DNA from: Methanococcus voltae
GTDB lineage: Archaea > AGJL01 > Methanococci > Methanococcales > Methanococcaceae
NCBI RefSeq assembly: GCF_017875395.1
Contig: NZ_JAGGMO010000003.1
Span: forward strand, 124,001 to 188,000
Direction of reading: 5' to 3'
Length of the DNA: 64,000 bases
Both the position numbers and the translations under genes were made by a program. The notes below the pieces were generated by a model. It saw only the letters and a list, made by a program, of their open reading frames with translations, searched no databases and was not told where the DNA came from. Of the stretch, positions 1 through 64,000 are shown piece by piece (position 1 is the stretch's first letter; each line of letters opens with the position of its first letter).

Positions 1-1
1 A

Positions 2-790
2 ATTTCTATGTCAATCACGAGTATAATGTTTGCATATTGGTTGCTCATTAAACAAAATAATTATATAAATATAAAATTCTCAAAAGAAAACTTAAAATTA
101 AATTATGAAATAATTAAAGAGATATTTAAAGTAGGGTTACCCTCCTCACTTTCACACGTATCTATGTCATTATCCATGTTTGGAATGAACTATATCCTAG
201 CTCTTGTTGCAGGTACTGCAGGAGTTGCAATATTTTCAATAGGTTGGAAAATATCTTCTATGGGGGTTATTCCACTTCAAGGGATTGGGGGTAGTCTTGT
301 AGCAGTTACGGGTGCTGCGTATGGTGCTTGTAAACCTGAAAAAATTGAAGAAGCCTATAAATATGCGATAAAATTTGCCGTATTCATAGAATCCATAGTT
401 GCAATTGTTATATTGGCATTGGCACCTCAAATTACATATTTATTTACCTATTCGGAAGGTTCCGCATATTTGTATGAAGGAACTATACTATTCCTAGAAT
501 ATATGACTTTATTCTACCCTACAGTTCCATTAGCTATGCTATCTTCTGCATTATTCCAAGGAATTGGTAAAGGTACTACATCACTTATTATGACTACCTT
601 TAGAGCATTATTTATGCAGTTGTTAGCCTCTTACGTATTCGGATGCGTATTGGGATATGGATTAGAAGGTGTTTGGATGGGTATAATCGTTGGAAATCTA
701 ATATCTGTTATAATAATATTTGCAGTTGGACTTAATACCATAAAGAAATTAAAAAATATATTACATAAAGAAGAAGAAATTGAATTTTAA
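2..790 (+). CDS. MATE family efflux protein, C-terminal part (cut by window start)
   Basis: This is the C-terminal half of a multidrug and toxin extrusion (MATE) exporter, an integral membrane protein that expels organic cations or drugs using an ion gradient. The reading frame is open to the first base of the window and residues before the first ATG (position 8) still align with the complete paralogue just downstream, so the gene continues upstream. It shares long near-identical stretches with that paralogue, for example GAAYGACKPEKIEEAYKYAI. Several hydrophobic helices and a short charged tail (KKLKNILHKEEEIEF) are visible. Substrate cannot be told from sequence. Confidence 0.9.
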   Translation: MSMSITSIMFAYWLLIKQNNYINIKFSKENLKLNYEIIKEIFKVGLPSSLSHVSMSLSMFGMNYILALVAGTAGVAIFSIGWKISSMGVIPLQGIGGSLVAVTGAAYGACKPEKIEEAYKYAIKFAVFIESIVAIVILALAPQITYLFTYSEGSAYLYEGTILFLEYMTLFYPTVPLAMLSSALFQGIGKGTTSLIMTTFRALFMQLLASYVFGCVLGYGLEGVWMGIIVGNLISVIIIFAVGLNTIKKLKNILHKEEEIEF

Positions 791-978
791 TATATTAATA
801 TATAAATATATAAATATAAAATTTTCAAGTAAAAATAACATTCTAAAATATCAATACTATTACTTTTTTATATTTCTAAGAAATTTACTATAATATTGGA
901 GTATAAATTTAACAATAGTAATATAAGAATTGAAATTAGAAAATATAAAAAACTAATTAATTAAAAAAGGGGGAAAGT

Positions 979-2361
979 ATGGAAACACAAGGCGTAACTA
1001 ATTTACTAGGGGACCCCAAAAAAGCGATTCTTAAGATATCTACACCTTTGATAGTTGCTATGTTAATTCAGACACTATACAACCTAGTAGATACAATATG
1101 GGTTGCAGGTCTAGGTGACAGCTCACTTGCTGCTGTAGGGGTATTTTTCCCATTCTTCTTTATACTGATGGCTGTATCCAATGGTGTAGGAGTGGGTGCT
1201 AGTTCTGCCATATCAAGGCGTATTGGTCAAAATAATCGAGAAAAAGCGTCGGTAATAGCCGAACAAAGTATAATATTATCATTTATAATTGGCATATTAG
1301 TAATAGTTACCATACCGTTCTTAAAAGCGATGTTCTTAGGGCTAGGATTTGAAGAGGATGTCTCAAATCTTGCTTATGATTACGGTAGCATTATGATTTT
1401 AGGTTCTGTAATATTATTCTTCACTAATATGGGTTCTTCAATACTTAGGGGGGAAGGAAACACTAAAAAACCTATGTACGCGATAGTTATAGGTTCCATC
1501 ATAAATATAATACTTGATCCTATCTTTATATATGTATTAGGCTGGGGAATTAAAGGTGCTGCAATTGCAACGGTTATTTCAATGTTAGTTACTGCTTTGT
1601 TATTTGCATATTGGATATTTATTAGTAAAAACAATTATGTAAACATGAAATTCTCAAAAGATCGATTAATACCCGAATATTCAGTATATAAAGAAATATT
1701 TAAAGTCGGAATACCTGCGTCACTTGCTCAAATTTCGATGTCACTATCAATGTTTGCCATGAATTATATTATTGCAATTGTGGGAGGTACTGCAGGGATT
1801 GCAATATATTCCACAGGCTGGAGAATAGTATCTTTGGGAGTTATTCCACTTCATGCTATTGCTGCGGGTGTTGTAGCAGTTGCGGGTGCTGCATATGGTG
1901 CTTGTAAACCTGAAAAAATTGAAGAAGCCTATAAATATGCTATAAAATTTGCAGTAGTTTGTGAAACAGTTGTGGCAGTTGTAATATTACTATTAACGCC
2001 TCAAATTGCGTATTTATTCACCTATTCGGAAGGTTCTGCGCATTTATACGACGGAATAGTATCATTTATGAAATATATGTTCTTATTCTACCCCGTTGTT
2101 CCGTTAGGTATGTTAACGTCTGCAATGTTCCAGGGAATAAACAAAGCACGTTATTCACTAATATTAACCATATTTAGAGCCATTGTAATGCAGTTGATAG
2201 CTGCGTACGTATTTGCATTCGTATTAGGTTATGGATTAGAAGGTATATGGATGGGAATAATTGCTGGAAACGGAGTATCTGTAGTAATAATGTACCTTAT
2301 AGGAATTCGTGTAATAAATAAATTAAAAGATACATTGACTAAAAAGAGCGTTGAATTTTAA
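979..2361 (+). CDS. MATE family efflux protein
   Basis: Complete 460-aa MATE exporter with about 12 hydrophobic segments. The N-terminal half has the family hallmark LYNLVDTIWVAGLGDSSLAAVG after a short cytoplasmic lead (GDPKKAILKIS). A strong purine-rich ribosome site (aaaaaagggggaaag) precedes the ATG. It lies 188 bp after a second MATE gene in the same direction, and the two are clear tandem duplicates, most alike in the C-terminal half. The intergenic spacing suggests separate promoters. Family membership is certain; the exported compound is unknown. Confidence 0.93.
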   Translation: METQGVTNLLGDPKKAILKISTPLIVAMLIQTLYNLVDTIWVAGLGDSSLAAVGVFFPFFFILMAVSNGVGVGASSAISRRIGQNNREKASVIAEQSIILSFIIGILVIVTIPFLKAMFLGLGFEEDVSNLAYDYGSIMILGSVILFFTNMGSSILRGEGNTKKPMYAIVIGSIINIILDPIFIYVLGWGIKGAAIATVISMLVTALLFAYWIFISKNNYVNMKFSKDRLIPEYSVYKEIFKVGIPASLAQISMSLSMFAMNYIIAIVGGTAGIAIYSTGWRIVSLGVIPLHAIAAGVVAVAGAAYGACKPEKIEEAYKYAIKFAVVCETVVAVVILLLTPQIAYLFTYSEGSAHLYDGIVSFMKYMFLFYPVVPLGMLTSAMFQGINKARYSLILTIFRAIVMQLIAAYVFAFVLGYGLEGIWMGIIAGNGVSVVIMYLIGIRVINKLKDTLTKKSVEF

Positions 2362-2390
2362 TAAATACTAAATTTACAAAATACTTTTTT

Positions 2391-2425
2391 TAATAATTTT
2401 TAATAATTTTTAATAATTTTTTATT
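2391..2425. repeat. 10-bp AT-rich tandem repeat
   Basis: Three head-to-tail copies of taataatttt follow the MATE gene and run into a T-rich tract. The location just after a stop codon suggests it contributes to transcription termination, but simple slippage in AT-rich DNA explains it equally well. Confidence 0.6.
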
Positions 2426-2538
2426 AAGTTTTTATCAATTTTTTAGAAATATTAAAAATAGAATAGTAAAATAAGATAATAAATTGGTACTATATCTTAA
2501 TCCAATATGGATAGAAGATTAAATTATATAAATTATAA

Positions 2539-3009
2539 TTATAATCCTTTTGCTCTATCTAAAACGATATCAATAACTCTATCATCTGCACCCATTGGCT
2601 TTCTGTAGATTATTTCAACGTCTTCTGGAATATCCATAGGGTCGCCATGGCTGTGTGCATGTCCGTGAGCATGAGCGTGTGAATGGTCGTGACCGTGTTC
2701 ATGGCTGTGTGCATGACAGTCGCAGTTTTCATCGTGGCATTCTTCTTTTAAAAGACCTAATATTGTAGGGATATCTCTTTCAGTGTGGTTTCCTGGTGCT
2801 AAAAATACAGGTGTTACAACGATTTTTTTGTAGCCCATGTCTATAACTTTTTGAATTGCTTCTGGAATTGTTGGGTGGTTAAATTCCATCATACCAACTT
2901 CTACAACTTCATATTGTCCTTTTGCTCTAATTTTATCAGCAACTTCCGTAACTGTTTGTTTGGAGTAAGGGAGTTTACTACCGTGACCAACCAAAACTAA
3001 TGCTTCCAT
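2539..3009 (-). CDS. cfbA: Sirohydrochlorin cobalto/nickelochelatase, short CbiX type
   Basis: The 156-aa protein is a small single-domain class II chelatase. In methanogens this enzyme inserts Ni2+ into sirohydrochlorin as the first dedicated step to coenzyme F430, and can insert Co2+ for corrinoids. The N-terminal LVGHGSKLPYS carries the likely metal-binding His9, and PVFLAPGNHTERD supplies His75, the second expected ligand. Between them and the C-terminus a loop at residues 91-122 is extremely rich in His (alternating H with A, S, G, D) and also contains three Cys; such loops occur in this family and may store or deliver metal. It is transcribed alone, leftwards. Confidence 0.9.
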   Translation of the reverse strand: MEALVLVGHGSKLPYSKQTVTEVADKIRAKGQYEVVEVGMMEFNHPTIPEAIQKVIDMGYKKIVVTPVFLAPGNHTERDIPTILGLLKEECHDENCDCHAHSHEHGHDHSHAHAHGHAHSHGDPMDIPEDVEIIYRKPMGADDRVIDIVLDRAKGL

Positions 3010-3319
3010 AGTTAAAACCTCATACTAAGTTAATGGCAACACTATTTTACATATTAAAATTCAAAATAGTATTACGATATTGTATATTTTATATTTTTAG
3101 TATTATTTTTATTAATATTTTTAATACTGTATTTTTAAGTAGCTATTATATATTATAAATCTTTCTATCTACTTCAAAACATAAAAATATATTAAACATT
3201 TCTTTAATAAATATCTTACTTATTTGAATTAAAAGACAATAATACTTAAAATTATAAAAAACGATATTAGAATAAAAATAAAAATAAAAAAATAGGAAAA
3301 AGCTATTAACATAATCTAA
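3010..3319. other. Intergenic region upstream of cfbA
   Basis: AT-rich spacer between the cfbA start and the end of the Get3-like gene. It must hold the cfbA promoter on the minus strand. I see no RNA gene, repeat or convincing open frame. Confidence 0.5.
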
Positions 3320-4354
3320 TTATGCTTTTACTTCTTCAGTTTGAGCTTCTTCTTCGCCGTATATTTTGTGTGAAATTTCTCTTAAGGTTTCAACACCTTT
3401 TGCTTCTGTTTTTAACAATTCTAATTGAGCTAAAACTTTACTACCGAATTTCTCTTCAATCATTGCTAATCTGGTTTCTTGTAATCCTCTTCTTGCTTTA
3501 CAGAAGCTACATTCAACATCTGCAGGGATTACTTGGTTTACAACAACTGCGTCAACAGGTATTTTGTACTTATCGAGTGATTTCATTGCTCTTTCGCTTT
3601 CTAAAATACTCATTTCTTCAGGGATTACTACTAATCTGAATGAAGTTCTATCAGGGTCTGCCATGATTTTTCTTGCTTTTGTAATTTTTGCTTTCATTAC
3701 TTCCATTTCTTCTAAAGCTTTATCATAGTCGACATCTTCGTTATCGCCACCGAAAGGCATGAATTTTTTCATCATTTTCATCATGCCACTCATTTGCTTT
3801 TTAAACTTAATCATTTTTGTCATGTATTTGTCCATGATTTCTGGTAAGCCTAAGAATCTTAATGTGTGACCTGTTGGTGCTGTATCGAATACAACTACAT
3901 CAAATTCATTTCCATCCATATATTTTAAAAATACATCAAATGCTGCACTTTCGTCAGTACCTGGTGCTAAAGAAGCCATTTCTAATTGCTCTTCTAACAT
4001 TCCACCCATCATTGGGTTTTCGTCCATTTGGTTTTTTAACTTGTCTTTGTATTGTTCCATTGCTGCTTCAGGGTCAATCTCTACAACGTATAAATTATCG
4101 AATCCGTTTACTTTTGTAGGTTCGTGACCAAATTGTTGTTCAAAACTGTCTTTTAATGAGTGTGCAGGGTCTGTTGATACAATTACAGTCTTTAAACCTT
4201 GTTCAGCACAGTAAATACCTGTTGCTGCACTCATTGTGGTCTTACCAACACCACCTTTTCCACCGAACATGATGTATTTTGTTGTCCCATCTTCTTTATC
4301 TAATTTTTTTGAGGTAATTCCTTTTAAAGAATTTTTTATTTTGGAGAATACCAA
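3320..4354 (-). CDS. get3: Get3/TRC40 (ArsA-like) tail-anchored-protein targeting ATPase
   Basis: A deviant-Walker P-loop ATPase of the ArsA/Get3 family. Residues below are counted from the ATG at 4375. P-loop [11 protein letters not shown] lies at 37-47, switch I STDPAHS at 67-73 and switch [10 protein letters not shown] at 164-171. A Met-rich helical stretch at about 186-207 suits binding of hydrophobic tail anchors. A CxxC pair (CSFC, 289-292) is the dimer zinc site of Get3-type proteins. I prefer the TTG at 4354 because GGTGAT sits just upstream of it and nothing resembling a ribosome site precedes the ATG. It probably delivers tail-anchored membrane proteins rather than arsenite; no arsenic genes are nearby. 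Confidence 0.88.
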
Positions 4355-4644
4355 ATTATCACCTTTTAGTGTCATAAATATAATAATGATAATAACAATA
4401 ACAATAATTGTTAATAAGAGATTTAGAATTACGTAGTGTAAATTTATAATTTTATAATGTTTATTGTAATGTTTAAATAATTATCGATTAGTAGTCAGTA
4501 GTAATTGAGTATAATAAGTTAATATTATTTGCAAATTCTATAAGTTATTTATGTTTAAACTATTTATACTCATTGATTTAGTTAAAATAAAAATTTTTGA
4601 TTAGATTTGTTAAATAAGGTAAATTAAGTAAGTTAAATATTATT

Positions 4645-5301
4645 TTATGAATTTTCTTTAGTACAATATTCTTTTAATTTGCGTATAACTTCTTCTTTAT
4701 CCACCATGGTACATACACAACCATCTTTAAGTAATAAAACACCTTGAACCGGTATTCCTAACTTAGACACTCCATTCATACCCATAAATAAATCTATATG
4801 GCAAGCAACTGCAAATATACCATCAGGCTTACATTCTCTAAGCAAACGTTTCATAAATGTAGAACCTGGCACAATATACGTAGCCATATAACCGCACTCT
4901 TCGCCTGCTTTTATTAAATCCCCCAAAGGACATTTTTTACAGTGTATACATTTAATACCATCCTTTCCAAGCTTTGCCGGGCAATCTAAATCCCTTAAGC
5001 AATGTGGTAATATCAAAACTTTCCTTTTTGATTTTAAGAATTTTTTGCGGTAGTATTTATTATAAAAATCTATTGCTACATTATAAAAACTATATTCTGT
5101 ACCTATCCATAAGAAAAATTTTAAAAGTATTGGGTAATAATTATTTAGTATATATAATGAAACTCTAGGTAATAGTATAATTCCCCTTTTCATCAACACA
5201 TAACCTAGAAAAATTGATAAAGTAAGTATAGTACTAACGACAAATAATATAATTAATGATACAATACCTAATGATTGAATTCCAAATCCTAATATATCCA
5301 T
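4645..5301 (-). CDS. DUF116 family membrane-anchored Cys-rich protein
   Basis: The 218-aa protein begins with one or two hydrophobic helices (residues about 8-35), followed by a basic segment and a soluble domain with many cysteines: LPHCLRDLDCPAKLGKDGIK, then CIHCKKCPLGD and later single Cys in ACH and GCVCTM. This pattern matches the DUF116 family of anaerobes, whose function is not established; the cysteines suggest metal or Fe-S binding. Its start codon is only 17 bp from that of the divergently transcribed comB. Confidence 0.75.
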   Translation of the reverse strand: MDILGFGIQSLGIVSLIILFVVSTILTLSIFLGYVLMKRGIILLPRVSLYILNNYYPILLKFFLWIGTEYSFYNVAIDFYNKYYRKKFLKSKRKVLILPHCLRDLDCPAKLGKDGIKCIHCKKCPLGDLIKAGEECGYMATYIVPGSTFMKRLLRECKPDGIFAVACHIDLFMGMNGVSKLGIPVQGVLLLKDGCVCTMVDKEEVIRKLKEYCTKENS

Positions 5302-5304
5302 GTT

Positions 5305-5315
5305 ATCACGGTGAT
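5305..5315. promoter_or_regulatory. Palindromic double ribosome-binding site
   Basis: The perfect 11-bp palindrome ATCACGGTGAT lies between two divergent start codons. GGTGAT or GTGAT on each strand is positioned as the Shine-Dalgarno sequence for comB (+) and the DUF116 gene (-). The promoters of both genes must therefore lie inside the opposite coding sequence. Confidence 0.6.
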
Positions 5316-5318
5316 TTT

Positions 5319-6257
5319 ATGAGTGTAAATATATATATTGACCATAATTTTTATGATAATAACGCCTACGGCTATGAAAGTCATTCTGATAATAATAAAT
5401 CAGACGAATGTTGTGTAGATGACTCTTATAATCCTAATTCGCAGGTATCTTCAGAAACCGACTTATTAAATAAAAATCCTAATGAGTTAGTATATATAAC
5501 CAACCCCGGAGATTTAACTAAGTTAGACCATGTTTCACAGTATGCACCGCTCCGCGGAGATAATAAAATAGATTACTCCAACTATTGTGCAATTGTAATC
5601 GACGTATTAAGAGCCTCCACAACAATATCTACATTATTAGAATTATACGATAAAGTATATATAACAGATAGTATCGAAAAAACTATGAATTTTCCAAATT
5701 CTATCAAAATGGGCGAGAGAAACGGCATTAAAATAGACGAATTTGATTATGGAAATTCGCCTGTAGAAATATTAAAAGATAAAAATAAAATTACCGAATT
5801 TACAAAAAATGGGGGTAATTTAGTACTTACCACAACAAATGGTACCCGAGTTTTGAATAGTATAATTTCAGATGACATTTATATGGGTTCAATAAATAAT
5901 GCCGAAGCAGTTGCAAAAGAAGTATACAATACTGCAGTTGAAAAAGACAAAGACATCGTGCTGATTCCGTGCCATAGGTGTGGTGATTTTGCAATAGAGG
6001 ATTACATAGGTGCTGCGTTAATTGTAGAACATATATTGAAAATTCCTGGAAACAAAATAACGAAACAATTGGAACAATTAATTCCACTTAGAAGTACCAT
6101 AAAATTCGACTGGAAAAATACGATATTAAATTCAAAATCTGGCCAAGGTTTGAGAGCTAAAGGATATCCTTATGATGTATTATACTCTGTTCAAGAAAAT
6201 ATATACGATAATGTCGGCAAATATAACCAAAAAGAGAATTATGTTTACAAAATATAA
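5319..6257 (+). CDS. comB: 2-phosphosulfolactate phosphatase
   Basis: ComB removes phosphate from (2R)-phospho-3-sulfolactate, the second step of coenzyme M synthesis. Family motifs are IDVLRASTTI, MGERNGIKIDEFDYGNSP, LTTTNGTRVL and PCHRCGDFAIEDYIGAAL. I start at the ATG at 5319, which has GGTGAT upstream, rather than the in-frame ATG at 5256 inside the divergent gene; this gives 312 aa. The product is clearly longer than the roughly 225-aa archaeal ComB I remember. The excess is an Asn/Asp/Ser-rich segment of roughly 65 residues between the first beta strand (MSVNIYIDHN) and the DVLRAS motif, which looks like a low-complexity insertion. Confidence 0.9.
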   Translation: MSVNIYIDHNFYDNNAYGYESHSDNNKSDECCVDDSYNPNSQVSSETDLLNKNPNELVYITNPGDLTKLDHVSQYAPLRGDNKIDYSNYCAIVIDVLRASTTISTLLELYDKVYITDSIEKTMNFPNSIKMGERNGIKIDEFDYGNSPVEILKDKNKITEFTKNGGNLVLTTTNGTRVLNSIISDDIYMGSINNAEAVAKEVYNTAVEKDKDIVLIPCHRCGDFAIEDYIGAALIVEHILKIPGNKITKQLEQLIPLRSTIKFDWKNTILNSKSGQGLRAKGYPYDVLYSVQENIYDNVGKYNQKENYVYKI

Positions 6258-6707
6258 TTAATGGATTATATCCTAATTTATTATTTTTATATCTTTATTT
6301 TTATATCTTTATTTCTATATCTTTATTTTTATATCTTTATTTTTATATCTTTATTTTTATATCGTTATATTTTTATTTTTACCCATATTGATTATTATAT
6401 TCACTATTTTATTTATCATGAATTATCACAATATATAGAAATTAATAAATATTTAAACTTATGATTTTATATTACAACTTAATTATTTTTACAAATATAA
6501 TAACATTTAACTTATAATACATTGATTAATACAAAATTAAGTACATCATAAACATATAGTATGAGATTATATTTAGTAGATGTATTATTCAAGATTAAAC
6601 ATAATTTCTAAATCGTTTCAATAATCTAATTAATTAAAAACTAATTAAAATTACGCAATTACAAAAATATCAAAAATAGTTAAAATTTACCGAAAAAGAG
6701 AGATAAA
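6258..6707. other. Intergenic region with 14-bp tandem repeat
   Basis: The first 110 bp after comB are occupied by about six copies of a 14-bp unit (atatctttattttt, 6281-6370). The rest is plain AT-rich sequence that should hold the promoter of the downstream symporter gene. An open frame through the repeat encodes only Ile/Phe/Tyr-rich low complexity and is not credible. Confidence 0.6.
6281..6370. repeat. 14-bp tandem repeat array
   Basis: The pentamer atatc recurs at 6289, 6303, 6317, 6331, 6345 and 6359, exactly every 14 bp, with units differing by single bases. On the plus strand the array is pyrimidine- and T-rich and directly follows comB, so it may act as a long terminator. Confidence 0.8.
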
Positions 6708-8285
6708 ATGTTATACATATTAGCAATTTTATTATACATTGCAATGATTGGATTTGTTGCATACATTAGTAAAAACAAAATAAAAGGATTTTCTGACTTT
6801 TTCCTTGGCGGTCGTTCCGTTAATCCCTGGATGTCTGCATTTTCATACGGTACTGCATACTTTTCAGCGGTTTTATTCATTGGATACGCTGGAAAAATTG
6901 GATGGGGCTTTGGTATGTCCACCCTATGGATTGTATTAGGTAACGCATTATTAGGTTGTTACTTAGCTTGGGGTGTTTTAGGTAAAAAAACAAGAGAAAT
7001 GACTCAAAGGCTCAATATATCAACCATGCCCGAGTTTTTAGAAATTAGATATAATAATAAAAAATTAAAGGCCGTTACATCGTTTATAATATTTTTATTT
7101 TTAGTACCATATTCTGCTTCTGTTTATAAAGGTTTGGGGTATTTATTTGAACAAATATTCGGTATTCCAACAATATATGTGTTATTATTAATGACTACAC
7201 TTACAGGATTATATTTATACTTTGGAGGGTTCGTTGCTGCTACTTTAGCGGACTTTATACAAGGTATTATCATGTTAATAGGCGTAGCATTGATGTTATT
7301 CTTTGTAGTTGGCACTTCAACAGTTGGTGGAATAGATAATGTGATTCCTGCATTATATTCCATAAGTCCACAATTAGTAGACCCTATTGGACCTCCTGGG
7401 TTTATACCATTGATTTCATTAGTAATCCTTACAAGTTTGGGTACTTGGGGTTTACCTCAAATGATACATAAATTCTATACTATTAAAGATGAAAAATCCG
7501 TAGTATGTGCTAAATGGGTATCCACATTCTTCGCATTAATTATTAGCTTTGGAGCATACTTTATGGGTGTTTTAGGTAGATTATTCTTCCCTACTGCCCC
7601 ACCAACATATATGGGATTACCAAATTTCGATATGATTATACCTACAATGGTAGATACGGCATTACCTAATTGGGTAGCTGCAATAATATTAGTATTGGTT
7701 CTTTCAGCATCAATGTCTACTTTAGCGTCTTTAGTTCTTGCTTCAAGTTCCGCTGTAGTCGTAGATTTCTTAAAAGAAATGAAACCAAACATTACAGGTA
7801 CTGAATTAATGAAAACTATGAGAATAGTTTGCCTTATGTTTGTAATCTTATCATTTATATTGGCAATATTCCCTACGCCAATTATATCATTGGCTGCCCT
7901 ATCTTGGGGTTTAGTATCTGGATGTTTACTTGCACCATATGCCCTTGGTCTTTATTGGAGAGGAACAACCGTACAAGGAGTATGGGCGGGTATTATAACA
8001 GCATTAGTTGTTATGTTAGGTGGTTCTGCTGTTGTAGGATTAGGCAGTTCGTTAATACCTACATTAAGTGCTATATCTATAGTATTACCTATCTTTGTAG
8101 TTTATTTCGTTAGTTTATTTACTAAAAAGATGGATAAAAGATATCTTGACTACATATACGATACAGGATTTAACTCGGAAAATAAAAACAATGATAGTGG
8201 AAATGAAAATGATTTTAATTCGGAAAATCATGAAATACCTGAAAAAGTAAATATTAGATATAAAAAAATAGATAATAAGGAATAA
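6708..8285 (+). CDS. Sodium:solute symporter (SSS family)
   Basis: A 525-aa transporter with about 13 hydrophobic helices and the SSS-family signature near the N-terminus (FSDFFLGGRSVNPW, followed by SYGTAYFSAVLFIGYAG). The last 60 residues are hydrophilic, Asn/Asp/Glu-rich and cytoplasmic by expectation. Family members couple Na+ entry to uptake of proline, pantothenate, acetate or similar solutes. The next gene in the same direction, 112 bp away, is a phenylacetate-CoA ligase, so an aryl acid such as phenylacetate or indoleacetate is a reasonable substrate. That substrate is inference only. Confidence 0.88.
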   Translation: MLYILAILLYIAMIGFVAYISKNKIKGFSDFFLGGRSVNPWMSAFSYGTAYFSAVLFIGYAGKIGWGFGMSTLWIVLGNALLGCYLAWGVLGKKTREMTQRLNISTMPEFLEIRYNNKKLKAVTSFIIFLFLVPYSASVYKGLGYLFEQIFGIPTIYVLLLMTTLTGLYLYFGGFVAATLADFIQGIIMLIGVALMLFFVVGTSTVGGIDNVIPALYSISPQLVDPIGPPGFIPLISLVILTSLGTWGLPQMIHKFYTIKDEKSVVCAKWVSTFFALIISFGAYFMGVLGRLFFPTAPPTYMGLPNFDMIIPTMVDTALPNWVAAIILVLVLSASMSTLASLVLASSSAVVVDFLKEMKPNITGTELMKTMRIVCLMFVILSFILAIFPTPIISLAALSWGLVSGCLLAPYALGLYWRGTTVQGVWAGIITALVVMLGGSAVVGLGSSLIPTLSAISIVLPIFVVYFVSLFTKKMDKRYLDYIYDTGFNSENKNNDSGNENDFNSENHEIPEKVNIRYKKIDNKE

Positions 8286-8397
8286 GAAGAAATAATTAAA
8301 TACTGAAAAACGAAAAACGAAAATAATATAAAATTAATTCTAGATTAATAGATATAGTTAAAATAATTGAATAATTTAGCATAATTGAGGAGATTAT

Positions 8398-9714
8398 ATG
8401 TCTGAAATTAAAATATGGGATGAAGTGGAAAAATTAGATAGAGAAGGAATAAAGAAAATACAGATTTCTAAATTAAAAGAAACTGTAAAAAGAGCTTATG
8501 AAAATGTTCCACTTTATAAAGAAAAATTCGATAAAATTGGACTTAAACCTGAAGATATACAAACATTGGACGATTTAAAAAAGATTCCCTTTACTGAAAA
8601 AGATGATTTCAGGCAAAATTATCCTTTTAGAATGTTTGCAGTGCCTAAAAAAGAAATTGTTAGAATTCACGCATCCTCTGGAACCACAGGTAAACCTACA
8701 GTAGTTGGATATACAAGAAAAGATATGAACACTTGGACCGATTTAGTTGCTAGAATGATTACTCAAGCCGGCGTAACTGACGAAGATACTGTTCAGATTG
8801 CTTTTGGTTACGGTCTTTTTACAGGTGGATTTGGTTTGCATTATGGCATGGAAAGAGTAGGCGCTTCAGTTATACCAATGTCAAGCGGAAACACCAAAAA
8901 ACAAATTATGATTATGAAAGACTTCGGAACAACCGTATTGGTAAGTACTCCATCTTACGCTTTGCACATGGCAGAAGTTGCTGAAGAAATGGGAATCGAC
9001 CCTAAAAAAGATCTAAACATTAAATTTGGGTTATTTGGTGGAGAAGGTTGTTCAGAAGATGCTAGGCGCGAAATAGAAAAAAAATGGGGATTATTAGCTA
9101 CTGAAAATTACGGTATGAGCGAATTAATTGGTCCGGGCGTTGCTGGAGAATGTGTTTACCAATGTGGTATGCACATTGCTGAAGACCACTTTATACCTGA
9201 AATTATCAATCCTGAAACTGGCGAAGTACTACCTGAGGGAGAAACTGGTGAATTGGTTGTAACAAGTTTATCAAAAGAAGCTCTTCCAGTATTAAGATAC
9301 AGAACCAAAGATATCACAAGTTTAACATCTGAAACTTGTAAATGCGGTAGAAAAAGCGTTAGAATGTCTAAAATTAAAGGAAGAACTGATGATATGATGG
9401 TAATTAGAGGAGTAAATGTATTCCCATCACAAATTGAAACAGTTTTATCCGATGTAAAAGAGATAGGACCGCATTATGAAATCATTGTGACTACAAAAGG
9501 TCACCTTGACCAGATTTCAATTAATGTGGAACTTTCAGACAGCAATCTTCTTGAAAGCTACGGTTGTTTGGAAAAACTCAGTAAATCTATCGAACATAAG
9601 CTTAAAACAGTTCTTGGATTAGGAATTAAGGTAAATCTTGTAAACCCTAAAACACTTGAGAGATTTGAAGGTAAAGCTAAAAGAATCAAAGATTTAAGAA
9701 ATATAAAAGAATAA
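8398..9714 (+). CDS. paaK: Phenylacetate-CoA ligase (aryl acid activation)
   Basis: A 438-aa adenylate-forming enzyme of the PaaK type. The ATP/AMP loop ASSGTTGKP is at residues 92-100, the adenine/acyl motif ENYGMSE is near 240 and the RYRTKD motif near 300. A PaaK C-terminal domain (MKIKGRTDD-type hinge, VFPSQIE) follows. It has a strong ribosome site (gaggag). Methanococci make aromatic amino acids from exogenous aryl acids via CoA thioesters and indolepyruvate ferredoxin oxidoreductase. This gene with the preceding symporter would take up and activate those acids. Confidence 0.9.
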   Translation: MSEIKIWDEVEKLDREGIKKIQISKLKETVKRAYENVPLYKEKFDKIGLKPEDIQTLDDLKKIPFTEKDDFRQNYPFRMFAVPKKEIVRIHASSGTTGKPTVVGYTRKDMNTWTDLVARMITQAGVTDEDTVQIAFGYGLFTGGFGLHYGMERVGASVIPMSSGNTKKQIMIMKDFGTTVLVSTPSYALHMAEVAEEMGIDPKKDLNIKFGLFGGEGCSEDARREIEKKWGLLATENYGMSELIGPGVAGECVYQCGMHIAEDHFIPEIINPETGEVLPEGETGELVVTSLSKEALPVLRYRTKDITSLTSETCKCGRKSVRMSKIKGRTDDMMVIRGVNVFPSQIETVLSDVKEIGPHYEIIVTTKGHLDQISINVELSDSNLLESYGCLEKLSKSIEHKLKTVLGLGIKVNLVNPKTLERFEGKAKRIKDLRNIKE

Positions 9715-9872
9715 TATGTTATTTATTCTACATATAATCTATTTTTTACTTATATAATATCGTTTAATTAATTTTTTATGTTAAAAATTTTAAAAAGAGA
9801 TATTTATTTTTATTATTTATTTTACTATATTATTATTTTATTAGTCTATTAGTTTATTTTATAATTATTTTA

Positions 9873-10631
9873 TTAATCATTTTGTCTTAACTTTGCCAAT
9901 AATCGCAATATTTCCAAGTAAACCCATACAACAGTTACTAAAATTCCAAATGCTCCATACCATTCCATATGCTTTGGAAGTCCGTATTCTGCACCTTTTT
10001 CAATGAAATCAAAGTCCAATAGTAAGTTTAACGAAGCTACCCCGATTACAAGTAAGCTAAATCCTATACCTATTAACCCACCTTCGTAAATAAATGGCGC
10101 GTATATTCCAAAGAAGCTTAATATGAAAGTTAATAAGTACAATAACGCAATACCGCCGGTTGCTATTAATAAACCTGTTTTAAATTTTTCAGTTACTTTT
10201 ATTATTTTAAATTTATAAACAAATATCATTGTTAATAATACTCCAAAGGTTCCAAAACTTGCTTGAAAAGCTATTCCTGGGTACATTGTTTCAAATACTG
10301 CTGAAATAAATCCCATTGCTAAACCTTCGCATATTGCATACACTGGTGAAAGAATTGGAGCTGTCGTATTTTTAAAAGATATGATTAAAGCTAAAATAAA
10401 GCCTACAATAATTCCGCCCATGCCCAACAAACCTGCAAAGCCAGGTTGTGACGCGTATAATGTCCAAGAAATTACTGCAGAACCTATTAAAAATATCGTT
10501 AATATAAATATTTTGTTTATTGAACCGTTTATTGTCATTTGCTCGGTTATAGGTATACTTGAAGTACTACTTGCAAGTTGTCTGTAACGTTCCATTGCTT
10601 GAGCTCCGAAAACTGGATTAGAACTTTTCAT
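9873..10631 (-). CDS. Bax inhibitor-1/YccA-like membrane protein
   Basis: A 252-aa protein with a soluble N-terminus of about 35 residues (SSNPVFGAQAMERYRQL...) and seven predicted membrane helices. It ends with an acidic helix pair and the MEWYGAFGILVTVVWVYLE segment. The N-terminal pattern and the helix layout match the Bax1-I (PF12811-type) group common in bacteria. Family relatives are pH-sensitive calcium leak channels, but function here is unknown. The ribosome site is ggtgaacac before ATG. It is the last host gene before the tRNA-Leu integration site. Confidence 0.8.
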   Translation of the reverse strand: MKSSNPVFGAQAMERYRQLASSTSSIPITEQMTINGSINKIFILTIFLIGSAVISWTLYASQPGFAGLLGMGGIIVGFILALIISFKNTTAPILSPVYAICEGLAMGFISAVFETMYPGIAFQASFGTFGVLLTMIFVYKFKIIKVTEKFKTGLLIATGGIALLYLLTFILSFFGIYAPFIYEGGLIGIGFSLLVIGVASLNLLLDFDFIEKGAEYGLPKHMEWYGAFGILVTVVWVYLEILRLLAKLRQND

Positions 10632-10836
10632 GTGTTCACCTTTAAATTAATTTGATGTAAATTTTATAAATTAGATGATTGTTAGATAATATTTAGATTA
10701 GATTTTAAAATAATAAATTTATAAATTTATGTATCTATAGTATGTAAACTTAAATATATAAATTGTTCTAAATAATATATTATATAAATATGTGGTCGAT
10801 AAATATAAATATTTAAATTATATGATTAACGAAAGG

Positions 10837-10871
10837 TTTATATAGTAAGTAGTAATATGTATAGTTGCAAC
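10837..10871 (+). promoter_or_regulatory. tRNA-Leu promoter (box A and box B)
   Basis: The box A sequence TTTATATA (10837-10844) is followed 22 bp later by TGCAAC (10866-10871). This closely resembles the stable-RNA promoter of Methanococcus (TTTATATA with a TGCAAGT-like start box). Transcription would begin near 10867 and leave a 5' leader of about 54 nt before the tRNA. Confidence 0.65.
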
Positions 10872-10920
10872 TAATGAAATGGAAATAATGAATTAGAATG
10901 CAAAAGTAAATATGTAGTGA

Positions 10921-11005
10921 GCAGGGATCGCCGAGCCTGGTCAAAGGCGCTGGACTTAAGATCCAGTCTCGTAGGAGTTCGAGGGTTCAAATCCCTTTCC
11001 CTGCA
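10921..11005 (+). tRNA. tRNA-Leu (anticodon UAA)
   Basis: An 85-nt class II tRNA. The acceptor GCAGGGA pairs with TCCCTGC, with discriminator A and no encoded CCA. The anticodon stem CTGGA/TCCAG encloses loop CTTAAGA with TAA at 10957-10959. A long variable arm and the T-loop GGTTCAAATCC follow. The 3' part from the anticodon arm onward belongs to the att repeat, so the element rebuilds an intact tRNA after integration. Confidence 0.95.
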
Positions 11006-11236
11006 CTAACTGATTTAGGAGTTTGATATTAAGTTATCAAGCTCCTTTTTCTATTTATGGAGTAATTTTTTAGGTATTGTACCATACCTATAGGACTGGA
11101 TTTAATCCAGTAAGTAAATAGGTACAAATTCAGTTCAATAAAATTGAGACTTTGTTGTAAATGAATACTCATTTAGATAATATTCTCAAAAAAATTGAGT
11201 AAGTAATGGATAGTTTGCTTTTTTAGTATTGTTTAT
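10954..11236. repeat. Left attachment repeat (attL), 283 bp
   Basis: Base-for-base identical to 38067-38349 by my reading. It contains the tRNA 3' half, a terminator hairpin and about 190 bp beyond. The next 17 bp still match at most positions before similarity is lost. Small dyads inside it include the 17-bp ACTGGATTTAATCCAGT at 11095, AAATGA/TCATTT and CTCAA/TTGAG, which could be integrase arm or core sites. Confidence 0.95.
11017..11050 (+). terminator. Hairpin plus T-tract after tRNA-Leu
   Basis: AGGAGTTTGATA pairs with TATCAAGCTCCT (one G-T pair) and is followed by TTTTT. It lies 11 bp after the tRNA and is duplicated at 38130-38163 in the right repeat. Confidence 0.7.
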
Positions 11237-11371
11237 AATATTAGTTTATTTTAATGTATAAATATATTTGTCTATTGACGTATAGATATTAGTTAAATGC
11301 ATTATTTTTGTTAAAAATGTATCGTTTTATTTAAGTATATGGATATAGTTTAAAAAAAAGAATTTTAAGAT

Positions 11372-14300
11372 TTATTCACTAATGAAGAACCCTTTTCGAG
11401 GTTCGAACAAATCACCAATATTCTTTAACTTCTTGATGACTTGTTCATATGCTTCTATTGGATACTTTAAAACTTCAGTAACATATTCCAACAACTCCGT
11501 TGTTGAGATTCCACCTTTAGCTTTATTGATGATTGCTTTATCCAAATCTATTTTAATATTATCATTAAATACTTTTACAAAACTATTCAATAGGTTATCA
11601 ATCCCAAATACTTGGATAGTTGCATTTTCTCGTTTTGTTTTTAACTCTGATGAGTTATAACTATAGATTGATGATAATATATTCTTTATTTCCTCAAATT
11701 TAAGTTTAATACCTAAATCTCTTTTAACGATGTTAATGATGCTTTTGATGTTTATTTTTTTATTGTTTAATTTATTGCCTAACTTGAATATCTTAATCAA
11801 TACTTTTGACTCAAATATTCGTTTATAGCCTTTAACATCCTTTATATTATTTTTAAGTCCTTTAACAATATTATATGCAATGTTTATTCTTTTATTAATT
11901 GAACCCCATTTGGCAGGTGCACAACTTGAAACCGCTTCAGCAATTTCTTCAGTACTTGCATCTTTACCCATCAATAATTTTGAGAGTTCAGGGTATTCAT
12001 TATGTAGTTTTAAGTAGCTAATTACACGCTTGCATATTTTTATGTGCTTCATAACGAGGTATTTCTCGGTTTCGGTAAACATATCATATTTATGATGTAA
12101 TAAGGCGCTGTCTACAGCTTCAAAGTTATCATTTATTATTTCTACAACTTTTAAAACTTCAAATTGGTTTAATTCTTTTACGAATTTTCTTGTTTCAATA
12201 ATGTCTGAAACATCTGTTCCTTCAATATCCAAATGAGGAATTATTTTCCATTCTGAATTGGTTGTTGCTTCAAAGTAAGTTTTTAATAAACTTGAATCTG
12301 CTACAATTTGTCTTTCTAATTTTCTGTTGACAAGACTCGCTATTTTAGATTCATCAACGATATACTTACCATCTTTCCACTTTAAAACTTGCAATTGATT
12401 TATCATATTTGTATATTTAAATTCCATATCTTTATTCATTAATTCGCCGTTGTATTCAGTCATTAAATATTCATTGAATAATGATAAATCTTCTTTTGCA
12501 ACCTCCAACATTTTATTATATTTTAATATATTATGCTGGTGACCTGCTTGTGAATATATGATACAAGTATTACCGCCGTTTCTAACTCTTGCTAAAAACT
12601 GTCTCATTATAGTAGCGGATGAAGTTTTAAGTACTGCAACGATGTCAACTTTATCTTTAATGTTCATTTGAACTGATTCTTCTTGTTCGGAACCATTTTT
12701 AATATTAATTCCTTCAGCAATGACTCTTGTTGCTAATATTAAACCGTCAGGAATTCTTTCTTGTTTTATAATCATTTGTGCAGCTTCATCGGTTTCAACT
12801 GATTCTCTTGTAATTTCATAAATTGGTGAATTAAAATTATAAATATTTAATAATTCTTTAATCACTTCAATCTCTTTTTTAGAGTCGACTAACACCAATG
12901 ACTTTTTACAATCTCTATTGAATGCCGTTGTGATGTATTTACAGAAATTAATAACATTATAATTTGCCAAATGTCCAATATCAGATTCAACAACGTATGT
13001 ATTTTTAAAATATTGTTTATTATCATTGAATTCAGCTTTTACAATTTTTCTATTCTGAAGGTTTACAAGTTCAGGCGTTGCAGTTAAATATACTGAAGCA
13101 TGAACTTTTTCAGAATAATTTTCTATTTTATTAATTTCGTCTCTTCTAAGGTCCTTTTGAAGTATCATATTGTGAGATTCGTCAACGATTAATATTACAT
13201 CGTCATCGTCTCTTATTTGCACTCTTTCGTATGTTCCTTTGCTGGTTTTCTCAAATTTGATACTTTCAAACTTGATATCGTCCATGATGTTAAATAATTG
13301 GTTGTAGGTTCCTATAATCAATCTTGTATCATTTGCGGTTCTATGCTTTGCCTTACTGCCTTCATAGTATGCTGGAACTCTAATTCCTTTATTTAGTAAA
13401 TTGCTTTGTGTTTGCTTCACTTGGGTTCTGTAAGGGAACAATAACACTATTGTTTTATCTTTATAATCATTGGTAAGTTTATCAATGTTATTTGTGATAT
13501 TGTAGGTTTTTCCTCGCCCTGTTTCAGCTTGTAAGATTACACTTTGTTTTGTTTGTATTGAATTATTCACTGCAGTTTGCAAAACGTCATATGAAAGGTA
13601 TTTGTTACACTTTATTGTACTTGCTTCTTTATTTTTATTTAATAATTCAATTAAATATTCCTCTGCAGATACGTAATCGCTTAAGTTGTTTGAAATTCCT
13701 TTTGATTTTATAAATTCTAAAATTTTATCTTTGAAACCGCCCCATAAGTATGCTACAATGTTGGTTCTTAAACTGTTATTGTGCCAGTCAACCGCTACGG
13801 CATTATGAGCTTGGTTCGGGTATATTGTACAGTCAGGGTTGTTTCCATCGTTGTAGTATATCGAATATATACTGATATATTTACCATTTGATTTATAACC
13901 AATTTTTAAATAATCAAATAATTCAATTATCCAATCTTTGTTATATTTTTCAGTGAGCTTTGTTTGAATAAATTTTGTAAATTTATATTCTTTTTTAGAT
14001 AAAGATTTAAAATCTTTTATTTTAATATTAGCTTTTTTTAATTTATTAATTAATTCAAATGACTCGGTTGTCTCGTTGGATTCCTTTACGGTTGATATAT
14101 ATTCTTTATTTTCGATTCCAAATTTAAATATAAATACTTCAGGAGTAATTGGAACTAAACTATTTTTTATAAATAAAATTTTACAGTTCCTTTCAGTTCC
14201 GTATTTTTCTTTTCTGTTTTTGGTTCCAGGTAATCTGTCAACTCTTGCTATATCGTACATTGCAGAGTCTGCACCGTTTCCTATTTCTTCAGCAATTTTT

Positions 14301-14950
14301 GAGAAGATTGGAAGTTCTAATCTTGATATAGGTCTGTCTATGTAGTAGATAAATCTTAAACCGCCACCTGTAAAAACTATTAAATGCGGTTTTGTATAGT
14401 CATCAGGCAACATATTAAAGATATCTTTTATTTTTTGGTTCATTTCTTCCTTTGTTGGTTCTTTGTGTTTCCATTCATCGATATCAAAATCAATTGGAAT
14501 GTATGACCAAGCGGTTGATGATTTAGAAGTACCTTTCTTTTCTTGTCTTGGAGCAATGCCTATTGACACGGTTGTTATTCTTGCTCTTGCTCCTATTCGT
14601 TGTTTTATTTGTTGTTCTTTTTCGTAAATTTTGTTTGAAATGGTTTCGGCAGTATTTGCGATGTTAATACTGCTGTTAAAATCTGGGATTTCTATAAATT
14701 CGGAGTACGCCCAAGAATTTCTATTATTTGGCTTTTGATATTGCTTATCTAATTCTACCAAATATCTTACTTCAAAAAAGTTCATATTCTTTGCAGATTT
14801 GGTTAAATCTTTTTTAAGTTCTTTGATTGAACCGTCAGCTACGCCCAATACTATTTTACTTCTAAAATTAGCAATTGAAGTTAATAATACGCCGATATGG
14901 TTAACTAATTGCTTCTTATCAGTTTTTTTGTATTGTTTATAGTTTTTCAT
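11372..14950 (-). CDS. Primase-helicase replication protein (AEP-like primase fused to SF2 helicase)
   Basis: A 1192-aa fusion that probably initiates replication of the element. The N-terminal part resembles an archaeo-eukaryotic primase/PrimPol core: IPIDFDID at 151-158 (metal-binding motif I), VFTGGGLRFIYYID at 192-205 (position of the sxH motif) and YDIARVDRLPGTKN at 232-245 (motif III with the typical R-LPGT-N). The His of motif II appears replaced by Arg (GGGLRF). The central part is a superfamily 2 helicase: Walker A AETGRGKT (475-482), DESH (590-593), TAT (623-625) and a late arginine motif (FLARVRNGG). The C-terminal 400 residues are helical and unassigned. It is the last gene of the leftward early operon, 71 bp after a small gene. 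Confidence 0.8.
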   Translation of the reverse strand: MKNYKQYKKTDKKQLVNHIGVLLTSIANFRSKIVLGVADGSIKELKKDLTKSAKNMNFFEVRYLVELDKQYQKPNNRNSWAYSEFIEIPDFNSSINIANTAETISNKIYEKEQQIKQRIGARARITTVSIGIAPRQEKKGTSKSSTAWSYIPIDFDIDEWKHKEPTKEEMNQKIKDIFNMLPDDYTKPHLIVFTGGGLRFIYYIDRPISRLELPIFSKIAEEIGNGADSAMYDIARVDRLPGTKNRKEKYGTERNCKILFIKNSLVPITPEVFIFKFGIENKEYISTVKESNETTESFELINKLKKANIKIKDFKSLSKKEYKFTKFIQTKLTEKYNKDWIIELFDYLKIGYKSNGKYISIYSIYYNDGNNPDCTIYPNQAHNAVAVDWHNNSLRTNIVAYLWGGFKDKILEFIKSKGISNNLSDYVSAEEYLIELLNKNKEASTIKCNKYLSYDVLQTAVNNSIQTKQSVILQAETGRGKTYNITNNIDKLTNDYKDKTIVLLFPYRTQVKQTQSNLLNKGIRVPAYYEGSKAKHRTANDTRLIIGTYNQLFNIMDDIKFESIKFEKTSKGTYERVQIRDDDDVILIVDESHNMILQKDLRRDEINKIENYSEKVHASVYLTATPELVNLQNRKIVKAEFNDNKQYFKNTYVVESDIGHLANYNVINFCKYITTAFNRDCKKSLVLVDSKKEIEVIKELLNIYNFNSPIYEITRESVETDEAAQMIIKQERIPDGLILATRVIAEGINIKNGSEQEESVQMNIKDKVDIVAVLKTSSATIMRQFLARVRNGGNTCIIYSQAGHQHNILKYNKMLEVAKEDLSLFNEYLMTEYNGELMNKDMEFKYTNMINQLQVLKWKDGKYIVDESKIASLVNRKLERQIVADSSLLKTYFEATTNSEWKIIPHLDIEGTDVSDIIETRKFVKELNQFEVLKVVEIINDNFEAVDSALLHHKYDMFTETEKYLVMKHIKICKRVISYLKLHNEYPELSKLLMGKDASTEEIAEAVSSCAPAKWGSINKRINIAYNIVKGLKNNIKDVKGYKRIFESKVLIKIFKLGNKLNNKKINIKSIINIVKRDLGIKLKFEEIKNILSSIYSYNSSELKTKRENATIQVFGIDNLLNSFVKVFNDNIKIDLDKAIINKAKGGISTTELLEYVTEVLKYPIEAYEQVIKKLKNIGDLFEPRKGFFISE

Positions 14951-15021
14951 AGTACCAAATCTTTTATTTTATTTTTTTTATTAGTTTATTATTTTTTTTA
15001 GTTTTATTTTTTAAATTTAAG

Positions 15022-15348
15022 TTAGTCATCTTCCTTTAATTTCCCTATTAAGTGCATTGACCGAATAACTCCAGGTTTTTCGTAAATTTTCTTATTTTTA
15101 TTATGATATTTTTTGAATATTTTATCGCATTCGATATGAAATTTAATATTATTAATTAATCCTTTTTCAGGTATTGAATAGTAAAGTTCTTCTAAAACGT
15201 CAATAGGTAGCTCATCGTAAATATTACCTTCACGAAATCCTAAAAAATCTTTCTTTACTTTTTTCTTCGGTTTTAATTTATTAATTATTAATTTTTTAAA
15301 AATTCTTTTAAGAACCCATAGCAAAGTTATTTTTTCAGATTTTTCCAT
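15022..15348 (-). CDS. Hypothetical basic protein
   Basis: A 108-aa Lys-rich protein (KLIINKLKPKKKVKKDF near the N-terminus) with a clear ribosome site (ggtgaaaat before ATG). It sits between the integrase and the primase-helicase in the leftward operon. I recognise no family. The charge suggests nucleic-acid contact. Confidence 0.65.
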   Translation of the reverse strand: MEKSEKITLLWVLKRIFKKLIINKLKPKKKVKKDFLGFREGNIYDELPIDVLEELYYSIPEKGLINNIKFHIECDKIFKKYHNKNKKIYEKPGVIRSMHLIGKLKEDD

Positions 15349-15369
15349 ATTTTCACCATTTTATTAATT

Positions 15370-16332
15370 TTATAAATTCTTTTTAATGGTGTTCAATAAT
15401 ATGTTTGTTCTTTCTTTGCTGTGTGCATAGAATAGTGTTGTCTCAATACTACTATGTCCTAAGTATTCTTTAACAACTTCAATCGGAACACCCTTATTTA
15501 ATAGTTCCACGGCTCTCCCGTGTCTTAAGGAATGAACTACTACCCTTCTATTCTTGGGGATTTTGCCCTGCTCTTTTAGCTTGACTACTGCGTTCCTATA
15601 TACTTGGCTTAACCAACCTCTTCTTACAGGTCCGCCCCTTATACTTTGGAATATAGGGTCGCTGTTGCCAGTGTTAACGTTATATTTAACGTATTCCTTT
15701 AAAGCGTTCAATGTGTCACTTGAACATACTACAAAACGCTCATTACTGGATTTAGTATTTCTAATTCTAAATTTGGCTTCTTTAAAGTCACAGTCTTCGT
15801 AAGTGATTCCGATTACTTCGGAAACTCTGCAACCTGTGTCCCATAACATTCTAATCATTAAAGCATCTCTTAAATTTGACCTACTGCGGTGCTGTAAGAT
15901 TGCTTTTAAAATTTCATTTAATATTTTTGAATCAATTGAATCATAGTGCTTTACTTCAAATTTACTGAATCGTCTTCGCTCTTTGCATTCTGTTTCAAAT
16001 TCTTTGAAGTTGTGTAATCTTAAAACCCTGTAAAATACTTTTAAAAGCTTAAAGTATTGAATTACTGAATTTCCTAACTTTCGTTCATTTTCCAAATAAT
16101 TAAAAAATTTGGTAAACTCTGACCTATTCAATGTGTCAGGTTCTTTGTCTAATTTTTTACAGTATGCTAAGAAGACTTTGAGTCTTGAAATATCACTTTT
16201 AATCGTGTTTTCTTTTATTCGGTCGAATTCTCGTTCTTCTCTAAATTGTGCTATCCATTTGTTTTCGTCTGTAATCTCTGTTTTGCTTCTGCCAGTGTTT
16301 ACGAGAATTAAATCTTTCATATTAGCATTCAT
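15370..16332 (-). CDS. int: Tyrosine recombinase / integrase
   Basis: A 320-aa XerC/D-like integrase. An N-terminal SAM-like DNA-binding domain (about 25-110) precedes a catalytic domain with Arg169 (DTGCRVSEV), Lys194 (RNTKSSNERF), His267 and Arg270 (VHSLRHGRA), His293 (LGHSS) and nucleophile Tyr302 (LFYAHS). All catalytic residues are present. The gene is intact and lies 4.4 kb inside the element, unlike SSV1-type integrases that are split at integration. The start at 16332 has gaggaag upstream and overlaps the preceding gene by 11 bp. It should catalyse integration at tRNA-Leu. Confidence 0.93.
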   Translation of the reverse strand: MNANMKDLILVNTGRSKTEITDENKWIAQFREEREFDRIKENTIKSDISRLKVFLAYCKKLDKEPDTLNRSEFTKFFNYLENERKLGNSVIQYFKLLKVFYRVLRLHNFKEFETECKERRRFSKFEVKHYDSIDSKILNEILKAILQHRSRSNLRDALMIRMLWDTGCRVSEVIGITYEDCDFKEAKFRIRNTKSSNERFVVCSSDTLNALKEYVKYNVNTGNSDPIFQSIRGGPVRRGWLSQVYRNAVVKLKEQGKIPKNRRVVVHSLRHGRAVELLNKGVPIEVVKEYLGHSSIETTLFYAHSKERTNILLNTIKKNL

Positions 16333-16567
16333 ATTCTTCCTCTTGGAATATTATGCAATTTAATAGAAAATTTGCCCCTATTCCGTACTTGGAAACTATT
16401 TCATTCTCTTTATCGGATAATGTTAATAATTTTTTAGTTTTTAAGTTTCTATTTTTTATTTCTGCGATTGTTTCGGGGGCTATGTTTCCACAATTTTCCA
16501 TTTTATGCACGTAATATCTTAACTCACGTGCTCCGATGTTTTTGTATAAATTGAAGTATCTTCTCAT
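16322..16567 (-). CDS. Hypothetical small protein upstream of integrase
   Basis: An 81-aa protein starting at ATG 16567, with aggtggttt upstream; an in-frame TTG at 16570 is less likely. It is mixed helical, charged and ends in EEEYEC. It overlaps the integrase start by 11 bp, so translation is probably coupled. A role as recombination directionality factor would suit its size and position, but no motif proves it. Confidence 0.65.
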   Translation of the reverse strand: MRRYFNLYKNIGARELRYYVHKMENCGNIAPETIAEIKNRNLKTKKLLTLSDKENEIVSKYGIGANFLLNCIIFQEEEYEC

Positions 16568-16602
16568 CAAACCACCTAAGATTTAAAAAATTAAATTTTA
16601 TC

Positions 16603-16845
16603 CTATTTCACTACCCTATTTATCAAGTGTAATTTTTTATCTGCTTTAACGAGTACATTGCTATGTGAAACAATAATGTCAAATATATTAACCTCTTTTT
16701 TTGAGTACTGATCAAATATTTCTCTTTTTATTGTTCCAATAACACTTTCTTGGAATTCTTTATAATCTTCATTATCTTCTAAATTTAAATAATCCATAAA
16801 TTCCTGTTCTGATTTTGTATACCCTATTTCAGTATCTATAATCAT
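16603..16845 (-). CDS. Hypothetical acidic small protein
   Basis: An 80-aa acidic protein (MIIDTEIGYTKSEQEFMDYL...). I choose the ATG at 16845 because GAGGT lies 5 bp upstream. A TTG four codons earlier has no such site. The stop of the preceding 56-aa gene lies one base upstream. No family recognised. Confidence 0.6.
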   Translation of the reverse strand: MIIDTEIGYTKSEQEFMDYLNLEDNEDYKEFQESVIGTIKREIFDQYSKKEVNIFDIIVSHSNVLVKADKKLHLINRVVK

Positions 16846-16846
16846 A

Positions 16847-17017
16847 CTATACCTCAATACTATAACCTAAATTTATTAGGTCATCTTTTAATCTATTAAG
16901 CTCGTTTTCGTCTTCTAAAACTATAGCAATACCTAATTTACCTAAGTACTTACGAGATACGCCGATTTCAGCCCCGTTGCCTCTTGGTTTTATTAGCCGT
17001 TCTTTTGTGATTATCAT
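16847..17017 (-). CDS. Small AbrB/DUF2080-like protein (56 aa)
   Basis: It starts with MIITKERLIKPRGNGAEIGV, then SRKYLGKLGIAIVLEDENEL. The pattern K-P-GNGA-(hydrophobic)-P/S-KYLGK-hydrophobic strand resembles the DUF2080 transposon-encoded and AbrB swapped-hairpin small proteins. It overlaps the upstream sister gene by one base (TAATG). Probably a DNA-binding regulator of the early operon; assignment is by pattern only. Confidence 0.6.
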   Translation of the reverse strand: MIITKERLIKPRGNGAEIGVSRKYLGKLGIAIVLEDENELNRLKDDLINLGYSIEV

Positions 17018-17172
17018 TATTTATCCTCTTTTAAACTTCGGTATTCTTCTTCGTCGCCGATTACTTGAACGATTACTTTTTTACCGATGTACCTTGCAGG
17101 TATGGCAGGTTGGACCCTTCCAGACTGCCCCAAAGGTTTTATAACTCCTTCTTGTTGGTGAACTATCATCAT
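17017..17172 (-). CDS. Small AbrB/DUF2080-like protein (51 aa)
   Basis: First gene of the leftward early operon. It begins MMIVHQQEGVIKPLGQSGRV and continues with PARYIGKKVIVQVIGDEEEY. The layout parallels its downstream neighbour (IKP-G-sG-v-P-RYIGKKV), so the two are probably distant paralogues of the swapped-hairpin type. The ribosome site is ggtggt 8 bp before ATG. It ends in a TAATG overlap with the next gene. Confidence 0.6.
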   Translation of the reverse strand: MMIVHQQEGVIKPLGQSGRVQPAIPARYIGKKVIVQVIGDEEEYRSLKEDK

Positions 17173-17227
17173 AATATGTACCACCCTATTGGCTTTTTAT
17201 TCCTATAATGGAATATAATTAATTTAC

Positions 17228-17254
17228 TATATATACTTTTGGAAATTTTTTCCA
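17228..17254 (-). promoter_or_regulatory. Early leftward promoter with adjacent dyad
   Basis: TATATATA at 17228-17235 is placed about 56 bp before the first start codon of the leftward operon. Just upstream (17240-17254) the dyad TGGAAA-ttt-TTTCCA could be an operator overlapping the TFB site. Winged-helix proteins encoded divergently from 17389 are candidate binders. Confidence 0.4.
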
Positions 17255-17388
17255 GTATTAAAATTTTAATTCCAATATAGTAATTTTTTATCCATTACTT
17301 ATTTAATAAACATACTTAACAAAAATATCAATATTGTTTAATATATTCCCTAGTTCAATAATATTCAGTATAGAAAAAAAGGGATAAT

Positions 17389-17772
17389 ATGATAATTAAT
17401 CTGATTAAAAAAAAGCACGTGGACAGAATTTTAAAAATATTAGGTAAAGAAAAAGAATTATATTTTGGACAATTGGGTGCAGAACTTAATATAGACCCTA
17501 GTTCATTAAATAAAATACTTAAAGAGATGTATTCTTTAAATTTAGTTAATAAAAGAGAAGAAAAATCAGATTATAAACTAGCTAAGGTTTATTATTCACT
17601 CAGCCCGTTAGGTATTGAATTATTAAAAAGATATGAATATTTAGAAGAATTAGATAATTTAAAAGAAAGTAAGGATGATAATTCAAATTCAAAAAATATT
17701 CAAACAAACAATACTGGAACCATTATTAATAACGTAGGCGATATTAACGGGGATCTTACATTTCATAAATAA
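17389..17772 (+). CDS. Winged-helix regulator with Asn/Gly-rich tail
   Basis: A 127-aa protein. Residues 8-80 form a winged-helix domain (VDRILKILGKEKELYFGQLG, then IDPSSLNKILKEMYSLNLV as recognition helix, and a wing with YYSLSPLG). The C-terminus carries a short polar tail with NNTGTIINNVGDINGDLTF, similar in style to the tail of the protein at 18751. It is divergent from the early operon, the classic place for a lysogeny-type repressor. Confidence 0.78.
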   Translation: MIINLIKKKHVDRILKILGKEKELYFGQLGAELNIDPSSLNKILKEMYSLNLVNKREEKSDYKLAKVYYSLSPLGIELLKRYEYLEELDNLKESKDDNSNSKNIQTNNTGTIINNVGDINGDLTFHK

Positions 17773-18022
17773 TATTAATTTATATTACCCAGTAGATATT
17801 AAAAAACTTAAAAAAGGAAATCTAATTTTTTTATTAATATTTTAAAATTATAAATTTTATTTTTTTATTTGCAGTATTAAGGAATATAAATATTTATTTT
17901 ATTAAACATATTAATATCTATATTTATCACAACTTAATAGATATTAGTATATACATAAGATATTAAAAATATTAATATGCTTTGTCGTAGATGAGCATTT
18001 TTAAAATATTTAATAGGGTGAA

Positions 18023-18628
18023 ATGGTGGAAGATGAAAATCTAAAAAATAAAATTATGGAGTATGCCTATAAGCGATACAAAACCAGTATGACGGAATTT
18101 TATATACAAGACATACCTGAGTACGATCAAAAGTCAGAAGATAATATTCAATTAAAAATTCTTAAAAATCTTGAATTCTTAGAAATGGATGGATATATAT
18201 ATTTGTTAAACGAAAAAAGTATCCCCACACTGGGTAGTGATATTGGGATTATAAATCCTATGTTAGAAATAGCAATAACCGAAGAAGGCATTGATTATTG
18301 CGACAGTATTAATATAGGTGCTGATTTAGATACATTAGAAGATGAAAAGTTACAAAATGATATTCTAAATTATGCATATATGCAATATAACAAAGCCAGT
18401 ACAGAATTTATGTTAGATAAACTTTATAGGGATTACCAAACTAAAATGGGTAATATTGATAGTGATTTAGAACTTAAAATTCTTAAAAATCTTGAATTCT
18501 TAGAAATGGATGGATATATACAATTAATTGGAAAAAAACGTAGATTATATATAGGAGAATCTACGGGTGTACCAGACATTAGATTAAAAATAAAAATAAC
18601 TAAAGAAGGGATAAATACTTTTAGATAA
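18023..18628 (+). CDS. Tandem-duplicated winged-helix-like protein
   Basis: A 201-aa protein made of two repeats of about 95 residues, each with (I/L)KNLEFLEMDGYI in the middle and an ITxEGI ending. The DNA of the central motif is identical over 45 bp (18155-18199 and 18476-18520), so the duplication is recent or kept uniform by recombination. Each unit reads like a small wHTH (helices, then strand-turn-strand, then helix). Ligand and function are unknown. Context suggests transcriptional control. Confidence 0.72.
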   Translation: MVEDENLKNKIMEYAYKRYKTSMTEFYIQDIPEYDQKSEDNIQLKILKNLEFLEMDGYIYLLNEKSIPTLGSDIGIINPMLEIAITEEGIDYCDSINIGADLDTLEDEKLQNDILNYAYMQYNKASTEFMLDKLYRDYQTKMGNIDSDLELKILKNLEFLEMDGYIQLIGKKRRLYIGESTGVPDIRLKIKITKEGINTFR

Positions 18629-18750
18629 TTATTTTTAAAATTAATTATTATTTTATTTTTTTAATATGTTTTTAATAAATATTATATACTAATTTTAAAT
18701 TACTTTAATATTAAATTTATAAAATAATAACTAAGTTATCGAGGAATATT

Positions 18751-19167
18751 ATGTATTTAAAAATATTATCAAAGAAATATGTTAAAGAAATTTTATATTC
18801 ATTAACAAAAAGTGATATTGATTATTCAGAATTTAAAGAGATGTTTCCAGAGACTTCCAAGTCTGCACTTAGTCGTTTGCTTACGGAACTTACAGATTAT
18901 AAATTAATTGATAAAATAATGATACCAGATTCTAAGTATCAAATACCATCTAAAAAGTTTAAAATTACTCCGCTGGGTTTGGAAGCTTTGAAAATTTACG
19001 AATTAAATGAAAAATTAATTAATCAACTATTTAGTGAATTTAAAAATAAGAAAAATTCCGAAGTAAATGAAAAAGGTCCTAAAACTGTAAATTCATACGA
19101 TAATGTTAATGGCGATAATGTAATCGTTAATAACTCACAAAACTCTTCGATAAATGTAAAAAAATAA
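18751..19167 (+). CDS. Winged-helix regulator with Asn-rich tail
   Basis: A 138-aa relative of the regulator at 17389: an N-terminal wHTH (VKEILYSLTKSDIDYSEFKE, SKSALSRLLTELTDYKLID, FKITPLGLEAL), a linker helix and a tail ending NVNGDNVIVNNSQNSSINV. Such repetitive N/G/V tails look like a short beta-solenoid or assembly segment. The ribosome site is gagg. Likely a DNA-binding switch protein of the element. Confidence 0.75.
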   Translation: MYLKILSKKYVKEILYSLTKSDIDYSEFKEMFPETSKSALSRLLTELTDYKLIDKIMIPDSKYQIPSKKFKITPLGLEALKIYELNEKLINQLFSEFKNKKNSEVNEKGPKTVNSYDNVNGDNVIVNNSQNSSINVKK

Positions 19168-19245
19168 TAACAACTGTTTTATCAATATTACTAATAATTT
19201 TTATTTTTAAGTAATATATTTTTTGAATTCTAATTTATTATATAT

Positions 19246-19310
19246 AACTCTTTTTATTACGATTAATTAATAAATAATTAATATATGTTACAACAATTTT
19301 TTATTATTTA
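19246..19310 (+). repeat. 65-bp direct repeat, copy 1 (promoter-like)
   Basis: The last 50 bp (19261-19310) are identical to 20958-21007 and the preceding 15 bp match at 12 positions or more. Each copy lies directly upstream of a rightward gene cluster and contains the near-palindrome ATTAATTAATAAATAATTAAT. It looks like a duplicated promoter/operator. Confidence 0.8.
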
Positions 19311-19331
19311 TAATTAGAATGAGGGGAGATT

Positions 19332-19454
19332 ATGCCGCCAAAAACTACAAAAGGCAAAATTAGAAAGACTTTAACTGGAGATGGGAGAAAAAAACCATCT
19401 AAATTTGTAAAAGAAAATGCAGAAAAAGCATTCGGAAAATCAAAGAAAAAATAA
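19332..19454 (+). CDS. Lys-rich 40-aa protein
   Basis: It starts MPPKTTKGKIRKTLTGDG, continues RKKPSKFVKENAEKA and ends FGKSKKK. The strong ribosome site gaggggag is placed 5 bp before ATG. It is highly basic and likely binds nucleic acid. It has the same length and a similar KSKKK end to the late protein at 32123. No family recognised. Confidence 0.6.
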   Translation: MPPKTTKGKIRKTLTGDGRKKPSKFVKENAEKAFGKSKKK

Positions 19455-19491
19455 TTATTTTTTATTAACTATTATTTAATGAGGGTACAAT

Positions 19492-19866
19492 ATGGCAAAT
19501 GGTTCATTAGACGTAAGAGTGTTATCAAAACATAAAATTAAGATTGAAGACAATGTATTATCCGTTAATTATGCTAAAAAAGCATATGTTTCACTCGATA
19601 AAATTACTGCGGTTGAATTTGACAACAACATATTATTTACTGCTATTTTTTTGAGTATTCTTGTTATATTGTTAGGAATTTTCTTAAATTTTGTATTTAA
19701 TAGTGTTATGCCTGCAGCAATAGGATTTGGCTTGGCAATTGTGGGCATTCTGTGTTGCGTATACACTACAAGAGTCACCATATATGCTAGTGGCTATAAA
19801 CTTGCACTTCAGGGAACTTTTGGCTCTATGAAAGAATTATATGAAGAACTTAAAAAATTAGTTTAA
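19492..19866 (+). CDS. Small membrane protein with split PH-like layout
   Basis: A 124-aa protein. A soluble strand-rich N-terminus (about 1-45) is followed by a two-helix membrane hairpin (about 49-90) and a soluble C-terminal strand-helix part (VTIYASGYKL...ELYEELKKLV). Bacterial PH-like membrane proteins have this arrangement, but the match is structural guesswork. The ribosome site is gagggtaca. It follows the 40-aa gene by 37 bp, so the two are probably co-transcribed. Confidence 0.65.
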   Translation: MANGSLDVRVLSKHKIKIEDNVLSVNYAKKAYVSLDKITAVEFDNNILFTAIFLSILVILLGIFLNFVFNSVMPAAIGFGLAIVGILCCVYTTRVTIYASGYKLALQGTFGSMKELYEELKKLV

Positions 19867-19999
19867 AATTTTATTGTTTTTATTATTTTTATAATAATAT
19901 TACAAATTACTAAAAAAGTATTACGATATACTTGTTAAAATAAAAATCCCTATTTTAAGTTAACTATTTTAAAAAAGCACTATTTTAGTATTTAATGAA

Positions 20000-20023
20000 G
20001 ATATGCGGAACCACCCGCATATC
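20000..20023. other. Hairpin GATATGCGG/CCGCATATC
   Basis: Perfect 9-bp inverted repeat around the 6-nt loop aaccac; one of the few GC-rich stems in the window. It opens the dyad-rich region. Confidence 0.75.
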
Positions 20024-20174
20024 AAAAGATCCGCATAAATTTAAATTATACATAGCAACCAACATTATGTATAATTTATCGTATTCTCTTTATCATTATT
20101 AGATATCTCATAATCAACTTATGCTGACATCTATATTTCATAGATAAATATTATATTCAATAATAATACTGTGT

Positions 20175-20194
20175 CAAAACTATATATAGTTTTG
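20175..20194. promoter_or_regulatory. 20-bp perfect palindrome
   Basis: CAAAACTATATATAGTTTTG is its own reverse complement. The half-site CAAAACT recurs at 20198. Suits binding of a dimeric regulator or initiator. Confidence 0.75.
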
Positions 20195-20358
20195 CGCCAA
20201 AACTGCGATACTATATAAAGTCAGGTTCTAAAAACTGTGATCCCTGTATCAAAAAAATATTTAAAAACACCATTTAACATTATTAAACGTTTAAACTTGT
20301 GAAATATACTAAAAAAAGAAAAAGATAAAACTTAGAGTATAAGTTTTATTACATTACC

Positions 20359-20466
20359 TTAAAAAGAAAATAAATTTACAATAAATGCAAACATATCTTT
20401 CAAAGAAAATGCATTGGTTGCTTTTTCTTTTTCAGTGTCCAATTCAAATAAGAATTTACACTTCAT
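20359..20466 (-). CDS. Small hydrophobic-tailed protein (35 aa)
   Basis: It starts MKCKFLFELDTEKEKATNAF and ends in the hydrophobic segment MFAFIVNLFSF. The ribosome site GAGGTGAG is ideally placed before ATG. A TATATATA at about 20585-20595 could drive leftward transcription with a 100-nt leader holding the inverted repeats. It is the only minus-strand gene in this block. Function unknown. Confidence 0.45.
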   Translation of the reverse strand: MKCKFLFELDTEKEKATNAFSLKDMFAFIVNLFSF

Positions 20467-20942
20467 GCTCTCACCTCATTAGTTAGTGAGGCACGTATTC
20501 TCAGGTGGTTTTATTTGTGCGGATCATTATTCTTATTTAAAAATTTAAATAATAATGATAAAGAGAATACGAAATCCTCCTAAATACTATATATATAGGT
20601 CATAATATAAATACTTATAATCATAATCCTTTTTTAAAATAGAACTCTAAAAAAATGTGTATACATAATACGAGTGTAAAACGATGTTTAATTAAACTGA
20701 TATATAAATATATCTGTTTAAACATTGAAAGAAGTATAATTATACTATATAATAAATTAAGATATGGAGTCTAACTAAGCTAAAAAATGGTAAAATATTA
20801 TATAAACTATCTAATAGAGTAATATATTAAAAAAAAGCATTTTAATCGCTTATGTGTTGACAAAAGCATACTTTTTAAATTTTATTTTTATTATTTATTT
20901 AAATTATTATTTTTAAAATTTCAATTCTAAATTATCATATTT

Positions 20943-21007
20943 AACTCTTTTTATCGTGATTAATTAATAAATAATTAATATATGTTACAACAATTTTTTA
21001 TTATTTA
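20943..21007 (+). repeat. 65-bp direct repeat, copy 2 (promoter-like)
   Basis: Second copy of the repeat at 19246-19310, ending 44 bp before the first gene of the ATPase cassette. It probably gives the cassette the same control as the small genes at 19332-19866. Confidence 0.8.
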
Positions 21008-21051
21008 ATTTGTTTAATACTAATCTATTATCCATAATATGAAGGTACATT

Positions 21052-21582
21052 ATGTTCCAAAATGACATATTTCAATTTATTTGGCCAACAATTAAATCAC
21101 TTATAGGTTTTGAAAATATAACTTTTAGCACTGCAGAATTACAGTTTTTTTTAATAATGGCATGTTTTATAATTATAGCATATACCTTATTGATGAAATG
21201 GCAGTCTAAAATTAGAGATAAATTATTTAACACCCTTATGATTGAAGTTGCTTATTTAAAAAGGAAGTATTACGAATCCAAAGGTAGTACATCAAAAAAA
21301 CCCACTGAGAACTATGATACATATTTCAGTGATACTATAAAATCAAAAATTGATAAAATTGATAAAGAATCTGAAATAAACTATAAAAAAATGATAATTT
21401 TCTTTTTGTGTTTTTTAGGATCCTCCGTGATTATTATTGACCTATTATCCTTCCACAAAATAAATAATATGTTTATAATAGTGTGTTCTCTTTTGACCCT
21501 ATTTTTTGCCATACAAACCCACACCTACTATGAAAAAATTAAAGAAGGATTAGAACTCCAAAAAGAAATTGTAAAAGAGTAG
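21052..21582 (+). CDS. Membrane protein, first gene of ATPase cassette
   Basis: A 176-aa protein with one membrane helix near residues 30-48 (FFLIMACFIIIAYTLLM), a basic cytoplasmic middle (about 50-118) and two more helices (IIFFLCFLGSSVIIIDLLS and MFIIVCSLLTLFFAIQ). It ends with a charged helix. No family recognised. It lies 5 bp before the SMC-like ATPase, so the two are very probably co-translated. In ATPase-linked conflict systems a membrane component often acts as the killing effector, but that is inference here. Confidence 0.7.
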   Translation: MFQNDIFQFIWPTIKSLIGFENITFSTAELQFFLIMACFIIIAYTLLMKWQSKIRDKLFNTLMIEVAYLKRKYYESKGSTSKKPTENYDTYFSDTIKSKIDKIDKESEINYKKMIIFFLCFLGSSVIIIDLLSFHKINNMFIIVCSLLTLFFAIQTHTYYEKIKEGLELQKEIVKE

Positions 21583-21587
21583 ATAAA

Positions 21588-23447
21588 ATGAGCAAGTTTA
21601 AAATTAAATCTTTTGACATATCTAAATTCTCAAATGATGCATACTTGGGCGTGAAAAAAGAAGATACTTACTTACATAGTTTATTAATCCGTGGAGCCAA
21701 TAAAACAGGTAAATCAACTACAGTAGAAGCGCTTAATTACGCAATTTACGGTCCAGAATGTGTCAATAGTAAATATCCGATAACTAATAATTCAAGAACG
21801 GATATTGAATTGGAAAATTCGGATTATAATCTAAAAATCTACAGATCTGGAAATAAAAAACATAAATTAATAATTAAAAATAAAAATACTAATGAAACAC
21901 TACCTGAAATAACAAATCATGACGAAATTCAAAAAAATTTAATCAAAATATTTAATATGGAATATAATAAATTAAAAGAACTTAAATATAAAACTATTTA
22001 TCAAAATGAAAATAACAATTTAAGAAAAAAGGGTATTAATGAATTAAAAAATGCCATATCCTATTACGGAGGATATTATAAAGAAAATTTAGAATTAATA
22101 GAAGACGAACAGTTATTGAACCAGATCAAAAAAGAGATTGAAAAATTAGATAACTCCAACAACCAGATCAAAAAAGAGATTGAAAAATTAGATAGAAATA
22201 TCAAATACAATGAACAGGATCAGCAGAATATTTCCCAATTTATTCAATATTATGAATCAGGTGAATTGGAAAAATATTTTACCACTAAAAAAAAGAATAA
22301 AGAAGCGGAAAATGAATTAAAAAAGTTAGGGCAAGTTGTAAAAGAAATCACCCGACTTCAAGAAGAAAAAAGAGGAATGGAACGATCAATGGATGAAATA
22401 AATCTATATTATGAAAATAAAATAATGGATATACTTAAAGATATATTATCTTCGTTAAATTGTCCCGTTTGTGGTGGCGAAATAGAAGAGAAATCTTTAA
22501 AGTATAGGGTTGAACACAAACAGTGTCCATTTTGTGGTAAAAAACATGATTCAATTGAATTATATGAAAAAATTAAACAAAAAATATCATTATCCAAAGA
22601 ACAACACCCTGAAACAATTGCAAAAATTGATAAACTAAATAAAATTATATCTGCTAAAAAAGATCTTAGAAATAATATTACTAAAAAAAATAAAAAAAAT
22701 CCATTCTATGGTTTAAAAAACTACACAATTAGAATTGTTGAAAAATATGATTCAATAGATTCTGATGAAATAAAAAATGAATATTCAGAATGTAAAATAA
22801 AATATAAATCATATACTGAATCTAATCAGGAATACAAAGACAATATTAAAAAACTTGATTCAGATGTTGAAAAGAATAATAATAACATAGAAACGTTAAA
22901 AAACAGTAAGCAAACAGTAAGCAAACATAAAACCGATCTAAAAACTAAATTAAAACAAGATATCGAATCTTATTTTTTAGAAAGGCTAAACTACTATTAT
23001 AGTTACTTATTTGGTTCAAAAGCAGATTTAATAATATCTTCGGAAAATAATTATATATTTTCAAAACCCTTAGCTGGTAACTCCAATAAATACGTCAATA
23101 TTTTTGATTCCTCAATTGGACAATGTCAAAAAAAATGTCTAGACATGGCAATTGTATTGGCTCTATCAGATATGGATCTTAAAAATAATATTTCTAACTT
23201 ATGTTATATATTAATGGAAGAACCTTCAGAGGGCATATATGATGATAAAGATTCTGAAGGAAATGATATAGAACATAAACAGAATTTATTTGAATTATTG
23301 AATAACAAAATTAAAGAAGGTATTCAATTGATAATACTATCCGCAGAAGAATCCTACCCCGATAATTTAGAAATACCTGAAAAAAATGTTCTAAAATTAA
23401 AACACAATTATCAAGATACATTACATGGAGTGGAAAACAATGGATAA
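21588..23447 (+). CDS. SMC/Rad50-like ATPase with zinc hook
   Basis: A 619-aa ABC-class ATPase. Walker A GANKTGKST is at 36-44. A coiled coil runs from about 120 to 480, broken by a zinc-hook-like CPVC (292-295) and CPFC (313-316). The signature-like SSIGQCQKKCLDMAIVLAL begins near 507 and Walker B ILMEEPSEG near 541. It is much shorter than Rad50 (about 850-1000 aa). A 34-bp DNA repeat with 42-bp period (22119-22152, 22161-22194) duplicates two heptads. The compact hook, the SxGQxxxxxLxxAxxLA signature and the gene context fit ATPases of Lamassu or ABC three-component conflict systems rather than host repair. Confidence 0.82.
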   Translation: MSKFKIKSFDISKFSNDAYLGVKKEDTYLHSLLIRGANKTGKSTTVEALNYAIYGPECVNSKYPITNNSRTDIELENSDYNLKIYRSGNKKHKLIIKNKNTNETLPEITNHDEIQKNLIKIFNMEYNKLKELKYKTIYQNENNNLRKKGINELKNAISYYGGYYKENLELIEDEQLLNQIKKEIEKLDNSNNQIKKEIEKLDRNIKYNEQDQQNISQFIQYYESGELEKYFTTKKKNKEAENELKKLGQVVKEITRLQEEKRGMERSMDEINLYYENKIMDILKDILSSLNCPVCGGEIEEKSLKYRVEHKQCPFCGKKHDSIELYEKIKQKISLSKEQHPETIAKIDKLNKIISAKKDLRNNITKKNKKNPFYGLKNYTIRIVEKYDSIDSDEIKNEYSECKIKYKSYTESNQEYKDNIKKLDSDVEKNNNNIETLKNSKQTVSKHKTDLKTKLKQDIESYFLERLNYYYSYLFGSKADLIISSENNYIFSKPLAGNSNKYVNIFDSSIGQCQKKCLDMAIVLALSDMDLKNNISNLCYILMEEPSEGIYDDKDSEGNDIEHKQNLFELLNNKIKEGIQLIILSAEESYPDNLEIPEKNVLKLKHNYQDTLHGVENNG

Positions 23448-23910
23448 ATTACCAAAAGAAATTGTTAGATTGGGAACTTTATCTAATGTGGATAATTTAG
23501 AAGGAAATATGAAAATACATAAAACATTGTATGCAGTAAATGAAAAACTTAAAGAAGAACAAATTAAGACCCGCATGGTTTTTGTAAGGAATTTTCATGG
23601 ACCTACGGACGAAGGATTATCAAAAGATATGTTAAAATACGAAAAGATGGATTTAGTTGAACTTGAAGAATTATACTTATATTCTCAAAAAAGTACTCGA
23701 TACAAAATAACTCAAAAAGGAAAAAGATGGGTAAATGGGATAAGCATATTCTTTGAAAAACTTAAAGATAAAGGTCTAATATCAAAAAATCCCATTAATA
23801 TTATTAACGTAGAATCTGAATCACTAAAAGACTTATCAGGATCGCAAATTGCAGATTCAGAATGCGTACAAGAATTTAAACAAAAAAATGCATTGGGTGT
23901 TAAAAGATAA
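23440..23910 (+). CDS. Small winged-helix-like middle component of cassette
   Basis: A 156-aa protein from ATG 23440, which has ggagtgg upstream; it overlaps the ATPase gene by 8 bp, showing translational coupling. The central part (KIHKTLYAVNEKLKEEQIK...YGP-like FHGPTDEGLSKDML...YKITQKGKRWV) reads like YwgA/DUF4065-type wHTH proteins, in which a (Y/H)GP motif is followed by a helix and an ITxKG wing. ABC three-component systems carry a comparable small middle component. The last 40 residues are unassigned. Confidence 0.68.
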   Translation: MDKLPKEIVRLGTLSNVDNLEGNMKIHKTLYAVNEKLKEEQIKTRMVFVRNFHGPTDEGLSKDMLKYEKMDLVELEELYLYSQKSTRYKITQKGKRWVNGISIFFEKLKDKGLISKNPINIINVESESLKDLSGSQIADSECVQEFKQKNALGVKR

Positions 23911-23938
23911 TTAATTATTTTTATTTTAAGGTGCTAAT

Positions 23939-25537
23939 ATGGTAAATATCACTGAAATCATTAAAAAAGCTAAAAATAACAACACTCCCGAAAAAGCAAT
24001 AAGGAGGACGTTAAGGGATATAAAAGATAAAGTAAAAACATATGATCAACCCTTAGCATTGATTATTGATAGTTTATTGGTCAGCGAAGGGCTTCCACCA
24101 CTTGCAGTGATAATTGCTACTGTATGGGATAATTATAGTACTTCAAAATCAGAAGAAGAATCAATACATCAAATTAATGAAATTTTGGAATATATTAAAA
24201 CTAATAAAGAATATGATCTTGAAATTAAAGAATATATGGAAGAAGCAAGATCTAATCTTGAAAATATTATTAATATTATTAATAATATAGATAATAAGAT
24301 GGATAAATACCATGATGCAAATATTGAACATTTTAAAAATCTAAATTTGAAAATGAATAATGTTGACGATACCATATCAAATAATATACAAAACATGGGA
24401 AATAAAATTATAAAACAGACGCAAAATACGGTTACAAACCAGCTAAGCGAATATCTTCCATTTTTAATAGGGTCGAGATGTGAAAAAATCAATCTTGCAA
24501 TTGACTATGCCAATAAACTTACAGAACAAAGTCAAGAGGGAATTCAATTAAACTCTTCCTTAACCATAGATCCAGTAATCCTGGCATCCAAAATTTTAAA
24601 ATTAAGGCGTTCAAACGAAGATCCTAACGAATATATTAAAAATATTTATTTAAATAATGGATCATTAGAAATATCCGAAGAAGAATTCAAAACTTTTGAA
24701 TTATTTAAAGAAATTTTAAAGAACTTAGGCGATGAAATAAAATACCCCATAATATTGAAGCCCAATTATCCCTTAATAAATATACGATTGGAGATAGGAT
24801 CTACATTTTATGCATTAGAAAATATGATATTCAAGATTACAGAGGTACAGGAAGACTTTATAACCCTATCAAGTAATAATAGAGCATTAAATATGTCGTT
24901 AAGTATTCCAAAACCTGGGAAAAAAATAGATCCTAACTATCAAAAATTAAATATTAGTTTGAGTTTTGAAGGCAGGCCAATATATGAGATAATGTCTTGT
25001 ATCAATTTTTTAAAAGAATTGATGATCAAAGAAAAAATCATATTCAGAGTTAATGACCAAATCATGAACGGTAATATGAAATTTGAACAGAAAATTGAAT
25101 TTAAAGAAGAAATGTTGATAAAGGTACTCTATCAAATTGAACAAGAATTTGCTATCACATTAAACCTACCTAAAGAAATAACTAAACGTGATTTAGAAAA
25201 TATTCAATATATATCAAATATATTAAATGGAGTTAAAAATAATAATAAACAAATTGATGCAGTAATACCTAAAAAATATATTAGGGATATATTAAAAAAA
25301 TATAATTCAGAAAACACAAACGAGCTATACACATCAATCACTGATCGATCCATATTTGGAAAAAATATACCATTAAGCAGATATTATTATATTTGTGATA
25401 GCTTCAAAATTAAAAATAGTGAAAATATAGAAAAACAGATGCAAAAAGGTTTAGAAGATATTAAAATTGAATTTGTAGCAGATAATGATATTATAATACG
25501 TAAAAGATCTATACCTTTAAATAACGATACAAAGTAG
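23939..25537 (+). CDS. Large cassette protein of unknown function
   Basis: A 532-aa protein. A charged N-terminus is followed by a hydrophobic stretch at about 41-63 (LALIIDSLLVSEGLPPLAVI), a long coiled-coil-like region (about 75-165) rich in Asn and Ile, then a 360-residue mixed domain with strand-rich parts (about 275-400). No catalytic motif is evident. The ribosome site is ggtgctaat. It is the last gene of the cassette and could be its sensor or effector. Its 3' end overlaps the convergent resolvase gene by 29 bp. Confidence 0.65.
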   Translation: MVNITEIIKKAKNNNTPEKAIRRTLRDIKDKVKTYDQPLALIIDSLLVSEGLPPLAVIIATVWDNYSTSKSEEESIHQINEILEYIKTNKEYDLEIKEYMEEARSNLENIINIINNIDNKMDKYHDANIEHFKNLNLKMNNVDDTISNNIQNMGNKIIKQTQNTVTNQLSEYLPFLIGSRCEKINLAIDYANKLTEQSQEGIQLNSSLTIDPVILASKILKLRRSNEDPNEYIKNIYLNNGSLEISEEEFKTFELFKEILKNLGDEIKYPIILKPNYPLINIRLEIGSTFYALENMIFKITEVQEDFITLSSNNRALNMSLSIPKPGKKIDPNYQKLNISLSFEGRPIYEIMSCINFLKELMIKEKIIFRVNDQIMNGNMKFEQKIEFKEEMLIKVLYQIEQEFAITLNLPKEITKRDLENIQYISNILNGVKNNNKQIDAVIPKKYIRDILKKYNSENTNELYTSITDRSIFGKNIPLSRYYYICDSFKIKNSENIEKQMQKGLEDIKIEFVADNDIIIRKRSIPLNNDTK

Positions 25538-26057
25538 TCTTACTTATTCCAGTGATTTCTTTTATTTCTTTTAAAGTACATTCACCAGAATTATATAATT
25601 TAATAGCCATTTCTAATTTTGATTTATCAACTTTAGGGCGACCACCGACACGTCCCCGAGTTCTTGCAACGTCTAAACCATTTTTAGTCCGTTCTGATGT
25701 CAAATCCCTTTCAAACTGAGCTAACCCGGCAAAAATAGTAAATAATAATTTACCGTGTGCAGAACTGGTATCAAGCCAAGACTCTTTTAAACTCTTAATC
25801 TCAACGTTTAAAGATTTGCAGTTTTCAACAATCTCAACTAAATCTTTCGTACTTCTTGAAATACGTGTAAGTTCTGTAACGATTAAAACATCATCTGCCC
25901 TAAGTAATTCAAACATTTTATCGAATTCAGGCCTATTTCTTTTAGTTCCTGAAATCTTTTCTAAAAATATCTTTTCACAACCTGCTTTTTTTAAATCTTC
26001 GACTTGTCGTTCCAGGTTCTGGTCTCTTGTTGACACTCTTGCATAACCAATTTTCAT
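25509..26057 (-). CDS. Serine recombinase (resolvase/invertase)
   Basis: A 182-aa small serine recombinase. The N-terminal catalytic domain has nucleophile Ser9 in GYARVSTRDQ, and the arginine-bearing motifs TELTRISRS and FERDLTSERTKNG. A C-terminal helix-turn-helix follows (TLKEIKEITGISKTTLYRYL). The length is typical of Tn3/Hin-type enzymes. The ribosome site is gggtgag. It may resolve multimers of the circular element or mobilise the adjacent cassette. The GGRPK hinge and sequence look bacterial, which suggests past transfer. Confidence 0.92.
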   Translation of the reverse strand: MKIGYARVSTRDQNLERQVEDLKKAGCEKIFLEKISGTKRNRPEFDKMFELLRADDVLIVTELTRISRSTKDLVEIVENCKSLNVEIKSLKESWLDTSSAHGKLLFTIFAGLAQFERDLTSERTKNGLDVARTRGRVGGRPKVDKSKLEMAIKLYNSGECTLKEIKEITGISKTTLYRYLKV

Positions 26058-26399
26058 TTACTCACCCATTAATTAAATATAAATTAATAATATAATAATA
26101 AAATAAAAAAGATTCCCAAAACTCATAAAATTATTTACTAAAAATACTTTGATTTTGGAACGAGTTTTGAAACCAATATTTTAACAAAAAATAACAATAA
26201 TTTATAAAATAAAAATATTCCCAATAACGACCGTTATTGGTACATTGTAAATTTTAATTATTTAAAAAAATAAAATGTAAAAAAAATACTAATTAATTAA
26301 AATGAAATTTTAAGTTTGCATATTTCATATTAAATTATAAATTAATTAATATAAATAATTAATTTTAATTAAAATAAAATAATAAAATAATAATTAAAT
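26058..26399. other. Intergenic region upstream of resolvase, candidate recombination site
   Basis: A 342-bp AT-rich gap between the convergently placed ends of the late operon and the resolvase start. It holds CCAATAACGACCGTTATTGG at 26221-26240 (9-bp arms around a 2-bp centre) and inverted copies of CAAAACTC/GAGTTTTG near 26116 and 26160. Resolvase sites usually lie next to the gene and have dyads around a 2-bp crossover, so this is the natural res candidate. A terminator for the late operon is another possibility. Confidence 0.5.
26221..26240. other. 20-bp dyad with 2-bp centre
   Basis: CCAATAACG-AC-CGTTATTGG, a perfect 9-bp inverted repeat. The 2-bp centre is the length of a serine-recombinase crossover overlap. 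It is placed 164 bp upstream of the resolvase start. Confidence 0.6.
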
Positions 26400-26759
26400 T
26401 TATTTTATTTCTTCAACTGATACAATCGTTAAATCATTTTTATATTTTTCATTAATTTCATCAAGAATTGCACTGGATGAATTTATTGAATAAATATGTT
26501 TTTGAGTGTAAACTTTTGATGTTCCGTTACTGTATGTTACCTTTAATTTCCAATTAAATAATTTATTACTTCTTCGATATTTTGAATAATAATGATTAAT
26601 TAATGGTTTTGCTAAAAGCAATGATATTAAACTGATTAAAAAAGTTGCATCCAATAAATAATTTAATTTAAAATAATAAAATACGCCCATCATTATGAGT
26701 AATGTTGCCATAAAATTTAAGTATTTTTCATAATAATTTATTATAGTTTTATACCCCAT
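26400..26759 (-). CDS. Small two-helix membrane protein, last gene of late operon
   Basis: A 119-aa protein. Two hydrophobic helices (about 14-52) are followed by a basic soluble C-terminus with a strand-rich segment (WKLKVTYSNGTSKVYTQKHI). The ribosome site is ggtggaag. It is 14 bp after the preceding gene. Function unknown; probably a minor virion or egress protein. Confidence 0.6.
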   Translation of the reverse strand: MGYKTIINYYEKYLNFMATLLIMMGVFYYFKLNYLLDATFLISLISLLLAKPLINHYYSKYRRSNKLFNWKLKVTYSNGTSKVYTQKHIYSINSSSAILDEINEKYKNDLTIVSVEEIK

Positions 26760-26773
26760 TCTTCCACCTTGAT

Positions 26774-27181
26774 TTATTCTTCAGTATTTTTTATCTTGAT
26801 ATTATCGGTATTTAATAAATCCATAATGTTTTCGCATCTTTTAATATCTTCAATAGCCCTATTCTTTTCATTGACTAATATATTTTCCAATACTGTTGCA
26901 TCTTGTCCTAATATTCTTAATAATCTTGTAATACAGATTGTATGTGTTGATAACCTTCCAGTATAGTAATCAATCCATATTTCACTTTCATTTACGCCGT
27001 TTTGATTAGCTATTTTATTTAACGTTAAATAGTAAGCATCTTTTTCAAATAATTTTAATTCATCCTTTGCAAGTTCTTTTATTTCGTTATGCAATTCATT
27101 AAATTTTGTTTCTGAGTCTTTTACTTCGTTTGGTATCTCAATACTGTTATTGCTTCTTTTAATACTGTTTAAAAAGTTCAT
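26774..27181 (-). CDS. Hypothetical helical protein
   Basis: A 135-aa charged, helix-rich protein with a coiled-coil-like N-terminal half. Its start codon overlaps the stop of the preceding gene at 27181, which indicates coupling. No family recognised. Confidence 0.6.
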   Translation of the reverse strand: MNFLNSIKRSNNSIEIPNEVKDSETKFNELHNEIKELAKDELKLFEKDAYYLTLNKIANQNGVNESEIWIDYYTGRLSTHTICITRLLRILGQDATVLENILVNEKNRAIEDIKRCENIMDLLNTDNIKIKNTEE

Positions 27182-27544
27182 TATAACACCTTATCAATAG
27201 TTTGATTTAAATGATTTAATTCAATTAATGCATCATCAGCAAGTTCTTTTATTTCATCTTGTAAAGTTTTTGATTGAATCTTTCTTAATTTCTGAAAGAT
27301 TACAAGCATACTTTTAGCACATACCGTCTTAGCTTGAACTGTTTTAGGTCTTCCTCGTTTCTTTTTCTCTTCTTCGTCGTCATCTTCAATTACTTCTTTT
27401 TTAGGACTAATTGGCGGTATTTTAAAATTAGGAATATTAAATTCAGGTTCTGCAGGTTCTTCTTCAACTGTTTCAATTTTATGTTCAATTGCTTCAGGTT
27501 CTTTATTTTTTTTAATAACTTCTTCCATTGGTGGAATGTTCACT

Positions 27545-27552
<8 letters not shown>
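27181..27552 (-). CDS. Hypothetical protein with AT-hook-like motif
   Basis: A 123-aa protein. The first 70 residues are acidic and Pro/Glu-rich, followed by KKKRGRPKTVQAKTV, whose RGRPK core is an AT-hook-like minor-groove motif. The last 50 residues are helical. I start at ATG 27552 because aggtatt precedes it; a TTG one codon earlier is in frame. It overlaps the preceding gene by 8 bp. It may bind the AT-rich genome during packaging. Confidence 0.6.
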
Positions 27553-28372
<820 letters not shown>

Positions 28373-28381
28373 AGTATCACC

Positions 28382-29722
28382 CTATAAAGATTGAGGTTGT
28401 CGGAATTCTATCCTATCAGTATATGATTTATCCCAAGAAAACCACCCCTTAAATTTCATTTTCTTTTTAAAATCTTCATATTGAGTATATGTAGAAACTG
28501 GGTCTGGCGGTTCTACCGAATCCTCAAAATCATCAATCAATTTATTTAATACCTTCCAGTCCGTATGTGATGCTAATCGTCCTATAATTCCAACGTGTGA
28601 AGCTCCCATCAATAGTGATTGAGGCAAGCCATACATATATTGAGTTGCAGTAATTAAGTTGATACCCATAGAACGCCCTTCTCTTAAAATTTTATCAACT
28701 GCCCATTTACCGTGTTCATTGGTTAACATATTCTGAACTTCGTCAACTACAAAATATATGGGTGTTCGTGTCTGTGATGCGTGATTAATTGCATGCATGA
28801 CTAAAAACTTAAAAATAAGACACTCTTCTTCGTGAGTTAAATCAGAATTACTTGAAAAATCAATAACATTTATTATATCGGTTGAAAGATTAGAAAATAA
28901 TGTATCTTTTTTAGAAAATAATGAATCAGTTTTTAATCGGTTCATTGTTTCTGCAATTCTTAAATACGTTGATGAAGGATTAGAACTATTTTCCTGAGAT
29001 AATGCAATATCCATAACTGTATCGGGGTCTTTAATCCCTTGAACTTCCCATATATTTTTTAATCGTTGTGCATAAAGTGTCTGCTCCCCCAGACTTCCAA
29101 AAGAAGACAATAAAGAAAAAGGAATTTTAGAATATGGAATTTTACCTTCAAAGACCTTGCACATATGCCAACCATTATCCATTCCAATATATTCTTTTCT
29201 TCGTCGTGGCCTAAAAACAAATCTTTTTGTTGGAAATACATAAGGTTGCAAGCCTTGACGTCCTAAAAATGTATTTTTATCATCATACTTGTAGAATTTT
29301 CCAATTATATTAGGAACACCAAAAGCAAAATCACCCATAGCTCCTAATTTATTTTTATGCTGTGTTTGTAGTTTTACATATGCTTCAATATAGTTCCAAA
29401 CCCATTCTCCATATTTTTTATAGATTTTAGCATCACTTGTTTTGTTTGTCTCTGTTTCATAGATTTCTAAAATCTTTTCTGACTTTGTATGGTCTGTTTT
29501 CTTTTCTAAAACAATAATCAAAGCAGGAATATTTGCCATTTTATGAGAAATATAGATTTCTTCAACTAAACCCCTCATTAGTGTAGTTTTACCATATCCC
29601 GATTTTCCTAAGAATATCATATGATTTGCTTCGCCTACACTCATTTTTACGTGTCTTTTGGTTTTTCCAGTCTTTTTATAAGAATCAGCTCTTCCAATTC
29701 CCATAAACATATTGATATCCAT
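28382..29722 (-). CDS. HerA/FtsK-superfamily ATPase, probable genome packaging or virion assembly
   Basis: A 446-aa P-loop ATPase. Walker A GKSGYGKTT is at 39-47, and Walker B with catalytic Glu, IYFVVDEVQN, is at 322-331. An arginine-finger candidate lies in ILREGRSMG (345-353) and a polar sensor in TATQY (358-362). These features place it in the HerA-FtsK superfamily used by many archaeal viruses and conjugative elements for DNA pumping. It starts the block of nonmembrane late proteins and is 9 bp from the following gene. Confidence 0.87.
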   Translation of the reverse strand: MDINMFMGIGRADSYKKTGKTKRHVKMSVGEANHMIFLGKSGYGKTTLMRGLVEEIYISHKMANIPALIIVLEKKTDHTKSEKILEIYETETNKTSDAKIYKKYGEWVWNYIEAYVKLQTQHKNKLGAMGDFAFGVPNIIGKFYKYDDKNTFLGRQGLQPYVFPTKRFVFRPRRRKEYIGMDNGWHMCKVFEGKIPYSKIPFSLLSSFGSLGEQTLYAQRLKNIWEVQGIKDPDTVMDIALSQENSSNPSSTYLRIAETMNRLKTDSLFSKKDTLFSNLSTDIINVIDFSSNSDLTHEEECLIFKFLVMHAINHASQTRTPIYFVVDEVQNMLTNEHGKWAVDKILREGRSMGINLITATQYMYGLPQSLLMGASHVGIIGRLASHTDWKVLNKLIDDFEDSVEPPDPVSTYTQYEDFKKKMKFKGWFSWDKSYTDRIEFRQPQSL

Positions 29723-29911
29723 AATATCACTAAATTTAAATTAATAATTATATATTTAATAATTTAATTATTCTTTTAATGTTGGATGTAAAATCCTTAG
29801 GTTTAGGTAGTAGTGAAAATAAAAAAATAGAATATAAAGCCGTTTATATTGTTAGTACTGTTAGTTGTTAGATTAAAAAAAATTAATTATTAGTTAGTAC
29901 TTGTAAATTAA

Positions 29912-30406
29912 TTACAATGGAATTTCGTACTTCTTCTTTGCTCTCATCATTACTATACCTAGTATCAAACATACTATTACCCCAAAAATTCCAGCTATTT
30001 TAAAATTAAATAAATCTTTCTTCATATCGTTGTATGAATTTACATAGTTATTAGCTGTTTCATTTGATTGTTTGTTAATTAAATCAGTTATTATATCTTT
30101 ATAATCTTTATTTTTAGATTCAACGAATTCTTTTTCAGTCTTTATGTGTATTATCTTCTTATTTAATTCGGTTATATTTTTATTTAATTCAATATTTTTC
30201 TTTTTATATGATATATATTCAGCGAGTAATTTATCTTTTTTAGTTAATTCTTCTTTTAAACTTGTTATATTCTCTTGTTGCTGTTCCACTAATGCACCGT
30301 ATGCGTTTAAAGTCATAGTTTGATTTGTATTAGTTGTTTGTGCATTAATTGGAATTAGTTGAATTAATATAATCGATATTAATAATATTATTATATTTTT
30401 ATTCAT
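29912..30406 (-). CDS. Secreted coiled-coil protein with C-terminal membrane anchor
   Basis: 164 aa from ATG 30406, which follows GGTGAGCGTGAG; a longer frame to 30469 would run into the upstream gene. It has a signal peptide (residues 1-22, NIIILLISIILIQLIPINA), an extended coiled coil of EL/NK heptads (about 40-130) and a C-terminal membrane helix (IAGIFGVIVCLILGIVMM) with a basic tail. The layout is that of a surface stalk or envelope protein facing outside. Confidence 0.68.
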   Translation of the reverse strand: MNKNIIILLISIILIQLIPINAQTTNTNQTMTLNAYGALVEQQQENITSLKEELTKKDKLLAEYISYKKKNIELNKNITELNKKIIHIKTEKEFVESKNKDYKDIITDLINKQSNETANNYVNSYNDMKKDLFNFKIAGIFGVIVCLILGIVMMRAKKKYEIPL

Positions 30407-30422
30407 AAGCTCACGCTCACCA

Positions 30423-30884
30423 TTAACCGAATAAGCCTTCCATTTTACAATGACCCGTTCTTCTATCAACCATTACATAACCCATAAAATCGCCCTCGGT
30501 TCCTACCTTTCCAAATCTCATTTTAAACATCCAATAATAATTATTATTCTCTTGATATTCTTCAATTGACTCGGGTTCTACATCAATCATATAGTTATGT
30601 TCTGCTAATTCTTGATTATATTCTGAATTTAAATAAGCCCGTGCTTTATTTAATGATTGAACCCCACCGATTGAATACTTTTTAGGTGAGTTAGATAATA
30701 TTACAAAAGAAGCATCACTATAACGAACGGTTTTATTTGTAATAATGTACCCTGATGAAGGATAGCCATATTCTTTCATTCTTTCATTTATAATATCTTC
30801 TTCAGACTGCTGAATGTTCAAAATAGTAAATGTACTAATAAAAATAATTAAAAAAATAAAAAAAAGAGTTTTTAATATTTTCAT
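30423..30884 (-). CDS. Membrane-anchored protein with C-terminal PepSY-like region
   Basis: A 153-aa protein with an N-terminal hydrophobic anchor (ILKTLFFIFLIIFISTFTIL) and an outside domain. The end, YYWMFKMRFGKVGTEGDFMG then YVMVDRRTGHCKMEGLF, resembles the strand-helix-strand pattern of PepSY-type domains, which bind proteins or inhibit peptidases. The similarity is weak. It is 1 bp after the hydrophobic gene upstream. Confidence 0.58.
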   Translation of the reverse strand: MKILKTLFFIFLIIFISTFTILNIQQSEEDIINERMKEYGYPSSGYIITNKTVRYSDASFVILSNSPKKYSIGGVQSLNKARAYLNSEYNQELAEHNYMIDVEPESIEEYQENNNYYWMFKMRFGKVGTEGDFMGYVMVDRRTGHCKMEGLFG

Positions 30885-30885
30885 A

Positions 30886-31377
30886 TTATCCCAACCCAGG
30901 GATTCCTGGAATTGGTGGCAATAAAGTTATGTTGGCCCCAAACGTAGCCACTGTTGCACCCAAATATATGTATAATAATAATTCATCATCACCTGTTTCA
31001 GGAGCAAGGATATACAATGAACATACTGCAGCTGAAATAACTGTAGGAACTGTTATAGAACCTGATGATAAAGTAATAGTCCCCATCGTCGCATAAAGGA
31101 CTGCGATAAATGCTATTATTGCAGTGATCACTGTTTTTATAAGATAATTTGTAGTACCTGCAGGAATTATCTTAGAATACATTTTTGACACGTCTGCATA
31201 TTTATCCAAGAGCTCTATGAAAACTATTACTGCAAATGGTAATGATGCAAATGCAGTTGTTACTTCATTTATATTTACAGATTGCGTATTTAACCAATAT
31301 AATAAAGCACCAACACCTAAAGCAGCAGCTGCCGCCTTAGGTATCCACGTACTGGTGATATATTCTGTAGATGACAC
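30886..31377 (-). CDS. Polytopic membrane protein, candidate virion membrane protein A
   Basis: 163 aa from GTG 31377, which has AAGGTGAT 4 bp upstream; an earlier in-frame GTG at 31386 lies inside that site. Four hydrophobic helices are predicted. The second half (YILAPETGDDELLLYIYLGA...PPIPGIPGLG) is clearly homologous to the protein at 32869 (YILAPSTGSETYMLYIYFGA...PSIPGLS). Duplicated small hydrophobic proteins are the usual major components of spindle-shaped archaeal viruses, so this pair is a candidate. Confidence 0.65.
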   Translation of the reverse strand: MSSTEYITSTWIPKAAAAALGVGALLYWLNTQSVNINEVTTAFASLPFAVIVFIELLDKYADVSKMYSKIIPAGTTNYLIKTVITAIIAFIAVLYATMGTITLSSGSITVPTVISAAVCSLYILAPETGDDELLLYIYLGATVATFGANITLLPPIPGIPGLG

Positions 31378-31387
31378 ATTTATCACC

Positions 31388-31903
31388 TTATACTAATTCG
31401 AGAACTTCTGTCCCGTTTGGAATTCTGTAGGTATTATTGTTATATTCAACATTTATGTAATAATATATGTTTGAATTAGTTGCATTTACTGGTAAAGTTA
31501 CAACTTTTGGCAATGATACATCTGAAGAACTGTAGGCTTCAGTAAATGAATCATTTGTATAACTTGTAAATATTGTTAATTGGGATGCAATCATATTTTC
31601 AGAAGATGATTCAATTGATATTACTGAATTATTAGTTGAGTTATCAAATACTGCTGAAGAAGTAAAAATAATATTTGTATTATTATTAGTATCATTATTT
31701 GTTGAATTAATTAAAGTATCATTTATTAATGTATTATTATTAGTATCATTATTTGTTGAGTTATTAGTTGTATTTTTATTTTTTAAAAAATCAAATAAGA
31801 ATCCACCGCCATCGCTACTGTGTCCATTTATGCAATAAACACCAACACAAGTTAGGACTAATGCAATGACCAATCCGATTGTAATATTTTTATTGAGTTT
31901 CAT
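31388..31903 (-). CDS. Asn/Thr-rich anchored surface protein with many N-glycosylation sequons
   Basis: 171 aa from ATG 31903 (ggggtgg upstream), overlapping the preceding gene by 14 bp. A single N-terminal membrane helix (ITIGLVIALVLTCVGVYCI) is followed by a Gly-rich turn and a low-complexity region of NNST, NNDT, NNNT repeats. About a dozen NxS/T sequons occur in 100 residues. Methanococci N-glycosylate surface proteins, so the exposed part may be heavily glycosylated. The DNA under the repeats is also repetitive (attattagtatcattatttg twice). Confidence 0.65.
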   Translation of the reverse strand: MKLNKNITIGLVIALVLTCVGVYCINGHSSDGGGFLFDFLKNKNTTNNSTNNDTNNNTLINDTLINSTNNDTNNNTNIIFTSSAVFDNSTNNSVISIESSSENMIASQLTIFTSYTNDSFTEAYSSSDVSLPKVVTLPVNATNSNIYYYINVEYNNNTYRIPNGTEVLELV

Positions 31904-32114
31904 TTTCCACCCCTGAATAATCAATATTCAATTCTTCAGGGTCATCAGTAAGCTTTACACCTTCATAAACCCCTTCGTGAATTGTAATATCTGTTTTACC
32001 GTTGTCCCAAGCTATTGCATAACCTAAAACTTTAATATCACGCTCTTCTATATCTTTAATAGCTTTTTTTAATATAGAATAAACTTTTTTACACGTCTCT
32101 TCGTCATATACCAT
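31890..32114 (-). CDS. Hypothetical small acidic protein
   Basis: A 74-aa soluble protein (VYDEETCKKVYSILKKAIKD, then a strand-rich end with VLGYAIAWDNGKTDITI). The ribosome site is ggtgataat. No family recognised. Flanked by membrane-protein genes of the late operon. Confidence 0.58.
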   Translation of the reverse strand: MVYDEETCKKVYSILKKAIKDIEERDIKVLGYAIAWDNGKTDITIHEGVYEGVKLTDDPEELNIDYSGVENETQ

Positions 32115-32122
32115 ATTATCAC

Positions 32123-32245
32123 CTATTTCTTTTTTGATTTCTTTTTAGTCATTTCAGAACGTGATTTTTCAATTATATTACCCTGTTTATCAGCGTAATA
32201 GAACGCTCCTTTCTTTTTATTAATTTTACCTACGATTTTTGCCAT
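32123..32245 (-). CDS. Lys-rich 40-aa protein
   Basis: It starts MAKIVGKINKKKGAFYYADK, continues QGNIIEKSRSEM and ends TKKKSKKK. The ribosome site GGTGATACA precedes ATG and the gene is 8 bp from the next. The strand-turn core (VGKINKKKGAFYYADKQGNI) plus Lys tail suggests a tiny DNA-compacting or chromatin-like protein. Too short for family assignment. Confidence 0.58.
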   Translation of the reverse strand: MAKIVGKINKKKGAFYYADKQGNIIEKSRSEMTKKKSKKK

Positions 32246-32256
32246 TGTATCACCAA

Positions 32257-32532
32257 TTAACTCAAATTAATTATTGATTGATTTAATGTTTGATTTATCG
32301 AATTATTCAATAATGAATTATTTAAAAGATTTAATGGTATAACCCCAGTACTTGGAAAAATACTATTTAATATATCATTAAAAAATCCGAAATAGCTCAA
32401 TAAACCAATTATTAAAATAGAAATTAGAATTAACTTCCAATTTTTTAAAATAAATATTAATGCTACAATTAGTATAATTTCTAAAATATGAGATTGAAAA
32501 AATACTGAAATTGTTGATGTGTCTATTGCCAT
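32257..32532 (-). CDS. Small membrane protein
   Basis: A 91-aa protein with two hydrophobic helices (about 14-50) and an Asn/Leu-rich C-terminal tail containing NQT and NNS sequons. Its ATG overlaps the stop of the preceding gene (TAATG). Probably a minor envelope protein. Confidence 0.6.
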   Translation of the reverse strand: MAIDTSTISVFFQSHILEIILIVALIFILKNWKLILISILIIGLLSYFGFFNDILNSIFPSTGVIPLNLLNNSLLNNSINQTLNQSIINLS

Positions 32533-32855
32533 TACTTACCACCTTTTGCAAGATAACCAATAACGACACCAGTGCCAACGCCTAACATTAGTTTTGACAC
32601 TTCTAAAAGTATACTATCGATATTTTGAGTGATGTACAACATTGAAAGAGTTGCTAAAACAATTAATGATATTGCATCACCAAGCCCCCAATCTGAGGAA
32701 GCTAACTTCCAAACACATAATAAAATTAATACTGTCGGGGTTGCCCAAGCCAATAATTCAGAAAATCCCAAAATATTGCCAATAGTAGAAATTGGTTCAT
32801 TATATGCCAGAGTTACGAGTAATGCAAGTATTATTGCGATTATTTGCTGAATCAT
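32532..32855 (-). CDS. Small hydrophobic protein, alternative major virion protein candidate
   Basis: A 107-aa very hydrophobic protein with three to four short helices (IIAIILALLVTLAY, LLAWATPTVLILLCVW, AISLIVLATLSMLYI, LGVGTGVVIGYLAKGGK). Size and hydrophobicity are like those of the VP1-type coat proteins of spindle-shaped viruses, which have two helices. The ribosome site is ggtggtt. Confidence 0.62.
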   Translation of the reverse strand: MIQQIIAIILALLVTLAYNEPISTIGNILGFSELLAWATPTVLILLCVWKLASSDWGLGDAISLIVLATLSMLYITQNIDSILLEVSKLMLGVGTGVVIGYLAKGGK

Positions 32856-32868
32856 TTAAACCACCGAA

Positions 32869-33291
32869 TTATGTACTTAATCCAGGGATTGAAGGAATTA
32901 TATCAATGTATTTTGCCATCGTTGCGATTGTAGCCCCAAAGTAAATATAAAGCATATATGTTTCAGAACCTGTTGAAGGGGCGAGTATATACAACGCAAA
33001 TATTGCTGCGACGATAATTGCAGGAGTTGATGAACCTACTGCAAGAGTCATTGAACCAGTAAGCAAATAAGTTAACGAAAGAAAAACAACGCCCGCTATT
33101 AATACCGTTACCAATACACCGGAACTATTTCCCTTGAATGCTTTACCGTAAATAGTATTCATATCAATAAAATGGTCAATAATCTCTGCTAAAATATAAA
33201 ATAACAGAGGAACTGCTGCAAAACCTGTAATGATTTCATTTCCAGAAACACTATTCTGCATTATGTACCAGAACAGACCTGCAAAACCCAA
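32869..33291 (-). CDS. Polytopic membrane protein, candidate virion membrane protein B (start uncertain)
   Basis: At least 140 aa, four hydrophobic helices, paralogue of the protein at 30886 over its whole length. The first permissible start in frame is TTG at 33291 with no ribosome site, yet homology to the paralogue continues upstream. In-frame sequence is open to about 33372, where AGAGGG (33375-33380) sits just before ATT and ATC codons. Either a non-AUG start is used near 33369 or the N-terminus is shorter than in the paralogue. Confidence 0.6.
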   Translation of the reverse strand: MGFAGLFWYIMQNSVSGNEIITGFAAVPLLFYILAEIIDHFIDMNTIYGKAFKGNSSGVLVTVLIAGVVFLSLTYLLTGSMTLAVGSSTPAIIVAAIFALYILAPSTGSETYMLYIYFGATIATMAKYIDIIPSIPGLST

Positions 33292-33381
33292 AGAGCAAAA
33301 TATGATTTTTAAAATTTTATTAAAAGAGTTACTCTTTGGAATATTATTTGTAATATTTTTTATTGCGATAATATCCCTCTT

Positions 33382-35427
33382 TTATCTTTTTAATACATAT
33401 ATTGTACCAATTATCAAAATAATAGCTACAATTATAAATGTCTCATCAGGTACATGTGAGATGCCAAGACCTGCTTTTATTTCATGGAATTTTTCAAGTA
33501 ACGCCTGACCACCTGTAAATAATACCGATGGTTCATATTCTTTAGCTAATTCTTCTAATTTTTTAGCGTTATTAGCAAGTGCTTCAGCTTCTTCAGTATA
33601 TCCTTGTTCATACTTTTCAGCAGCCTGAGACCAGTAATCACCAGCAGGTTCATAGCAAGATGACGACAAATAAGTATATCTTTTTACATCTTCCGGATTA
33701 TCTGTAGTTTTAGACTTTTGCAAATATTCTAAAGCTTTAGAATAGTCATCTATTGCGTTTTTAGATGCTATTTTAGCATCTTGATTTTGATAATATCCAG
33801 AATTTTGTTTATCTTCAACTACGTCCTTTTTCTGTTTAGTAGACTTTTCCGCCAAATCAAGTATTTCATTAATCCTTGTTCTATCGGATTCGGATATTGC
33901 CCCATCAGCCGTTAAATCTGCAATTTCTTGCTTATCTTCATTAGATATGGAATATTTTAAGTTATTAATTACAGAAATAAGTGGTTTGGTGATATACCAT
34001 ATTGGGACTTTAGAATATCCGTCATCCACGTCAGCGACGACTAAAAAATAGATTTCATATGTTTCAGTATTTTTATTATAAAGATAATTTAAAGCGGTTT
34101 GAACCTCGGAGTGTACACCCATATCTTTGAAATTACCGGGCGTTTGAGAAACTAATGAGCTTGAATTAGAATCTAGTCTTAAAACTACTGCCCTATAATC
34201 ATCAGTTATAGTAACAGGCACTGGTTCTAAGTTGTTAGGCTGTCCAATAGCTACAAATCTATATTTTGAACTTGAATTATAAACGTGAGTACAACTTGCC
34301 CAGGTTCTTGAAATAATATCGGATGTTGCGCCGTTAGAATAACCAGCATAAGCTATTAATTCTAAATTATTAATATAATCTACTGGAAGCGATGCAGATG
34401 CACCATTAGTATAATATTTACCATTCTTTTCATTATTCCAAGCATCTAAAGATTTTAATTTAGTATTTATATTAATAGTTTTATCAAATTCTTCACTTTC
34501 ACGAGTATATGTATGTCCATCTTCTGAAGTATGTGATGTTCTTTCAATCTTGTATAATTGAGCATTACCATGTACTTCAACAATTATTTCAAATTTTTTA
34601 ACCTCTGCGTCCATTAATTCTTTTAATGTATCTCGATTAGGTATATTTGATATCATAGAATTAGCCTTTCCAATATATGGGTCAGGTGCTTTCATGGTTA
34701 CATTATAATATACTTTGTGAATATCTTCTTCATGTTCTTCACAATCTTTCCATAATGTAGGAATATCATTTATCCTTTTTTCATTCCATTTTCTACCTGA
34801 TGAATCCACCAAGTATATGGAAATATAATCAATATTAACGTAGGATTTATTTTCTGAACCCGTTATGGCTTCAGTTAATTCAACAGAAATTGGAAAAGCT
34901 GAAAAACCATAAATCTTTTCAGGTCCTTCAAGATTAATTATAACGTCTGATAAAGTACCTTCAGTTTTATAATTATAATTACAAATTGAACTATCTAATG
35001 TATTTCTTAATTCTAAAATATCTCTTGCAGATGCTTCTTCTGAATACTGCTTAAACCCTGCTATTTTTTGATAAGCTTCAGTATTGTTAATATAATTAGT
35101 ATTGCTTACGTTTTTCTCACCCGTTACAACTGCAGCATCGGTATTATCTTTTCCTGTTGCCCAACGGTATACTGAATCAGCAACTATGGCACCACCTATG
35201 GCACATCCTGCCACAATTGCAAGAGGACCCCAAGCGGGTAATGTAACTACTGCAGCAACTGCAGTGACGACAGTTCCTGCTACAGCCAGCCCTGCCATAC
35301 CACCTACTCCAACAGCAAGACCATCATCCATCCCAACATCATGACCGAAAACGTCAATAGCACATGCAGGTTGAATAAGAAGAAGAGAGATAAGGATACT
35401 AATTAATTTATAATGTTGATTTATCAT
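33382..35427 (-). CDS. Large secreted anchored protein, probable virion spike or envelope protein
   Basis: A 681-aa protein with signal peptide (1-23, ending CAI), a Gly/Ala/Val-rich hydrophobic segment (about 32-88) that could be a fusion or membrane-active region, a long beta-rich outside domain (about 120-500), a helical TPR-like part (about 510-640; ALEYLQKSKT, YTEEAEALANNAKKLEELAK) and a C-terminal membrane helix (TFIIVAIILIIGTIYVL) followed by KR. It overlaps the 644-aa gene by 4 bp. No named family. Confidence 0.7.
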   Translation of the reverse strand: MINQHYKLISILISLLLIQPACAIDVFGHDVGMDDGLAVGVGGMAGLAVAGTVVTAVAAVVTLPAWGPLAIVAGCAIGGAIVADSVYRWATGKDNTDAAVVTGEKNVSNTNYINNTEAYQKIAGFKQYSEEASARDILELRNTLDSSICNYNYKTEGTLSDVIINLEGPEKIYGFSAFPISVELTEAITGSENKSYVNIDYISIYLVDSSGRKWNEKRINDIPTLWKDCEEHEEDIHKVYYNVTMKAPDPYIGKANSMISNIPNRDTLKELMDAEVKKFEIIVEVHGNAQLYKIERTSHTSEDGHTYTRESEEFDKTININTKLKSLDAWNNEKNGKYYTNGASASLPVDYINNLELIAYAGYSNGATSDIISRTWASCTHVYNSSSKYRFVAIGQPNNLEPVPVTITDDYRAVVLRLDSNSSSLVSQTPGNFKDMGVHSEVQTALNYLYNKNTETYEIYFLVVADVDDGYSKVPIWYITKPLISVINNLKYSISNEDKQEIADLTADGAISESDRTRINEILDLAEKSTKQKKDVVEDKQNSGYYQNQDAKIASKNAIDDYSKALEYLQKSKTTDNPEDVKRYTYLSSSCYEPAGDYWSQAAEKYEQGYTEEAEALANNAKKLEELAKEYEPSVLFTGGQALLEKFHEIKAGLGISHVPDETFIIVAIILIIGTIYVLKR

Positions 35428-37358
35428 TTTTTACCCCATTTCAAATATATTATTACAGCTCCAATAACTATAATTAAAATTCCTAAAATTATTAAATAAT
35501 TATTAGAATCCATATTTATCGGTAAAAATGAGTTTTTAGAAATTGTTAATATTATATCTTCAGAACATATTAGTTCTGATTTTTCATTATCGTATATTTT
35601 TAAATTTAATTGATAATTTTCAAGTTCAAGTTTATCTGGAACTTTGAAAGGTAATTCTAAAGTTTTATTGACCCCTGGAGCAATTGAAAATGTTTTATTG
35701 ATTGATTCATTGAAAAATTGACATTCTAAAGTCGAATAATAATATTTTACATTATCTGTAGGATTATATATTGCAAATTTTGCAGTTGTTACTTTTCCCA
35801 AATTACCAGTTAATTTATTTGTAATTAATTTTACGGGCTCTATTATCTCAATTGAATAATAAGATTTTACAGTTCCTGCTTTAGCAGTTAATTCGAGTAT
35901 ATAATTACCAGGTTCAGTTATTGGAACTTCAAAGCTACAATCACAATATTCAATAATATTATTACTAGAACTCCATACTTCAGAACCTTCAGAATTATAT
36001 AATGATAATAATACTGAATAACTACTTCCCGATTGGTCTGTTATTTTTACATTATTATTACCTATTCCAAAAGTAGACATTTCTAAAAGGAAAGGTAATT
36101 CTAAAACTTCATAATTAATAGTTTCTAAATTAGTATATGCAGAACCTTCCAAATCTGTCGCAGTTAATTCAATAGTGAAAGTTCTTTGACCCCAAGATGA
36201 TGGTGTTTTATATTCAATTTCTAAACTTTGAGGGTTTGAAATATCCCCTAATATATATGAACCGTCTGTAGTTTTTGGTAATATTTGAGTATTATAATAT
36301 ACTTTGGTTACATCCGCTCCTGAAACTCTTAACCGTGTAGAGTAAGCGTTTTTAATAGGTTCAAGGTCTAATTTTACTTTTGAAATAGAATTAGGATATA
36401 TATTTTCTTCAAATTGTTTTGAAACCTGAAATAATGAAGTTTTAGGTGCTAATTCAGGATTTATGGTTGTATCATTTTGAATATTCAAAGTAGTTAAATA
36501 ATCCCAATAACCTTCTTTTATAAATTTAAAAGAGTGTTCTCCAATAGGTATTGTGATTTTTAAATATCCGCCGTTATCAGTTGTTCCCAATAAATTAGAA
36601 CCTTCATAAACGGAAACAGCAGGGATGGAATTAATCACCACAATCATTTCTGGAATAATTACATAACATGTAACTGTATCGTGGATTAAAGACGGTTCCG
36701 GCATTGTTGCAGTATATGTTACGGAATCGAAAACTAAGAAAGAACCATCTACACCTGCTCCTGAAGTACGTGTAGAGTAAGCGTGCAGATCGAAAATATT
36801 ATTTTCTACATAAAAAGGAGAATCTATATAACCATGGGCAGTACCCTGGCTGGCACGCGAAGTAATCGCTTTACCATTCAAATTCATAGAACTTCGAACA
36901 GCAGTGTTAGTATCACCACAATAAGCTGCACCCATTGCATATGCAGTCTGTATTCTACTAGAATTGACATGTAGTGTAACAGCTCTTGCACCATTATTGC
37001 AGCTGTATGTTTTAGCGAATACTATAGAAACAGGTGTGGGTTTATCTTTTATGAAAACAGAGTATTCTCGGTTAAATGCGTAATTATTATTAGACTGAGA
37101 GAAATGCATACAAAAACGTGCTAAATCTTTTTCAGACGTAAAATATATGGTATTATTGTCAACTCCACTTACTACGGGAGTGTAAGCTGCAAAATCAAAA
37201 ACAGATAGTGCAGAAGTAGTTTGTTCAGTAGTCATTTGTTCCTCAAGAACTAATTTATAATCTGAAACTGTGCAAGTTTCAGGAACCGTAATTGTAGCTG
37301 CAGAACATACCGAAGTTGAAATTAATAATATTAATAAAAATAAAAAAATTCTTTTCAT
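35424..37358 (-). CDS. Large secreted anchored protein with PEGA domain, probable virion surface protein
   Basis: A 644-aa protein with signal peptide (1-20, FLFLLILLISTSVCSA), a Cys-containing beta-rich N-terminal domain (about 21-235) and a PEGA-type surface domain at 242-292 (VSVYEGSNLLGTTDNGGYLK, IPIGEHSFKFIKEGY). Further Ig-like beta domains follow (about 300-610), then a C-terminal membrane helix (YLIILGILIIVIGAVIIYL) with a basic end. Same architecture as the next gene, so the two may form one surface complex. Attachment to the host S-layer is a plausible role. Confidence 0.72.
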   Translation of the reverse strand: MKRIFLFLLILLISTSVCSAATITVPETCTVSDYKLVLEEQMTTEQTTSALSVFDFAAYTPVVSGVDNNTIYFTSEKDLARFCMHFSQSNNNYAFNREYSVFIKDKPTPVSIVFAKTYSCNNGARAVTLHVNSSRIQTAYAMGAAYCGDTNTAVRSSMNLNGKAITSRASQGTAHGYIDSPFYVENNIFDLHAYSTRTSGAGVDGSFLVFDSVTYTATMPEPSLIHDTVTCYVIIPEMIVVINSIPAVSVYEGSNLLGTTDNGGYLKITIPIGEHSFKFIKEGYWDYLTTLNIQNDTTINPELAPKTSLFQVSKQFEENIYPNSISKVKLDLEPIKNAYSTRLRVSGADVTKVYYNTQILPKTTDGSYILGDISNPQSLEIEYKTPSSWGQRTFTIELTATDLEGSAYTNLETINYEVLELPFLLEMSTFGIGNNNVKITDQSGSSYSVLLSLYNSEGSEVWSSSNNIIEYCDCSFEVPITEPGNYILELTAKAGTVKSYYSIEIIEPVKLITNKLTGNLGKVTTAKFAIYNPTDNVKYYYSTLECQFFNESINKTFSIAPGVNKTLELPFKVPDKLELENYQLNLKIYDNEKSELICSEDIILTISKNSFLPINMDSNNYLIILGILIIVIGAVIIYLKWGKK

Positions 37359-37672
37359 TATATCACCGAATTAATTGCAAGTTCAAGAACTCTATAATCA
37401 GGTAATCGGTTCTTTTTTCTTTTAATTTCAATTATTTTTCTAAAAAATAAATCTTTTTGTTCAAGCGATAAATCAAGCTTTTTAGCTATTTTACCGCCGT
37501 TCATTTTAAGATTTTGAATATTTGAGCATTTTGCATTTTTTAAAATTATATTTGATTGCAAAGCTCCACAGTTAAAATTTTCATTATCAACGTTTACTGG
37601 TTGAAGTTCCCCAATGTAATCATTATTGTAAAACTCAACGGGGTTCATACAATAAGGACAAATATGTATCAA
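37358..37672 (-). CDS. Small zinc-ribbon-like protein, first gene of late operon
   Basis: 104 aa if started at TTG 37672, which has gaggtg 6 bp upstream; the ATG at 37702 lacks a ribosome site and adds an unlikely hydrophobic lead. The start HICPYCMNPVEF carries a CxxC knuckle, and two further Cys (NFNCGAL and NAKCSN) could complete a zinc site. The C-terminal half is basic and helical (LEQKDLFFRKIIEIKRKKNR). It may be the activator of late transcription or a DNA-binding protein. Confidence 0.58.
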   Translation of the reverse strand: MIHICPYCMNPVEFYNNDYIGELQPVNVDNENFNCGALQSNIILKNAKCSNIQNLKMNGGKIAKKLDLSLEQKDLFFRKIIEIKRKKNRLPDYRVLELAINSVI

Positions 37673-38066
37673 AAATAACACCTCGAAAATAAATATATTC
37701 ATAAATTTCGATATAACAAAAATAGAGATAGATATTAGGAAATGAGCATCCTCATCATCGAAAAATCTCAGAGGAGAAAAGGCAAAACGGAGATTACAGT
37801 TTAATATGTGTTTAAAGTAATATATAAATATATCTATATATACCGATATAACCCTAAATACTAAGGTAAATTAACCATATTAAAGAATAAATCAGTCATA
37901 TGGTGTACAATCGATTTATTAAGGATATTAACAAATAAAAATAATTACGTAATCGACTTAAAAACTAATAATAATTAACAGTTTAATCTATCGCTAAATT
38001 AAAAAATCGCAATAGAATATTTAACATTTATTTTATAGATTTATATAAAATGTTGAATTCTGGTGC
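37673..38066. other. Late promoter region and right edge of element
   Basis: Contains TTTATATA on the minus strand at 37821-37828, about 150 bp upstream of the late operon start, in a run of tat repeats, and then AT-rich sequence up to the right repeat. A possible 20-codon plus-strand frame near 37743 is too short to support. Confidence 0.5.
37821..37828 (-). promoter_or_regulatory. Candidate late promoter TATA box
   Basis: TTTATATA read on the minus strand, identical to the Methanococcus box A consensus. Transcription would start about 25 bp downstream and leave a leader of about 125 nt before the first late gene. Confidence 0.4.
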
Positions 38067-38349
38067 ACTTAAGATCCAGTCTCGTAGGAGTTCGAGGGTT
38101 CAAATCCCTTTCCCTGCACTAACTGATTTAGGAGTTTGATATTAAGTTATCAAGCTCCTTTTTCTATTTATGGAGTAATTTTTTAGGTATTGTACCATAC
38201 CTATAGGACTGGATTTAATCCAGTAAGTAAATAGGTACAAATTCAGTTCAATAAAATTGAGACTTTGTTGTAAATGAATACTCATTTAGATAATATTCTC
38301 AAAAAAATTGAGTAAGTAATGGATAGTTTGCTTTTTTAGTATTGTTTAT
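38067..38349. repeat. Right attachment repeat (attR), 283 bp
   Basis: Identical to 10954-11236 at an offset of 27,113 bp. It begins with the tRNA-Leu 3' half (38067-38118), which lacks the 5' half and cannot be a functional tRNA, and includes a copy of the terminator hairpin. Upstream sequence (tggtgc) is from the element. Confidence 0.95.
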
Positions 38350-38719
38350 TATATTGGTTTATTTTTGTAACATAATTTTAATTTTTTCGAATCCTAAATT
38401 ATAATATATAAGTTTTTCTGTTTTAATCGTTTAGAAACTAATTAATATATAAATTTACAACAAATTACTTGTTTAGCATTGAAAATAAAACAATTGAATT
38501 AATTAAGGATATTAAATAATAAATCTCTTTTTTAATCATTTTTTTTAATTTTCCTACATGTAAATGCTAAATATATTAAAATAGCAATCATAATACTTAA
38601 TTTTTTTAGATATTTTATGAATGTTATAGCTAAAACTACGTAGTTTATCATTCTTTGTATATTCAAAGAATATGCACAAACTTAACATAATAATATTATA
38701 AATTCCTTAGAGGCATGAA
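38350..38719. other. Upstream region of surface protein gene
   Basis: A 370-bp AT-rich region between attR and the surface protein gene. The part at about 38380-38465 (...aactaattaatatataaatttacaacaaatt) loosely resembles the 65-bp promoter-like repeat of the element. No gene seen. Confidence 0.45.
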
Positions 38720-41700
38720 ATGATTAATAATAAAAGTAAAATAATTTTAGCAGTTTTTGCAATTATTTTTATGATTGCAATACCTGTTTCAGCTTTTGCT
38801 GAAGGAGAAACTGCCGAAGCTGGGGAAACTACTACTGATTCAATGGATAATACATTAATATCTGTTGAAAAAGTTGCAGTTCCTACAGCAGACGGAGTAG
38901 ACAACGAAAATAATAATTACGACAAATACCAAATTAGTGAAATAACGGGAGAAGGTTCAGACTTTGAAACAACAATCAGTGAACTAGAACCCTTAATTTC
39001 AATTGAGTCAGCTAATCCAGCTCAAGGAGAAGCTAAATGGGTTGGTGTTCTCATTACTACAGATCAGGAAGTAACTTCATTAGCTGTTCAAACGCCTACA
39101 ATGGATAGCTTTGGAAATCTTGGACAATCAGATATTGATGAAGCAGTTTCTGCAGGAGCGGAAGGAACCAGTACATTTGTATGGTGGTTAAAAGCTGAAA
39201 ATATCGGAGAAGGTCAATATATTAAAATTAAATCCATAGATGATGAAACTGGAGCTAATGCAATTACATTAACTGTTAAATTTGCTCCAAAACCAGTTTC
39301 ACCTGAAAAAGCAGTAGCTACAATCACCGGCGCAGGTACTCAGATAGCTGGCGTAACACCCGATGTATCAAAAGCAGGATATGTAACAGTTGATATGACT
39401 ACAGCAACTGCTGAAGAATTAGATACAACTGCAGCGGGACAACAATACCCTAACTTTGATAATACCCAGGCAACTTGCCCAGTATGGCTTGGTTTAGTTG
39501 TACCAATGGTAGAAGGTGCTACAAAAGCAGTTTTATTAAATGGTGACGAAGAAGATTACTATGATGAAAATAATGGAATCTTTTACGTTTCAGTTGGTGA
39601 AAGAACAACTGCTGACGGTCAACCAAGTGAAAATCAGGCAGACTATAATAAGTTTGTATTAAATGAAGAAAATGAAATTATAGACTATACATTTGAATTC
39701 TATGATGCTAATGATAAATTAATAAGCATAAAAACATTAGATGTTAAGGTTATTTCAGAAAAAACACCTGCTGAAGCTACCTTAGAAGGTGCAGGTACTC
39801 AGATAGCTGGCGTAACACCTGATGTATCAAAAGCAGGATATGTAACAGTTGATATGACTACAGCAACTGCTGAAGAATTAGATACAACCTCAGCAGGACA
39901 GGTATACCCTAACTTTGATAGCACTCAGGCAACTTGCCCAGTATGGCTTGGTTTAGTTGTTAATATGCCAGAAGGCGCTACAAAAGCAGTTTTATTAAAT
40001 GATGACGAAGAAGATTACTACGATGAAAATACAGGAATTTTCTATGTTACCGTTGGTGAAAGAACAACTGCTGATGGTCAACCAAGTGAAAATCAGGCAG
40101 ACTATAATAAGTTTGTACTTGGAGAAAATAGTATTACTAAATATACGTTCAAATACTATGATGAAAATGGACTTATGAGCGTACAAACATTAGATGTTAA
40201 GGTTATTTCAGAAAAAACACCTGCTGAAGCTACAATCACCGGCGCAGGTACTCAGATAGCTGGCGTAACACCTGATGTATCAAAAGCAGGATATGTAACA
40301 GTTGATATGACTACAGCAACTGCTGAAGAATTAGATACAACTGCAGCGGGACAACAATATCCTAACTTTGATAATACCCAGGCAACTTGCCCAGTATGGC
40401 TTGGTTTAGTTGTACCAATGGTAGAAGGTGCTACAAAAGCAGTTTTATTAAATGGTGACGAAGAAGATTACTATGATGAAAATAATGGAATCTTTTACGT
40501 TTCAGTTGGTGAAAGAACAACTGCTGACGGTCAACCAAGTGAAAATCAGGCAGACTATAATAAGTTTGTATTAAATGAAGAAAATGAAATTATAGACTAT
40601 ACATTTGAATTCTATGATGCTAATGATAAATTAATAAGCATAAAAACATTAGATGTTAAGGTTATTTCAGAAAAAACACCTGCTGAAGCTACCTTAGAAG
40701 GTGCAGATACACAATTAAAAGGCGTAACTCCTGATGTATCAAAAGCAGGATATGTAACAGTTGATTTAACAACATCTACATTAAAAGATTTAAATGAAAC
40801 TGCCGCAGGACAGATATACCCTGGATTTGATGGCACTCAAACAACTTGCCCAGTATGGCTTGGTTTAGTTGTACCAATGGTAGAAGGTGCTACAAAAGCA
40901 GTTTTATTAAATGGTGACGAAGAAGATTACTACGGAGCAAACGGAGTTTTCTACGTATCAACAGGTACCAAAACAACTGCTGACGGTCAACCAAGTGAAA
41001 ATCAGGCCGATTATATAAAATTCGTACCATATGAAGAAAATAGCATTACTAAATATACGTTTAAATTCTATGACGAAAATGGACTTATGAGCGTACAAAC
41101 ATTAGATGTTAAGGTAATAAGTGAAGGAATTGTAGATAAATTTGTTGAAGAAACTATTGGGGATAAAAAAATTGACTGTCCATCAACAGGGACTATCAAT
41201 ACAACTCCAATATATGAAAATGAAGAATTCAACGTTTCAGAAATAAGCTTTGGAGACGAAGATGACTTATACATTCCTTTAGTTAAAGATATAAAAGTGC
41301 CTGCAAACACTTTGGCTAAGATTGAAAAATTAAACAAGCAAGCTGAAGAAATAATGGGTAAAAAAGTATCTACAAAAGAAGATGTTGAAGAAATATTAAA
41401 TAATTCATTAAATAACATAACTGAAGTATTAAATGACGGATTCACAGTTTCAGACTTTAAGTATAATGCTGAACAAGAAGGTAATACTGTAAATTCAAAA
41501 CTTACATTTAAAGCATTGAATGATGGTTCAAAAGGATTAACAATCATCAGATTGCCAACCGGTAATTTAAAATTAGATGAAATTACAGTAGATACAGGTT
41601 CTGAAATCGTTAGTTTAAAAGAGAAAGACTTTAAAAGTACTATAGGATGGTACAGAATATTAAATAACGGTGTTGTAGAATTAACACTTGTAAAGGACCC

Positions 41701-42217
41701 AGTTATTACATTAAAGCTTACTTCCGCCCTCCCAGTGAGTGATTCAAGCTCCAGTTCATCCAGAAGTAGTGGAGGCGGTGGTCATCACAGTACCTCAGAT
41801 TCAATTACAACAAGTAGTATGATTTCAGGTTCAAAAATAGTTTATGCAAATCTCGATAAAGACTATGCAAAATCATTAAAAAGTTCAGTTTGCGAATGTA
41901 CAGAAGGTCTTAAAATAGACGATGATACAATTATCGTTGGCGGTCCTTTGGCAAACGCATTAACAAAAGAATATATGAACCAATTCCCAGTTTCAATTAC
42001 AAATTCAAACCCTGGAGAAAATAAAGGTATCATACAAATGATGACTATTAAGTCAGAAGGAACTGGTATAGTAACTGAATACAACATTGTATTACTTGCT
42101 GGTTCAGATAGATTCGGTACACAAGCTGCCGTAGAATACTTTAAAACACTTGAAGAAGTTCCTGAAGAACCTATTTATGTAGAATGGGTTGATGGAGAAG
42201 CTAAAAAAGTTAACTAA
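38720..42217 (+). CDS. Large cell-surface protein with four internal repeats and S-layer-like C-terminal domain
   Basis: A 1165-aa protein. Signal peptide 1-27 (IILAVFAIIFMIAIPVSAFA). After a unique domain (about 30-199) come four repeats of about 151-153 aa starting at residues 200, 353, 504 and 657 (each with AGVTPDVSKAGYVTVD, TCPVWLGLVV and TTADGQPSENQADY). Repeats 1 and 3 are identical in protein. A unique region, a Ser/Gly/His linker (SSSSSRSSGGGGHHS, about 1012-1026) and a C-terminal domain (DDDTIIVGGPLANALTKEYM, VLLAGSDRFGTQAAVEYFKT) follow. The last resembles the C-terminal domain of methanococcal S-layer proteins. Probably an exported adhesin or S-layer-associated protein. Confidence 0.82.
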   Translation: MINNKSKIILAVFAIIFMIAIPVSAFAEGETAEAGETTTDSMDNTLISVEKVAVPTADGVDNENNNYDKYQISEITGEGSDFETTISELEPLISIESANPAQGEAKWVGVLITTDQEVTSLAVQTPTMDSFGNLGQSDIDEAVSAGAEGTSTFVWWLKAENIGEGQYIKIKSIDDETGANAITLTVKFAPKPVSPEKAVATITGAGTQIAGVTPDVSKAGYVTVDMTTATAEELDTTAAGQQYPNFDNTQATCPVWLGLVVPMVEGATKAVLLNGDEEDYYDENNGIFYVSVGERTTADGQPSENQADYNKFVLNEENEIIDYTFEFYDANDKLISIKTLDVKVISEKTPAEATLEGAGTQIAGVTPDVSKAGYVTVDMTTATAEELDTTSAGQVYPNFDSTQATCPVWLGLVVNMPEGATKAVLLNDDEEDYYDENTGIFYVTVGERTTADGQPSENQADYNKFVLGENSITKYTFKYYDENGLMSVQTLDVKVISEKTPAEATITGAGTQIAGVTPDVSKAGYVTVDMTTATAEELDTTAAGQQYPNFDNTQATCPVWLGLVVPMVEGATKAVLLNGDEEDYYDENNGIFYVSVGERTTADGQPSENQADYNKFVLNEENEIIDYTFEFYDANDKLISIKTLDVKVISEKTPAEATLEGADTQLKGVTPDVSKAGYVTVDLTTSTLKDLNETAAGQIYPGFDGTQTTCPVWLGLVVPMVEGATKAVLLNGDEEDYYGANGVFYVSTGTKTTADGQPSENQADYIKFVPYEENSITKYTFKFYDENGLMSVQTLDVKVISEGIVDKFVEETIGDKKIDCPSTGTINTTPIYENEEFNVSEISFGDEDDLYIPLVKDIKVPANTLAKIEKLNKQAEEIMGKKVSTKEDVEEILNNSLNNITEVLNDGFTVSDFKYNAEQEGNTVNSKLTFKALNDGSKGLTIIRLPTGNLKLDEITVDTGSEIVSLKEKDFKSTIGWYRILNNGVVELTLVKDPVITLKLTSALPVSDSSSSSSRSSGGGGHHSTSDSITTSSMISGSKIVYANLDKDYAKSLKSSVCECTEGLKIDDDTIIVGGPLANALTKEYMNQFPVSITNSNPGENKGIIQMMTIKSEGTGIVTEYNIVLLAGSDRFGTQAAVEYFKTLEEVPEEPIYVEWVDGEAKKVN

Positions 42218-42662
42218 ATATATTTACCATATAATTATTTCTTTTTTATTTCTTTTTTATATATATTAATATCATAATTTATCAAAAAATCCAATTTAAT
42301 CCAATAATATCTTTTTTAAGAATAATAAATTATTTTCATTTTTAAGATTTTTAAAAAATATGAATAGAATAACATACTACAAGATTGACTATTTATTTAA
42401 AAAATATACGTACTGAATACATTTTTGGCATTTAACATAAACCATTATATTATATAATAGATAAAGGGCAATAAATTTACTATTCGACAATTTATCAAAG
42501 TTATTACGAATAAATGACTAATAAAATTAATAAAATAATCATAATAATATTCATTTTTTCCTTATTTTATTATAAAAATACGTTATTTACCAATCCCTAG
42601 ATATTACAAAATATCTTAATAATACAAAAATAAATAACAATATAATTTCCCAGGGGTATAAT
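42218..42662. other. Intergenic region between two surface protein genes
   Basis: A 445-bp AT-rich spacer with a T-rich tract after the first stop. It should include the promoter of the second gene. No gene, RNA or repeat recognised. Confidence 0.5.
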
Positions 42663-43754
42663 ATGTCCAACAATAAAAGTAGGTTGATAACAACTGTTTT
42701 TGCAATTATTTTTATGATTGCCATACCTGTTTCAGCTTTTGCGGAATTAGAAACTACTACAACTAAAAATAATACAATTATAGCCAATTTTGTACCAACT
42801 GGTACTATGGAGATAGCCCCTGAAAGTGCGGGCGATGCTGCAGGCAAAGTGTTTGTAGAGTATAAATTAGTAGCAGATACAAATGATATTTCGTTAGCAT
42901 TTGATAATGCAGAATACATTAAATACAGTATAAACGAAAGAGAATGGCATAATATAGCACCAGATGACGACGCGACTTTATGGCTTGATGTGGAGTTTGA
43001 AAATTGTGTAATACATTATAAAGCAAAAACGATCGATGGTAACATATACACTACGACAATAGATTGGAATAAAGAATTAAAACAAGCTACTTGGTCCGCC
43101 ACTGGCGAAAAAATGGACCTTAAGGGGTTAATATTTGTAGAACATATCTTATTATACGGGGAAGAAAAAATACCTCTTAAAAAAGACGATGTTAAGTTAG
43201 TAGCTGTCAAAAAAGAAGGTAAATGGGTAAATTTAATATTGGATAACTATGAAAATTTATGGTTTAATGAAGCCAAAAATACTGGGGACTACGAATATAT
43301 TGTAATTACAAATGATAATTTGATATACAAAGCTACATTAAATTGGAATAAAAGTTTAGTTTCTGGTTTGAAAGTAGTTTATGCAAAAAATGATAAAGAC
43401 CATGCAAAATCATTGAAAAATTCAGCTATCCAATGTACTGAAGATCTTAAAATAAAAAGCAGTACAATTCTCGTTGGCGGTCCTTTGACAAACGCATTAA
43501 CAAAAGAATATATGAACCAATTCCCCGTGTCAATTACAAATTCAAACCCTGGAAAAAATAAAGGTACCATACAAATGACTAACATTAAATCAGCAAAAAA
43601 TGATTTAGTAGCTGAATATAATATTGTATTACTGGCGGGTTCCGATAGATATGGGACACAAGCTGCCGTAGAATACTTTAAAACACTTGAAGAAGTTCCT
43701 GAAGAACCCATAACTGTTCTTTATACATCCGATGGACCATTATTAGACGAATAA
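42663..43754 (+). CDS. Smaller cell-surface protein sharing signal peptide and C-terminal S-layer-like domain
   Basis: A 363-aa protein. The signal peptide (VFAIIFMIAIPVSAFAE) and the last 130 residues (ILVGGPLTNALTKEYMNQFP, VLLAGSDRYGTQAAVEYFKT) are nearly the same as in the 1165-aa neighbour. The middle 200 residues are different, with two similar beta units ending in ATWSATG and in ATLNWNKSL. The pair arose by duplication with replacement of the central exposed part. The conserved end is probably what ties it to the S-layer. Confidence 0.8.
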   Translation: MSNNKSRLITTVFAIIFMIAIPVSAFAELETTTTKNNTIIANFVPTGTMEIAPESAGDAAGKVFVEYKLVADTNDISLAFDNAEYIKYSINEREWHNIAPDDDATLWLDVEFENCVIHYKAKTIDGNIYTTTIDWNKELKQATWSATGEKMDLKGLIFVEHILLYGEEKIPLKKDDVKLVAVKKEGKWVNLILDNYENLWFNEAKNTGDYEYIVITNDNLIYKATLNWNKSLVSGLKVVYAKNDKDHAKSLKNSAIQCTEDLKIKSSTILVGGPLTNALTKEYMNQFPVSITNSNPGKNKGTIQMTNIKSAKNDLVAEYNIVLLAGSDRYGTQAAVEYFKTLEEVPEEPITVLYTSDGPLLDE

Positions 43755-43794
43755 TTAATAAAATTACTAAAAAAGTGAACTAATTATTATTAAT

Positions 43795-43856
43795 ATATTA
43801 TTATTGGTATATTATTATTGGTATATTATTATTGGTATATTATTATTGGTATATTA
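43795..43856. repeat. 14-bp tandem repeat array
   Basis: ggtat recurs at 43806, 43820, 43834 and 43848. About four and a half units of attattattggtat. Same period as the array at 6281 but a different unit. Confidence 0.8.
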
Positions 43857-43991
43857 CTATTTTTTGTATAATTATTTCCTTTTTATTTCTTTTATTTTTA
43901 GATTAATAGTGTAATTTATCAAAAAATTCTTTACAACTTGTTATATTATTGTCTTTTTTAAAATAGTAGTAATTAATTGTAGCAGGGTCGT

Positions 43992-44075
43992 TTATAAGCC
44001 CATTTGCATAAGTATATTAAAAGATACCGCTAGCAATAGTAATAATAAATATATGATTATTTTATTATTTTTCAT
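43992..44075 (-). CDS. Possible 27-aa membrane micro-protein
   Basis: It starts MKNNKIIIYLLLLLLAVSFN and ends ILMQMGL, with GGGGATACT before ATG. It could be a tiny membrane protein or a chance frame in AT-rich DNA. Confidence 0.3.
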   Translation of the reverse strand: MKNNKIIIYLLLLLLAVSFNILMQMGL

Positions 44076-44409
44076 AGTATCCCCATACATTATAAATTTT
44101 TCATTTATCTATTTATTTGATTATTTAATTAATTGGATAAATAATTGATTATCTAAACTTAGATTTAGAGTGGTATGATCTAATCATTAATATCATTTTT
44201 TTTATAAAAAGAATAATTCAATTAAATCTAAAATAATACATCAATAATGTAATATATTAATAACGCAAATATTAAAATAAAAATAAAATAAAATCTTATA
44301 AAGTATAACATATTAATTTAAAACTAAATAGTGATATTCATTAATATATTCATTAACATAATCCATTTATAAAAATTTATAACCTAGTTATTAAAATGAA
44401 GGTGATATT

Positions 44410-45456
44410 ATGGTTTCTGTATCTATAATTGGTGGTACGGGATATACTGGTTCAGAATTACTTAGATTACTTGCAAATCATTCAAAAATTGAAGAAATAG
44501 AGCATATTACATCGCGAAAAGAATCTGGAAATAGTATTTTAAAAATACATCCACATTTAAAATCTATGGGCTATGATAACCTATGTTTTGAGGATATTGC
44601 CCTCGATAAAATCGATAGTGATGTTGTATTTTGTGCAACCCCTCACGGTGCCTCTATGAATATAGTACCTCAATTACACGAAAAAGGAATTAAAGTAATT
44701 GATTTAAGTGGAGATTACAGATTCGAAGACATCACCATGTACGAGGAATGGTATAATTTAAAACATACTGGAAAATTAAATGCAGTATATGGTTTACCGG
44801 AATTACACAGGGATTTAATAAAAAAAGCAGATTTAATAGCAAATCCAGGCTGTTTCCCGACTGGTGCCATATTATCAATTGCGCCTCTTGTAGATAAGGG
44901 AATTATTGAAGAAAGGGTTATTTTTGACTCTAAAACAGGCGTTAGTGGTGCAGGAGTGGAACCAAGCCAAACTACACATTACCCTAATGTAAACGAAAAT
45001 ATAAAGCCTTATAAGATAACTAGTCACAGACATACCCCGGAAATAGAAAAAGAACTAAATAAATTAGTGGAAATTTCCAATAAACCGGTTAAAGTATCTT
45101 TCACCCCACATTTAGCTCCCTTTACCAGGGGTATATTAACTACTGCACATACGTATTTAAAAGAAAATAGTTTAGGCATATCTAAAGAGGAAATCGTAGA
45201 CATATATGCAAAATTCTATAAAAACGAACATTTTGTTAGAGTTTATGATGACGAAATGGTTTCATTGACCGGCGTTAGAGGAAGTAACTTCTGTGATATC
45301 GCAGGCTTTGAAATCGATAGAAACGGTAGATTAGTAATGGTATCAGCCATAGATAACTTAGTAAAAGGTGCTAGTGGTCAGGCCATCCAAAATATGAATA
45401 TAATAATGGGTTTTGATGAAAAAGAGGGTATAAACTATTGCGGTTTAAAACCTTAA
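44410..45456 (+). CDS. argC: N-acetyl-gamma-glutamyl-phosphate reductase
   Basis: A 348-aa NADPH-dependent enzyme of arginine synthesis that reduces N-acetyl-glutamyl-5-phosphate to the semialdehyde. The Rossmann start is [18 protein letters not shown], with [12 protein letters not shown] and IDLSGDYRF in the middle. The catalytic Cys148 is in NPGCFPTGA and the later active-site segment is [20 protein letters not shown]. The ribosome site is aaggtgat. It stands alone here. Confidence 0.95.
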
Positions 45457-45622
45457 AAGTAGTTAAAATTAAAAATAGAAAATATATGATGGGAAATATC
45501 CAATTATATGCCTAGTATGAAAATACAATTAAATTATTTATTTTTTAAATTATTTATTTAAGTTATTTATTTAAGTTATTTATTTAATTTTATTTTTTTA
45601 GTAATATTACTTAGTTTTAAGT

Positions 45623-46384
45623 TTAATTCTTAGCAGTTTTTCCCACTTTTGAATCTAATGTTATTATTTCCGTATTTTCGGGCAGTGAATGAAGTACTCT
45701 TTTAACATCAAATCTACCGGCTGAAGAATGCTTTGAATCAACAATTATTCCAATTTTCTTTAGATAATTGTAAGTAAGCGTATTTTTACCATGTATATAT
45801 ATTTCCCCTAGATCTTCTACAGTATTTACGTCTATTGACATATAAAATGATGGTACTATCGAAATTTTTACTTCCTTGGAATTAGCTTCTTCCAAATGCT
45901 TTACATAACTAAATCCTTCAAATTTTGGAGAAATGCAAGTTTTTGGGCTCATTAATAATAAATTAGTGCCACCGCCCCTAGAAGGACATATCAATATCGA
46001 ACTTTTATTTGAATTATTGTCCGTATCATATGTAAAAGTATTTAATATACTTTTTAAATCCTCATTTTTTATTAAAGGAATGTCTGCAGGGGCTATTAAT
46101 ACAGAATCTTCCTTCACATAATTTATTGCATAATTCACAGCGTCATTTAAATTATTTATTTCAGGGGGCTCTTTTATTGGGACTATGCCATATTCAGAAA
46201 ACTCATTTAAAACTTCATTGTCCTTACTTATTATATAACAAGTATCACATATGGGGCTTACTTTTTCATAAGTATCCATAATCATGGTTTTTATAAGTTC
46301 TATTCGCTCTTTTGGAGTTAGAAACTCTTTTAATCTTGTCTTAACGCTTGAAAGTGGAGATACAGGTATTATTGCTGCAATCAT
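45623..46384 (-). CDS. cofC: 2-phospho-L-lactate guanylyltransferase
   Basis: A 253-aa nucleotidyltransferase that activates 2-phospho-L-lactate with GTP (or phosphoenolpyruvate in some lineages) for coenzyme F420 synthesis. The N-terminal IPVSPLSSVKTRLKEFLTPK is the typical loop with KTRL, followed by NNLNDAVNYAI, APADIPLI and GGGTNLLLMSP. It is slightly longer than the M. jannaschii enzyme through a C-terminal extension (about 30 aa). Confidence 0.9.
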   Translation of the reverse strand: MIAAIIPVSPLSSVKTRLKEFLTPKERIELIKTMIMDTYEKVSPICDTCYIISKDNEVLNEFSEYGIVPIKEPPEINNLNDAVNYAINYVKEDSVLIAPADIPLIKNEDLKSILNTFTYDTDNNSNKSSILICPSRGGGTNLLLMSPKTCISPKFEGFSYVKHLEEANSKEVKISIVPSFYMSIDVNTVEDLGEIYIHGKNTLTYNYLKKIGIIVDSKHSSAGRFDVKRVLHSLPENTEIITLDSKVGKTAKN

Positions 46385-46661
46385 AATATCACAAATAAGT
46401 ATTTGATATACCGCATTTTTATTATTTTTTATTATTTTTATTGTAATTAAATTATATGGTAGCTAAATTATGCTTGATTGGAATTATAGTAATTACATAA
46501 ATATTATTTTTAAACTATAAATATCTATTCAAATAATTGTGTTAAAAATTAAAAAAAAAGCAGAATAACCAAAATAATCAAGAATTATACTAAAATAAAC
46601 TTATTTTAAAACACTTGATTTTATAAAAATATAGGATTAAGAATTAATACTTGTCTAATTA

Positions 46662-47279
46662 TTAAATGAACATTGTTGCATTAGCAAAGGCACTCATATC
46701 CCCTGTTTCTCCGTGTCCGGGTAATATATTTACTATTTTTTTAGAGTATGCAACTCTTTCAAGTTTATTTATGGAATCCCTTAGTTCAGCAATGTTTCCC
46801 GTAGGTAAATCATGCCTACCGACACCATAAGCAAATAATGTATCGCCAGTTATTAAATTATCCCCATATATCAAACTTAAACCGCCTTCTGTATGTCCCG
46901 GTGTTTCGATAAATTCGATGTTTGCTTCTTTTAATTGCTCTTCTACCTCATTTATGACCAGTATATTTTTTGGAGGTACCATATCAACTCCGAATAATCT
47001 ACTGACGGTTACAGTATCCACATTCTTTAAATGAAGCAAATCTTTTGGACCTATTATTACAGGAGCATTGTAAGCCTCTTCAAATAAGTAATCACTACCT
47101 GCATGATCGTAATGACAATGAGTGTTTACAATATAATCTATTTTATTAGTATATTTTGAGATTTCTTGCCTTAAATTTTCGAAATTACTCGGAGTACCTG
47201 GGTCCACCAAAATAGACAGCTTATCAACTATCAAATAACTATTACTATCGTATCCAATACCATTTAACCGTACAATCAT
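46662..47279 (-). CDS. Metallo-beta-lactamase-fold hydrolase
   Basis: A 205-aa glyoxalase II-like protein. The metal motif THCHYDHAGSD gives His54, His56, Asp58 and His59. Further ligands are in TPGHTEGG, ITGDTLF and LPGHGE. The substrate is not predictable; hydroxyacyl-thioester hydrolysis is usual for this branch. The ATG is 5 bp after the stop of birA, and ggtgat overlaps that gap, so the two are co-transcribed. Confidence 0.88.
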   Translation of the reverse strand: MIVRLNGIGYDSNSYLIVDKLSILVDPGTPSNFENLRQEISKYTNKIDYIVNTHCHYDHAGSDYLFEEAYNAPVIIGPKDLLHLKNVDTVTVSRLFGVDMVPPKNILVINEVEEQLKEANIEFIETPGHTEGGLSLIYGDNLITGDTLFAYGVGRHDLPTGNIAELRDSINKLERVAYSKKIVNILPGHGETGDMSAFANATMFI

Positions 47280-47283
47280 TAAA

Positions 47284-48021
47284 TCACCTTAAATGAATAC
47301 AATCGCCAACTTCAATCAATTTTATACCCAAATCAGAATTTGTATCCAAATATAAACCGTTAAAATCAATATTTACAACTTTTCCAGTTAATTCTTTATC
47401 ATTTAATACTATTCTTACATTTTTATTTAGAGTTTCTGAATTTAATTTATAGTTGTTAATCAAATCTTCCGAATTCATATTCAAATAATTGTTAAAATTC
47501 GATAATAGTCTTGTAAGGAATAGATTTTTATCGATTTGTTGCTTTTCCGTATTTTCAAACATTTGATTTAAAGATATCGCTTTATAATCATTTTTAATAT
47601 TTTCCAAAGAATTGTTTAAATTTACACCTATTCCGATTATAATATAATTTTCCTTAATATTTAATTCGGACAATATACCACAGATTTTACAATTATTAAG
47701 CAATATATCATTTGGCCATTTTATAGAATAACTTATGCCATCTGAATTATTAAAAGCACTGGAAAATTCCTTTAAAGTAGTTAAAACACTTAAAGAAGCT
47801 ATAAAATTAGAATGCTCGATTGCTTCAAATTTTGATATATCCAATACGATGGATAAATAAAGTCCGCCTTTCTCAGACACCCAACTCCTATTCAATCTAC
47901 CTTTACCGTCTGTTTGAGTGTTTGATAGGACTATAAAATTGTTATGACCATTTTTTGCTAAATTGTGACCTATCATATTAGTAGAATTTACTGTATCGTA
48001 TTTAAAAACTTTAAATTTCAA
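47284..48021 (-). CDS. birA: Biotin--protein ligase (without DNA-binding domain)
   Basis: A 245-aa ligase that attaches biotin to the carrier domain of pyruvate carboxylase. Motifs: VNSTNMIGHNLAKNG, QTDGKGRLNRSWVSEKGGLY (the GRGRxxR-type biotin loop, here GKGRLNR), IKWPNDILLNNCKICGIL and GIGVNLN. It has no N-terminal winged helix, so it is the monofunctional type. It probably starts at TTG with aaggga upstream. Confidence 0.92.
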   Translation of the reverse strand: MKFKVFKYDTVNSTNMIGHNLAKNGHNNFIVLSNTQTDGKGRLNRSWVSEKGGLYLSIVLDISKFEAIEHSNFIASLSVLTTLKEFSSAFNNSDGISYSIKWPNDILLNNCKICGILSELNIKENYIIIGIGVNLNNSLENIKNDYKAISLNQMFENTEKQQIDKNLFLTRLLSNFNNYLNMNSEDLINNYKLNSETLNKNVRIVLNDKELTGKVVNIDFNGLYLDTNSDLGIKLIEVGDCIHLR

Positions 48022-48050
48022 AAATATCCCTTAATCATATCCTATTGTAT

Positions 48051-48095
48051 TTTATTATATTCTATTATATTCTATTATATTCTATTATATTCTAT
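48051..48095. repeat. 10-bp tandem repeat
   Basis: Three exact copies of tctattatat (48061-48090) with degenerate copies on both sides, in the gap upstream of birA. The period equals about one helical turn. Confidence 0.7.
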
Positions 48096-48158
48096 GGTAT
48101 TTCATTATAGTGTAGTGTATTACATCATAGTATAATATATTATATTAAAAATTATTAA

Positions 48159-48554
48159 TTAGAAATTTTCAATTGTATTTAATATCATATTGTCAATACT
48201 TACATTTTTGATAATTTCAGGAGAAATATAGATTTCGTTTTCCTTATCCTTTTTAACTTTGCCGATAATCAGCACGATATCGTCTTTTTCAAATTCGTTC
48301 ATTATTTTAGATATTCCTTTGAAACCTACGATCCTAACCTCTTCAGTTAAATCGTCAATTGTGTAAGCGGAAAATTCCTTAACTAAATTTGTATATTTAG
48401 ACGAAATAATCCCATAAAGGACTACTCTAGTTATTTTACCGTATTTCTCACTTTCTATGTAATTAGATTCCCATTGCCCCGAAGTTTCAATATAATTACC
48501 ATTCTTGATTTCGGAAATTGGCAATCTTATGCCTACCGACCTTGTTAGTGCCAT
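48159..48554 (-). CDS. OB-fold protein, RPA-associated
   Basis: A 131-aa OB-fold-like protein (VGIRLPISEIKNGNYIETSG, TRVVLYGIISSKYT, VRIVGFKGISKI, DDIVLIIGKVKKDK). The pattern is like RPA32-type or RPA-associated proteins of archaea. The ribosome site is ggtgatgta. It is the last of three OB-fold genes in one leftward operon and probably part of the ssDNA-binding complex. Confidence 0.75.
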   Translation of the reverse strand: MALTRSVGIRLPISEIKNGNYIETSGQWESNYIESEKYGKITRVVLYGIISSKYTNLVKEFSAYTIDDLTEEVRIVGFKGISKIMNEFEKDDIVLIIGKVKKDKENEIYISPEIIKNVSIDNMILNTIENF

Positions 48555-48591
48555 TACATCACCAGTATGTATATTTATAAATATATGGTTA

Positions 48592-48897
48592 TTAACAGTT
48601 TTTTATTTTAGATATATATTCTTCAATTATTTGACTATTTTTTCCAATTTCACGGCTTATTTTTGAAGTATTGTTGGAATAAATTACATATCCCCTAGGA
48701 GTTAATTTGAGTATTCCAAAAATCATTATCACATCGTCTTTTTCGTGATGACCTTCAACTTTAGAAACTATTATTTCGCCAGTTTCGTCGTATACTTTCA
48801 ATTTTTTTCCTTTATAATCTACAAGTTTTACGGTACCCAAAAGTGCAACGGAACTATCAATATCTTTTAATTCGTCTATTTTTTGTAATTTATACAT
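48592..48897 (-). CDS. Small OB-fold protein, RPA operon
   Basis: A 101-aa single OB-fold (VALLGTVKLVDYKGKKLKVY, DETGEIIVSKVEG, DDVIMIFGILKLTPRG). Its ribosome site overlaps the end of the RPA gene, 4 bp upstream. It may be a small RPA subunit comparable to RPA14, by context only. Confidence 0.7.
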   Translation of the reverse strand: MYKLQKIDELKDIDSSVALLGTVKLVDYKGKKLKVYDETGEIIVSKVEGHHEKDDVIMIFGILKLTPRGYVIYSNNTSKISREIGKNSQIIEEYISKIKNC

Positions 48898-48901
48898 CTT
48901 C

Positions 48902-49966
48902 TCACTTTTCTATAGTTAAATATCTTTTTAATTCATCTACAGGATTTGAAGGGTGCCAGAATTTAGATTGAAATATCGTTTCGTCGAAATAATCATTATG
49001 TTTAGCATATCCTGAAACTACAATATCCAAACCCATTAATTTTTTATTTAATAATTCCAAAATATTTTCATCATCAATTACCATTTTTTTAAGGTCTTTG
49101 AAGTCTAAAAAATCATTTTCATCGTTTAACGTTACCCGTATAGTTCCTGTACCATCATCTAATGTAACATTTACTAAAAATACCCATTTTAAATCTTCAG
49201 CTTCTTCATCTATCTTTTTACCACATTTACAAACAGCATAACCTTTTTTTAACACCATTTTCTTCTTACAATCTTCACAGAGTGGGAAATATGGTTCTTT
49301 TGTATGTAAGGCTACAATTAAACCCCTTAATTCAGTATTGTCTCCTTCACGTAAGTCAGCTATGGTTTTCCTAGAAGAGGAAGATGACGAACCACCGTTA
49401 GCTAAAAGCTCATTTAAACTCGGCAAATTACTTTTTATCTTAATTAAATTTCCAGAATTGGTTATTTTTAAATGTATTCTATTATTATATAATTTAGGGG
49501 CTTCTGCATCTTTTATCAATATAGAATCGCCCACAACTACGTCTTTTAATAGAGAACGTTGATTACCCCAAAGTGATAATAATCCTTTTCGAGTACCGTC
49601 GTTTACCACAACGTTTATCACTTTTGTCCCTCGAACTTCTGACTCATCAAATATTCTTTCCACTCGAACGATGGTATTTATTTCTATCATTTTTTCTAAA
49701 ATATCGCCAAGTTTTATGGTATCACATTCTGAAACATCTAAATTAGTTTTGAAAGTTAAATTATTGGCATTATCTTCATCTTTGTCCATATTATTTTTAT
49801 CAATACCATTATTCTTTATCTTATCCTGCCCTTCTTCATTATTTGTGGCATTAGATGATTGATTTACATTATCTTGCGTACTTTGTAGTTTTTGAGTATT
49901 TTGAGTTTGCTCAATTTTTTCCGACTTTAAAAGTTCATCTAAATTTTTGCCAATACCGCTTGACAT
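48902..49966 (-). CDS. rpa: RPA-like single-stranded DNA-binding protein with zinc finger
   Basis: A 354-aa protein from ATG 49966 (GGTG 6 bp before it; the GTG at 49975 is the core of that site). The N-terminal linker is Asn/Gln-rich. Two OB-fold domains follow (about 95-165 and 190-340). The second encloses a zinc finger CEDCKKKMVLKKGYAVCKCG (CxxC...CxC) and VTLDDGTGTIRVTLNDE. Methanococcal RPA subunits combine OB-folds and a zinc finger this way. It protects ssDNA in replication and repair. Confidence 0.85.
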   Translation of the reverse strand: MSSGIGKNLDELLKSEKIEQTQNTQKLQSTQDNVNQSSNATNNEEGQDKIKNNGIDKNNMDKDEDNANNLTFKTNLDVSECDTIKLGDILEKMIEINTIVRVERIFDESEVRGTKVINVVVNDGTRKGLLSLWGNQRSLLKDVVVGDSILIKDAEAPKLYNNRIHLKITNSGNLIKIKSNLPSLNELLANGGSSSSSSRKTIADLREGDNTELRGLIVALHTKEPYFPLCEDCKKKMVLKKGYAVCKCGKKIDEEAEDLKWVFLVNVTLDDGTGTIRVTLNDENDFLDFKDLKKMVIDDENILELLNKKLMGLDIVVSGYAKHNDYFDETIFQSKFWHPSNPVDELKRYLTIEK

Positions 49967-50389
49967 CTTATTCACCAGGGGATATTTTAATTACAAATAT
50001 CGATTATTTCATAAAATTAGTTTTCAAAAATATTTAAGCTTAATTATTATCGTATCTATGATATATTGTGATTTTAATCATTTTTATGTATTTTTATTTA
50101 ATTTTACATAAAATAGTAACAATATATAAAAATTAAGTTATTTTTTACGAATATTTCATTATTAAATAGATTTTATACATTTATTTATTTTATATATTAT
50201 TTATATATTAGCATATATTAGCATATATTAGCATATATTGTTATAAAAATAGGTAATTGTAAAACATAAAAACATAAATATTTACATGCTGTAGTATATA
50301 GATATAAGATATAGTGAGATATGTATTTGAATAATTCATTTATAAAAAGTCCAAAAAATGTTTTGGTAAAGTGTGTGCGTGGTGAAATT
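49967..50389. other. Divergent intergenic region between rpa and purT
   Basis: Contains three copies of the 10-bp unit gcatatatta (50211-50240). The promoters of both divergent genes must lie here. Nothing else seen. Confidence 0.5.
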
Positions 50390-51559
50390 ATGATAGGTAG
50401 CCCATTATCATCCAATTCTAAAAAATTACTACTTTTAGGAAGTGGGGAATTAGGCAAGGAAGTTATTATTGAAGCTCAAAGGTTTGGTATTGAATGTATA
50501 GCAGTTGATAGTTATCAAAATGCCCCTGCAATGCAAGTTGCACATAAAAATTACGTAATTGATATGAAAGACTTTGATGGCTTAGTTGAACTCATAGAAC
50601 GAGAAAAGCCTGACTATATAGTACCCGAAATAGAAGCAATAAATACAGATGCACTTGTTGAAATGGAAAGTAAAGGTTTTAATGTTGTACCCACTGCAAA
50701 AGCTACTAAATTAACCATGGATAGAGAAGGAATAAGAAGACTTGCATCTGAAGACTTAGGCTTAAAAACTGCAAAATATGAATTTGCAGAAAGTTTCGAA
50801 GAATTGAAAGAAGCAGTTGCAAAGATAGGGATTCCGTGTGTTGTAAAACCAATCATGTCATCTTCAGGTAAGGGACAATCTACAATAAAATCCGAAGAAG
50901 ACATTGAAAAAGCCTGGAAAATTGCTCATGAATCAGCAAGGGGATTGGGAAGTAAAGTAATCGTTGAAGAATTCGTCAAATTTGATTATGAAATAACACT
51001 TTTAACGGCTCGAACCGCTTTTGGAACGAAATTCTGTGAACCAATAGGTCATGTTCAAATTGATGGAGATTATCACGAAAGCTGGCAACCGCATAAAATG
51101 TCAGAAATTGCTAAAAAAGACGCTGAAGCTATGGCTAAAAAAATAACTGACGAATTAGGAGGTTATGGTATTTTTGGCGTAGAAATGTTTATAAGAGGCG
51201 ATGAAGTCATATTCAGTGAAGTTTCACCACGACCTCATGATACTGGAATGGTTACAATGGTAACTCAAAATATGAGTGAATTCGAAATTCATGTTCGTTC
51301 AATATTGGGATTACCCGTGCATATTGAACTTTTAAAAGAAGGTGCGAGTCACGTAATAAAATCAGAAGTTAAAAAATACGCTCCTGCATATATGGGTGTT
51401 GAAAAAGCACTAGAGGATCCAGACTGTAAAATAAGATTATTTGGAAAACCACTTGCTAAAATAGGTAGAAGAATGGGTGTAGCATTGGTTACAGGCAATA
51501 ATACCGATGAAGCGAGAGCAAAAGCCGAAAATTGCGCTCACAATGTAAAAATAGAGTAA
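50390..51559 (+). CDS. purT: Formate-dependent phosphoribosylglycinamide formyltransferase
   Basis: A 389-aa ATP-grasp enzyme that formylates GAR with formate and ATP in purine synthesis, independent of folate. It starts at ATG 50390, which has ggtgaaatt upstream; an earlier in-frame ATG at 50321 has none. Motifs: [77 protein letters not shown]. Length equals bacterial PurT (about 390). Confidence 0.95.
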
Positions 51560-51710
51560 AATAAGTATCATAATCATAGTATTAATTGCATAAAAATAGA
51601 ATAATATTTTTTTAAATTATTTTTTAGTATTTCCATTTTTTTAAATGTTAAGTAAAATAAATTAAAAATAGATTAAATAGATTAAATAGATTAAAAATAT
51701 GTTAATTATT

Positions 51711-52016
51711 TTAATTATCCTCGATTCTAAAAATTCTTCTAACTCTACTACCTCGACCATGCTCGTCCTTTGGTTGGTTAAAAAAATTACTTAGCTTATC
51801 TTCATTCACATTTGGATAAATATTTAGATTAAAGTAATTATCCATTGTTATTAAATAATTGGAGTACGCCGTATCAACTATGTTATGTTCAATAGTCGTA
51901 TTTGTAGGAATATCATCAAATATATCCTTTAAACCGCTATCCCATGCCGTATCCCATCCTGAAAAATTCATTAACATACATAGTGACATTAGCGTTACGA
52001 AAATATTAATGTACAT
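51711..52016 (-). CDS. Small secreted hypothetical protein
   Basis: A 101-aa protein with an N-terminal hydrophobic signal (INIFVTLMSLCMLMNFSG), an Asp/Asn/Tyr-rich middle and a basic end (GRGSRVRRIFRIEDN). ATG has aggggtt upstream, so it is probably translated. No family recognised. It stands alone between purT and aspS. Confidence 0.55.
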   Translation of the reverse strand: MYINIFVTLMSLCMLMNFSGWDTAWDSGLKDIFDDIPTNTTIEHNIVDTAYSNYLITMDNYFNLNIYPNVNEDKLSNFFNQPKDEHGRGSRVRRIFRIEDN

Positions 52017-52345
52017 GGTAACCCCTATTGATATTTTAAGTTTTTTAAATTTTTAAGTTTCTAAATTTTAAGTTTTTTTAACATTAAATTAATTAATTAT
52101 CATTATTATATATAATATCTTCGATATGTAATTAAATTTAGTTAGTTATTGTTATATATATTGCCGTTACAATTATATAAATTTAACATCATATCATAGG
52201 TGGTTGACAAATTATTTAAATAATAATATACTACATACTACATAATTCTAAAACCATTATTTTATAATTTTCAATAATATAATTTATGGAACTAACAAAA
52301 CGAATAATTACGAAAATAATCGGTAATTATCATTATGGTGAAAAT
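52017..52345. other. Promoter region of aspS
   Basis: AT-rich 329 bp between the divergent small secreted protein and aspS. No repeat or RNA gene seen. Confidence 0.5.
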
Positions 52346-53662
52346 ATGTATTCAATTCAAGATTGGAGGAGAACCCATTACTCTAAGGAAGTTGTTGCCG
52401 AAATGAACGAGCAAGAAGTTAAATTAATGGGCTGGGTACACTCAATTAGAGCTTTAGGAAAATTAGCCTTTATTATTTTAAGAGACAGAGCAGGTACAAT
52501 ACAAATTGTAGTACCTAAACAGAAAGTTTCAGAAGAAACTTTTGAAATTGCTAAAAAATTAGGAAAAGAAGACGTTGTTGCAGTTAAAGGTAAGGTTGTA
52601 GCAAGTGAAAAAGCACCAAACGGATTTGAAATTATACCTATAGAAATAAGAGTATTAACAAAATCAAATGCTCCATTACCATTAGACCCTGCTGAAAAAG
52701 TACCTGCAGATATAGATACAAGATTAGACCACAGATTTTTAGATATCAGAAGACCTAAGATACAAGCTTTATTCAAAATTAGAGCAGAAATGTTAAAATC
52801 CGTAAGAAAAACATTTGATGAAACTGGATTTATTGAAGTAAACACCCCTAAACTTGTAGCAAGTGCTACAGAAGGTGGAACAGAATTATTCCCTATTTCA
52901 TACTTTGAAAAAGAAGCTTTCTTAGGACAAAGCCCTCAGTTATACAAGCAGATGATGATGGCAGGTGGATTTGATAGAGTATTTGAAATCGCTCAAATCT
53001 TCAGAGCCGAAGAACACAACACAAGAAGACACTTAAACGAAGCAGTGTCTATCGATATGGAAATGTCATTCTCAGACGAATACGATGCAATGGATGTACT
53101 TGAAAAAGTAGTTTACAACTGTTACAAAGATATTGCAGAAAACAAAGCTGATGAAATTGAAACACTCGGAATTAACTTTGAAGTTCCAGATAAAAAATTC
53201 ACAAAATTAACTTACTCAGATGCTGTAGATATTGCAAATGGCAAAGGTATCGAATTAGAATGGGGAGAAGATTTATCAAGAGCTGCTGAAAAAGCTGTTG
53301 GTGATGAAATGGGAGGCTTATACTTTATTACAGAATGGCCAACCGTTACAAGACCATTCTATACAATGCCATACGAAAACGACAATACAATCTGTAAAGC
53401 TTTCGATTTAATGCATAAAGAATTAGAAATTACTTCAGGGGCTCAAAGGGTTCACAAATACGATTTATTAGTGGAAAATATTACCAAAATGGGTATGAAT
53501 CCAGAAGGATTTGGAACTTACTTAGAAGCATTTGAATATGGTATGCCACCACATGCAGGCTTTGGATTAGGTGCAGACAGATTTGCAATGATATTAACAC
53601 AAGAAGAAAACATCAGAGAATGTGTTTTATTCCCAAGAGATAGACAAAGATTAACCCCTTAA
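52346..53662 (+). CDS. aspS: Aspartyl-tRNA synthetase, archaeal type
   Basis: A 438-aa class IIb synthetase. An N-terminal OB-fold anticodon domain ([20 protein letters not shown]) is followed by motif 2 ([16 protein letters not shown]) and motif 3 ([14 protein letters not shown]). I start at ATG 52346 with ggtgaaaat upstream, giving the usual archaeal length; the frame continues upstream to 52286 without a ribosome site. In methanogens this enzyme can be nondiscriminating and also charge tRNA-Asn, which the sequence read alone does not settle. Confidence 0.95.
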
Positions 53663-53837
53663 TCTTGTAAATCTCATAATTTTTTTTAATTCTTAAATTT
53701 TTAATACCTTTTTTAAAAGTAATTTTCCAAAATCATATGATTTAATAAAAAAATAAGAAATAATATTTAAAAAAAGTAATAAATAATAAATAAATAATGT
53801 ACTAAAAAAAGTAAAAATATTTTTGTAAATTAATAAA

Positions 53838-54593
53838 TTATCCAAAATAACTTAAATCGTCATTTTCATTGGATAATTCTGATTCTTCTTGTGTAAGTTG
53901 TACTTTTTCAAGTAATTTTTCAACTTCTAAAGCTCTTTGTTCTAATTTTTTATAATCTACATCAAAACCAATGGCTTTTGATAAAACATTTAAAACATTT
54001 GTTGATGCTTTTGGGTCTACGACATAACCTATAGTTTCAGCCATTAAACAGGTTGCTTCCATGTCGTTCAATTTAGAAAACATAAGCATTAAACCAGCAG
54101 CTCCCAATATACTACCATTATCGTCCCTAAATTCTACGCCATATTCTTTATGTTGTTCTGCAATTTCTGCAGAAGTTGAAGCAACATAAACTTTTAAGTC
54201 TTCGTTTGGAATTTGACCAATTCCTAGACCGCCTAAAGTGTATGTTTTAGTAGCCCCGTATTCAATACCTAATTCTATGAGCCTCTTAGAAACCTCGTAT
54301 TGACCGGCAGGTGATAAGGATTGAGTATTACCCACAATTATAACCATAGGGATAGGTTCCTCGATTAAGTAGATATCGTTACTCATAAATTCAACAGAAC
54401 CGTCAGGTTTAACATTTACTTGAGGTGGGAAATCACTACAGTAAATTTCCATTACCTTTTCTCCGTTGAACTCGTCGATTAAGTGTTCTGCGGCAATTCT
54501 ACCAACGTGTCCAATTCCGGGCAAACCTTCAATTAATACTGCATCTTTCAAAGGTTCGTGTTCCTTAATTTTTTTCTCAAACAAATTTATCAT
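53838..54593 (-). CDS. PAC2/DUF75 family protein (proteasome assembly chaperone-like)
   Basis: A 251-aa PAC2-family protein (DAVLIEGLPGIGHVGRIAAE, TLGGLGIGQIPNED, LGAAGLMLM). Members resemble eukaryotic proteasome assembly chaperone 2 and archaeal PbaA/PbaB. The role here is likely protein-complex assembly. The C-terminal 40 residues form a charged coiled coil ending in YFG, like the HbYX-type tails that dock on proteasomes. Confidence 0.88.
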   Translation of the reverse strand: MINLFEKKIKEHEPLKDAVLIEGLPGIGHVGRIAAEHLIDEFNGEKVMEIYCSDFPPQVNVKPDGSVEFMSNDIYLIEEPIPMVIIVGNTQSLSPAGQYEVSKRLIELGIEYGATKTYTLGGLGIGQIPNEDLKVYVASTSAEIAEQHKEYGVEFRDDNGSILGAAGLMLMFSKLNDMEATCLMAETIGYVVDPKASTNVLNVLSKAIGFDVDYKKLEQRALEVEKLLEKVQLTQEESELSNENDDLSYFG

Positions 54594-54726
54594 AGTATCT
54601 CCCGATTTTTTAACAATTAATAACTGTTTAAATCATAATTAAAGTAATATAAATTAATAAAAACAATAATAACCATAAAATAAAAATTAAATATTATGTA
54701 TTATTGAAACAATATATGATTAAATT

Positions 54727-55590
54727 CTAAACTTTAAATAATTTTTTATATTTTCCAGACAATTTTTGTAAATTTAAGATGTCATCTTCCGAAAGATCTA
54801 AATCTTTTGAAATTTTTTTAGATATTTGATTGTATCCAAAAAATAAAGACATTGCAGTGGTAAAATTTTTAGCAATTGTCTTATTGTGTATTTTAGCTTT
54901 ATCAAAGTCTATTAGCTTAATTTCATCAGAAACGATTACGTGTTTACCACCTTGTATTTCAGTGTGGTCAATACCCATTAAATCTAATTTTAAACATTGT
55001 TTAAGGGTCTCTTCAATAACAAACATTAAATTATCGCTATTCAAGTCATTTATGCAATCTTTAATCATTTTTCCTTCGATATATTCCATTATCATATAAT
55101 CATTTGTAAACTCATAAACTTTTGGACCAATTCCTTGCTTATTGATAATACTCAATACATGCCCTTCATGAAATATCGTATTTTTAGGAGCTCCCAATCG
55201 TGATATTTTAATTGCAATTGGTAAATATTGCTTAAAATTACTATATTTAAAATTTTTATCTACATAGCCGTTTGAAACACAATTTTGACAATAGCCTTTA
55301 AATACGATACCCCTATGACCTTTTCCGATAAATTCTGTTAGTATTATACCTTTTTTATATAATATATCTACAATTTGCCAATCTATTAATTTTTCATTTG
55401 TAAAATTTATATTTTTTATCCTATTTTTTAATCTATTTGTTAATCTTAAATTTAAAGTATCTTCAATTTTATTATCCTCAAGTTTAGGAAGTTCAACTTT
55501 TTGGCCACCATTTTGTTCCAAATGTGGTGTTATAACGTTTAAATCTTCAGATTTTGATTTTTTAGTAGTAAAATTATAATCTTTTTCCAA
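54727..55590 (-). CDS. RIO-like/protein kinase-fold protein
   Basis: A 287-aa protein with kinase-fold features: glycine loop FIGKGHRGIVFKG, catalytic Lys in AIKISRLG, hinge YMIMEYIEGKMI, catalytic segment GIDHTEIQGGKHV (in place of HRD) and metal motif LIDFDKA (in place of DFG). These match archaeal atypical Ser/Thr kinases near the RIO/Bud32 group. A 70-residue N-terminal extension is charged. TTG start with gaggga upstream. Confidence 0.8.
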   Translation of the reverse strand: MEKDYNFTTKKSKSEDLNVITPHLEQNGGQKVELPKLEDNKIEDTLNLRLTNRLKNRIKNINFTNEKLIDWQIVDILYKKGIILTEFIGKGHRGIVFKGYCQNCVSNGYVDKNFKYSNFKQYLPIAIKISRLGAPKNTIFHEGHVLSIINKQGIGPKVYEFTNDYMIMEYIEGKMIKDCINDLNSDNLMFVIEETLKQCLKLDLMGIDHTEIQGGKHVIVSDEIKLIDFDKAKIHNKTIAKNFTTAMSLFFGYNQISKKISKDLDLSEDDILNLQKLSGKYKKLFKV

Positions 55591-55785
55591 TTTAAACTCC
55601 CTCGATTATATTATTAATTTAATAGTTTATTTTTTGAGTATTGTTTGCATTCAATAAGGCAATACTGCGCCTTATATATAAAACGTTTAAACATAGTATA
55701 TTTTACAATCAATATATATAATTAATGAATTATATTGAATTATTAAATAATAAAAACAAAAATAACAAATAATATGGGTGTAAAT

Positions 55786-56058
55786 ATGGCAAATTCAATA
55801 TATGTTGGCGATAAAGGAGTTATGAATTATGTTACGGCGGTTATGACGTTATTTGATAAACCAGATATTAATGAAGTAGTATTAAAAGCTAGGGGCAAAT
55901 CTATTGTAAAAGCTGTTGATGTGGAAGAAGTATTAAAAAATAGGGTTATGAAATCAGTTAATGTAAAAAATATAGCTTTAGGCACTGAAATTTTAAAAAG
56001 TAATACGGGAAAAGAAATAAATGTGTCCACAATTGAAATAACACTCTCAAAAGAATAA
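55786..56058 (+). CDS. albA: Alba DNA/RNA-binding chromatin protein
   Basis: A 90-aa Alba protein: SIYVGDKGVMNYVTAV at the start, KARGKSIVKAVDVEEVLKNR in the middle with the conserved basic patch, and a strand-rich end. The ATG at 55786 has gggtg upstream; an ATG four codons earlier overlaps that site. A general nucleoid protein, expressed as a single gene. Confidence 0.93.
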   Translation: MANSIYVGDKGVMNYVTAVMTLFDKPDINEVVLKARGKSIVKAVDVEEVLKNRVMKSVNVKNIALGTEILKSNTGKEINVSTIEITLSKE

Positions 56059-56143
56059 GGGTCTAGATAAAAATAAAAAAATAATATAAAATAAGATAAA
56101 ATAAAAAAAATAATATGAAAATTTATTTAAGTTTTATTTAAGT

Positions 56144-57397
56144 TTATAAGTAATTTAATAATTCTTCAGATTTAACCTGAATTTGTTCGCCTGATTCCAT
56201 ATCTTTTATAGAAACCATATTATTTTCTAAATCTTTTTTGCCGATTATAATTACCTTCTTAGCGTTTAAATTATTTGCAAAATTTAAAGATTTATTAAGT
56301 TTTCTATTCATTAAATCCAATTCTACAATCTTTGAATTTTCCCTTAATTGTTTTGCAAGTTTAAAGCTTTCTTTGGTTAATTCTACATCATTTCCTGCGG
56401 TTGTAATGTAAATTATTTCTTCGTTTACTTCTGGTTCTTCGATATTTAACATAATTCTGTCAAATCCATATGCAAAACCAACTGCAGGCGTAGGTTCCCC
56501 TTCGAACAATTCTATTAAGTTATCGTACCTACCGCCACCACAAACTTGTCTTGCACCTTCTTTGGTACCATATATCTCAAATACCATTCCAGTGTAGTAA
56601 TCCAAACCTCTTGCAATTCCAAAGTTTATGATATAATCATGATCTACGTATTCCAATATTTCTTTTAAGTTTTGAAGTGCTAATATTGATTTAGGGAATT
56701 TTTGGAGTTTTTCCATTAAAATATCGATAATTTCATTGTTTCCTTTTAAATCCAATATATCAAATACAATATTAGATATAGAAATACCTTTTTCAGACTC
56801 TATTGCGTTTAAAACTTCCTTTAAACCTTCGATATCTTCTTTATCAATTAATCGTCTAATTTGAGTACTTTCGTCATCTGAAAGATTAAACTCTTCGAAA
56901 ACACCTTTTAAAACACCCAAGTGCCCGATATTTATCTCATATTTCATATCGATGTGTTTTAATCCATCGATAGCCAAATTCAAAACTTCAGCGTCTGCAG
57001 TACATTTATTACTGCCGATTAACTCACTGCCCATCTGCCAAAATTCTCTGTACCTACCTGCTTGGGGGTTTTCATATCTAAAGCAGTTTGTAAAATAGTA
57101 GAATTTTAAAGGTTTTGGAACGTTTTTAAATTCATTTATAAAGTATCTAGCAACGGAAGAGGTTAATTCAGGTCTTAAACCCATTTCTCTGTCGCCATGA
57201 TCCTTAAATACAAACAATTGACTTCTTATTTCATCACCTGTTTTTTTGCATAAGAGGTCAAAACTTTCAAAAGTAGGCGTACAAATTTCTTTAAAGTTAT
57301 AATTATCAAAAACTTCTCTTAATTTTTTTCCAATAAATTTCCTTTTTAACATCTCTGAAGGTAAAAAATCCCTTGTTCCTTTAGGTTTTTGAAACAT
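56144..57397 (-). CDS. hisS: Histidyl-tRNA synthetase
   Basis: A 417-aa class II synthetase. Start [15 protein letters not shown], motif 2 with [20 protein letters not shown], histidine motif [15 protein letters not shown] and motif 3 [12 protein letters not shown]...[11 protein letters not shown]. The C-terminal anticodon-binding domain follows. The ribosome site is ggagag. Confidence 0.95.
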
Positions 57398-57650
57398 GCG
57401 TATCTCTCCAATATAATTATAAATTATAATAAATTAATATTAGGTAATATCCACTAATATAACCATATGATCAATAGAATTAATCTAAATAGCATATCGT
57501 ATTACATAATATTAAAATAATTATCCATTATAAACTCATAAAATCCTTTTAATATATGTTTATGGATTATTAATAGATAACGGTTAATCTTAAAATAAGT
57601 ATATAACACTCGTTTAAATAAATTAAAAAAAAAGATGAAAAACTAAATAA

Positions 57651-57941
57651 TTATTCAGTTTCTTCGTTTAAAATTTTGTTAATGTCATCTTCCATCATGT
57701 GTCCTTTTACGATAGCTTTTACAGTTTTTACACCGTCAAGTTCTAAAACAGCGTTTTTAGCACCTGCTGCCATGTGGATAACACTCATACATCCTGGATT
57801 TGTAGGGGTCAGTGTAAATTCAACGTTTCCTTCGTCATCTACAATAACATCATTTATTAATCCCATATCAACTATACTTACACCCATGTGTGGGTCTGGA
57901 ACTACTCTTATAGCATTCAATACGTCTTCTTTTGAAACCAT
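57651..57941 (-). CDS. DUF59/MIP18 family Fe-S assembly factor
   Basis: A 96-aa protein: AIRVVPDPHMGVSIVDMGLI, then TLTPTNPGCMSVIHM with the conserved Cys, then VKAIVKGHMMEDDI. Relatives (SufT/PaaD/MIP18) take part in Fe-S cluster maturation. The ribosome site is ggtgaaag. Single gene. Confidence 0.88.
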   Translation of the reverse strand: MVSKEDVLNAIRVVPDPHMGVSIVDMGLINDVIVDDEGNVEFTLTPTNPGCMSVIHMAAGAKNAVLELDGVKTVKAIVKGHMMEDDINKILNEETE

Positions 57942-58331
57942 GCTTTCACCTTTATAATCTTAGAGACAATTAGGTTCTTAAAATATAGATACAATATACT
58001 AACTTGCCATTTTTAAGTGACTTAGCATAATAATAAGCTATTATAATTTAAACTTATATATACTTTATTATTTCGATTAACGGCAAAATAACCTAATTAT
58101 CCATTAAACAACTTAAAAATGTGTAAATATCTTTTAAAATGATTTTAAAATATAAAAACAGTTTTTTAGCATATTTAAAGTATTTTAAAGTAATATGAAG
58201 TAATTTTATAACCATTAAAAAATCAATTATTGAAACTTCTAAAAAATATAGTTAAAATTTAATTATTAATAAAAAGGTAATAGTAAATTATAATTAAAAA
58301 TATAGGTATTTAAAATTTTAAGACTTTAATC
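57942..58331. other. Intergenic region without recognised features
   Basis: A 390-bp AT-rich spacer upstream of the DUF59 gene and downstream of the 225-aa gene. I see nothing beyond the expected promoter. Confidence 0.5.
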
Positions 58332-59009
58332 TTACTTTATGTTTAATCCATGATCCTTTAAGTGTGTTTTAACAATACTGCAAAGATAATCATCTTTTGA
58401 AACAATTCCGTGTGGATAAATAAATACTTTATTCTCAATGTTAATTCTTGGATAGTCTATTTCTAAAGTAACATCGTCCAATAGACATTTTTTCAAATAT
58501 TGAGTTGTTTTTGTTAAATTCATCAACGTAGGTTTTTTATACGGAGGATTATTCTTAGGAAGTCTCCAAACAGTTCCGTAGTACGAAATATAATCTGGAT
58601 TTACCAAAATTACAGTTTCTCCGTAAATTTCCATCAAGAGTGTCCAAGAAAACACCCCTCTACTAAAACCCAATAATCTTCCTAAATACGAAGTTTTAGG
58701 ATTTTTATAGGTTACTTTCAATGTACGTCCGATTATACGTGACAAAGCTTCCTTTGGATTTATATTTTTAGGATTTGTAGGTAGGGAAGTCTTTGGAATT
58801 ATATTTGTAGGCATATTTTTCAAGGGTTTTATCATATGTAACGCATTTAATGGGTAAAAATAGTAATGATTTTTTTTATTCAACATTACAGCTCCTTCCA
58901 TTAAACCGTTAAAGTCACATTTTACTATTTTTCCACGGTATGTATTAAAAGATTTATTGAGTGTAAATTCCGCAATTACATCTTTATTAAGTGAATCTTT
59001 TGGTTTCAA
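58332..59009 (-). CDS. Hypothetical conserved-looking protein
   Basis: 225 aa from TTG 59009, which has ggaggt 8 bp upstream; a TTG at 59048 lacks a site. Two parts can be seen: an N-terminal strand-rich segment (TYRGKIVKCDFNGLMEGAVM, Sm/Hfq-like in rhythm) and a second one with YLGRLLGFSRGVFSWTLLME after a Pro/Asn-rich linker. The repeated pattern (R-GK-hydrophobic-G) could be a duplicated small beta-barrel. No function assigned. Confidence 0.6.
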   Translation of the reverse strand: MKPKDSLNKDVIAEFTLNKSFNTYRGKIVKCDFNGLMEGAVMLNKKNHYYFYPLNALHMIKPLKNMPTNIIPKTSLPTNPKNINPKEALSRIIGRTLKVTYKNPKTSYLGRLLGFSRGVFSWTLLMEIYGETVILVNPDYISYYGTVWRLPKNNPPYKKPTLMNLTKTTQYLKKCLLDDVTLEIDYPRINIENKVFIYPHGIVSKDDYLCSIVKTHLKDHGLNIK

Positions 59010-59415
59010 ACTAAAAACCTCCAAGAATATAATATTATTACTTGTCAATTATAGGATTTATAAAATTACGACAATGGCAATAATAGCGTAAATACCTTTA
59101 TCTTTAAATTAATTTATATTAATCTCTAAATTTTAACAATAACTTACATTAAAGTGAATTTTTCCTATTTTATGGCTTAAATACTGCTATTATATAAAAC
59201 AGACATGACACTATCATAATAGATATTACTAAATATACTTTACATAAATATTAATGTATTTTTAATATTTAATATTAATTATTATATGTACTAAAATAAT
59301 CCAATAAATTTAAAATAACTTCAATTTTAAAAAATAAACTAAAATCAATACCATAAAAATTATTAAATAAAAAATAAAAAAAATTAAAATTAAACTTAAG
59401 ATTAAGTTTAACTAA
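59010..59415. other. Intergenic region upstream of the 225-aa gene
   Basis: A 406-bp AT-rich spacer between ftr (downstream end) and the 225-aa gene. No repeat, RNA gene or frame supported. Confidence 0.5.
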
Positions 59416-60318
59416 TTAGAATAATTCTTGGAGTTGGATTTGGTGTTTTCCTAATTTACCACCGTAGTTACCAGCTGTAATTTGTTTAACGCCAGGGATT
59501 TTTGTTGCTGCTTCAATACCTGCTTTCATTGCTGCTTTAACTGCTTCTTCATCTACACCATCAATAACGATTTCGTAAACACCGTTAACATCTTCTGGAA
59601 TTGATGATTCAACACTGTCTTTTAATGTAGGGCACATTTTTTCGTTTGTTGTTGCTGCCATGAAGCTGTATTTAGGGTTTGTATAACCTACCTTACTTCC
59701 TGATGCTACAATACCACCAGGGAATGGGGTAATTGTTTTTTCCACATTGTAAATTGCGTCAACAGCAACTTCTGCTGCGGTTAATGCTGCCATGTTTGAG
59801 TCAGCCATGATGAAGAAGTTTCCACCAGCTACTCCTTTTTTAATTCCCAATTTACTTTCGATTTTGAAGTCTCCACCCATGATTGGTACTGAATAGATAA
59901 CTTTTCCATCTTCTGTTTTTTCTTTTGTTTCGTATCCGTCACCGAAGAATTTTAATTTGAAACCTACTTTCAATTGTTCTTCTGCATCTTCCCCCATTGC
60001 ATCGTAAACTGCGGTTGTTGGTGCTGTTAAAACACATTGTCCTAATCTTTCTAATAATTGGTGTTCCAATCCTGATTTTTTAGGGTGGCAGATTTCTACG
60101 ATGTAACCAGGTCTTCCGTCTGGTGTTTCTGCAGGTGCTACGTATTTTTCAATACCTGCTTCTGCAGGGCACATGATAACTGAACAAGCGAAACCTGTTG
60201 CTTCTGTTGCTGCAACTTTTGCTAATCTTTCAGTTGCTGCTGTTATTAATACTCTTGAGGTCCAAATTGGAAATCCTTCTGCGAAGGTGTTGTCTATTGC
60301 TACTCCGTTTAATTCCAT
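59416..60318 (-). CDS. ftr: Formylmethanofuran--tetrahydromethanopterin formyltransferase
   Basis: A 300-aa cytoplasmic enzyme of methanogenesis that moves the formyl group from formylmethanofuran to H4MPT. Start [20 protein letters not shown], then [40 protein letters not shown] and [16 protein letters not shown] at the end match the family over full length. Strong ribosome site ggaggag. Codon choice here is the regular one of highly expressed genes in the window (few rare codons). Confidence 0.96.
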
Positions 60319-60491
60319 ACTAACTCCTCCATATGGTTATAATATCTCAAATTATGGTCTAACTATTATTAATAAGTTTTTATTTGATTTTCCTATTATT
60401 GAATATTATAAGAATTTTAAACGGTTTAATTTGTAAAATTAGGGTATTTTAAGGTTAAATTATTAATTATATTCGATATTTTTGCATATTA

Positions 60492-62378
60492 CTATTTTTT
60501 TGAATTTTTATTTGGATTAGCTTTTTTATTATTTTCGTTATTTTCATTAGTTTTAGTATCTTTATCATTTTCATTTATAACATACAAATTCCACTTCTTT
60601 AATACCCCTTTTGGCATTTTTCCAGATTTTACCTTTTTTAAAAGTTCTTCCCTTCCCCCTTTAGGTTCTAGAGCAATATTTTCATTTAGTTCTATCTCAA
60701 AGTCTTTTAAAGCTTTTTTCAAATCATCATCTATTGGACAAACTTCAAGCTCTTCTTTAACTTTTTGTGCAAGCTCCAATTGCACTGTGGCTTTATCTTT
60801 TTCAAGTTTTATAGGCACTATTAATCTATATTTTTCACTATTAACTAATATAATTGGATTATTTTTATCCAAATTAAATTTATCGGATATACAACTAGTA
60901 ATTTCCTTAGAATTTACTATTTCAAAATCCTTTAACCTAAAATAATCTCCTGCAATAATATCCCCTTTTGGAAGATTTTTTACAACCATGTCTAAGTTAA
61001 CTTTAAAATTGGCTCGCAATATTTCTCCAGATATCTTAGGAATACGTTTTTTATCCAATAAGGTGATAACATCCCCCGTATCTATATTGTATATTGGGTA
61101 ACCATCCATTTTAGATATTAAAAGGTTGCCGTAGTCGTATTTAGAACGTGTCAACAATTCTCTACTATTTTTTCGTTCCAAAATGGGAATTGTTAATGGC
61201 ATTACGTATTGGCGATAATTATCTGCTTTATTTATTGTGGCTGAAAAAGGCCCTATTTCACTCCCAATGTAAACATTTGTTAATCTTTCCTGTCCTTTTT
61301 CCCAACCCATAAAACTTCTTAAGTCATCCCATTGTCTTTTTATCATATACGTAGTTCCTGAAATCAGTACTGCATCTTTTAATTGCTCTTTTAATCTATT
61401 TTGCAATTCTTTAACTGTTTTTTCAGGATTTTGCTCAAATTTATTTTTATATTTTATATAATCGTTATAAAATTCAGTGTTATTATCATTATGTTTAATT
61501 TTTTTATCATCCAAAGTTTCTGAATCTTTGAGACTTTCTGAATTTTCTGAATTTTCTGAATTATTTGTATCAACTAGTTTTGTTAATTTCACCATATCCT
61601 TTAATTCTTTTTCAAATCCTTCTTTTAATTTTTTAGGATTATTCCAGTTAAGTATAACGTTATAAGGTACTGCAATGATTGCGATTTTCCCTAAACTTAA
61701 TATTTTTAAAATTGTAGATAAAGAATATGCTTTTGAATAATAATCAATTAAATAGTTGGACTTTGGATATAATGCCACTGCAATTCTTTGAGTTAATTCA
61801 AAACCATAAAGGCGAGTTAAATAAGTATCATCTAGTTTAGAAACACCGTCAATTTGAAGTCCCGAAGGAATTAAAAATACCATGGCACCTTTATTCCTAT
61901 TATTTCTTGTATCTCTTAAATCATTTTTAGGGTCATTTGAGGATCCACCATATGGTCTTGTATACCATTCTAAAAAACTGGAATCATATATTGCCCTAAT
62001 TCCTGAAACCCATAAATTTTCCATTGAATTATCTGTGATTTCAAACCACTTTAGTTTTGATAAATCACCACCTGAGGTGCCCGAGGTATGTATTAATATA
62101 GGATTTTTATCAGTTAATTTTAAATTTTGAAAATCCTCATCAGTTGGATTTTCTTTTAAGAGCAAATTACCATCTAGTGAAAAATCTCTTGACTGTGTCG
62201 TTTTTTCCATATTTGATATTATTTGATGCTCTTCAATCCCTGTATTTTTAAAAATAGCATCTTCATACTCCTCTTTATCATAATAAAGCCAATTTATCCA
62301 ATCCAAACCTTTCATACCTTTTATTTTCTTATTAAATATATTTTGAAGTAAATAATCAGTGTCGTATTCTATTTTCAA
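60492..62378 (-). CDS. Divergent adenylate-forming (ANL/GH3-like) enzyme
   Basis: A 628-aa protein, TTG start with ggaggggg upstream. The phosphate loop HTSGTSGGDLSK lies near residue 93. A later YIGSEIGPF resembles the YGxTE adenine motif and IDTGDVITL the GD motif of AMP-forming enzymes. The N-terminus and an Asn/Ser/Asp-rich insertion (about residues 265-310) are unlike standard acyl-CoA synthetases. It probably activates a carboxylic acid. It lies 173 bp upstream of ftr in the same direction, but an independent ribosome site and spacing argue against tight coupling. Confidence 0.65.
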   Translation of the reverse strand: MKIEYDTDYLLQNIFNKKIKGMKGLDWINWLYYDKEEYEDAIFKNTGIEEHQIISNMEKTTQSRDFSLDGNLLLKENPTDEDFQNLKLTDKNPILIHTSGTSGGDLSKLKWFEITDNSMENLWVSGIRAIYDSSFLEWYTRPYGGSSNDPKNDLRDTRNNRNKGAMVFLIPSGLQIDGVSKLDDTYLTRLYGFELTQRIAVALYPKSNYLIDYYSKAYSLSTILKILSLGKIAIIAVPYNVILNWNNPKKLKEGFEKELKDMVKLTKLVDTNNSENSENSESLKDSETLDDKKIKHNDNNTEFYNDYIKYKNKFEQNPEKTVKELQNRLKEQLKDAVLISGTTYMIKRQWDDLRSFMGWEKGQERLTNVYIGSEIGPFSATINKADNYRQYVMPLTIPILERKNSRELLTRSKYDYGNLLISKMDGYPIYNIDTGDVITLLDKKRIPKISGEILRANFKVNLDMVVKNLPKGDIIAGDYFRLKDFEIVNSKEITSCISDKFNLDKNNPIILVNSEKYRLIVPIKLEKDKATVQLELAQKVKEELEVCPIDDDLKKALKDFEIELNENIALEPKGGREELLKKVKSGKMPKGVLKKWNLYVINENDKDTKTNENNENNKKANPNKNSKK

Positions 62379-62578
62379 AATAACCCCCTCCGTTATTTTA
62401 ATAGTAAATACTTAATAATTATAATAAAAATTTGATAACATATATTAAAATTTATAAAAAAAGCCATTTATTAAACTTATTATTTAAATAAAAAAATAAA
62501 ATTAAAAATACGAATATAAAAAATGCCATATAAAAAATTTAAAAAATAGAGTTTAAAGAATTAAGATAAATATATATC

Positions 62579-64000
62579 TTATCTTTTTGCGTATTCAATT
62601 AATGGTTTTCCGTTTCTTCTTTCAGATCTAAAAGCATCAACAATTCTTTTTGCAGTACCTTCATCTGCAGAAATGAATGAGAAATTTCTGTAAACGTTTA
62701 CTTCAGTGATATTTTCTTTTGAAACGTCAGATTTTTCAGTAACTTTTCTAAGTAATCTTCTTGTGTCCATGTTATCGATTGAACCTAAAGCTACAAATAA
62801 TCTTGAACCGCCATCGTTACTTCTTCTTCTATTATCTCTTCTATCTCTGTCGTTTCTGTCGCTTCTATCATTTCTGTCGCTTCTTCTACCGTCTCTTCTA
62901 TCTCTGTCGCCCCTATCATTTCTGTCGCTTCTTCTACCGTCTCTTCTATCCCTATCGTTTCTATCATTTCCTCTTCTAGCACCGTACTCGCCGATTCTTC
63001 CGTAGGATTTTCTATTGAGTTCTTCCTTAAATAATTGTGAGATTAATTTATCAATGATTATTTTGGAATCTGCTAAATCTACTAACTCATCCACAATTTC
63101 TAAGTTCTCAAATTCATAATTTTCTAAATCATCAGCATTTTCAGCATTTTCAGCATTTTCTGCCTGAATTATCTGCTTTAATTTTTCAATTATGTTATTT
63201 TTAGTTAATTCAACGATTTCTGTTACATCAGGTATTTTTTCCTTTTTAGCGTCAGATTTTGAGATTTTCATAATGTATTTAAATCTTCTAAATTCTCTTG
63301 GTTCTACGAAAGTTATTGCAGTACCTTTATTTCCTGCTCTTCCGGTTCTACCAATTCTGTGTACGTAAGCTTCAGGATTTTGAGGGATATCGTAGTTGAT
63401 AACGTGTGTAAGTTCGTTAATGTCGATACCTCTTGCTGCAACGTCTGTAGCAATCATTATGTCAATTTTATGGCTTTTGAATCTTGAAAGAGCCAATTCT
63501 CTTTGCTTTTGGTTCATGTCCCCATGTAAAGCTTCTGAAGAGTAATTTTCATCATTTAATCTTCTCATTAATTGGTCAACGTCTGCTTTTGTTTTACAGA
63601 ATACTAAACCATAGAAGCCAGGTTCTTTGTCGATTATTCTTCTTAATAATTCAAATTTATCATGTTCTTTAACTTCATAATAGATTTGTTCAGTTAATTC
63701 GGTTGTTAAAGCCTTACTTTTAACTTTAATTGTTTCATATTCTCCCATGTGAAGTTCTACGAGTTCCATGATACTTTTAGGAAGTGTTGCTGAGAAAAGT
63801 AATTTTCTACAGTCTGGTTTACATTTACTCATAATTTCTTCAACATCGTCGATAAAACCTAAATTGAGCATTTCGTCAGCTTCGTCGAGTACTAAAAAGT
63901 CAATATCGTTCAACTTAAGTGTTCTTCTACCTAAGTGGTCGATTACTCTTCCCGGGGTACCAATTACTATGTCAACGCCATTTCTCAACTTGTTTATTTG
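62579..64000 (-). CDS. DEAD-box RNA helicase, N-terminus cut by window end
   Basis: The frame is open to position 64000. Helicase motifs present: TPGRVIDHL (Ib), LDEADEML (II), SATLP (III), the HGDM region, TDVAARGIDI (V) and HRIGRTGRAG (VI). After the core come an acidic stretch with AEN repeats, an Arg/Asp-rich linker (repeats of RNDRDRRDGRRSD) and a DbpA-like RNA-binding end (SRLFVALGSIDNMDTRRLLR). This is the CsdA/DeaD layout found in cold-response and ribosome-assembly helicases. Confidence 0.92.
   Translation of the reverse strand, partial: QINKLRNGVDIVIGTPGRVIDHLGRRTLKLNDIDFLVLDEADEMLNLGFIDDVEEIMSKCKPDCRKLLFSATLPKSIMELVELHMGEYETIKVKSKALTTELTEQIYYEVKEHDKFELLRRIIDKEPGFYGLVFCKTKADVDQLMRRLNDENYSSEALHGDMNQKQRELALSRFKSHKIDIMIATDVAARGIDINELTHVINYDIPQNPEAYVHRIGRTGRAGNKGTAITFVEPREFRRFKYIMKISKSDAKKEKIPDVTEIVELTKNNIIEKLKQIIQAENAENAENADDLENYEFENLEIVDELVDLADSKIIIDKLISQLFKEELNRKSYGRIGEYGARRGNDRNDRDRRDGRRSDRNDRGDRDRRDGRRSDRNDRSDRNDRDRRDNRRRSNDGGSRLFVALGSIDNMDTRRLLRKVTEKSDVSKENITEVNVYRNFSFISADEGTAKRIVDAFRSERRNGKPLIEYAKR

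Follow-up and report, generated by a model that had tools for sequence, protein, structure and literature searches.

The question raised by this locus was what a repeat-rich region at 19990-20600 does within an element integrated in a 1.9-Mb, AT-rich archaeal genome (positions are those of the window, the whole 64,000-nucleotide stretch analysed). An earlier note, made from the letters alone, had proposed a replication origin or a two-state structured RNA. Most of the repeats that it listed were found as described: a GC-rich hairpin (20000-20023), an AT-rich hairpin (about 20523-20559), the 20-bp perfect palindrome CAAAACTATATATAGTTTTG (20175-20194) and two AAAACTGYGAT repeats (20199-20209 and 20231-20241, 32 bp apart), together with two inverted pairs that do cross in the order A-B-A'-B'. 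The longer pair, given as 22 bp, is perfect and measures 23 bp (20079-20101/20550-20572, hereafter X' and X), and the 13-bp pair GATCCGCA[T/C]AAAT (20028-20040/20513-20525, B' and B) is present with one mismatch. The description of this as the only long non-coding stretch of the element was roughly right (19867-21051, 1.2 kb), except that the stretch holds a small gene. This 35-aa ORF, on the minus strand at 20466-20359, had been overlooked, as had a terminator hairpin (20325-20349), a second hairpin (20042-20078) and another two complementary pairs that cross, C (20009-20015/20504-20510) and D (20054-20062/20414-20422). Dinucleotide shuffling of the intergenic stretch (19867-21051), repeated 300 times, gave inverted pairs of up to 17 bp. 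Neither the window nor a 200-kb sample of the same genome has a second perfect pair that reaches 18 bp with 50-800 bp between its arms. AAAACTGYGAT occurs in five exact copies in the 1.9-Mb genome, and the two copies here form the sole close pair.

The region lies in an element of about 27 kb that has tRNA-Leu as its integration site. A sequence of about 320 bp is present twice, at 10948-11269 and close to the far end of the element at 38064-38365, both copies matching the same sister-element stretches. Since the element encodes a T26-6p core protein (33382-35427; PF22265, E 1.4e-58), we placed it with the pT26-2 family of archaeal plasmids, in what appears to be a Methanococcus-like host, T26-6p alone being matched by name among the seven core genes. 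A second T26-6p-type protein is encoded elsewhere in the same genome (G000:C2:68151-68552, in L089), so a second, more distant element of this family is probably present.

Two related genomes (G005 and G006) carry sister elements, with primase-helicases 97.4 and 98.0% identical and an integrase 99.7% identical to those of the element studied here. The block 19895-20889 has no homology in either: the match to G005 stops at 19894 and restarts in a repeat at 20890-21007, and in this sister a different gene begins about 30 bp past the break. X, B, D and the AAAACTGYGAT pair were all missing from the corresponding slot of both sisters, and we therefore read this insertion-like block as cargo in a variable slot, beside defence-like genes that differ among the three elements. 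The adjoining cargo (21052-25537) encodes an SMC-like ATPase that matches LmuB (E 3e-20) and a small protein whose match to LmuC is weak, besides a 176-aa protein and one of 532 aa and unknown kind; on these matches it looks like a Lamassu-type defence system. By eye, the genes in the slot specify in G005 (L033 12177-17154) an ATPase of SMC/ABC-like type together with an HNH-like protein, and in G006 (L034 5364-11072) one DUF262-like protein and one that is RelA/SpoT-like. As the same slot carries different defence-like genes in the sisters, it appears to be an exchange point, situated beside a gene for a small serine recombinase. The repeat in which homology resumes is a ~115-bp intergenic sequence, also present in the sister elements, with copies at 19192-19319, 20890-21007 and 38374-38466; two of them lie upstream of element genes and the third just past the far att copy. 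It may be a promoter/operator used in common, or a point where cargo is exchanged by recombination.

On the minus strand, the block contains a self-contained peptide gene. The 35-aa ORF (MKCKFLFELDTEKEKATNAFSLKDMFAFIVNLFSF) is preceded by the Shine-Dalgarno sequence GAGGTGA (20471-20477), whose GGTGA ends 4 nt before the ATG. This gap is the genome's modal spacing: among 109 background genes of at least 200 codons, 27 had a GGTGA, 18 of them at exactly 4 nt, and GGTGA stands upstream of 1.2% of all ATG triplets. It is the sole ORF with a Shine-Dalgarno sequence on either strand of the intergenic region, and it is followed by a terminator-like hairpin (ATAAAACTTA/TAAGTTTTAT, z -6.11) and a T-rich tract (20309-20349 in all). 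The combination of Shine-Dalgarno, ORF and terminator arose in none of 1000 shuffles, and Shine-Dalgarno plus ORF in 20 of 1000. The ORF thus has its own ribosome site and terminator, as expected of a type I toxin gene. At this position GC skew dips locally within a block of plus-strand genes, as would fit a unit on the minus strand. The peptide itself reaches a Kyte-Doolittle maximum of 1.01 over 19 residues, without a clear transmembrane segment; type I toxins are typically, though not obligatorily, hydrophobic and equipped with a transmembrane helix, SymE and RalR being exceptions (PMC12390103).

The predicted mRNA of this gene (RNA 1, minus strand, 20309-20581) would be about 272 nt long, with its 3' end in the poly-T near 20309. 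We infer its 5' end, about 20581, from a TATA-like box, TTTATATT (20604-20611, minus strand), and the rule that places transcription start 26/27 nt downstream of the box (PMC5512572). That box is weak on its own, as TATA boxes are in DNA of 78% AT, and there are two alternatives, TATATATA (20590-20597, giving a shorter leader) and TTTATATA (20701-20708). The start of the mRNA can be read in two ways. RNA 1 was predicted to fold strongly (minimum free energy -67.3 kcal/mol, z -6.00, matched by none of 200 shuffles), and the opposite strand less well (z -3.95). In the centroid structure, a leader helix (P1, 20494-20571) joins CGUAUUCUC (20571-20563) to GAGAAUACG (20502-20494) and encloses the AT-rich hairpin; another 5' hairpin of nearly equal energy competes with P1. 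The leader carries X, followed by B (GATCCGCACAAAT), which is mostly unpaired in the prediction, and C (AACCACC), which is predicted to be single-stranded, and D (AGCAACCAA) lies within the ORF. Between C and D, a hairpin at 20464-20495 (-13.9 kcal/mol, z -3.98) pairs both the Shine-Dalgarno sequence and the start codon (20464-20466), and such a fold would leave the mRNA shut for translation, as in type I toxin-antitoxin systems.

The partner arms of all four pairs fall in a second predicted minus-strand RNA of about 216 nt (RNA 2, 19975-20190, z -2.39). A perfect TTTATATA box at 20219-20212 on this strand, with the 26/27-bp rule, puts its start near 20190. Within the region TTTATATA occurs on the minus strand only, with one copy well placed for RNA 2, and some 1.65 occurrences are expected by chance over both strands, which makes the box weak alone. 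The two AAAACTGYGAT direct repeats (20199-20241) lie on either side of it and may form an operator. Transcription from about 20190 would pass X', D', B' and C' in turn and reach T-runs near 19975, where we place the 3' end. X' would form a duplex of -29.5 kcal/mol with X, and B' one of -15.7 kcal/mol with B. D' is presented in the loop of the AT-rich hairpin 20042-20078 (-9.4 kcal/mol, z -3.12; D:D' duplex -15.1 kcal/mol) and C' in that of the GC-rich hairpin (-14.0 kcal/mol, z -4.74; C:C' duplex -13.8 kcal/mol).

We then compared the two predicted RNAs for complementarity without reference to the known repeats, using criteria that were set after the sequence had been read. The four best segments were X (23 nt), D (9 nt), B (8 nt perfect; 12 of 13 with one mismatch) and C (7 nt), scoring 40, 19.5, 19.2 and 16.6 bits, and none of 1000 shuffles reached the score at any rank. 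Ranks 2-4 alone exceeded the top three segments of 999 of the 1000 shuffles, so the evidence for complementarity is independent of X. When segments were weighted by predicted single-strandedness, D and C ranked first, a result that none of 400 shuffles matched: C and D are predicted to be unpaired in the mRNA, and C' and D' occupy the apical loops of the two stable hairpins of RNA 2. Predicted RNA 2 would accordingly share extended complementarity with RNA 1, another mark of type I systems. Along the mRNA the sites follow the order X-B-C-D, along the antisense RNA the order X'-D'-B'-C'. Because these orders differ, the sites were not made by a single inverted duplication, and the four look individually kept or evolved. 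As D lies inside the ORF, it ties the antisense RNA to the 35-aa ORF independently of the leader. As a point against the antisense reading, the Shine-Dalgarno sequence itself is left uncovered by the antisense sites.

These data are consistent with the region being a two-RNA antisense module that an integrated plasmid of the pT26-2 family carries as cargo, a reading that we consider probable. In the mechanism we propose, RNA 1 would be a folded mRNA for the 35-aa peptide with its ribosome site and AUG shut in a hairpin, and RNA 2 a non-coding RNA offering the loops C' and D' to two single-stranded mRNA sites. The first contacts would fall on either side of the hidden ribosome site, one upstream and one inside the ORF, after which X:X' and B:B' would lock the mRNA leader. 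X' contains the same GAGAAUACG as one strand of P1, and so would replace P1. The differing site orders forbid a plain continuous duplex, so that the complex would be clamp-like or knotted. Binding of RNA 2 may then block translation, mark the mRNA for decay, or both, and the crossing repeats in the DNA would be a by-product of this pairing in trans. The likeliest use would be in the manner of a type I toxin-antitoxin, in which an unstable RNA restrains a peptide that inhibits growth and, as the outcome, the plasmid is kept or the neighbouring defence genes are armed. Our best reading is thus an antisense-RNA-regulated peptide gene that may work like such a module. We do not claim membership of the type I class, the peptide lacking a clear transmembrane helix of the usual kind, and we hold toxicity of the peptide, taken alone, to be a tentative proposition somewhat short of even chances.

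Relatives of the module were sought widely. Neither the peptide nor the RNAs had a homologue among 150 relatives, phages and plasmids or in pattern scans, which counts against our reading. A search for related loci that started from the primase-helicase gave none. DNA searches of the element's own genome, the 150 relative genomes, the phylum, phages and plasmids returned AT-rich background matches only, and tblastn gave no credible relative of the peptide. A 7-residue peptide pattern had 44 viral matches, which look like chance and lie in unrelated contexts by tblastn; they were rejected. Up to E 1, none of the Rfam 15 covariance models matched the region. A scan of other pT26-2-family loci and of 220 kb of host chromosome showed no module of comparable strength, its only other candidate being a weak one, a 77-codon ORF with a Shine-Dalgarno sequence and a 16-nt complementary segment nearby (L115+L116, G008:C1, about 1185020).

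Of the two functions first proposed for the region, a plasmid replication origin has in its favour that this is the longest intergenic stretch of the element, AT-rich and rich in repeats. PMC6972569 assigns origins of the pT26-2 family to AT-rich, repeat-rich intergenic regions by skew and repeat-richness, and describes origin sequence and position as variable within the family. The whole block is, however, missing from sisters whose primase-helicase and integrase are nearly identical, a different gene standing at the position in G005. The GC-skew turning points fall at gene-strand switches near 17 kb and 25.5 kb and not at the region, 5 kb separate the region from the primase-helicase gene, and there is no iteron array beyond the two AAAACTGYGAT copies. 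The block would satisfy repeat-richness and skew criteria even if it were no origin, and on this indirect evidence we regard an origin as very unlikely. The second proposal, a structured RNA acting as a two-state switch, stood in its first half: the region does appear to specify structured RNA, but as two RNAs able to pair in trans rather than as a single switch. One long RNA across 19990-20600, on either strand, that used alternative folds or a pseudoknot would explain why the plus strand folds far better than shuffles (z -9.65, largely through X:X'). Such an RNA would have a terminator in its midst on the minus strand (20309-20349), and on the plus strand it would have neither an ORF with a ribosome site nor a TTTATATA box; the leader folds better on the minus strand and no Rfam family was matched. 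We judge this reading to be as improbable as the origin.

Two further alternatives are a recombination site and a CRISPR-guided module. Perfect 23-bp inverted repeats spaced 448 bp apart might be recombination sites or terminal repeats, bounding an invertible segment or a small transposon, the more so with a small serine recombinase encoded at 25509-26057. Yet B, C and D cross X, which therefore does not simply bound the block; by eye there is no clear target duplication, no further copies occur in the genome, and G005 has the recombinase (99%) without the repeats. These observations leave recombination with a slight chance, smaller than that of an origin. RNA 2 might instead resemble a crRNA and guide the host Cascade to repress RNA 1, as in CreTA, a system known from archaea (PMC8501985). 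The host has Cas1 and a 23-repeat array, and X sits at the start of the target gene. The host CRISPR repeat, however, scores 11 when aligned to the region, no more than the shuffle mean of 11.06, and the complementarity is spread over four mRNA sites, one of them within the ORF. RNA 2 having no CRISPR-repeat-like flanks, the CRISPR-guided reading was dropped, and we give it scarcely any weight. The host array (L043 5658-7439, G000:C2) has at least 23 repeats of 37 nt (GTCGCAGTGGCAATTCCATTAAAACAAGGATTGAAAC), and none of its spacers matches the element. The alternative closest to our own keeps the antisense module and makes the peptide a regulator or signal, acting for example on excision, on the copy number of the plasmid or on the Lamassu-like genes next to it, with the antisense RNA as a dosage sensor. 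All the two-RNA evidence applies to it equally, the peptide is unlike a typical hydrophobic type I toxin, and a terminator, not a replication gene, comes after the peptide gene. The self-contained unit of Shine-Dalgarno, ORF and terminator, the translationally shut mRNA and the slot for defence genes are rather the usual setting of a toxin-antitoxin, and a regulatory peptide appears to us possible but doubtful.

According to a 2025 paper that adds a cyanobacterial case (PMC12390103), type I toxin-antitoxin systems were previously known only in Proteobacteria, Firmicutes and Tenericutes. If the toxin-antitoxin reading holds, a plasmid-borne Methanococcus example would extend RNA-controlled peptide addiction to archaea, in a genus with genetic tools. 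That the module is a working archaeal type I toxin-antitoxin, whose peptide is not related to known toxins and whose antisense RNA grips its target at four sites, we put forward as a conjecture with perhaps one chance in three. The available part of PMC6972569 makes no mention of an antisense RNA module in the pT26-2 family and treats repeat-rich intergenic regions as putative origins; our analysis suggests that some regions so labelled could be modules of this kind.

Among known systems, the host element most resembles MVV1 of Methanococcus voltae A3, given in PMC6972569 as a member of the pT26-2 family, in its T26-6p protein, its integration in tRNA-Leu and its size of about 27 kb. Like the module described here, CreTA is an RNA-controlled toxin unit known in archaea (PMC8501985), but its product is a tRNA-sequestering RNA, whereas ours is presumed to be a peptide and has no CRISPR-repeat-like sequences beside it. 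The E. coli loci shoB-ohsC, zor-orz, dinQ-agrB and tisB-istR are type I loci with an adjacent antisense RNA aimed at a long 5' UTR (PMC4147584). In them, as by prediction in the module, the 5' UTR of a small peptide gene is long and structured, and an RNA complementary to it comes from a separate gene next door. Their RNAs are transcribed divergently, whereas both RNAs here are predicted to run in the same direction; the module also differs in its four sites, one inside the ORF, in a peptide unrelated to any found and in its archaeal host. The par locus of pAD1 (Fst/RNA II) is plasmid-borne and encodes a 33-aa peptide on a ~230-nt mRNA whose leader stem-loop hides the Shine-Dalgarno sequence, and its RNAs start pairing by loop-initiated kissing and continue at dispersed repeats (PMC7472228). 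Its repeats are direct, its transcription convergent and its terminator shared, in contrast to the inverted repeats and the predicted tandem transcription and separate terminators here, and the PXXXG(C) motif in the hydrophobic domain of Fst is absent from the 35-aa peptide. The module nonetheless resembles par in being a plasmid-borne peptide module with, by prediction, a hidden Shine-Dalgarno sequence and dispersed pairing that starts at loops.
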